From: DHVE2 group archaeon
Lineage (GTDB): Archaea; Thermoplasmatota; Thermoplasmata; Thermoplasmatales; Aciduliprofundaceae
Direction of reading: 5' to 3'
Assembly (NCBI GenBank): GCA_027023265.1
Contig: JALVVV010000041.1
Location: forward strand, 1-32,506
DNA length: 32,506 bases
Positions within the stretch are counted from its first letter, which is position 1, and every line of letters starts with the position of its first letter. Below are positions 1 to 32,506 of the stretch, in pieces. Position numbers and translations under genes: made by a program. Under the pieces are notes generated by a model, which made no database searches, was not told the DNA's origin, and was given only the letters and a program-made list of their open reading frames with translations.

Positions 1-2
1 AT

Positions 3-830
3 TACGATAAAAAGATATCGAGAAAACATGTTGAAATTATAACTAAAGATGGGCAGTGGTACATACGTGATTTAGGAAGCACCAACGGTACTGCAGTCAA
101 CGGTATAATGCTTCCGGGATGGAAGAAACCATCGGGGGGTAACAGGTATCCCAGCGAGGAGGTTCTGCTCAAAGATGGCGATATCATAACTCTTGCAAAC
201 ACAATAACAATCCAAGTAAACGTTTACCTGAAACAGCCCTTGGAAGAGGCTCCTAACGCCGAGGAAATTTTTGAAGAGCCAAAGGAGGAGTTCCGTGAAA
301 TTTCTGAAAGAAAAGTTGCCCCTGTGGCAGGTGCTGTCGCTGTTGCTGCCAAGAAGTCCCAGTCCCAGCCTGTTGAAGAGTTTGTAGGAGAAGACGAATC
401 AGGAGAATTTGTAGAAGAAAAGGTGGAAAAACCCGTTAAAAAGGCAGAAATTGAAGTTCCAGAGGTCAAGCCATGCATGCTGAAATGGGTGGATGGTAAT
501 CTAAGACCCCACGAGATAGAGATTAGCGATGATGTTTACATTGGAAAGAGAACGGATAATAATGTGGTATTCCTCAAAACCAAAGATGGCAAAGTTACCA
601 TACCTCTTGGAATTATCGATCTGGAAGATGAAATATCCGAAAAGCATTTAGAGCTGCACTTTGAAAATGGAAAATGGTACATTAAAGACCTTGGTAGCAA
701 GAGAGGAACCATAGTGGGTGGAGACTACCTTCCAGGATGGAAGAAGGGTAAGGAGAGCGAATACGTTGAGTTAAAGGACAATGATGAGATTCTCATAGGG
801 AAGTATCTTATCACTGTGAAAATCCAGTGA
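3..830 (+). CDS. FHA-domain protein with two FHA domains (5' end outside window)
   Basis: Forkhead-associated domains bind phosphothreonine peptides, so this is probably the phospho-reader of the signalling operon that continues with a kinase and a phosphatase. The reading frame is open from the window edge, so the true start lies upstream. The first 70 or so residues hold the end of one FHA domain (ISRKHVEI, then DLGSTNGT). A second, complete FHA domain fills roughly the last 105 residues (YIGKRTDN, EISEKHLEL, DLGSKRGT). In the second domain the usual Asn of the GSxNGT turn is Arg. Between them lies a linker of about 85 residues rich in Glu, Pro and Ala, probably disordered. Its stop codon overlaps the GTG start of the kinase (GTGA). 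The FHA fold is clear; the binding partner is inferred from position only. Confidence 0.9.
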   Translation, partial: YDKKISRKHVEIITKDGQWYIRDLGSTNGTAVNGIMLPGWKKPSGGNRYPSEEVLLKDGDIITLANTITIQVNVYLKQPLEEAPNAEEIFEEPKEEFREISERKVAPVAGAVAVAAKKSQSQPVEEFVGEDESGEFVEEKVEKPVKKAEIEVPEVKPCMLKWVDGNLRPHEIEISDDVYIGKRTDNNVVFLKTKDGKVTIPLGIIDLEDEISEKHLELHFENGKWYIKDLGSKRGTIVGGDYLPGWKKGKESEYVELKDNDEILIGKYLITVKIQ

Positions 831-2233
831 TATCCATGCTGAAACTGGTAAGGAAGGTTGCAGTAACAAAGATGAGTGAGGTTTGGGAAGGATACCTAAA
901 TGGAATCCATGTGGCTGTTAAAAAGCCGGTGGAGCAGGACATGCTCCCCCTTCTCCGTTTTGTTAAAGAAGCAAAATACTGGAAAGAAATAAGCGATTTG
1001 AATATAGAAGGCGTCGCCAGGGTTGTGGATATTAACGAGGAGGAACCATGGTTCGCCGTGGAGTTTGTTAACGGCGAGTTATTAGAGCGAAAACTGAAAA
1101 ATGCGGATGTGCGCGAGATTATGAGAAGAATGCTGGAAGTGTTGCGCATCATTCATCTGGTGCACGAAAAAGGCTACCTTCATCTGGACATAAAGCCCAG
1201 CAATATATTGATTGACGGTTTTGGTGATTTGGTTATTATTGATTGGGGATTGGCTGCACGATTATTCAGAAAGTTGAAGGATGATAAGTACACTTTCATT
1301 GGTACTCCTTCTTACGCTCCCCCGGAAATGTGGGACCCGGACAAGTACGGAATTCCCGATGAGAGAAGTGATATATACGAAATAGGCACCACATTTTACA
1401 AAATTTTAACGAGGCAAATTCCTTTTTCAAGGAAAACCGAGGTTTTGCAGGGAAAGATTAAGCCCTTTCCAACATCTGTTCCAAAACCTGTTCGCAGGAT
1501 AATTTTAAAGGCAATGCATCTTGATATGGATAAGAGATACAGCACTGCTATGGAAATGTATAAAGATGTGCAGCGCTGGCTTGGCAAGGAATACGTTTTG
1601 CAGAGAGGTATATATAAAATACGGTTCAAAAAGAGCCTGAGCATTTATTACGATCACAGCTTGAATTTTGTTGCCGACCCTGAGTTGCAAAAGAAGCCAA
1701 AAGTACCATTCGGGCACCTTGCGGAGCAGAGCAGGGAGAAGAGAAAAATAGCGGTTATAAACGGCAAGAAGATTACCTCCTACAGAGACAATATATTTGT
1801 GGATTATGGATTTCGCAGAAGGGTTAAACCCGTAAGCTCCGCGGAACTTTATCACGGCTCCAGTGTGTATTACAGGAAGGAGGAGGTGGGTGTGATGGAT
1901 TACGGCTCTCGAAACGTAATTTATGCTGATTTTATCTCCACTAATGTTGATGTTGGAAAAATGTACTTTTCATTAATAAATCTTCTCAAGGAAAACGGTT
2001 TGAAGGTAAAAACAAAGAGGGGCAAAGACAAAATCAACATTGTTGCTCACAAGTTGCTGTTGCGAAACGAGCCTCCAGGGGATTATGTCATAGACAATGT
2101 GGTTTTTCTAAACAGGAGACGCATACACATGAGGCTTGTGCCAGATGTGCCACTTGATAGCGATATACAAATAAAGGAAGTGAATGAAGATGAGAGGGGT
2201 ATATTTAAAAACATATTGAGGTGTGTGGTATGA
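827..2233 (+). CDS. Eukaryotic-like serine/threonine protein kinase with unknown C-terminal region
   Basis: Hanks-type protein kinase domain over residues 5-255 (numbered from the GTG start; an ATG at codon 4 is the alternative). Visible motifs are VAVK with Lys32, the catalytic loop HLDIKPSN with Asp121, Lys123 and Asn126, DWG with Asp139 in place of DFG, and GTPSYAPPE for the activation/APE segment. The Gly-rich loop is degenerate, and the loop is HLD rather than HRD, so it is a non-RD kinase. All core catalytic residues are present, so activity is likely. The last 210 residues or so match no domain I recognise and contain no obvious membrane segment, so the kinase is probably cytosolic. 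It overlaps the FHA gene by four bases upstream and the PP2C gene by four bases downstream (ATGA), implying translational coupling of writer, reader and eraser. Confidence 0.92.
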   Translation: MISMLKLVRKVAVTKMSEVWEGYLNGIHVAVKKPVEQDMLPLLRFVKEAKYWKEISDLNIEGVARVVDINEEEPWFAVEFVNGELLERKLKNADVREIMRRMLEVLRIIHLVHEKGYLHLDIKPSNILIDGFGDLVIIDWGLAARLFRKLKDDKYTFIGTPSYAPPEMWDPDKYGIPDERSDIYEIGTTFYKILTRQIPFSRKTEVLQGKIKPFPTSVPKPVRRIILKAMHLDMDKRYSTAMEMYKDVQRWLGKEYVLQRGIYKIRFKKSLSIYYDHSLNFVADPELQKKPKVPFGHLAEQSREKRKIAVINGKKITSYRDNIFVDYGFRRRVKPVSSAELYHGSSVYYRKEEVGVMDYGSRNVIYADFISTNVDVGKMYFSLINLLKENGLKVKTKRGKDKINIVAHKLLLRNEPPGDYVIDNVVFLNRRRIHMRLVPDVPLDSDIQIKEVNEDERGIFKNILRCVV

Positions 2234-2958
2234 GGGTTTACGGGTTGAGCGATATCGGGCGCAAGAGGAAAAACAACGAGGATGCGTATTTGATAGATAG
2301 AGTAGATATCTTTGAAGATGGAAAAAGACGTGTGTTCTACGTGCTGGCAGTTGCAGATGGCATGGGCGGTCACGCTGCGGGGGAGGTTGCGAGCGGCATG
2401 ACAGTTGAGAGGTTGACCGCTGCACCTTTGACATACCTTGCTGGCGATGTTTCGGGGGTGCAGAAGATAATAGGATTTTTGAATAAGAAGATACATGAGA
2501 AGTCCGAGGAAATGAACAAGAAGATGGGCACGACCCTTGTGGCTGCAATAATTGAGGACAACAAGGGGTATATATTCAATGTGGGAGATAGCCGCGCGTA
2601 TTTATTCAGAAATAACAAGCTCAGGCAGATTACAAAGGACCACTCCGTTGTACAGGAGCTCTTGGACAAGGGGTTGATAACCAAGGAGGAGGCACGGACT
2701 CACCCCAACAAAAACGTCATAACCATGGCAATTGGAACCAAAGAGAGTGTCAATCCTGATGAATTCACGCTGTACTTTGACCCGGGAGATGTTCTTCTTC
2801 TATGTACTGATGGCGTTCACGACATGCTCACAGATGAGGAGATTGAGGCAATATTGAAAAAGTACGAGAGTCTGAGCGAGATTGGTAATGAAATAATAAA
2901 AATGGCTAACGAAAAGGGAGGAAAAGATAACGCCACCGTGGTTCTCGCAAGATTTTAA
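2230..2958 (+). CDS. PP2C-family protein serine/threonine phosphatase
   Basis: Metal-dependent phosphatase of the bacterial Stp/PphA type, 242 residues, the single catalytic domain only. Signature motifs run in order: SDIGRKRKNNED (metal-binding Asp18), VADGMGGHAAGE (Asp43-Gly44), NVGDSRAYLF, TKDHS, CTDGVHD and the final GKDNATVV. The ATG at 2230 is chosen because it overlaps the kinase stop as ATGA and gives the usual family N terminus; the GTG at 2221 would add only three residues. It is the third gene of the FHA-kinase-PP2C operon and is expected to reverse phosphorylation made by the neighbouring kinase, possibly on the kinase or FHA protein themselves (inference). Confidence 0.95.
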   Translation: MRVYGLSDIGRKRKNNEDAYLIDRVDIFEDGKRRVFYVLAVADGMGGHAAGEVASGMTVERLTAAPLTYLAGDVSGVQKIIGFLNKKIHEKSEEMNKKMGTTLVAAIIEDNKGYIFNVGDSRAYLFRNNKLRQITKDHSVVQELLDKGLITKEEARTHPNKNVITMAIGTKESVNPDEFTLYFDPGDVLLLCTDGVHDMLTDEEIEAILKKYESLSEIGNEIIKMANEKGGKDNATVVLARF

Positions 2959-2960
2959 AG

Positions 2961-2968
2961 TATATAAA
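2961..2968 (+). promoter_or_regulatory. TATA box of tsaC
   Basis: TATATAAA centred 26 bases before the tsaC ATG at 2991, the spacing expected for a leaderless archaeal transcript. It separates the tsaC-map unit from the signalling operon. Confidence 0.6.
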
Positions 2969-2990
2969 TGATAACTTACTTATCTTTTTT

Positions 2991-3560
2991 ATGATTCTAC
3001 CCTGCACCAAGGAAAGTGTTGACCTCGTTGCAGATTCTGCTAAGGAAGAGCCGGTTATCGTTCCTACAGATACTTTATATGGGCTGGCAATGAGTATATA
3101 CGGTGATTTAAAGAAGATTTATCTCATTAAAAAAAGAGATGTGGGCAAGAAATTACCCGTTGGCGTAGCCGATATGGAGATGATGCGGTCAATTGCAGAA
3201 GTGGATTCCCGTGCTGAGATTTTAGTAAGAAATTTCATGCCCGGCGCTCTTACTCTAATCCTCAGAAGTCGAATTCCAGAGATAACCGGTGAGACAGTGG
3301 GGGTCAGGATACCGGATCACTTCATTCCCATAGCACTCATGAGAAAAATAGGGCCATTGACGTTGACAAGTGCGAATAAATCTGGTGCGTTAAATCCTGT
3401 CCGGGTGGAAGACACCCTTGATTTGAATGTGAAATATGCTATTGATTGTGGAAAGCTTTCAGGTATGCCATCAACGATAGTGTCTCTGGTAGATGGGATT
3501 AAGTTAATAAGAGCCGGAGCGATACCCTTTTCGGCAATCCTAAATTTGCTGGAGGAATAG
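2991..3560 (+). CDS. tsaC: Threonylcarbamoyl-AMP synthase (YrdC/Sua5 family)
   Basis: Makes threonylcarbamoyl-AMP from Thr, bicarbonate and ATP, the first step of t6A37 modification of ANN-decoding tRNAs. The 189 residues form a YrdC-type domain with PTDTLYGL near residue 26, the basic KKRD(V)GKKLP stretch, GALTLIL, VGVRIPDH, TSANKSG and PSTIVSL. The extra C-terminal Sua5 domain is absent, so it is the short TsaC form. It starts at an ATG 26 bases after a TATA box. The map gene follows after two bases, with its ribosome site GGAGGAA inside the end of tsaC, so the two are probably one operon. Confidence 0.93.
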   Translation: MILPCTKESVDLVADSAKEEPVIVPTDTLYGLAMSIYGDLKKIYLIKKRDVGKKLPVGVADMEMMRSIAEVDSRAEILVRNFMPGALTLILRSRIPEITGETVGVRIPDHFIPIALMRKIGPLTLTSANKSGALNPVRVEDTLDLNVKYAIDCGKLSGMPSTIVSLVDGIKLIRAGAIPFSAILNLLEE

Positions 3561-3562
3561 AC

Positions 3563-4426
3563 ATGGAAATTAAAAAATATCTTGAAGCGGGTAAGATTGG
3601 AAAAGAAGCCAGGGAGATGGGTGCCGCGCTAATAAAAGAAGGGGCGTCATACTACGATGTAGCTAACAGGGTTGAAAAGTACATAATTGATTCAGGGGCA
3701 TTTCCGGCGTTCCCCGTGAATTTATCTACAAATCACATTGCAGCACATTACTCTCCATTAAAGGGGGACAATCTCTATTTTAAAAGGGGCGATGTTGTGA
3801 AGCTTGACCTTGGTGCGCATATTGACGGGTACATATCAGATACTGCGGTTACAGTGGAAGTTGGAACCAATAATTGGGAAGAGCTGATAGAATCATCTCG
3901 CTCTGCTCTGAAAGCAGCCATTAAAACTCTGAGACCGGGAGTGGAAATAAGAGAGGTGAGCAGAGCAATAGAGGAAGAAATAAAAATTCATGGCTTCAAT
4001 CCCATTTACAATTTAACTGGACATGGACTGGCTCGCTACGATCTTCACCACGGGATAAGCATACCCAACTACGATGACGGCACGCGCACCAGGTTGCTGC
4101 CGGGTATGGCTTTTGCGATAGAACCCTTTGCCACGAACGGAAAGGGCCATGTTAAAAATGGCAAGGGGGGTAACATATATATTCTGCTGAAAACACAGAA
4201 CCTCGATGGTTTTTACCGTGAGCTATTTGAAAAATTCAAAACATTGCCCTTTGCAGCGCGCTGGTGTTCTCACAACGAAAATTACATAGAACTCCTGAGC
4301 AGGGGAGTAAAATACGGAATACTTTATCACTTTCCGGTGCTTCACGAGAGAAAGAAATACATGGTTGCGCAGACAGAGCACACTTTCTTGATGACTGATG
4401 ACGGAGTTATAGTTACAACAGAATGA
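3563..4426 (+). CDS. map: Type II methionine aminopeptidase
   Basis: Removes the initiator Met from nascent proteins. At 287 residues it has the usual length of archaeal MetAP2, including the insertion typical of type II. The five metal ligands are readable: Asp82 and Asp93 (LDLGAHIDGYISDTA), His154 (TGHGL), Glu187 (FAIEPFA) and Glu272 (AQTEHTF). The second-shell His of NHIAAHYSP is also present. The ATG is preceded by GGAGGAA inside the tsaC 3' end, indicating cotranscription with tsaC. Confidence 0.97.
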   Translation: MEIKKYLEAGKIGKEAREMGAALIKEGASYYDVANRVEKYIIDSGAFPAFPVNLSTNHIAAHYSPLKGDNLYFKRGDVVKLDLGAHIDGYISDTAVTVEVGTNNWEELIESSRSALKAAIKTLRPGVEIREVSRAIEEEIKIHGFNPIYNLTGHGLARYDLHHGISIPNYDDGTRTRLLPGMAFAIEPFATNGKGHVKNGKGGNIYILLKTQNLDGFYRELFEKFKTLPFAARWCSHNENYIELLSRGVKYGILYHFPVLHERKKYMVAQTEHTFLMTDDGVIVTTE

Positions 4427-4474
4427 GAAGATTTTTCACAATATTTTTAAATACTGTTTTTTTAATGTACCGAT

Positions 4475-4906
4475 ATGCAAAAGATGTTGGTGATTGCAGG
4501 TCTCACCGTCATAGTTATCGGTATAGTTTTGCTTGGTGTTTTCCCCGGGGCATTTTACAAGTCTGCAAATACTGTAAATTCTAATGAGTACAAGGATGGC
4601 ACTAAAATAACTGTTTACGGTGTAATTACCAGAGAAGATTACAGTCCTTTGATTAATAAAACAGCTATAGAATTGGATGGCAATTTAACAGTGTACGTTA
4701 ATGGAAATTTCACCAAGTACAAAGTGGGTGACAGTGTGTACATGTCTATAGTGAAAACCAGTCTAATACAGTTTGGAGACTGGAAGGTTAGCGCGTGGAC
4801 ATCAAATCCCCGAGATATACACTCAGTTGCTAACACGCAGCTTTACTTTTACATATTGATTGCAATAGGCGTTATCATTGCGATTTTGGGCGTGATTATC
4901 CGATAA
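4475..4906 (+). CDS. Small membrane protein with two TM helices, function unknown
   Basis: I do not recognise the family. The 143 residues have a hydrophobic helix at about 4-27, a polar middle domain of about 90 residues predicted to be beta-rich (alternating TKITVYGVI, TAIELDG, LTVYVNG, DSVYMSIV), and a second hydrophobic helix at about 121-142. This hairpin-like layout, with a small beta domain outside or inside the membrane, resembles OB-like membrane-tethered proteins, but no catalytic motif is visible. Several Asn-X-Ser/Thr sequons in the middle would fit an external location. It has its own promoter: an AT-rich box (ATTTTTAAAT) at 4442-4451, about 25-30 bases before the ATG. Confidence 0.75.
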   Translation: MQKMLVIAGLTVIVIGIVLLGVFPGAFYKSANTVNSNEYKDGTKITVYGVITREDYSPLINKTAIELDGNLTVYVNGNFTKYKVGDSVYMSIVKTSLIQFGDWKVSAWTSNPRDIHSVANTQLYFYILIAIGVIIAILGVIIR

Positions 4907-4936
4907 AACCATATACCTTCTTTCAATTATTTTGTC

Positions 4937-6238
4937 GTGTATCTTGGAATAGATGATACTGATTCAAGAACCGGTATGTGCACCACTTATGTTGGTTTCA
5001 GGATTATTTTAAAGCTTATTGAAATGGGATATGATATTATTGGATATCCAAGGCTGGTGCGCCTGAACCCAAATGTGCCATGGAAAACCCGCGGCAATGG
5101 CAGCGTGGTTATACGCTTCGGTAAAGGTTCTGGTGGGGATGTTGTAATTGGGGAAATAGATGGCAGGAGCATAACTGCAAAAAAGAGGCTGGTTGGGGAT
5201 GTCGATGTGAATATAGATGACTTGATTAAAGATGTGGAGCGCTATTTTGTTTTGGATGAGAAAAACACGAATCCCGGAGTGGTTCTTACGCCTCGCAAGT
5301 TGCCCCAGTGGCTTTACTGGCGTGGTGTTCGAGAATTGCTGACAGTTGATGAGATTGAGCGTGTTTTGAAGGCGAATGAAGCGCAATATAAAAAATACAA
5401 AAACGGTCGAGGTATAATAGGAGCCAGCTGTGGAATATCCTGGCGGCCAAAATTCAGAACATACGAGCTACTCACATATCTTCCTGAGGATTCTTTTTAC
5501 AAGCATAGATTTGTGGATCCTGACACCGTGAAAAGATTAGATGCAATGTTTCCATCAACTTTTGACAATTACGATTACGAAAATGATTACACTGCAATAA
5601 TGCCAAATTCCACCACCCCTGTTCTTTACGGGATAAGAGGTACATCTCCCGAAGAATTGCTACTGGCGAAAGACGTGGTCAAAAGCACGGATTACGAGGG
5701 TTTTCTCATATACGAGACTAATCAGGGCAGCGATGACCACCTTGTAAGAAGGCGCATAAAAGATATAAAGCCTTTTACAAGCGTTATTGTTCGCGGCACC
5801 GTGTCAAAAAGACCCAGAAGAATTCAGGGAGGTCACACTATTTTTTCTTTGGAGGATTTAACAGGTACTGTTGAGTGCGCTGCTTACGAGCCCACAAAAA
5901 AATTCAGGGATATTGTGTCTTCACTCGAAGTTGGCGATGTTGTGGAAGTTTACGGCGGTGTTAGAAACAAGCCAATTACTGTGAACATTGAGAAAATTAG
6001 AATTTTGAGGTCCGTGCCTGTTAGAAAAAAAGTATCCAATCCCCTGTGCCCTGTGTGTGGCAGGAAAATGGAGAGTATCGGTAGGGGGAAGGGATACCGC
6101 TGTCGCAGGTGCGGCACCCGGGCAGGAGAGGAAGACGCTGTGTTTGTAGAGGTGAGGAGGAACATGGAAGGCTTCTACGAGGTTCCCGTCATAGCGAGAA
6201 GGCATCTTTCAAAGCCTCTAAAACTGATGAAATCATAG
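4937..6238 (+). CDS. tiaS: tRNA(Ile2) 2-agmatinylcytidine synthetase
   Basis: TiaS attaches agmatine to C34 of the CAU-anticodon tRNA-Ile so that it reads AUA; it is archaea-specific and essential for decoding. The N terminus MYLGIDDTDSRTGMCTTYV is diagnostic, followed by KTRGNGSVVI and, in the middle, the NQGSDDH region. An OB-fold follows at about residues 285-355. A C-terminal zinc ribbon has Cys371, Cys374, Cys389 and Cys392. The length of 433 residues is normal. Translation starts at GTG 4937, which leaves the full GIDDTD motif at the N terminus; a TATA-like box (CATATACC) sits about 25 bases upstream, implying a leaderless GTG start. Confidence 0.96.
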   Translation: MYLGIDDTDSRTGMCTTYVGFRIILKLIEMGYDIIGYPRLVRLNPNVPWKTRGNGSVVIRFGKGSGGDVVIGEIDGRSITAKKRLVGDVDVNIDDLIKDVERYFVLDEKNTNPGVVLTPRKLPQWLYWRGVRELLTVDEIERVLKANEAQYKKYKNGRGIIGASCGISWRPKFRTYELLTYLPEDSFYKHRFVDPDTVKRLDAMFPSTFDNYDYENDYTAIMPNSTTPVLYGIRGTSPEELLLAKDVVKSTDYEGFLIYETNQGSDDHLVRRRIKDIKPFTSVIVRGTVSKRPRRIQGGHTIFSLEDLTGTVECAAYEPTKKFRDIVSSLEVGDVVEVYGGVRNKPITVNIEKIRILRSVPVRKKVSNPLCPVCGRKMESIGRGKGYRCRRCGTRAGEEDAVFVEVRRNMEGFYEVPVIARRHLSKPLKLMKS

Positions 6239-6272
6239 AAAATGTTTTTTAGAGCGAATAATATATGCACCC

Positions 6273-7967
6273 ATGAAGTTACCAAGCGGCAAGCTTGAAA
6301 AAACGGTTTTTGGAGGCCCAAATTTTGAAGAACTTGTGAAGGATTTGGAGCTTAACAAATTTACTGGGTACATAAAAATTGTAAAGTACGGTAAAGAACA
6401 TGGTATATCACATGTCGTTTATGAGGAGGGAGTTCCCGTGCTCTGCGATTTTGAAAATGATACGGTGGAAAAGGGTGATGATGCGCTCCGTCTTGCCGTG
6501 AAGCTGGGAAAAGATGACGATTCTGTGATAGAGGTACATTCATTTTCTTATCGTTCCTCCACAATAGATATGGATTTCATAATCAGAAGCTATCCTGATT
6601 GCAGAACGACCGTGGAAAGCCTGCGCATATTTATGAATGATGCCCGTAACATCCCCGATTTTGATAATTTCAATTTTAACCTGGAAGATTTAAGCATTCC
6701 TCCCTTAAAAGAGGATTATCTTTCGGGAAATGATTCGCAAAGTATGGCTTCATCGGGAAAGGATTACCAGAATGGAATGTTTTATCCAAATTATGAAATT
6801 ATGCAAAAAATTGCCGAGCTTAAGGAGAGAGAACGCATATTGAAAGAGCGGGAGAAGGAACTGCTGGAAAGGGAAAGGGAGGTGGCGGAGTCTCGGGCTA
6901 AGTTGCAAAGGGAAAAAGAGAAGTTGGAGACGTATAAGGCACAGATAGCCTCAAAGGCAGAAGAGCTCAAAAAGCTGAAAGAAATGTTAGAGAACAGGTA
7001 TAAAGAGATAGAGGAGTCAATGAGAAAAATTCGGATGAAAGAGCGGGAAGTTAGTTCAAAGTTAATTGAGTTAAGGGAGAGGGAGACGAGCATAGAGAAC
7101 AGGGAGAGAGAGCTTGTTAGCCGGGAGCAAAATCTGGAAAGTTTGAGGAAGGAGCTGGAGCTTGCAAAGGATAGATTTGATGAGCAGAAAAGATGGTTGA
7201 ATAATCAGCTTCGCGAGATAAAAGAGAGGGAAAGAGAGGTTGAAACAAAATCCGCTGCGTTGAAGGAGAAGGAGAACCGGCTTAAAAATCTGGCTGAGAC
7301 TTTAGATGCAAGGCGCGAAAAATTGGATGAGGAATCGAGAGATTTAGAATTGAAGAAAAAAGAATTGGAAACCAAGAAATCAGCGTTAGAGAAGAAGGAA
7401 AAAGAGATTATGGAAAGGGAGAAAGAGCTGGAAGCAAAAGAGCGGAAAGCAGAGGAGGAGATTGCAAGCTTGAAAAACATGAGGAAGGAGCTTGAGAGGG
7501 AGAGGAGTGAAATCGAGAAGATTAAAAGAGAAATAGAAGGCGAAAAAAAGCAAGTGGAGAGTGAGAGAGCGGAAGTTATGAACCTGAAAAAAGAAATAGA
7601 AGCGAAGGAAAAAGAAATCGATGATAGAGATAATGAAATTAAAAAGAGGGAGGAAGAGCTGGAGAAAAAGGCAATGGAGCTTAAAAAGAAAGAGATAATA
7701 ATTGAAACCAAAATGTACGATTTGAAGACGAAAGAAGACGAAATTGCCCAGCGTGAAAAAACCCTTAATGAGAAGGAAAAGGAATTGGCAGAACTCAGGA
7801 ATAATTTAGAGCAGAAAGAAAAGGAGATTGCCGTTAGGGAAAAGGAACTCAAAATAAGAGAAGAGAAAATAAAAAAGATGGAAAAAGAGCTTGAGGAGAA
7901 GAAAAAAGAAGCTGAGGAGAAAATAAAGAAATTGCAGGAGATAAAAAATAGTCTGAAAGTTATTTAA
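6273..7967 (+). CDS. Long coiled-coil protein with N-terminal DUF4388-like domain
   Basis: The first 115 residues or so form a compact domain whose pattern (LELNKFTGYIKIV, then HVVYEEGVPVLCDFEND, then ALRLAV) recalls DUF4388/DUF2226-type modules of signalling proteins; this is a resemblance, not a firm match. A linker of about 60 residues rich in Asp, Asn and Ser follows. From about residue 175 to 560 the chain is an almost unbroken coiled coil of Glu, Lys, Arg and Leu heptads with many EREKEL and KEKE repeats and no membrane segment. The purine-rich coding strand produces a long Ser/Phe-rich shadow frame on the other strand. Function unknown; a structural, chromosome-linked or scaffold role is possible. 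It converges with pus10, only five bases apart. Confidence 0.85.
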   Translation: MKLPSGKLEKTVFGGPNFEELVKDLELNKFTGYIKIVKYGKEHGISHVVYEEGVPVLCDFENDTVEKGDDALRLAVKLGKDDDSVIEVHSFSYRSSTIDMDFIIRSYPDCRTTVESLRIFMNDARNIPDFDNFNFNLEDLSIPPLKEDYLSGNDSQSMASSGKDYQNGMFYPNYEIMQKIAELKERERILKEREKELLEREREVAESRAKLQREKEKLETYKAQIASKAEELKKLKEMLENRYKEIEESMRKIRMKEREVSSKLIELRERETSIENRERELVSREQNLESLRKELELAKDRFDEQKRWLNNQLREIKEREREVETKSAALKEKENRLKNLAETLDARREKLDEESRDLELKKKELETKKSALEKKEKEIMEREKELEAKERKAEEEIASLKNMRKELERERSEIEKIKREIEGEKKQVESERAEVMNLKKEIEAKEKEIDDRDNEIKKREEELEKKAMELKKKEIIIETKMYDLKTKEDEIAQREKTLNEKEKELAELRNNLEQKEKEIAVREKELKIREEKIKKMEKELEEKKKEAEEKIKKLQEIKNSLKVI

Positions 7968-7972
7968 TGAGT

Positions 7973-9139
7973 TCAATCAAGGATTTCAATAACGTCTAAG
8001 AAATCCACTTTCACTTCTTTGTTTAATATTTCTGCAAGGGATGGTCTGGTTCTGCCCGAATCTCCATGCATTAACTCTTTTATGTATGTTCCGCTCTCTG
8101 CAAGCACGTCTATTATCCATGTATCTCCTCTTTTATCCACCAATTTTATATCGTAAACCCTTCTCTTTCTTATCCTGTCAGCTCTGCGATGCGCCACTCT
8201 CGTGGGGGTTCTCTGGCTTATCACCACTTTCAATTTTTCAAGGGCGCCTTTTATTTCCTCTTCATTTGTCTCTACACTTACTCCTATCCTGTACCTTTTT
8301 TTAGGCTTGGCGGTTTTGATCTTAACTACCTCTTTTCTGTTAGAATATCTGAGCCCAGTTACCTCCACCTTTCCATCAGAGTTTTCGTTAATCTCTTTCT
8401 CTATCTCTTTTAGGTTCAATGTTCTCCTCTTTGGTCTCTTTATTTCAAGCACGAAAGGCCTGCCATTGCCAAGCATGCGCACGTCTATATCCTCCCTTCC
8501 CATGCCATGAAGTGCGTGTTCTTCTCCTTTTGTTAGTTCCATGAATGGTTTGGCGATGATCTCTTCAACGCTTTCTCTGTACTTACCGGATGGCCACTTG
8601 GTCTGCGGTATTCCCCTTACCAATTTTCTGTATCTGCCGTATATGAACAGGGGTTTAATCTCCACTCGAAAATCGTCGTATTCTGTGTCTATTATCACCG
8701 TAACCTCTGGATTTTCAAGGTTTGCCTCCTTACCTGTGATTTCCGATATTCTCTTTCCCAGCTCTCTGTTAAATTCCCTGCCGATGTACTCCCCGGCGCC
8801 TTCTGGAGCATACTTTTCCTGAATCTCCTTTTCCATTTCCACGACCTCAGCTGGAAATCTGCTGCCAACAGAAAATGTTGAAAATTCAATCTCTTTTAAT
8901 ATATTTGCAGCGTATTTGGCGTAATCGTCAATTCTTGAGAATATGCCCCCGCATATTGCACATTCCTCCCCTTCAACTTCTTTAACATCCTCTTTTTTTT
9001 CCATTGCATAAATAATTCTTATTGCACGACCTCTTTCATCATTGGTGAGGTGGTGCCCCAGCATGCCGTATATCCTACCAAGGCAATGGTTGCATAGCTT
9101 TAATTCAGCGGCAGATAGATTTATCTTTTCAAGATTCAT
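7973..9139 (-). CDS. pus10: tRNA pseudouridine synthase Pus10 (positions 54 and 55)
   Basis: Archaeal Pus10 isomerises U54 and U55 in the T-arm of tRNA, replacing bacterial TruB and TrmA at these sites. The N terminus carries two CxxC pairs (CNHC near residue 16, CAIC near residue 60) that bind zinc, followed by a THUMP-like segment. The catalytic domain includes KWPSGKYRESVEE, then GREDIDVRMLGNGRPF with the nucleophilic Asp, and the C-terminal IDVLAESGTYIKELMHGDSGRT motif. The length of 388 residues is typical. The ATG at 9139 is preceded by a TATA-like AGTATATACC about 30 bases upstream. Confidence 0.96.
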   Translation of the reverse strand: MNLEKINLSAAELKLCNHCLGRIYGMLGHHLTNDERGRAIRIIYAMEKKEDVKEVEGEECAICGGIFSRIDDYAKYAANILKEIEFSTFSVGSRFPAEVVEMEKEIQEKYAPEGAGEYIGREFNRELGKRISEITGKEANLENPEVTVIIDTEYDDFRVEIKPLFIYGRYRKLVRGIPQTKWPSGKYRESVEEIIAKPFMELTKGEEHALHGMGREDIDVRMLGNGRPFVLEIKRPKRRTLNLKEIEKEINENSDGKVEVTGLRYSNRKEVVKIKTAKPKKRYRIGVSVETNEEEIKGALEKLKVVISQRTPTRVAHRRADRIRKRRVYDIKLVDKRGDTWIIDVLAESGTYIKELMHGDSGRTRPSLAEILNKEVKVDFLDVIEILD

Positions 9140-9344
9140 GGCTCTTGCATAGCCAGAACAGGTATATACTTTTTCTAATTGGTTTCAAATATTCAGAAAG
9201 TAAATTTTGCAGTTTCTTTATGATTATATTATTAAAATATTTTCCAAAGAGAGTCAATAAATGAAGAGATAACTAACATTTCAAGGCATTTTTGAATTTT
9301 ACAAACTGCAAATCTGCATGGTATGTGAAAACATTTGAAAATAA

Positions 9345-9352
9345 CTATATAC
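9345..9352 (+). promoter_or_regulatory. TATA box of the PAP2 phosphatase gene
   Basis: CTATATAC centred 26 bases before the ATG at 9374. It supports that ATG over an upstream in-frame start that would lie before the box. Confidence 0.5.
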
Positions 9353-9373
9353 CTCCTGTCATTGTCCATTTAT

Positions 9374-9952
9374 ATGAGTTTTGAAGACTTTAACGTGCAT
9401 CTGTTTCAGGCGATAAATTCCCTTGCAGGTACCAATCCCTACCTGGACATGTTCATGATTTTCTCTGCAAAATTCATTATTTTTATTGTTCCCCTGTATT
9501 TGATCTACATGTGGTTTAGAAACAAGAATGAAGATCGTAATTTATCCGTGTTTATCTTTATAACAGTGCTCGTAGCTCTGGCAGTCTCCATTTTTATTGG
9601 CAGGCTATACTACCACCCCAGGCCTTTTGTTATGGGGCTGGGAACACAGCTCATTAGTCACGCGGCAGATAGCTCTTTTCCCAGCGACCACACCACCGTA
9701 ATGTTTGCCTTTTCTATTCCTTTTTTGCTTTTCAGGAGATACAAGGAAGGCTCCGTGCTCGTTTTTTTAGCAGCACTGGTGGGTTACGCTCGGGTATTCT
9801 GCGGAGTACACTTTCCACTTGATATCATTGGGGGGTTTACTGTGGCACTTATTGTATCTTGCGTAATGTACATGTTCAGAAATCCTCTAATGGATTGTAT
9901 ATCGAAGATTACCGCAGCTTATGAAAATTTTGTAAAGCGTGTTAAATCATAA
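9374..9952 (+). CDS. PAP2-family membrane phosphatase
   Basis: Integral membrane acid phosphatase of the PAP2 superfamily, likely acting on a lipid phosphate such as a polyprenyl or phosphatidyl species. With the ATG at 9374 it has 192 residues and about five hydrophobic helices. The three catalytic signatures are present: RLYYHPRP (77-84), SFPSDH (His106) and ARVFCGVHFPLD. The small size and PSDHTT motif resemble undecaprenyl-diphosphatase BcrC-like proteins; substrate cannot be told from sequence. An earlier in-frame start would add 13 residues but sits upstream of the TATA box, so it was not used. The 234-base gap before it is AT-rich with no gene visible. Confidence 0.88.
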   Translation: MSFEDFNVHLFQAINSLAGTNPYLDMFMIFSAKFIIFIVPLYLIYMWFRNKNEDRNLSVFIFITVLVALAVSIFIGRLYYHPRPFVMGLGTQLISHAADSSFPSDHTTVMFAFSIPFLLFRRYKEGSVLVFLAALVGYARVFCGVHFPLDIIGGFTVALIVSCVMYMFRNPLMDCISKITAAYENFVKRVKS

Positions 9953-10019
9953 ATTGTGGTTTTTGCAATATTATTTTTGAGCAATCCCCCTGCAAAGTTT
10001 TAATAATTTTCAGTCATCT

Positions 10020-12518
10020 ATGCTGTCGATGACCCCGCTCATGCAGCAGTACTATCAAATAAAAGCGAAATACAAGGACAAAATAGTGTTTTTCAGGGTG
10101 GGGGATTTTTACGAAACTTTTGACGAAGACGCAAAATTAGTATCTCAGGTACTAAATATTGTGCTAACTCGCAGGAGCAAGGACGAGCCAGTGCCCATGG
10201 CAGGAATTCCTCACCATGCTTTAGATGCTTATTTATCACGCCTTATAAAGAAAGGGTACAGCGTGGCCATATGTGAGCAGTTGGAAGACCCGAAAAAAGC
10301 AAAGGGGCTGGTTAAAAGGGATGTTGTGAGGGTAGTAACCCCAGGAACGATAGTTGAAGAGTCAATACTGGGTGATGATAACAACTTTTTGATGGCAATA
10401 TACGGAAAGGAAAAAAGATACGGCTTTGCAGCGCTGGATATATCCACCGGAGAGTTTTTTGCGGGGGAGTTAGACTCATATTCTTTGAACGCCGAGATAC
10501 TTCGCATATCTCCATCGGAGATTATAATAAACAATGATGCCGGTTTTAAAATGGATTACGATTCAAAGGTTGTGATTATGGATGACATTTATTTCAGTGA
10601 TTCTAAGGCTGTGCTAAAAGAGCATTTTCACGTTGCAGAAACAGGTGGATTTGGACTTGGGGATTTGGCTCTGAAGGCTGCAGGTGCTGCCTTAAAATAT
10701 GCCAAGGAAAACACAATGAGCGAGTTGAATAACATAACCACTTTGGGTGGGTACTTTAACGAGCGATTTCTGGTGTTGGACTCTACAACTCTGAAAAATT
10801 TGGAAATTTTCAAAAGTGCTATTGACAATGACAAGTACACTTTATACGGCTCAATAAATGCCACGAAAACACCCATGGGTGCCCGGCTACTTAGAAGGTG
10901 GCTTCAAAAGCCTCTTGTAAATAAGAATGACATTAATGATAGACTTGATGCAGTGGAAGAGCTCACAAAAGACGCCATTTTAAGGGATGAAATAAATGAG
11001 ATGCTTTCAGGCATAAAAGATGTGGAGAGAATAGAATCAAGGATTGCAATGGGAAAAGCCACGCCGAAAGACCTCATAAACTTGAGGGAAAGTCTGAAAA
11101 AGGCACTCGAACTTCCAAATAATTTCAGTTCTGCAAATCTGAAGGAATTGCAAGTTAATCCTAAAATTCAGGAAATTGTTTATTTGCTGGAAAAGAGCAT
11201 AGATTGTGATTGCTCCGTTGGAAGTGGAGTGATAAAAGAAGGGTACGATTCGCAGCTTGATGAATACCGCAGGTTGATAAGAGACGCAAAAAATATAATT
11301 GTTAAAATTGAAGATGAAGAAAAGCGAAAGACGGGAATAAAGAGCTTGAAAATAGGATACAACGACGTTATGGGATACTACATAGAAGTTAGCAGGGCAA
11401 ATATAAACAAGGTGCCTGATTATTACAAGAGAAAGCAAACCCTTAAAAATTCTGAAAGGTTCATAACCGACGAGTTAAAGGATGTGGAATACAAAATCCT
11501 AAGTGCGAGGGAGAAGCTGGAAGAGAGAGAAAAGGAGCTGTATGATGAAATTTTGAAAAAACTTGGCACGTATTCCTCGATTATAAGGGACACTGCAAGG
11601 AAAATAGCAACCATAGACGTTTATGTGAACCTTGCTAAAATCGCCGTGGAGCGTGATTACACAAGACCTTTTGTCGATGAGAGTATGGATATGATTATAA
11701 AAGAGGGCAGGCACCCGGTAGTTGAAAATTTTGTTGATTTTGTGCCAAACGATACACACATGAACAGCGAGGCACGATTTGTAATACTCACTGGGCCGAA
11801 CATGGCTGGCAAATCTACATATATGAGACAGGTTGCGCTCATAACTATAATGGCCCAAATGGGCTCATTTGTACCAGCATCTTACTCCAAAATAGGAATT
11901 GTTGATCGTGTTTACACGAGGGTTGGAGCAAGCGATGACATAACCCGCGGAAGGTCAACTTTTATGGTGGAAATGATAGAAGTGGCAAATATTTTAAACA
12001 CCGCCACGGAGCGCTCTCTAATTCTTTTAGATGAAATCGGGAGGGGAACGAGCACCTATGACGGTCTTGCAATAGCTTGGAGCGTTACGGAGTACATTCA
12101 CAATAAGATAAAAGCGAGAACGGTATTTGCCACACATTATCATCACCTTATAGACCTTGAAAATGTTCTGGAGAATGTGAGAAATTATCACATATCTGTC
12201 AAGGAAACTCCAGATGGAATTGTTTTCGTGAGAAAAGTTTTACCCGGGGGGATGAGCAAGAGCTACGGCATAGAAGTGGCCAGTTTAGCGGGGCTTCCGA
12301 GGCCTGTCATAGAGCGCGCAAGGGAGGTTTTGAATCTCATTGAAAAGGAGAATGCTATAGAAGTGCGCAGGTCCAGGAAAGTAATCCAGGCAACCCTGTT
12401 TCCTCGGGAGGATAACGAAATCATAAGCGAAATACGAAAATTAGATATTATGAACATGACTCCCTTAGAGGCTCTTAACAAACTCCACGAGTTAAAAAAG
12501 AAGGTTGATGAGATGTAA
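10020..12518 (+). CDS. mutS: DNA mismatch repair protein MutS
   Basis: Full-length MutS1-type protein of 832 residues. The N-terminal mismatch-binding domain has the FxE motif (Phe30, Glu32) that stacks against mispaired bases. Then come the connector, lever and clamp regions. The ABC ATPase has Walker A GPNMAGKST (592-600), the signature GRSTFMVEM, Walker B LILLDEIGRGTS (Asp671, Glu672) and the ATHYHHL switch. The HTH dimer segment LAGLPRPVIERAREVL lies near residue 755. No mutL is present in the window. MutS1 in archaea is patchily distributed and generally regarded as acquired from bacteria. Its stop codon directly abuts the stop of the convergent arcC. Confidence 0.97.
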   Translation: MLSMTPLMQQYYQIKAKYKDKIVFFRVGDFYETFDEDAKLVSQVLNIVLTRRSKDEPVPMAGIPHHALDAYLSRLIKKGYSVAICEQLEDPKKAKGLVKRDVVRVVTPGTIVEESILGDDNNFLMAIYGKEKRYGFAALDISTGEFFAGELDSYSLNAEILRISPSEIIINNDAGFKMDYDSKVVIMDDIYFSDSKAVLKEHFHVAETGGFGLGDLALKAAGAALKYAKENTMSELNNITTLGGYFNERFLVLDSTTLKNLEIFKSAIDNDKYTLYGSINATKTPMGARLLRRWLQKPLVNKNDINDRLDAVEELTKDAILRDEINEMLSGIKDVERIESRIAMGKATPKDLINLRESLKKALELPNNFSSANLKELQVNPKIQEIVYLLEKSIDCDCSVGSGVIKEGYDSQLDEYRRLIRDAKNIIVKIEDEEKRKTGIKSLKIGYNDVMGYYIEVSRANINKVPDYYKRKQTLKNSERFITDELKDVEYKILSAREKLEEREKELYDEILKKLGTYSSIIRDTARKIATIDVYVNLAKIAVERDYTRPFVDESMDMIIKEGRHPVVENFVDFVPNDTHMNSEARFVILTGPNMAGKSTYMRQVALITIMAQMGSFVPASYSKIGIVDRVYTRVGASDDITRGRSTFMVEMIEVANILNTATERSLILLDEIGRGTSTYDGLAIAWSVTEYIHNKIKARTVFATHYHHLIDLENVLENVRNYHISVKETPDGIVFVRKVLPGGMSKSYGIEVASLAGLPRPVIERAREVLNLIEKENAIEVRRSRKVIQATLFPREDNEIISEIRKLDIMNMTPLEALNKLHELKKKVDEM

Positions 12519-13451
12519 TTACGGCACAATCCAGGTGCCCGTCTCTCCGTCCAGGGCCCTTGTAACTGCCTCAGGGGATGTTATTAGGACTTCTTTTCCA
12601 CCCCTTCTAACGAATCTTATTGCGGCCAGTACCTTGGGATACATGCTTCCCTTGCGGAAGTGTCCTTCGTTAAGGTATCTTTCCGCCTCATCTGCGCTTA
12701 TCTCTCCCAGTGCTTGCTGGTCGGGCTGTCCAAAATTCAAATACACCTGTTCCACGCTAGTCAGTATGAACATTTTGTCAGCGTTTATGTTTTTACCCAA
12801 TGTTGCGGATGCAAGGTCCTTGTCTATTACTCCTTCCACACCCACAATTCTGCCGTTTTTTCTGATTACAGGAATACCCCCGCCACCAACGGCAATGGCC
12901 ACGTTACCTGACTCAATTACCATCTTTATGATATCTTTCTCCAGAACTTCTTTCGGGTCGGGGCTTGGCACTACCCTGCGCCATCCTCTTCCAGAATCCT
13001 CCACTACTACCCATCCCTTTTCTTCGGCCAGCTTCTTTGCTTCTTCCCTGGTATAAAAAGGACCTATGGGCTTGGTGGGATTCTTAAATGCAGGGTCATT
13101 TTCATCTACCAACACGCGGGTTAATATGACTGATATTTTCTTGTCTATTCCTTGTTCTTCAAACACATCATAAAATCCCCTGGTTAGGAAGTAACCTATT
13201 TCCCCCTGGGACATGGCTCCGCAAACATCTAATGGCATGGGAGGAACCACATTTTTTGAAGTTTCATTTTGCAGTAGAATTGCGCCGACCTGTGGCCCGT
13301 TTCCGTGGGTGACCACTACTTTGAATTTTTCAAATATGGGGTATATTGCTTCTGCCGTTTGCCTGGCGCGGGTAATTTGCTCTTCGGCGGTTCCTTTATC
13401 TCCAGGCCTCAGCAGCGCGTTTCCGCCAACCGCTAAAACTAACGTTTCCAT
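12519..13451 (-). CDS. arcC: Carbamate kinase
   Basis: Transfers phosphate between carbamoyl phosphate and ADP, yielding ATP in arginine or agmatine fermentation, or making carbamoyl phosphate in some archaea. At 310 residues it is a normal amino-acid-kinase-fold protein: LAVGGNALLRPGD at the N terminus, VVTHGNGPQVG, the CGAMSQGEIGY substrate segment, AVGGGGIPVI, GVEGVIDKDLASA and GSMYPKV. No other arginine deiminase pathway gene adjoins it, so the metabolic role is unresolved. A TATA-like TTTAATATACC stands about 25-30 bases before the ATG. Confidence 0.96.
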   Translation of the reverse strand: METLVLAVGGNALLRPGDKGTAEEQITRARQTAEAIYPIFEKFKVVVTHGNGPQVGAILLQNETSKNVVPPMPLDVCGAMSQGEIGYFLTRGFYDVFEEQGIDKKISVILTRVLVDENDPAFKNPTKPIGPFYTREEAKKLAEEKGWVVVEDSGRGWRRVVPSPDPKEVLEKDIIKMVIESGNVAIAVGGGGIPVIRKNGRIVGVEGVIDKDLASATLGKNINADKMFILTSVEQVYLNFGQPDQQALGEISADEAERYLNEGHFRKGSMYPKVLAAIRFVRRGGKEVLITSPEAVTRALDGETGTWIVP

Positions 13452-13567
13452 ATCGGGTTATTGGCATGCGGTATATTAAATTTACACGATTTTTGCGACG
13501 GTGATGAAAAACATTTGCTTGAATTGTTATTTATACTTGCATTTTATTTTTATATGGTGGGCAATCC

Positions 13568-13580
13568 TTTATATATTTAT
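13568..13580 (+). promoter_or_regulatory. TATA box upstream of the MgtE-like transporter
   Basis: CTTTATATATTTA. A transcription start about 25 bases on falls at or within a few bases of an ATG at 13596, ahead of the transporter start at 13624. The transporter mRNA would therefore have a leader of only about 25-30 bases. Confidence 0.5.
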
Positions 13581-13595
13581 CTCCTATCTCCCACT

Positions 13596-13694
13596 ATGCA
13601 GGCAGTAATGGGGGTGGTGGCTGATGAGCCGCCTCCTCGATGTAAGGCTCATAAAGGAATCTCTTCCTGCTTTGATAATGGCTCTGATAGCTGA
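13596..13694 (+). other. Possible leader peptide overlapping the MgtE-like transporter start
   Basis: A 32-codon frame starts at an ATG lying about 22 bases after the TATA box centre, exactly where a leaderless start would be expected. It runs out of frame through the ribosome site and first 23 codons of the transporter. The peptide begins MQAVMGVVADEPPPRC. An acidic residue pair followed by three prolines is the kind of sequence that destabilises ribosomes at low magnesium in bacterial mgtL leaders. The frame is only 32 codons and overlaps real coding DNA, so chance is a serious alternative. Nothing else shows that it is translated. Confidence 0.3.
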
Positions 13695-14778
13695 TAGTAT
13701 AGCAGGATTTGTAATGGATAGGTCAATGTCTGTATTTTTTGCTGTACCCGGGCTTTTGATGATGATTCCCGCTCTTTTAGATATGCGGGGTAATGTGTAC
13801 GGTGCATTCATCTCAAGGCTTAGTTCTGAGCTTCACATAGGTGAAGTGGAGGACATGAGTGATAAAAGGGTAAAGGCGGAAATTGGTGCCACCAAATCTC
13901 TGGCTTATTCTGCGGCTCTTGTAGTTGGAACAATTGTGGGTGCGTACATTACTTTCAATACTGGGAACTACATGTACTTGCTTCTGCTTCCCGGAATAAT
14001 TCTGGTTACACACCTTTTTACCGCGACCATACTTACTCCAACAAGCGCATACATAGGTGTGAAAACTTTCCAGAAGGGTTGGAATCCGGACAATATTGGC
14101 GTGCCTTTAATTTCAAGCGCAGGTGACCTTGTAAGTGTGATATTTATAATATGTACTGCAATAATTTTGCTTTATACCTTAAAATTTCCCGTTGTTCTGG
14201 CACTTGTTGTTCTGGTTGCACTGTTTTATGTGTATTTCATTCTCAGAAAAACTTGGCGAAACAAGGTTGGCAGAAAAATTTACGTTCAAAGCATGCCTAT
14301 TCTCATATTGATTGCTCTAATGGAACTCATAACAGGAAGTATGTGGGAAGATAACAAGATAGCCATCGTGCTTTTGGTTGTTCCGGTGGTAAACGAGACT
14401 CTGGGAAACATAGGTAGCATATTTTCCAGCCGGTTAACCTCTTCAATATATTTGGGTCTCGTTGAACCCGCGGCAATACCTCGTGGTAAGCACCTGAAAA
14501 AAGAGATAATATCTTTGACTGTGCTGGCTGTTTTTGTGTATGTAATAATCTCAGGTATCGTGTTTTTCATCTCTTCGTGGAATTTAAGAGCAGTGTATAT
14601 GGTGTGGATTGGTGCATTTTTGTCCATATTCATACTTATTATAACAGCGTACTACCTAACGGTGGGTAGCATAAAGATAAAATTGGATCCTGATAATGTT
14701 GTCGTGCCGGTTATAACAACGCTGGCAGATATAGTGGGCACCGCATCGCTGATATTTGCTTATTTCTTGGTATTTTAA
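13624..14778 (+). CDS. MgtE/SLC41-like divalent cation transporter
   Basis: Membrane protein of 384 residues with about ten hydrophobic helices in two similar halves, each carrying an MgtE-type pore signature: PGLLMMIPALLDMRGNVYGAFISRLSSELHIGE in the first, VVPVVNETLGNIGSIFSSRL in the second. This is the arrangement of archaeal SLC41-like proteins that lack the cytosolic N and CBS domains of bacterial MgtE. Mg2+ is the most likely substrate, though other divalent ions are possible. The ATG has a ribosome site GGGTGGTG five bases upstream. A short alternative frame overlaps its start. An antiporter gene follows on the same strand. Confidence 0.85.
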   Translation: MSRLLDVRLIKESLPALIMALIADSIAGFVMDRSMSVFFAVPGLLMMIPALLDMRGNVYGAFISRLSSELHIGEVEDMSDKRVKAEIGATKSLAYSAALVVGTIVGAYITFNTGNYMYLLLLPGIILVTHLFTATILTPTSAYIGVKTFQKGWNPDNIGVPLISSAGDLVSVIFIICTAIILLYTLKFPVVLALVVLVALFYVYFILRKTWRNKVGRKIYVQSMPILILIALMELITGSMWEDNKIAIVLLVVPVVNETLGNIGSIFSSRLTSSIYLGLVEPAAIPRGKHLKKEIISLTVLAVFVYVIISGIVFFISSWNLRAVYMVWIGAFLSIFILIITAYYLTVGSIKIKLDPDNVVVPVITTLADIVGTASLIFAYFLVF

Positions 14779-14863
14779 TTTTTGCGTTATGGTTTTAAAT
14801 TTTATCCCTTAATTCTCTTTGAAGGAGTATAAATGTATATATTGTAGATTTCATATACCTGCT

Positions 14864-14873
14864 GAGGTGGTGA
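14864..14873 (+). promoter_or_regulatory. Ribosome binding site deciding the antiporter start
   Basis: GAGGTGGTGA ends two bases before the ATG at 14876. It makes that ATG the start rather than the TTG at 14819, which also precedes the TATA-like GTATAAATGTATATA at 14827-14841. Confidence 0.7.
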
Positions 14874-14875
14874 CT

Positions 14876-16126
14876 ATGGATTTCGCGTCATTCCTGTTCA
14901 CAATTGGCCTTGTGCTCATATTCGCAAAAATCTTTGATGTTCTGCTTGAAAAGGTAAATCTTCCGGGGGTGTTGGGTGAGATAATTTTTGGAATTATCAT
15001 TGGGAACATCGTGCTATACGGTTTCTATTTTGGACCTGCAGTAAATACCTGGTTACATAACTGGATTCAAATAAGGGGTCCAAATCCATTTTCCGGGCTG
15101 GACCCCATACATTATATTGCAGAACTGGGCATAATTATGCTTCTTTTCATTGCAGGTTTAGATACCAATGTGGAGCAATTGAAATCCACGGGGAAAGTGG
15201 CCACAATATCCACGGTTATGGGTGTATTTGTTCCCCTGGTGATTGGCTGGGGTTCAGGTCTTGCGCTTGGCTACTCTATGCACGAGAGCTTTGTTATGGG
15301 TGTTCTGTTAACTGCAACGAGCATTGGTGTGACTGTGAGGACATTGATGGACATTGACATGCTCCGTACCGATGTTGGTGCGGCATCTCTAAGTGCCAGC
15401 GTTATGGATGATTTTTTGGGTATTGCTTTGATTATATTTGCGGTTGGAACAGGGAACCTGATAATGTTTGGGGTAAACCTTACCATATTTTTCGTGGTAA
15501 CACTTATAGCTGCGTGGTACTACATGCCCTACATAACAAAATTCGTTTCCAAGTACATACATACTGAAAGAAGTATGCTCGGTGTTTTGCTCGGCGTAAT
15601 GCTTCTATTCTCCGCACTTGCTCAGTTCAGCTTTGGTGCTGCGATAGAGGGTGCGTACTTTGCGGGTATTGTTTTGAGCAGGTTGCCTGCAAAGAGAGTG
15701 ATAACCCAGGATGTAAAAGCAATTGGATATGGATTTTTGATACCTATGTTCTTTGTTTATACCGGTGCTCAGCTGGATATAGGGGTGTTTGCCAACATAA
15801 ACGCTTTGATTTTGGCGGCGGTTATTTTAATTGCCGCTATTTTCGGTAAAATACTGGGACGCGGAATAGGGGCCAGAATCGGCGGGTTTGACTGGCACAA
15901 ATCATGGCAGATGGGTGTGGGTTCCATACCCCGCATGGAGGTGGCGTTAGTGTCGCTTACAGTTGCAATAACTGCGCCTTCTCATCCAATCTCAAAACAG
16001 CACGTTCCACTTTTCATAGCTGCCACCATGGTATTCGTGACCGTGACAACGCTATTAACTCCACCAATGCTTAAGTGGTCTTTCAGGAAAGAATTAAAAG
16101 AGAAAGAGATGAAAAATGCTTCATGA
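14876..16126 (+). CDS. CPA2-type Na+/H+ (or K+/H+) antiporter
   Basis: Cation/proton antiporter of the CPA2/KefB family, 416 residues with about twelve hydrophobic helices. Readable landmarks are the first helix FTIGLVLIFAKIFDVLLEKV, PGVLGEIIFGIIIGN, the AELGIIMLLFIAGLD segment, TATSIGVTVRTL, and the ion-binding region SASVMDDFLGIALI with paired Asp residues as in Na+/H+ exchangers. No C-terminal TrkA/RCK domain is attached. It probably exports Na+ or regulates pH. The start at 14876 is chosen for the strong ribosome site; the upstream in-frame codons encode a Cys-rich, non-hydrophobic stretch unlike the family. It follows the MgtE-like transporter but appears to have its own promoter. Confidence 0.92.
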   Translation: MDFASFLFTIGLVLIFAKIFDVLLEKVNLPGVLGEIIFGIIIGNIVLYGFYFGPAVNTWLHNWIQIRGPNPFSGLDPIHYIAELGIIMLLFIAGLDTNVEQLKSTGKVATISTVMGVFVPLVIGWGSGLALGYSMHESFVMGVLLTATSIGVTVRTLMDIDMLRTDVGAASLSASVMDDFLGIALIIFAVGTGNLIMFGVNLTIFFVVTLIAAWYYMPYITKFVSKYIHTERSMLGVLLGVMLLFSALAQFSFGAAIEGAYFAGIVLSRLPAKRVITQDVKAIGYGFLIPMFFVYTGAQLDIGVFANINALILAAVILIAAIFGKILGRGIGARIGGFDWHKSWQMGVGSIPRMEVALVSLTVAITAPSHPISKQHVPLFIAATMVFVTVTTLLTPPMLKWSFRKELKEKEMKNAS

Positions 16127-16128
16127 AA

Positions 16129-16992
16129 TTACATTCTCTTTATTCTGCCTATTTTTGGCTCGTAAATTTCTCCACGGTCCTTCAATGAATCTAAGATGAT
16201 ATCTATTCTTTCCTGAGGTATGTCCAGCATGTCCACTAAATCACCGTATGATGCGCCGCTCCCGTCGTCCAACTCCTCTATTGCCCGTAGTACCATTTCT
16301 TCTTCCTCGGGATTTTCTTCTTCCTCTTCATTTATTTCATCGCTGATATTGGGGAGCTCGTAACCCAGTTCCTGGTACTCAGGTAGCAGGTGCTTAAGTG
16401 CACTCTTTAGCATGTCCATGTACCTTTCAACATCAATTTTATCGTAATGCTGTATTGCTGTTATGATTCCTTCTGCAATTTTCCTGGAAAATCCGAGGTC
16501 CATTATTTTTGCAACCGTGGGATCGCTCATCTTCAAAGCCTCGGACATGGCCTCTATTCTCAGTTTCAATTTTCTTGATGTATCAAATACCCAATAATCC
16601 CTGAGAATTTCATCTACTATCTTAATCCTTTCAGGAACAACTGATACGTACATCTGGTCTTCGGTTGGCTGGTACACGTTGGTTTTGCCCACAACTGCCA
16701 CGAACTGCGGTGCGGGTGTACTCTCAAGAATCTGCCTCACTTGTGGCCTGAACTTGCCTGCGAACAGGTAAAATGCACCTGTTTGGTCAACAACTCTCGC
16801 TTTGATAACCTCATCGGATACCACGCGAACTCCGGTTAAAACACCCACTATGAATATTCTGCTTACTTTTGCACCTAACGGCGTGACAACGTAGCTTGGC
16901 ATCTTCGGTTCGGTTGCCTTCATATAACATTTTGAAGAATTGAGTTCAGAGGCAAAAACTCTCCACGCAGGTTCTCTCGGCATTTTTACCAC
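16129..16992 (-). CDS. RPA-associated OB-fold protein (COG3390 type) with C-terminal winged helix
   Basis: Partner of archaeal replication protein A. The 287 residues hold an OB-fold at about 40-135 (SRIFIVGVLTGVRVV, IKARVVDQTGAFYLFAG, FVAVVGKTNVY), a helical middle, a very acidic spacer of Glu residues near 245, and a C-terminal winged-helix-like end (GDLVDMLDIPQERIDIILDSLKDRGEIYEPKIGRIKRM). This is the layout of Rpa32-like/RPAP proteins of euryarchaea. It overlaps the end of the RPA gene by seven bases on the same strand, implying coupled synthesis of a stoichiometric complex for ssDNA binding in replication and repair. Confidence 0.88.
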   Translation of the reverse strand: MVKMPREPAWRVFASELNSSKCYMKATEPKMPSYVVTPLGAKVSRIFIVGVLTGVRVVSDEVIKARVVDQTGAFYLFAGKFRPQVRQILESTPAPQFVAVVGKTNVYQPTEDQMYVSVVPERIKIVDEILRDYWVFDTSRKLKLRIEAMSEALKMSDPTVAKIMDLGFSRKIAEGIITAIQHYDKIDVERYMDMLKSALKHLLPEYQELGYELPNISDEINEEEEENPEEEEMVLRAIEELDDGSGASYGDLVDMLDIPQERIDIILDSLKDRGEIYEPKIGRIKRM

Positions 16993-18263
16993 CCCAGCTC
17001 TTCAAGAAGCGACTCGGCTTTTTTGGAAATGTCTTCCAGGTCCAAAAAATCAAAATCCTTTACAAACATTCTCAACCCGTATTTTTCCTCGTCAATTACG
17101 TTCCCTCTAACTCTCAATGGCCTTGCAAATAGCTTTTCTTCCAGCATGTCCATTATCACCGAGGTGTTTCCCATGTTTTCCTTTACCTTTTCTATAACTT
17201 CGTCCAAATCCATTCCAAGCATTTTTTCCGTCTGCTCACGGTTAAAAAGGCACATGACGGCGCCGGTACCGTCGTCAAGTATTGCTTTAACCCTCAGGTC
17301 TGCCCTTGGTTTGACTCTTCCGTGCACAGGGCACATGGTTCCGTTCAAAGCTCTCCCGCATTCGGGACACCTGTATACGAGTCCGCTTCCATCTTTTACA
17401 TCGATAATCACGCCTTCCACCAAAACGTTGAACCCACCCCGACCTTCTAAACTCTCCACCTGAACAGGTATGCTTTTTATTTCAATATTCAAATCTTCCT
17501 TTTTCACAGTTGACCTGTTGTCGAAAACAAGCTGGGCCATGCCGCGATAGGTGGAAACATAAGCTCCTGTAATCCTTATAACATCTCCCGCCTGAACGGG
17601 TATGTCCCATGATGTAAAGGGAATCTCGCCGGTATCATCTGCAATTGTTCCCGAGTAAATTTCCCTTGGAACGTCGTCAACGTACACTTCTCGCTTGTCA
17701 GCGCTGATAACCTTTCCAACAACTTCCACGAGCCCCATGTGCGGGTGCAGCTCCACTATTTTTGCAGGTTTCACGTTTGATTTTACCTTCACGGAGTTTG
17801 GTGGCATTAGTTTCAGGCGTGTGTTCTGACCTATAATGAGCTTTGTTTGTCCCTGCCACTCTCTCGTGTACGCGTTGTGTATTTCCACGCAATCCCCCTT
17901 TCTCAAATCCACGTCCAATGTCCAGGCGGTGAAAGGAATAACCCCTGTTTCATCTCCCGCCATCCCGTAGTGCATGATTTTCTTAGCGCCGTCAACCTCG
18001 TAAGTCTTCTGGTTTATGCTCACTATCTTTACCTGAAGATTAACGTGTCCCATCCCCGGCTTGAGTTCTTCCACAGTTATGTATTTCTCATCATTATTTG
18101 GAACCTTGCCGTGATACTTGGATATAATCTCGCGCTTGGCAACTATTAATGGTACACCAAATCTTGAAATCCATTCCCTGAGCTCTTTTTTTATTTTATC
18201 TCTTTCCATTATGCCCCCTGTAGCTTCATAAATATCATCCACTGCCTTTTCAAATTCATCCAT
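16986..18263 (-). CDS. rpa: Replication protein A, large subunit with zinc finger
   Basis: Single-stranded DNA-binding protein of 425 residues. After a helical N terminus (residues 1-60) there are tandem OB-folds at about 70-165 and 180-270, marked by matching GDETGVIPFTAWTLDV and DDTGEIPFTSWDIPV strands. A further OB-like region contains the zinc finger Cys299-x2-Cys302-x8-Cys311-x2-His314 typical of euryarchaeal RPA. The ATG has a perfect GGAGGTGA five to twelve bases upstream, one of the strongest ribosome sites in the window and consistent with high expression. The downstream overlapping gene is its OB-fold partner. Confidence 0.95.
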   Translation of the reverse strand: MDEFEKAVDDIYEATGGIMERDKIKKELREWISRFGVPLIVAKREIISKYHGKVPNNDEKYITVEELKPGMGHVNLQVKIVSINQKTYEVDGAKKIMHYGMAGDETGVIPFTAWTLDVDLRKGDCVEIHNAYTREWQGQTKLIIGQNTRLKLMPPNSVKVKSNVKPAKIVELHPHMGLVEVVGKVISADKREVYVDDVPREIYSGTIADDTGEIPFTSWDIPVQAGDVIRITGAYVSTYRGMAQLVFDNRSTVKKEDLNIEIKSIPVQVESLEGRGGFNVLVEGVIIDVKDGSGLVYRCPECGRALNGTMCPVHGRVKPRADLRVKAILDDGTGAVMCLFNREQTEKMLGMDLDEVIEKVKENMGNTSVIMDMLEEKLFARPLRVRGNVIDEEKYGLRMFVKDFDFLDLEDISKKAESLLEELGW

Positions 18264-18267
18264 TTTT

Positions 18268-18275
18268 TCACCTCC
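18268..18275 (-). promoter_or_regulatory. Ribosome binding site of rpa
   Basis: GGAGGTGA on the minus strand, four bases before the ATG at 18263, and a full match to the expected archaeal 16S rRNA 3' end. Most genes here look leaderless, so this one stands out. Confidence 0.7.
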
Positions 18276-18357
18276 ATTCCCGAAAATCCGGGTTTAAAAT
18301 ACTGAGTGCATGCTTGTATAAAACTCTTATCTCGAAGGTTGTTTTAGAAGTTCATCA

Positions 18358-18909
18358 ATGAGCAAAAAGATATTTATTCTCATAGGAAATTATCCAGATA
18401 TGATTGAGGAAATGATTCCCGAAATAAACGAGATAAATGACGAAGAACTGAGGGCGAAAGTAATAAAGGTTTGGGAGCACGCAATTGAAGTGGGCGGCTG
18501 GAAAGATTTTCCCCTGTCTAATATACCATTTACTCTGTTGATTCCCACGGAGCGAGATTTGATAACTCATACCCGCATGGTTACCCGGATGGCCATGGCC
18601 GTGGGAAAAACCCGCGGGGACGTGAACATGGATTACCTGATAGCCGGTGCGGTGCTTCACGATGTCGGCAAGCTTCTTGAATACACTGTAAAGGATGGTA
18701 AAGTTGTAAAAAGTGAATACGGCAAAAGAATCAGGCACCCGGTAAGCGGTGCTATGCTCGCGGAGAAATTTGACTTGCCGTGGGAAATATCTCATATAAT
18801 TGCGTCTCACTCCAAGGAGGGAGATTTCATAAAGAGAATACCTGAAGCGGTCATTGTGAATCACTGTGATTTTACTGATTTTCACATAGAAAAAGGAAAG
18901 ATGGAGTAA
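18358..18909 (+). CDS. HD-domain phosphohydrolase
   Basis: Metal-dependent phosphohydrolase of the HD superfamily, 183 residues. The metal-site residues are His71 (ITHTRMV), His101-Asp102 (VLHDVGK), His151 (ASHSKEGD) and Asp171 (NHCDF), with HPVSGAMLAEKF between them. HD proteins hydrolyse nucleotides or cyclic nucleotides; the substrate cannot be told here. It is divergent from rpa, sharing a 94-base intergenic region with a TATA-like GTATAAAA about 40 bases before the ATG. The neighbour suggests but does not prove a link to DNA metabolism. Confidence 0.87.
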   Translation: MSKKIFILIGNYPDMIEEMIPEINEINDEELRAKVIKVWEHAIEVGGWKDFPLSNIPFTLLIPTERDLITHTRMVTRMAMAVGKTRGDVNMDYLIAGAVLHDVGKLLEYTVKDGKVVKSEYGKRIRHPVSGAMLAEKFDLPWEISHIIASHSKEGDFIKRIPEAVIVNHCDFTDFHIEKGKME

Positions 18910-18942
18910 AATATTTTGTTAAATATCTTCATTGTTTTGATT

Positions 18943-20298
18943 TTATTTATTAACCTTCTTTGATTTTCCAGCAAGATTCGATTTTCTTTCACCCGGATAT
19001 TTCAGGTATAGGTGAAGAGCAGCCGGAATTGATGCGAATGCAACGGGGACGAAGAGCCATGGCTCGAAGATTACCTTCTCTGTGCAGTGTGCAATGTAAA
19101 AATCGCCGAACTCGTCCATTTCTATTATTGAATTTTTCTGAAAAGAAGGAAATACCTTATCTACTCTGTATATGCTCATCAATTCCCTGCCTGTCACCTC
19201 AAACCCTTTGTCAAGGTGTATTATTCTTGTGGGGACTTTATTTTTTGTAAACCAATCAGGATACGTGTAAAGATACACAATGTATGAATCTTTATTTTCC
19301 AGGTAAATTGCTGCTCTCTGATTGCTTGGGGTGTGGTTGTTAATGCCAATCCAGTTAAAATCAAAGAGGAGTGTCTTGTGTTGTACTTTCAATTCCTTAT
19401 CAAGAATGTAGAGAAACGTTTTTGAGCGGGATGAGGTGAAAACGAATGTGCGATTTCCCGTGAATCCGAGGGAGTATATGTCTCCTGAAAATTTATATTT
19501 TATAATAGGCAATCCATTGCGGTAAACGCTCAGGTTGGAACCCGCGTATGAATAAACATTGCCACCGTGTACGGAGACACCCTGCGGAATACTGGCAACG
19601 CTGCTATGCATCACATTAATTTTCCATTTCACTGTTCCGTTCTTGAAATAATATATAGTGTAATTTCTCTCGTAAGCGAATTTCAATATTATACCTTTGT
19701 TCCACCACGCTGATTGTTCCAAATATCCTTTAAATGGATAACTCCATATTTTTCTTGATATTGAGCCTTCAATGTAGATTATGTATCCTTTATTTTCACC
19801 TTGAATGTATAGCCACATGTTCCCTTTACAATCTCCATTTATTATCCTGTAGCCTTGCTCATCAAGGTTTAAATTCATAGTGGATAGGGTTACCTGACCA
19901 AGTATGTTTCTGCTGCTCAGATTGGAGTAGTATATCTTTCCAAAGTAGTTTCCCACGTATATTATATCCCCTGAAATGTATGCCGACTCTACAGGAACAT
20001 CATCTTTGGAGTAGTTGTGGGGTGGATTAATAAAAAAGTTTATAACTTTCCTGTTTCCTTCCTTATCTTCCATTTTCGTGATTTTTATTTTACCGTCTTC
20101 GTAAACTCCCATGTAAATGTTTTTTAGAATTTCAGTTTTTCCACCACGGTCTATTTTCTGCTCCAAATAAAAATAATGGTACGAACCCAAATAATCTTTT
20201 TTGATATAATGCTCAACGTTAAATGAAGAAATAAAAGATGAGGTTATGACCAGAAATAACACAAACACCTCAAGTTCCCAATAAATAGATTTTTTCAT
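18943..20298 (-). CDS. Membrane-anchored surface protein of unknown function
   Basis: I do not recognise the family. The 451 residues begin with a signal-anchor-like helix (about 9-26, VFVLFLVITSSFISSF) and end with a second hydrophobic helix (about 413-433) followed by a Lys-rich tail, so a large domain of about 380 residues should face outside. That domain is rich in aromatic residues, beta-strand alternation and Asn-X-Ser/Thr sequons. It has repeated motifs of the type G-N-(M/V)-(W/Y)-L-Y and I-Y-Y-x-N, reminiscent of a PQQ/WD-like beta-propeller; this is only a resemblance. A TATA-like TTTATATAC lies about 27 bases before the ATG. Confidence 0.75.
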   Translation of the reverse strand: MKKSIYWELEVFVLFLVITSSFISSFNVEHYIKKDYLGSYHYFYLEQKIDRGGKTEILKNIYMGVYEDGKIKITKMEDKEGNRKVINFFINPPHNYSKDDVPVESAYISGDIIYVGNYFGKIYYSNLSSRNILGQVTLSTMNLNLDEQGYRIINGDCKGNMWLYIQGENKGYIIYIEGSISRKIWSYPFKGYLEQSAWWNKGIILKFAYERNYTIYYFKNGTVKWKINVMHSSVASIPQGVSVHGGNVYSYAGSNLSVYRNGLPIIKYKFSGDIYSLGFTGNRTFVFTSSRSKTFLYILDKELKVQHKTLLFDFNWIGINNHTPSNQRAAIYLENKDSYIVYLYTYPDWFTKNKVPTRIIHLDKGFEVTGRELMSIYRVDKVFPSFQKNSIIEMDEFGDFYIAHCTEKVIFEPWLFVPVAFASIPAALHLYLKYPGERKSNLAGKSKKVNK

Positions 20299-20334
20299 AA
20301 ATTATGATAAAATGTTTATTGTATATAAACCAAA

Positions 20335-21219
20335 CTACCTTGGAATTTTTGAAATGAACCTGGCAATTTTCTCGAAGATGTAAGTTTCTTTGCCGTGAAA
20401 GCTGTGGTCTCCTCCTTTAATTATTTCCACGGTGAGCATTCTGCCCCTGTACGCTTTTTTTACTTTTTTCACGTAAAAATCCAATGGTGAGTAAAGTGTG
20501 TCGTCTCTGGTTCCGAAGAAGAACTGTACAGGCACGTATATTTTTGACAGCGCTTGAAGATTTGAATCGTAATTAAACATCGTTGCTTCAGTGCGGTTTC
20601 TATCCGCAAAGCTCAAGAAGCGAGATGCTGACCATATCGCTCCGGTTCTTCTGTAAACAAAATAATGGAGGTCGTTTCCATGCCCCGTTTTTTCCATGTT
20701 CTCCGCTATGCTCTTGGCCTTTTCCATATCATCGCCTAAGTAGTCTTTCCATATGGGATAATCGTCCGATGGGGAAAGGAACACGAGGCTTTTAACACGT
20801 TTGTCGTGGCGCTTCCATGTATAATATAATATTTTCTGACACCCCGTGCTGTGTCCTATTAGATGAATACGGGAGTATCCTCTATCTTCCAAATAATTAA
20901 TCGCACCTTTAATGTCCCTTGCAGAGTCTTCAAACTTTTCAAATGCTGTGCCATAAACGTAATAGCGGTCACCCCTCGTGTTCTTGAATGATTTTACTAT
21001 CTCGGCACCCCTGGTGTTGAATGTGAAGAAAGAGTAGCCACGGGATAATAGAGCGCTTGCACCTGCTAAAAAACCGTCCTTGGCAAAACTGCCACCCATT
21101 CCGTGAACGAACAGTGCAACTTCATCTCCTCCACCGTCCATCAGAAAACCCGTAGTTTTAATATGGTCAGTTGTTCTGAAGAACACCAACTCTCCATTGA
21201 ACTCAACCGGATACTTCAA
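20335..21219 (-). CDS. Alpha/beta hydrolase
   Basis: Serine hydrolase of the alpha/beta fold, 294 residues, no signal peptide, so cytosolic. The nucleophile elbow is GHSTG with Ser124; the oxyanion region is LFVHGMGGSF. The acid is Asp239 or Asp240 (GTRDDTLYSP) and the base His272 (GGDHSFHG). It looks like an esterase or lipase-type enzyme; substrate unknown. It starts with TTG at 21219, supported by GGTGAGG about five bases upstream; the next in-frame ATG would remove the first strand. The gene before hisS is divergent from it. Confidence 0.85.
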   Translation of the reverse strand: MKYPVEFNGELVFFRTTDHIKTTGFLMDGGGDEVALFVHGMGGSFAKDGFLAGASALLSRGYSFFTFNTRGAEIVKSFKNTRGDRYYVYGTAFEKFEDSARDIKGAINYLEDRGYSRIHLIGHSTGCQKILYYTWKRHDKRVKSLVFLSPSDDYPIWKDYLGDDMEKAKSIAENMEKTGHGNDLHYFVYRRTGAIWSASRFLSFADRNRTEATMFNYDSNLQALSKIYVPVQFFFGTRDDTLYSPLDFYVKKVKKAYRGRMLTVEIIKGGDHSFHGKETYIFEKIARFISKIPR

Positions 21220-21315
21220 GCGTGCCTCACCTTGATTTCATATTATTGCGTAGTATTAAAAATTTCCTGTTACCCTCTGTATGTGATTTACCCGGGGGGT
21301 ACTTGTGGGCATAAT

Positions 21316-21327
21316 TTTTTATAAATT
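21316..21327 (+). promoter_or_regulatory. TATA box of hisS
   Basis: TTTTTATAAATT centred 23 bases before the hisS ATG at 21345, consistent with a leaderless transcript. Confidence 0.55.
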
Positions 21328-21344
21328 CACGTAATCATTCACAC

Positions 21345-22592
21345 ATGTTTCGGAAGCTCAAGGGATTCCGCGATATGTACCCGGAGAAGATGCGAGCACG
21401 CAGGGAGGTATTTGAGAGGATAAATTCAACCGCACGTGGTTTTGGATTCCACGAAATTGATGCGCCCAGTGTGGAGCTCTTAGAACTCTTTCGCGTGAAG
21501 AGTGGCGATGAAATTGTGAAGCAGACGTTCAGCTTCGTTGATAAAGGGGGCAGAGAAATCACACTCATTCCGGAATTGACACCGACGGTGGCCAGGATGC
21601 TCGCCTCTCGCAAAGATTTGGTGAAGCCGGTGAAGTGGTTCTCGTTCCCGAAGATGTGGCGCTACGAGGAGCCGCAGAGTGGAAGATTGCGCGAATTCTA
21701 CCAGTTCAACGCCGACATATTCGGCATCGCGGGAATAGAGGCGGATGCGGAAGTTCTCGCGCTTGCCATGGAAATTTTAGATTCCCTTGGTCTTGAAGGA
21801 AAATACGTGATGCGGGTGAGCGATAGAATACTCATGGAAGAGCTTCTCAAGAAATTCGGAGTCTCCCGGGTAGAAGAAACATTCAGAGTGATTGACAAAA
21901 AGGACAAGATTCCCGAAGATGTCTTCATGGAGAATTTGCAAAGCGCTGCTGGAGATGCCGCTGAGAAAATAATCGATGTTTTGAATGTGAAAGGCTCCGT
22001 GGGGGACGTGATTTCAAAAATAGGCGAATCGTCGCGGGGAGAAATTCTTATCAAACTCCAGGACTTGCTTGACGGCTACGGGAAGAAAATCACGCTTGAT
22101 CTCTCAATCGTTCGCGGGCTCGCGTACTACTCTGGCATCGTGTTTGAGGCGCATGATGCGAAGGGCGAATTCCGCGCAATTTTAGGCGGAGGAAGGTACG
22201 ATAACGTCGTGCAACTATTCGGCGGGGAGCACACGCCCGCCGTGGGCTTCGGCATGGGAGATGCGGTTCTTGAATTAATTATGAAGAGAGAGGGTGTTTG
22301 GCCCGAAGAGCGCATGGAAGTGGACGCTTTCGTGGCCGTAGTCCCGGGATTCAGAAAAGAAGCAACTCAAATCGCTATGAATTTGAGAAAAGAAGGATTT
22401 CGCGTTGATATCGACCTCACCGGGCGCTCTCTCGGAAAACAGTTGAAGTACGCAAACCGCATAAACGCGAAATATGCGATAATCGTGGGCGAGGAAGTGC
22501 GCAATGGAAAAGTTGTTGTGAAAGACATGGAGACCGGGGAGCAGAGAACGGTGGGAATCGGGAAATTAAAAGAAATCATCAACGAAAATTAA
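21345..22592 (+). CDS. hisS: Histidyl-tRNA synthetase
   Basis: Class II synthetase that charges tRNA-His; 415 residues, full length. Motifs include LKGFRDMYPEKM at the N terminus, motif 1 region GFHEIDAPSVELLELF, motif 2 FPKMWRYEEPQSGRLREFYQFNADIFG, the histidine-binding LDLSIVRGLAYYSGIVFEAH, motif 3 GGGRYDNV with GVGFGMGD-like PAVGFGMGDAVLEL, and a C-terminal anticodon-binding domain from about residue 325. By eye it has more GC-rich codons than genes in the first 18 kb. Its last bases overlap the stop of the convergent small gene by four bases. Confidence 0.97.
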   Translation: MFRKLKGFRDMYPEKMRARREVFERINSTARGFGFHEIDAPSVELLELFRVKSGDEIVKQTFSFVDKGGREITLIPELTPTVARMLASRKDLVKPVKWFSFPKMWRYEEPQSGRLREFYQFNADIFGIAGIEADAEVLALAMEILDSLGLEGKYVMRVSDRILMEELLKKFGVSRVEETFRVIDKKDKIPEDVFMENLQSAAGDAAEKIIDVLNVKGSVGDVISKIGESSRGEILIKLQDLLDGYGKKITLDLSIVRGLAYYSGIVFEAHDAKGEFRAILGGGRYDNVVQLFGGEHTPAVGFGMGDAVLELIMKREGVWPEERMEVDAFVAVVPGFRKEATQIAMNLRKEGFRVDIDLTGRSLGKQLKYANRINAKYAIIVGEEVRNGKVVVKDMETGEQRTVGIGKLKEIINEN

Positions 22593-22819
22593 TCGCACAG
22601 CTCTTTGCGTATTGTGCCATCCGGAAGCATGCAATCCTCGTGATACTCGCCTCTCTCTTCCATCTGATACCTCACACATTTTTTCCAGTCGCCCAAACAA
22701 TAATGCTCAACCCAATATCCTTCTAATCTCCCTTCTTCGTAAAATCTAACGATTGGACAGCAGCATGTCCATTTGCATTTCTTTTTTACTTTACTCAGAT
22801 CTATGCGTTCCTCTTTCAT
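22589..22819 (-). CDS. Small cysteine-rich protein
   Basis: Seventy-six residues with eight Cys: CKWTCCCP near the N terminus, YCLGDWKKCVRY in the middle, EDCMLPDG and a Cys at the penultimate position. The pattern C-P ... YC-x5-C-x-RY ... C-LPDG resembles a widespread family of small conserved Cys-rich proteins of unknown function, some labelled uracil-DNA glycosylase by transfer error; I infer metal or Fe-S binding at most. The ATG at 22819 is about 25-30 bases after a TATA-like AATTAATATTT on the minus strand. It is convergent with hisS and overlaps its stop. Confidence 0.75.
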   Translation of the reverse strand: MKEERIDLSKVKKKCKWTCCCPIVRFYEEGRLEGYWVEHYCLGDWKKCVRYQMEERGEYHEDCMLPDGTIRKELCD

Positions 22820-22863
22820 TGTCTATGGATAAGTCCTTCGAAAATATTAATTTGCTTATCTAA

Positions 22864-22884
22864 CCCCCCGGCGCGCGTTGGGGG
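22864..22884. other. GC-rich inverted repeat in an AT-rich gap
   Basis: Five C and five G residues (22864-22868 with 22880-22884) can pair around an 11-base GCGCGC-containing loop, far richer in GC than the surrounding sequence. It lies between two same-strand genes. No T-run follows on either strand within a few bases, so a simple intrinsic terminator is not obvious. Confidence 0.35.
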
Positions 22885-22944
22885 ATTGTGTTTCTGCGGT
22901 AGGTAGCATGGGAGAATAAAGGGATATATAAAATGCAAGGAGAC

Positions 22945-23823
22945 TTATGAATTTTCTTCGCATTTAAGCATCTCCTTCATGTCCGCGGCGAAGGAAAGAA
23001 GCATATCAAATTCTTCGCGGGATTTGGGCGTTTTTGCACACACCCCAAGATAGCGGTGAGTATAAAGACCACCGAGAGACACTCCACATACCATATGCCT
23101 TCTCTTAATTGCGTCAATTACCATTTTTGCAATGTTACACATATCCTTTGTAAAACAGATATAACACACGTTTTTGTAACTCTTTATGGAGTCCTTATAT
23201 GGCTTGTAATAAGACCCGTCTAAATCGCAAGTAATTTTCTGAAAAATAACACCACGGCCTTTAAATTTAAAAGATGTGCGTCCCGCATATCTGTAAATCC
23301 ATGTGTGAAAAGACACCATCCTATACCCAACGTGCAAATCCTTACATTTTGAATCTACATCATAGGGAAAATCAAAATCATCGTCACCTCCAGATTGTGA
23401 GAGCAAATATATATACTCGTTATTGGGAATAATGAGCCATCTGTCCCAGTTGTATTCTATTACAACCGCACCCTTTATATCAATCATCCATTTGAAGTCC
23501 TCAAAATACTCCGTGTCCTGAGACACCGTATAATATTGACTTATACAATCGACCATTATCCTGTCGGGTGGTTGTTTCGATAACTTTTTCCCATAGATTA
23601 TAAGGAGGAGAAAAAACAACGGAACTTCGACCCAGCACAAGAGAGAAAGCACATCCACTCCCATAAACACCCATTGCAATCCAACCACAAGGTCAAAAAA
23701 ATAAATTGTGACCAGCGCTATAGTAACAAACAAAAGGCCGGTTAATATGCTAACAAGATGCCCCTCTTTGTAATTCACCCTACTGGCACGCCCCCAGCAA
23801 TCCAGCGAGCTTTCAGATTCCAC
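22945..23823 (-). CDS. Two-TM membrane protein of unknown function
   Basis: I do not recognise the family. The 292 residues have two hydrophobic helices near the N terminus (about 22-46 and 54-77) and a C-terminal soluble domain of about 210 residues facing one side. The soluble part is rich in aromatic residues and Cys, with motifs such as EYNWDRWLIIPNNEYIYLL and FKGRGVIFQKITCDLDG, and ends in a helical stretch with charged residues. No catalytic signature is visible. Translation begins at GTG 23823; a TATA-like AAATATACTTTA about 25 bases upstream supports a leaderless GTG. Confidence 0.7.
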   Translation of the reverse strand: MESESSLDCWGRASRVNYKEGHLVSILTGLLFVTIALVTIYFFDLVVGLQWVFMGVDVLSLLCWVEVPLFFLLLIIYGKKLSKQPPDRIMVDCISQYYTVSQDTEYFEDFKWMIDIKGAVVIEYNWDRWLIIPNNEYIYLLSQSGGDDDFDFPYDVDSKCKDLHVGYRMVSFHTWIYRYAGRTSFKFKGRGVIFQKITCDLDGSYYKPYKDSIKSYKNVCYICFTKDMCNIAKMVIDAIKRRHMVCGVSLGGLYTHRYLGVCAKTPKSREEFDMLLSFAADMKEMLKCEENS

Positions 23824-23904
23824 AATAGTGAATCCTCTTAAAGTATATTTACATTTTTAATATGATGTATTCGCAACCCTGTATTGCAAAGAATTTTTAA
23901 AAGG

Positions 23905-24858
23905 TTACACCACCCTGTTCTCCGGCTCCTCGCCCGCCAGCACGCGAACCACGTCGCTGCACACCATCTCGGCCATCTTCCTGCGAGTTTTTTCGGTTGC
24001 GCTCCCGATGTGCGGAGTCAGAACTACATTTTTCAACTTAAAAAGCTCTGGATTTACCTTCGGCTCTCCGTAGAAGACATCGAGGCCTGCGGCGAATAAT
24101 TTTCCGGATTTAAGAGCGCGGAGCATTGCGGCTTCGTCCACCACCTCGCCGCGGGCCGTGTTCACAAGGATTGTGCCGTCCTTCATTATTTTGAATTCCC
24201 TCTCACCTATGAGATGTTTTGTCTCAGGAGTGAGTGGTACGTGCAGAGTGATGATGTCCGATTCCCGCAGCAAGTCATCGAGATTCCGGTACTCCGCTCC
24301 CACTTCTCTTTCAAACGCGGGTTTGCGAGTTTTAGAGTAATAAAGGATGCGCATGTTGAAGCCCTTCGCCCTTCTACCGACAGCCTGCCCGATTCTCCCG
24401 GCGCCCACAATGCCGAGCGTTGCTCCATAGACCTCTTTGCCCAGCAGAAGCATGGGCGCCCAGCCATGGAACTTGCCGTTGCGCATGAATTTGTCACCCT
24501 CCACAACCCTGCGGGATGCCGCTAAAATCAGGGCAAAAGCTAAATCTGCGGTTGTTTCCGTTAGAACTCCGGGAGTGTTCACAACCACTATTCCCTTCTC
24601 CTTCGCGTATTCCACATCGATGTTATTGAACCCGACGGCGTAATTGCCTATGACCTTTAATTTTGGAGCGGAGTCAATCACTTTGCGGTCAATAGGGTCT
24701 GAGAGAAGAGAAATTAGAGCGTCCGCATTCTTCGCGCCTCTTATTATTTCCTCCTTGGTGAGCTGCCTGTCCTCGGGGAAAATCTCCACATCGAGACCTG
24801 CACTTTCCAGTATCTTTATCCCGTCTTCGGGGAGTCGGCGAGTGAGAAACACGAGCAT
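23905..24858 (-). CDS. D-isomer-specific 2-hydroxyacid dehydrogenase (glyoxylate/hydroxypyruvate reductase-like)
   Basis: NAD(P)-dependent dehydrogenase that reduces 2-keto acids such as glyoxylate or hydroxypyruvate. With the ATG at 24858 it has 317 residues. The Rossmann motif is GIVGAGRIGQAVGRR; the catalytic triad is Arg in NTARGEVVDE, Glu in YGEPKVNP and His in LTPHIGSAT. The C terminus lacks an ACT or allosteric domain, arguing for glyoxylate reductase rather than full phosphoglycerate dehydrogenase. An in-frame start 17 codons earlier is rejected because the TATA box lies between the two. A damaged partial copy of this gene lies at 29844-30141. Confidence 0.93.
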   Translation of the reverse strand: MLVFLTRRLPEDGIKILESAGLDVEIFPEDRQLTKEEIIRGAKNADALISLLSDPIDRKVIDSAPKLKVIGNYAVGFNNIDVEYAKEKGIVVVNTPGVLTETTADLAFALILAASRRVVEGDKFMRNGKFHGWAPMLLLGKEVYGATLGIVGAGRIGQAVGRRAKGFNMRILYYSKTRKPAFEREVGAEYRNLDDLLRESDIITLHVPLTPETKHLIGEREFKIMKDGTILVNTARGEVVDEAAMLRALKSGKLFAAGLDVFYGEPKVNPELFKLKNVVLTPHIGSATEKTRRKMAEMVCSDVVRVLAGEEPENRVV

Positions 24859-24876
24859 GCTGGAGCATGCGTGAAA

Positions 24877-24888
24877 GAATATTAATGA
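24877..24888 (-). promoter_or_regulatory. TATA box of the 2-hydroxyacid dehydrogenase gene
   Basis: TCATTAATATTC on the minus strand, centred 24 bases before the ATG at 24858. The same box with one change is kept in the partial gene copy at 30160-30171. Confidence 0.6.
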
Positions 24889-24889
24889 T

Positions 24890-24946
24890 TCACTCTTCAA
24901 CATTCTCAATCTTTATCCTGTTCTCTTTTAACCATTTCGCGTAGAG
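24890..24946 (-). pseudogene. Remnant 3' end of a gene cut off at the insertion element
   Basis: The minus-strand frame ending KWLKENRIKIENVEE then stop lies between the dehydrogenase promoter and the left end of the insertion element and reads like a normal protein C terminus. The rest of the gene is absent at the element boundary. It may be a fragment of a gene interrupted by insertion or deletion. Only 18 codons are left, so the call is tentative. Confidence 0.3.
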
Positions 24947-24959
24947 CGGGTAAGTTGAA
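24947..24959 (+). repeat. Left terminal inverted repeat of the insertion element
   Basis: CGGGTAAGTTGAA, 12 of 13 identical to the reverse complement of 25689-25701. Confidence 0.75.
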
Positions 24960-24997
24960 ACCCTCAAGAAAAATAAAATAGTGGTGATTAATAAAAT

Positions 24998-25643
24998 ATG
25001 AGCAGGAAGTTAGACATATACAATGTTGTAAAGATAGGGCAAAACGTGATGAAGAGAGCGAAGATTCCACTTTACTGGAGCAAACATTCGAGGAAGGCTC
25101 ACACAATACACCAGCACATCATGCTGATAGTGCTGGCACAGTATATCGGAAACAGGAGCAAAATGCTCCGAATGATAAGATATATGGACAGAATATGGAA
25201 GGCAGTGAAATTGAAGGAAATACCAGACGAAAGCACAATTTCAACGGAGATAAGAAGAATTCCTAAACAATGGCTCCGCATGGTTATTGAAGAAGAAGTA
25301 AAAGAGCTGGGAATACTGGGCAACTTTGCGGTATGCGGATAAAATAGAGGAGGTCTATGCCTATAAGGGCTACGATTCCGTGAAAAATATCCGATTTGTG
25401 CTGAGCAGGGGTGGAAAGCCATACATCACAATCCGTAATAAAGCGAAAAGGGGATTGCGAAGGAGGATGTTAGAAAAAAGCAAATCTCCAGAGTGGAAAA
25501 AGAAGTATTCGCATAGACATGTAGTTGAATCCGTGTTCCACTCCTTAAAAAGAGTGGTTGGTGATTACATATTCTCTCTTTCTTTCCCTTCAGCTTCTAA
25601 ACTCCTTCTTTTTAAGGTGCTCGCTTATGACCTCTATATTTAA
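24998..25643 (+). pseudogene. DDE transposase, deleted and frameshifted
   Basis: Two pieces in different frames: 24998-25340 gives the N-terminal 114 residues with a helical DNA-binding part, ending just after GNFAV. The piece from about 25326 to 25643 gives the C-terminal part with AYKGYDS and the glutamate motif SHRHVVESVFHSLKR. Comparison with IS5/IS4 transposases of about 300 residues implies that 80-100 residues are missing at the junction near 25325, including the first catalytic Asp (expected right after GNFAV); the second Asp motif (usually ADKGYD) reads AYKGYD. Inactive on its own, but its ends could be mobilised by a full copy. GGTGAT precedes the ATG. Confidence 0.85.
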
Positions 25644-25688
25644 TTGCCTCTCTATTTTTATCCCCATTATTCCATGTTTTCCAAGGAA

Positions 25689-25701
25689 TTCAATTTACCC
25701 G
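25689..25701 (-). repeat. Right terminal inverted repeat of the insertion element
   Basis: TTCAATTTACCCG on the plus strand, pairing with 24947-24959. The same sequence with a few changes ends the second element at 32380. Confidence 0.75.
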
Positions 25702-25753
25702 AGATTGCATAAAATATTAATACATATACGCATTTATCATTTTTGTGACTCGT

Positions 25754-27730
25754 ATGAAAAAGGGGTTAATAGTATTAGGGCTAATGGCAGTAATGGTACT
25801 AAGCGTGTTTGCGGGGGGGGGGGTGACGGCGCACCCCGTGCACATTAAGAGATATGGAACTTTCGATAACAATGTTTTTGACAATGGAAGAATAAAGTAT
25901 GAAATACATGGATTAAATGCGGAGATTCATAGTCATTCTGGAAGCATACTCGTAAAAGATGTGCATCCCGAGATATGGATAAATGATAATGGATGGGAGA
26001 AGATAAAATATAAAGAGATTAGATTTTTCAATTACACATCCAACGGGACACATAGGGTTGTGGTTGAAGCGGAGCATAAAGGAAAGATTTATTCATACAT
26101 GGCCATAGTTTACGAGGAGAAAACCGAGTTCTCACGTTATCGTCCATTATTTCCGAAGCTCTTTATCTCTTTCAATAAAACTATGCAATACAAGGTAAAA
26201 ATGGTGCTTGAAAACATCAGGATAAATCATTTCCTCATTATAGACAACGGAACCGGTTACACGGAGCCGCCGTTCAAAAAAGGACATAGAAAATATGAGA
26301 TGTACAACGGCACTATAAAACGCAAGAAAGAGTTTAGAGATTGGCAGGACATAGTGATAGGATACAGCGAAGGAAAGAAAAAATTCGGGCTTAATTGGGA
26401 GAAATACAAGGGAGTATACAGAAATCTTAAATTTGAGAAAGGAGATAGTGGAATCAATATGGAGGTAGAAAGCGACCCGCAGGAAATGAGTGCTTATACA
26501 GTGAAGACTGTAGGCTTTCCGATTCCGGACACCGGCGGAGGCGGTGGAGGTACACCCCCATCAAATCCAGATACCGATGGAGATGGTTTGCACGATGACA
26601 CAGAGATTGCAGGGTGGTATGCGTACTGGTACGATAGTAGGGGAGATTATCATTGGAAGCATGTGACTTCTGATCCTAACAAAACAGATACAGATGGAGA
26701 TGGTGCAAATGATAAAGAGGAGTACCAGCAACAAACTGACCCGAGAAATAGCGATACGGATGGAGACGGGATGAGCGATGGTTATGAAATTCACTATGGT
26801 AAGCCCGCTGGCGGCTGGCAGGAGCCGAACTGGTACAACCACAGGTATGCGGTGATAATTGTGGGCGGGGGATATGTTAGTTCCGGAGATGATGCTTTTT
26901 ATCCTGCGTTCTGGAACGATGGAAAGGCAATGTATTATAAATTAATAGAGGACTACAAATACCTATCAAACAATGTGTATCTAATGTCTTCACAGTGGTA
27001 CATAGAAGGAGGACTGGGCTGGAGAGGATACGGTCCTTCAAATGCGCAATCTGTGGGGTATATTATTCGTGGCGAAGCAATGTGGAACTCGCCAACGCAT
27101 TATGATATAAAAGATGCGCTGGATGACATAAGCAGCAAGATAACAGTGCATGATTCACTTATGATTGTTATCATTGCTCATGGTGCGAGTTATAATCAAA
27201 CATCCGGACTTTTTGTCATACGGGCAGATGTATCAAATTCACAAGCTGAAAGAGATCCGTCTTCACAGATGCATACAGTATACTGTGACTATTCTTCTAA
27301 TGGGAATCTAGGAACATATCTTAACGAACATTTCGGTGGTAACAACGGAATTCCAAGAAAATATGCGGTAATGAGTATTATAATTCAGTCCTGCAATAGT
27401 GGCAGCTTCATTCCAAATTTAGAGGGAGACTATCGGATTGTAATGACCGCAGCTAAGTGGAATGAAGACGTGTATACAGAAGCAAATTTTTGGGCAAGAA
27501 ATGATCACTGGGCGTTTCTATATCAAGGAGCGGTAGTAAGTCGTACCGGCTCAACAGAATATTACCCGGGTGTTATACTTTCTCTTGGTTCTATTAACTC
27601 TCCCAATTCACTATCTAACGTTTTTAGTCAAGGATGGTTAGCCGCAGAGGAAAACAATAGATTCAATACATACTATGCATCTACTCCACAGATATATAAT
27701 TCGAATCTAGCGCAGGTGATGTACCTATGA
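25754..27730 (+). CDS. Secreted legumain-like (C13/caspase-fold) cysteine peptidase with calcium-binding repeats
   Basis: The 658 residues begin with a signal peptide (KK, then a long hydrophobic core, SVFA). Residues 30-255 form a beta-rich domain with several N-glycosylation sequons. A Gly-rich hinge leads to three DTDGDG-type thrombospondin-3-like calcium-binding repeats from residue 273. A clan CD peptidase domain follows at about 365-650, with the catalytic dyad His476 (IIAHGA) and Cys547 (QSCNSGS, as in legumain ExCxSGS). It should be an extracellular asparaginyl- or caspase-like peptidase. The ATG at 25754 follows a TATA-like TACATATAC by 29 bases; GTG 25745 is the alternative. The promoter starts just outside the insertion element. 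The stop overlaps the next start (ATGA). A run of 11 G lies in the signal-peptide codons. Confidence 0.85.
   Translation: MKKGLIVLGLMAVMVLSVFAGGGVTAHPVHIKRYGTFDNNVFDNGRIKYEIHGLNAEIHSHSGSILVKDVHPEIWINDNGWEKIKYKEIRFFNYTSNGTHRVVVEAEHKGKIYSYMAIVYEEKTEFSRYRPLFPKLFISFNKTMQYKVKMVLENIRINHFLIIDNGTGYTEPPFKKGHRKYEMYNGTIKRKKEFRDWQDIVIGYSEGKKKFGLNWEKYKGVYRNLKFEKGDSGINMEVESDPQEMSAYTVKTVGFPIPDTGGGGGGTPPSNPDTDGDGLHDDTEIAGWYAYWYDSRGDYHWKHVTSDPNKTDTDGDGANDKEEYQQQTDPRNSDTDGDGMSDGYEIHYGKPAGGWQEPNWYNHRYAVIIVGGGYVSSGDDAFYPAFWNDGKAMYYKLIEDYKYLSNNVYLMSSQWYIEGGLGWRGYGPSNAQSVGYIIRGEAMWNSPTHYDIKDALDDISSKITVHDSLMIVIIAHGASYNQTSGLFVIRADVSNSQAERDPSSQMHTVYCDYSSNGNLGTYLNEHFGGNNGIPRKYAVMSIIIQSCNSGSFIPNLEGDYRIVMTAAKWNEDVYTEANFWARNDHWAFLYQGAVVSRTGSTEYYPGVILSLGSINSPNSLSNVFSQGWLAAEENNRFNTYYASTPQIYNSNLAQVMYL
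25813..25823 (+). repeat. Homopolymeric G tract (11 bases) within the peptidase signal peptide
   Basis: GCG GGG GGG GGG GTG encodes Ala-Gly-Gly-Gly-Val at the end of the signal peptide. Eleven G keeps the peptidase in frame; gain or loss of one base would stop it. It is by far the longest homopolymer of G or C in the window. Confidence 0.95.
27077..27110 (+). repeat. 34-base identical block shared with 28410-28443
   Basis: Inside the peptidase gene, encoding the end of GEAMWNSPTHYDI. The identical block lies in the truncated second copy, whose remaining sequence has diverged more. Confidence 0.9.
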
Positions 27731-27867
27731 GGGAAAAAACACCCAATATTGGAAAGAGACTGCGATTAATCAGAAATATTCTTATAGTGTCAGCAGTAGC
27801 ACAATTCATTGCTCTAATAGTTCTCATTTTCCTGTATATCTTTACCCTACCACAGGGGTGGTGCTGA
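27727..27867 (+). CDS. Tiny single-TM membrane protein (46 residues), first cassette copy
   Basis: Starts at ATG overlapping the peptidase stop (ATGA) and ends with TGA directly followed by the ATG of the next gene. A basic N terminus (MREKTPNIGKRLRLIR) precedes one hydrophobic helix (about 18-40). A related 40-residue frame sits in the same place in the second cassette copy (28931-29053): both contain KNIL/RNIL, then ISAV or VSAV, then a TM segment, then a final GC or GWC. Conserved position and couplings argue that this short frame is a real gene. Function unknown; a partner or anchor of the peptidase is possible. Confidence 0.65.
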   Translation: MREKTPNIGKRLRLIRNILIVSAVAQFIALIVLIFLYIFTLPQGWC

Positions 27868-28329
27868 ATGACTGAGAAATTAAAATCACAGATTAAAGCA
27901 CTCGCGGTTATAAACGCAATTCTCCTTATAGCCATTGTGCTTGCAGCTCAGGGTATAATGGATAATTTATCACTACAGAATAGATGGATATCAGGGAAGC
28001 TAACATATCTGTCTGACTGGTCAGACCCCTCTAATTTCTCAAAGGGAGTGTGGATAAAAATCACGCTTGAACATCCAGAAAAAGCCGACGTCATATATCT
28101 CTATATAGTTGTTAAACTACCCCGTGGTGAGGTTGCTTCCTTCACTTTTGAGGAAATTAAAAATACCACTGCTAAATACCATAACTATACGGCGGAATTT
28201 TATGATAAGAATAGGGATTATTATGTCTCTTCTGGAGATAAAATTCATATATACGGTGACACTCTAAAAAATGCGATTGTGTTAATTAGAATCATTACTT
28301 ACAAAGGGCAGCTGCAGGTGAAAGTATGA
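27868..28329 (+). CDS. Membrane-anchored protein with EF-hand-like loop, first copy
   Basis: One N-terminal helix (about 12-30) anchors a domain of about 120 residues that is beta-rich and contains sequons (NFS, NTT, NYT), so it should face outside. Near residue 115 it has DKNRDYYVSSGDKIHIYGD, a degenerate version of the D-x-D-x-D-G-x5-D calcium loop that is intact in the second copy. I know no named family for it; the final YxGQLQVKV strand and GD motif recall archaeal pilin-like or Ig-like surface domains. It is adjacent without a gap to the tiny membrane protein and its stop overlaps the start of the next peptidase fragment. Confidence 0.75.
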   Translation: MTEKLKSQIKALAVINAILLIAIVLAAQGIMDNLSLQNRWISGKLTYLSDWSDPSNFSKGVWIKITLEHPEKADVIYLYIVVKLPRGEVASFTFEEIKNTTAKYHNYTAEFYDKNRDYYVSSGDKIHIYGDTLKNAIVLIRIITYKGQLQVKV

Positions 28330-28934
28330 CTAGGACTATTGACTGGTGTATGCCAAGCTGGGCATGGAGCAGTAATAACCACAATACAGATGGCAGAGTC
28401 AACGGCGAGGCAATGTGGAACTCGCCAACGCATTATGATATAAGGGATGCTCTGAATGATATAAGCAGCCAGATATACGAAGTAGATTCTGATACATTAG
28501 GGGCGTATCTAAATAACCATTTTGGTGGTAATAATGGTGGGAGAAAATACGCAGTAATGACTATAATTCTTCAAACTTGCAACAGTTAGTGTATGATACC
28601 TAATTTGGAAGGAGATCATAGAATAGTTATGGCAGCATCTGATTGGGATAAAGAAACATACATCGAAATGGGAAGTAATTTTCAACATTTTGCATTTATT
28701 TATGAGGGTTCAACACAAATAGATGGGGTGACAACTTCTACATATCCGGGCATTATCGAATCTATGGATAGTTTATCATTTCCACGTTCTCTATATTATA
28801 TGTATTCTGACGGTTGTACATCTACCTCTCATAACTATGGGGCAGTAAGCATAGTAATCGCAGGAATTGTCGCCGATGGTCGTTCTACGCCACATATCTA
28901 TAATATGGATTTAGCAGAGGTGGTTTACCTATGA
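28326..28934 (+). pseudogene. Truncated second copy of the legumain-like peptidase with in-frame TAG
   Basis: Similar to the C-terminal half of the upstream peptidase, but without signal peptide, calcium repeats and the segment bearing the catalytic His. The first part has GEAMWNSPTHYDIRDAL and ILQTCNS with the catalytic Cys; a TAG at 28587-28589 interrupts where the parent has Gly; then the same frame continues (IPNLEGDHRIVMAASDWD) to VVYL. The ATG at 28326 is coupled to the previous stop (ATGA), and the 3' end still overlaps the next gene's ATG at 28931. It looks like a decayed gene whose ends keep the operon couplings. Confidence 0.8.
28410..28443 (+). repeat. 34-base identical block shared with 27077-27110
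   Basis: Second member of the pair within the duplicated peptidase sequences. Confidence 0.9.
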
Positions 28935-29053
28935 ATGATGAAAATTTACTAAAAACTAAGAATATTCTTCTGATTTCTGCGGTTATAGAAACATATATCC
29001 TTTTTTTGCTGATAACAACATATATTATGCTTTCTGGTGTGGGGGGATGTTAA
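28931..29053 (+). CDS. Tiny single-TM membrane protein (40 residues), second cassette copy
   Basis: Counterpart of 27727-27867: charged N terminus MNDENLLKTK, then one hydrophobic helix (about 11-34) and a final GGC. The ATG overlaps the last codons of the peptidase remnant (ATGA), and its TAA is followed immediately by the ATG of the next gene. Sequence similarity to the first copy is modest, but position, length and topology match. Function unknown. Confidence 0.6.
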   Translation: MNDENLLKTKNILLISAVIETYILFLLITTYIMLSGVGGC

Positions 29054-29512
29054 ATGGGAGAAAAATTAGAAAAAGAAATTGAACTCCTTAAGGTTATAAA
29101 TGTTATCCTTATCAGTGCTATCGCATTTATGGCCTTATTAATAACACCCTATTTGGCCCCTCAACATAGCAATACTATAGAAGGTAAACTCGAATATATG
29201 TCAGATATATCTGACCCAAACAATATTTCTAAGGGTGTGTGGATAAAAATCACACTTAAAAATCCGGAAAAAGTTACAATTGAACATATTCATTTGGGTC
29301 TTTACATATCCAGAGAAATTCATGGTCAATTTAATTTTAATGAGAACTTCACAGCTAAATTTCAGAACTATACAGCGGAATTTTACGACGTGGATAAGGA
29401 TGGATATGTTTCTTCAGGGGATGTATTTCATATATATGGGGATATGCTAGAAAACGTCAAAGTGTGGTTTTCTATTACAGCATATAATGGCCAGTTTGAG
29501 GTAGAAACATGA
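29054..29512 (+). CDS. Membrane-anchored protein with EF-hand-like calcium loop, second copy
   Basis: Paralog of 27868-28329, 152 residues. An N-terminal helix (about 13-32) anchors a domain sharing KGVWIKITL, YTAEFYD and SSGD-x-HIYGD with the first copy. Its loop DVDKDGYVSSGD has all the ligand positions of a canonical EF-hand or dockerin-type loop, while the first copy is degenerate. This fits the calcium-binding repeats of the peptidase and suggests a calcium-dependent surface complex (inference). It is the last gene of the duplicated cassette. Confidence 0.75.
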   Translation: MGEKLEKEIELLKVINVILISAIAFMALLITPYLAPQHSNTIEGKLEYMSDISDPNNISKGVWIKITLKNPEKVTIEHIHLGLYISREIHGQFNFNENFTAKFQNYTAEFYDVDKDGYVSSGDVFHIYGDMLENVKVWFSITAYNGQFEVET

Positions 29513-29557
29513 TTCCTGTGTTATCTGTGCGCGCAGTTATATGAACATAAATATCGA

Positions 29558-29567
29558 CATATAAATA
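29558..29567 (+). promoter_or_regulatory. TATA box of the SemiSWEET gene
   Basis: CATATAAATA centred 26 bases before the ATG at 29589; it supports this start over a TTG at 29580. Confidence 0.5.
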
Positions 29568-29588
29568 CATTGTTTTACATTGCGCAAT

Positions 29589-29840
29589 ATGCTCATTGAG
29601 ATAATTGGATACTGTGCAGGCGCACTTACTACTATATCTTTCTTGCCTCAGGTTATAAAAGCGTGGAAGACTCATAGCACTAAGGACATCTCCCTGAGCA
29701 TGTTTCTTATGTTCACAATAGGGGTAAGTTTATGGCTCGTGTACGGCATAATGATTTACGATATACCTATAATCATAGCAAACACAGTAACGGTGCTTCT
29801 TGCAGCAGCCACACTTTCTATGAAGTTCAAGTTTGGATAA
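29589..29840 (+). CDS. SemiSWEET sugar transporter
   Basis: Eighty-three residues forming one triple-helix bundle: IEIIGYCAGALTTISFLPQVI, DISLSMFLMFTIGVSLWLVYGIMI and IPIIIANTVTVLLAAATLSM. The PQ-loop FLPQVIKAW and the TKDIS segment are diagnostic of the MtN3/SWEET family. Single-bundle SemiSWEETs dimerise to transport sugars down a gradient. It has its own TATA box and is not coupled to the peptidase cassette. Confidence 0.9.
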   Translation: MLIEIIGYCAGALTTISFLPQVIKAWKTHSTKDISLSMFLMFTIGVSLWLVYGIMIYDIPIIIANTVTVLLAAATLSMKFKFG

Positions 29841-29843
29841 AAA

Positions 29844-30141
29844 TTAGGAAATGAGAACATTTGCAATCTTCTCTGCAATTTCTACGCCGGCTCGCACTTG
29901 CCCTTCTTTCGCTTTCGCTCCCGATGTGCGGAGTCAAAACTACATTTTCAACTTGAAAAGCTCTGGATTAACCTTCGGCTCTCCGTAGAAGAGAAATTAG
30001 AGCGTCCGCATTCTTCGCGCCTCTTATTATTTTCTCCTTGGTGAGCTGCCTGTCCTCGGGGAAAATCTCCACATCGAGACCTGCATTTTCCAGTATTTTT
30101 ATCCCGTCTTCGGGGAGCCGGCGAGTCAGGAACACGAGCAT
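29844..30141 (-). pseudogene. Partial, scarred copy of the 2-hydroxyacid dehydrogenase gene with a PGDH-like tail
   Basis: The 5' end (MLVFLTRRLPEDGIKILE onward, and its promoter) is nearly identical to 24858 and downstream. After about 50 codons it jumps by an internal deletion to the sequence coding PKVNPELF/LKNVVLTPHIGS of the parent. The deletion joint is AGAAG (29987-29991), present at both ends of the missing 632 bases in the parent (24072 and 24704). The 3' end then changes: a different frame ends KEGQVRAGVEIAEKIANVL and stop, resembling the C terminus of phosphoglycerate dehydrogenase (SerA) rather than the parent. The 632-base deletion and the frame break mean no functional product. 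Confidence 0.85.
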
Positions 30142-30204
30142 GATGGGGCATGGGTGAGGGAATATTAATGGTTCACTATTCAACGAGCGGCAATTCTTTG
30201 ACAT

Positions 30205-31401
30205 TTATCTTTCCGTATTTTGGAGTTTCTTAGCATTTTCTCTTAACGCACATATATCCCAAACCTCAATTTTTGTCCGCGGAATGTCTTTCTTATCTGG
30301 GACCACGAGTATCTTTCTCGCAGAGGGGAACTTTCCCAATTTGTCCTCCACAGCTCTCATTTCTTTTTTAGTTATCTCTTTTTTCCATTTCACTTCAGCT
30401 ACCACGCTTAATTTTTTGAATTTTAACAGTGCGACATCGACCTCTGGCTCCAGAATTTTCACCGGTTTCATTCCAAAATACTCAGCCATGAACCTTTCTA
30501 CAAATCTCTCTATAAGGAATGGCAATCTCACACGAACTGCATCTTTAATGAATCCCCAAGATAAGTTCAGGTCCTTCAAATCATATTTTGCATCCAAGTA
30601 GTACACTATTTCCGTAAGCGGAGACACGTGGCGATAGTAACTGCCCTTCTTTTTGCCCCAGAGCTCCATTTTCTCTATCAGCCCAGTTTTTATCATTATG
30701 TCGATGTATTTGGTTATGTGCGACGTAGATGCTTTTTCAATCAACCCTTCTCCATACAGATGGTTCACTATTTCAGATAGGCTGTGCTTTCCAGCGGCGA
30801 TGGATTCTAAAATTGCATCGTATCTCTTGCTACGCGTCACATCTTCTTCATCCAAAATTTCACCTATTAACGATCTTGCAAAAATAGAGCCGGAAAGTAT
30901 TGCGTTTTCCATGCTTTTTCCTATGAGCGTTGGCTCTTGATACCATATTAAACTTTCAAGCTCTTCTTTGGTTTTTATTTCTCCCGCCATGAGTTCAATG
31001 GGTGATATCAATCCTACTCTTTTAATGGAAAAAAGCCCCTTAAGAGGAGCGTTTTGGCCATCAACGAACTTTCTGTGGAAGTGCATGGTTGAAGTTATTA
31101 GCACGAGATTTTTGGAGCACTGCCCCGCTTGCAAAGCATCGAAAAATTTTGGATCAGCGCGATGAAACTCGTCAACGATTGTGTTATCATCGCAGAGCTT
31201 TAGAAACACCTTCAGGTCGTATTCCTCTCCATCCTCCGGGTCAAAGAACTTTCCACCACGGCGAACTATGTAATACTTGTAATTGGGAAGAGTTAATCTA
31301 GCGTAGAATGTCTTGCCCGTCTTTCTCCTCCCAAACAGCATCCTTCTTCCCTCCCCGCGAAGAAATCTCTCCAACTCCGGTCTTTTGATTATGATACTCA
31401 T
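30205..31401 (-). CDS. DUF234-type archaeal ATPase with C-terminal nuclease-like domain
   Basis: P-loop ATPase of the archaeal MNS/STAND-like clade, 398 residues. Walker A is GRRKTGKT (24-31), Walker B-like VDEFH (Asp77, Glu78), then a winged-helix region (about 205-265, SLSEIVNHLYGEGLIEKASTSHITKYI). The C terminus has a PD-(D/E)xK-type pattern (EPEVDVALLKFKK ... VVAEVKWK). Such proteins are common in archaea, often near mobile elements; their function is not settled. The ATG at 31401 lies inside a perfect palindrome and about 29 bases after a TATA box. The annotated end KKLQNTER may not be original: a +1 shift would extend it to KYGKINVKELPLVE. Confidence 0.85.
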   Translation of the reverse strand: MSIIIKRPELERFLRGEGRRMLFGRRKTGKTFYARLTLPNYKYYIVRRGGKFFDPEDGEEYDLKVFLKLCDDNTIVDEFHRADPKFFDALQAGQCSKNLVLITSTMHFHRKFVDGQNAPLKGLFSIKRVGLISPIELMAGEIKTKEELESLIWYQEPTLIGKSMENAILSGSIFARSLIGEILDEEDVTRSKRYDAILESIAAGKHSLSEIVNHLYGEGLIEKASTSHITKYIDIMIKTGLIEKMELWGKKKGSYYRHVSPLTEIVYYLDAKYDLKDLNLSWGFIKDAVRVRLPFLIERFVERFMAEYFGMKPVKILEPEVDVALLKFKKLSVVAEVKWKKEITKKEMRAVEDKLGKFPSARKILVVPDKKDIPRTKIEVWDICALRENAKKLQNTER

Positions 31402-31409
31402 GGTATCAT
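31391..31409. promoter_or_regulatory. Perfect palindrome over the ATPase start codon
   Basis: ATGATACTCATGGTATCAT: 7-base arms around a 5-base spacer containing the start codon. ATACTCAT is also repeated 14 bases apart (31394 and 31408). It coincides with the expected transcription start, 20-30 bases after the TATA box, so a repressor could block initiation there. Confidence 0.45.
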
Positions 31410-31423
31410 ACTCATATTATCAT

Positions 31424-31435
31424 CTTATATAAAGG
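31424..31435 (-). promoter_or_regulatory. TATA box of the ATPase gene
   Basis: CCTTTATATAAG on the minus strand, about 29 bases before the ATG at 31401. Confidence 0.6.
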
Positions 31436-31514
31436 TTACCTATTTTCTAAGAGTAAAGAGATGTTAAAGAAGAGGGAGGCGGATGAGTGCTTGTGTTAGC
31501 AAAACATCTATTTT

Positions 31515-32276
31515 TTACAAATCAATCTCCATCGCTATCGGCGCGTGGTCCGAGCCCATGACATCGCTCAGAATCCACGATTTTTTTACCTTATCCTTCA
31601 GATCTGGGCTCACTATGAAGTAATCCACTCTCCATCCAATATTACGTGCGCGGGCGTTGAAGCGGTAAGACCACCACGTGTAGTGCCCGCCTTCTTTGGT
31701 GAATAACCTGAAGGTGTCAATCCACCCATCGCCGATGAACTCGTCCATCCACGCACGCTCCTCTGGCGTGAATCCCGCATTCTTCACGTTCTGCTTCGGA
31801 TTCGCCAAATCAATTTCCTTATGCGCCACATTAAAATCTCCCGTTAAAATCACGCCCTTCTTCTCGCGCAATTCATTCAAGTATTGATGAATTTTCCTGT
31901 CAAATTCAATTTTGAAATCCAAGCGAGTTAATTCGTGCTGGGAATTAGGAAAGTAAGCATTGACGAAGTAGAATTTTTCGTATTCCGCCGTTATCACGCG
32001 ACCTTCCGAGTCAAACTTCTCCTCTCCGATTCCGTAATCAACCCTGACGGGTTTGATCTTGGTGAACAACGCGGTGCCGGAGTATCCTTTTCTCTTAGCA
32101 GGATTGATATAAATGTAATAACCAGGAAAATTTTTCACCTCCGGAGGTATGCTCTTTGCATCTGCCTTGATTTCCTGTATTGCTAAAATGTCTGGAGCGT
32201 ACTTTTTCAGAAAATCCAGGAATCCCTTTCTCACGCATGCGCGTATCCCGTTCACATTCCATGAAATGAGAATCAT
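31515..32276 (-). CDS. xthA: Exodeoxyribonuclease III / AP endonuclease
   Basis: Cuts at abasic sites and degrades DNA 3' to 5' in base excision repair; 253 residues when started at the ATG at 32276. Signatures: SWNVNGIRA (Asn7), AIQEIKAD (Glu35), GYSGTALFTK, TGDFNVAH (Asp and Asn), WRVDYFIVSPDL and the final GSDHAPI (catalytic Asp-His). The earlier in-frame start would add 19 codons ahead of the TATA box; the family begins at MxLISWNVNG, so the shorter form is chosen. It lies between the ATPase and the right-hand element. Confidence 0.96.
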   Translation of the reverse strand: MILISWNVNGIRACVRKGFLDFLKKYAPDILAIQEIKADAKSIPPEVKNFPGYYIYINPAKRKGYSGTALFTKIKPVRVDYGIGEEKFDSEGRVITAEYEKFYFVNAYFPNSQHELTRLDFKIEFDRKIHQYLNELREKKGVILTGDFNVAHKEIDLANPKQNVKNAGFTPEERAWMDEFIGDGWIDTFRLFTKEGGHYTWWSYRFNARARNIGWRVDYFIVSPDLKDKVKKSWILSDVMGSDHAPIAMEIDL

Positions 32277-32293
32277 ATGAAGGTATTGGTTGC

Positions 32294-32306
32294 TATTTAT
32301 TAATAA
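32294..32306 (-). promoter_or_regulatory. TATA box of xthA
   Basis: TTATTAATAAATA on the minus strand, centred 24 bases before the ATG at 32276. Confidence 0.55.
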
Positions 32307-32379
32307 TTTCACCTTGCCCTTTGAATTGAGCAAGTAAAATAATTATATGAAGGATATCCCTGTTCGATAATCTATTATG

Positions 32380-32506
32380 CGGGTGAGTTGAATTCCCCGA
32401 AAAACATGGAATAATGGAGATAAAAATAGAGTAAAACTACACATAAAGGTCATAAGCAAGGACCTTAAAAAGAAGGAGTTTAGAAGCGGAGGAGAAAGAG
32501 CGAGTG
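32380..32506 (-). mobile_element. Tail of a related IS5/IS4-like element, inverted, cut by the window edge
   Basis: Read on the minus strand it matches the right end of the element at 25583-25701 through the transposase 3' end, the noncoding tail with CATTATTCCATG and the terminal GAATTCAACTCACCCG. The two copies differ by scattered changes and one gap, so they are not the product of a very recent event. It defines the terminal end at 32380. Confidence 0.8.
32437..32506 (-). CDS. Transposase C terminus, partial at window edge
   Basis: Minus-strand frame ending ASKLLLFKVLAYDLYV with stop TAG at 32437-32439. This repeats the end of the left-hand transposase (ASKLLLFKVLAYDLYI). The rest lies outside the window, so whether this copy is intact cannot be said. 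Confidence 0.75.
   Translation of the reverse strand, partial: TRSFSSASKLLLFKVLAYDLYV

Follow-up and report, generated by a model that had tools for sequence, protein, structure and literature searches.

The window (the whole stretch of 32,506 nucleotides of archaeal DNA that was analysed) carries, all on the + strand, a gene for a predicted secreted peptidase with a homopolymeric G tract near its 5' end, two genes for membrane proteins directly behind it, and a broken second peptidase copy with a partner gene of its own:

25754..25812, + strand: leader-coding DNA 5' of the tract, the region of the six-copy comparison below
25813..25823, + strand: G tract where the signal-peptide core ends; its length is 2 mod 3 (ON)
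25754..27730, + strand: predicted cysteine peptidase, C13-like (clan CD) and secreted, containing TSP3 calcium-binding repeats
27727..27867, + strand: gene for a 46-aa membrane peptide, its start overlapping the peptidase stop (ATGA)
27868..28329, + strand: 153-aa membrane-anchored partner protein, whose homologues adjoin the peptidase gene in relatives
28326..28934, + strand: second peptidase copy, broken and 5'-truncated; an in-frame TAG interrupts it and the His region is missing
29054..29512, + strand: another partner protein (152 aa), with 80% identity to that of genome G006

The likely start codon of the peptidase gene is the ATG at 25754 (the open reading frame as called mechanically begins at the GTG at 25745), and the 658-residue protein counted from that ATG has a front domain specific to the family, a linker rich in Gly, the TSP3 calcium-binding repeats and the C13-like peptidase part. 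The last of these carries AHG and SCNSG motifs. The presumed catalytic dyad is assigned to the His codon at 27179-27181 and the Cys codon at 27392-27394 on the strength of the invariant AHG and xCxS motifs: H476-G477 and C547 (numbered from the same ATG) do not vary among five aligned members of the family, in keeping with the C13 motif. The preliminary description had called the enzyme legumain-like, and this assignment is fair but marginal: the window protein scores 19.8 bits against the Peptidase_C13 profile, below the cut-off of 22.8, whereas the best family member reaches 3.9e-07 and the His and Cys motifs are in place. An AlphaFold model made from 4 sequences has a mean pLDDT of 34, too low for judging a caspase-like fold; comparison with the PDB by sequence gave chance-level matches only, and the viral contigs searched contain no relative of the peptidase protein. 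A transposase remnant (DDE_Tnp_1), lying in two frames at 24998-25643, directly precedes the gene.

Translational coupling of the peptidase to the two downstream membrane-protein genes, also proposed earlier, is plausible from the way these genes are joined: the stop and start codons overlap as ATGA at 27727-27730 and abut as TGA/ATG at 27865-27870. The downstream genes are retained, with the same ATGA overlap, behind the OFF copy on contig C130 of genome G003. For the partner membrane protein dN/dS is 0.23-0.25, which does not support rapid diversifying selection. The broken second copy is of the G006 type; its single in-frame TAG sits just past the position of the catalytic Cys. Genome G006 itself has, after its partner gene, a similar truncated peptidase copy (L004).

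The tract at 25813-25823 consists of exactly 11 consecutive G, as both the letters of the window and a pattern search of the genome confirm, and it lies where the preliminary description had placed it, in frame at the end of the hydrophobic core of the signal peptide, MKKGLIVLGLMAVMVLSVFA. It is the sole run of at least 11 G in the genome (1,644,047 bases in 59 contigs), in which only two other places have 8 G or more (8 G in C1, 9 G in C55). The second-longest G or C run of the window is 6, and a run of 11 G appeared in 0 of 100 dinucleotide-shuffled versions of the window. Within the peptidase reading frame the tract is read A-GGG-GGG-GGG-V, so that the in-frame length is 2 mod 3. The Gly linker of the same gene is coded GGC GGA GGC GGT GGA GGT; with codons so mixed, a need for glycine does not by itself explain the run of G.

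The tract is not peculiar to this gene. Within a set of 18 genomes of DHVE2/Aciduliprofundaceae-type archaea, 12 have homologues of the front domain; class-wide, such homologues occur in 9 of 400 sampled genomes, every one of them from this taxonomic family, to which they are confined. The family set contains five runs of at least 9 G, and all of them lie at one point of the peptidase gene family, where shorter tracts are also found:

at least 9 G: G000 C41 (the window), 11 G; G000 C55, 9 G; G004 C118, 9 G; G015 C32, 10 G; G017 C39, 10 G
7-8 G: G003 C34, 8 G; G007 C32, 8 G; G007 C68, 7 G
5-6 G: G003 C130 and C94, 6 G each; both G013 copies, 6 G each; G006, 5 G plus T

The length thus ranges from 5 to 11 over relatives and paralogues. 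Relatives with no long G run at this position would have spoken against a switch; the tract instead recurs at this site, in relatives as well as in paralogues. Poly-G runs of at least 9 in other families of the order are mostly intergenic or within unrelated ORFs, and none is in the peptidase gene family. One of these other families furnishes a 10-G tract that breaks an unrelated secreted or pilin-like ORF (G060 C18:67165-67174, L170), possibly a second archaeal contingency locus. There is also a run of 10 C within the 5' leader of a membrane-protein gene, only a few bases from its ATG (G058 C3:60952-60961, L171); changes in its length could alter expression.

When the three frames around each tract are read, the signal peptide is found joined to the body of the protein only at lengths of 2 mod 3, that is, 8 or 11; at every other length found among the relatives and paralogues it is not, which bears out the earlier expectation that the number of G sets the frame. 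By this measure three genes are ON, namely the window copy (11 G), G003 C34 (8 G) and G007 C32 (8 G), and nine are OFF. The home genome has two more copies, in C55 (9 G) and C45 (A plus 5 G); both are OFF, with the gene body gone. The ON state is scattered over the tree, forcing at least two changes. Tract-less homologues (mostly of genus g3; also G017 C54) have the signal in frame with the body and, at the tract site, GGA GGA GCA ATG GGA or similar, with Gly codons GGA GGA or GGT GGG. The tract varies in length next to a nearly constant flank: among six copies from G000 and G003 the 69 bases 5' of the tract diverge by 2.8% on average, yet tract lengths are unequal in 12 of the 15 pairs, which are pairs of paralogues and species rather than of strains. 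The two G003 copies in C34 and C130 have no difference in those 69 bases, yet one has 8 G and the other 6.

These properties argue, with a probability that we put at about 0.8, for a poly-G contingency (phase-variation) locus that would switch secretion of the clan-CD, C13-like peptidase. Slipped-strand mispairing at replication would alter the number of G. A tract of 8 or 11 G would join the secretion signal to the calcium-binding, C13-like cysteine peptidase (ON); with any other length translation would stop shortly after the signal and yield a leader peptide of ~30 residues alone (OFF). The OFF state would probably also lower translation of the coupled membrane proteins. We infer that slippage is the mutation process, that it is reversible within a clone, that OFF lengths abolish secretion and that they have a polar effect on the genes behind. 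Slippage and frame switching, taken as one process, would account for the confinement of the tract to one site, for its variation in length, for the state of the frame and for the selection on OFF bodies described below. The on/off switch first suggested for the window copy alone is supported, as far as comparison of genomes can do so, by same-site tracts whose varying lengths produce both ON and OFF frames. The variation of the tract cannot be put down to a lack of mismatch repair, since MutL is detected in 17 of the 18 family genomes; with MutL present, and NucS not generally detected across these genomes, the variation appears local to the tract and gives no sign of failed repair.

Could the frame breaks be artefacts of sequencing or assembly in a homopolymer that has, in truth, a single length? 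The relatives mostly look like metagenome assemblies, and coverage is low in two of the source assemblies, about 1.5-2.0x (about 1.7x for some contigs); this range is given for the contigs of T11 and S145 and, according to the record titles, for those of G003 and G006. It makes single lengths in these two assemblies uncertain, the tract itself being certain. An artefact of this kind is nonetheless very unlikely: the long tract is present in separate assemblies of several species and at one site only, and tracts of six G, which are easy to sequence, are OFF as well, in the single-contig genome G013 among others. Runs of exactly 8 G within long ORFs of unrelated genes in the same genomes provide the control; 9 of 10 are in frame, and the one break, in a HAD-like ORF (G017 C24:5321-5340, L057), may be an error or a real frameshift. 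The corresponding figure for the peptidase family is 3 of 12 (Fisher p 0.004; the copies are not fully independent, and p is 0.02-0.04 once related or doubtful copies are removed). That the OFF copies are real but are ordinary pseudogenes, the G run being a mutation hot spot with no selected switching, is also unlikely, if somewhat less so. Decay is certainly visible: both G013 copies have a truncated or deleted C-terminal part and the G015 copy an extra in-frame TAA, so that some OFF copies are probably decaying and may be plain pseudogenes; the two body-less copies in the home genome point the same way. In the window's genus, on the other hand, the bodies of the OFF copies G003 C130, G006 C76 and G007 C68 remain open for 631, 635 and 633 codons, retain the His and Cys motifs and have dN/dS near 0.1. 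For the N-terminal part dN/dS is 0.11-0.19 over the compared copies: 0.11 between the ON window copy and the OFF copy G003 C130, 0.11 between G003 C130 and G006, both OFF, and 0.18 between G015 and G017, both OFF with 10 G. Most of the bodies now OFF in the window's genus are under purifying selection (dN/dS near 0.1-0.2). The run, moreover, has been kept in two genera, although GGA, GGC or GGT codons would abolish it and leave the protein unchanged.

Two other explanations accept the tract lengths and give them a different meaning, and both are highly improbable. Transcriptional slippage or programmed frameshifting would generate a mixture of in-frame and out-of-frame product at any genomic length. 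Six-G tracts are short for slippage by RNA polymerase. Programmed frameshifting requires a conserved frame relation and is disfavoured, since the lengths span all three residues mod 3, the in-frame one included. What can be said for this explanation is that homopolymers do slip in transcription, as reported for A/T runs in bacteria (PMC1088944). Alternatively, the tract might be a ribosome-binding element for an internal start just after it, so that the switch would be between a secreted and a cytosolic enzyme: an ATG lies 2 bases past the tract in several copies (CAATG, CGATG, TAATG), a GTG overlaps the tract end in the window's subgroup, and poly-G could, by reasoning, pair with a CCUCC anti-Shine-Dalgarno sequence. 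The same Met is, however, an ordinary in-frame residue in the tract-less homologues, and a peptidase with TSP3 calcium-binding repeats suits an extracellular role.

Frame switching by the tract may not be the only source of variation. Catalytic C-terminal parts vary beneath near-identical front parts. Two copies in G013 (C1:324726-325415 and 416337-417026), 91 kb apart, have identical fronts (225 codons, 0 differences) and different C-terminal parts, which suggests a recent event, either gene conversion or a duplication accompanied by an exchange of domains; similarly, G003 C34 and the window copy match at 93% in front and far less behind. The pattern suggests recombination among peptidase copies on top of tract switching. 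The full proposition, that this is genuine, selected poly-G phase variation in archaea, spanning at least two genera, directed at a secreted peptidase and coupled membrane proteins, and combined with exchange of the C-terminal catalytic domain, is more tentative, and we would place it a little short of even odds.

In Campylobacter and Neisseria, contingency loci of the poly-G type are commonplace. The archaeal tract resembles the slipped-strand poly-G and poly-C loci of Campylobacter, Neisseria, Helicobacter and others in being a G homopolymer in the 5' part of a gene whose product is secreted or exposed at the surface, in that its length sets the frame and varies between copies, and in the intactness of OFF bodies; it differs in its archaeal hydrothermal-vent host, in being limited to a single gene family where the bacteria have many loci, and in being known from sequences, not from culture. 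The NalP autotransporter of Neisseria meningitidis (PMC3723659) is likewise a secreted protease switched on and off by a homopolymeric tract within the coding sequence, but it is an unrelated protease with another secretion route, the enzyme here being clan CD and C13-like. A statistical survey of homopolymeric tracts in the coding genes of 99 prokaryotes (81 bacteria, 18 archaea) placed poly-A/T tracts towards the 5' end but saw no such placement of poly-G/C (PMC2831843). It, too, proposed 5' tracts as reversible prokaryotic gene switches; the present case is instead one particular poly-G family, archaeal and having both ON and OFF alleles. The VARTIG modules of Thermococcales (PMC8416519) are comparable as an archaeal variable locus, with a large protein gene followed by variable genes and suspected shuffling; they encode Ig-domain proteins, and no tract switching is described there.

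The mechanism, then, is already known from bacteria; the archaeal, family-wide case is the new part. To our knowledge, simple-repeat phase variation has been described almost only in bacteria, and mostly in host-associated ones. Its spread into archaea is still to be explored according to a 2025 review (PMC11868660), and a search of the open-access literature found no archaeal poly-G phase-variable gene, which is no proof of absence. If the reading of the tract as a contingency locus is true, a vent archaeon with no known animal host would be switching a secreted enzyme, and the drivers would have to be other ones: viruses, competitors and the cost of sharing an extracellular enzyme are candidates.
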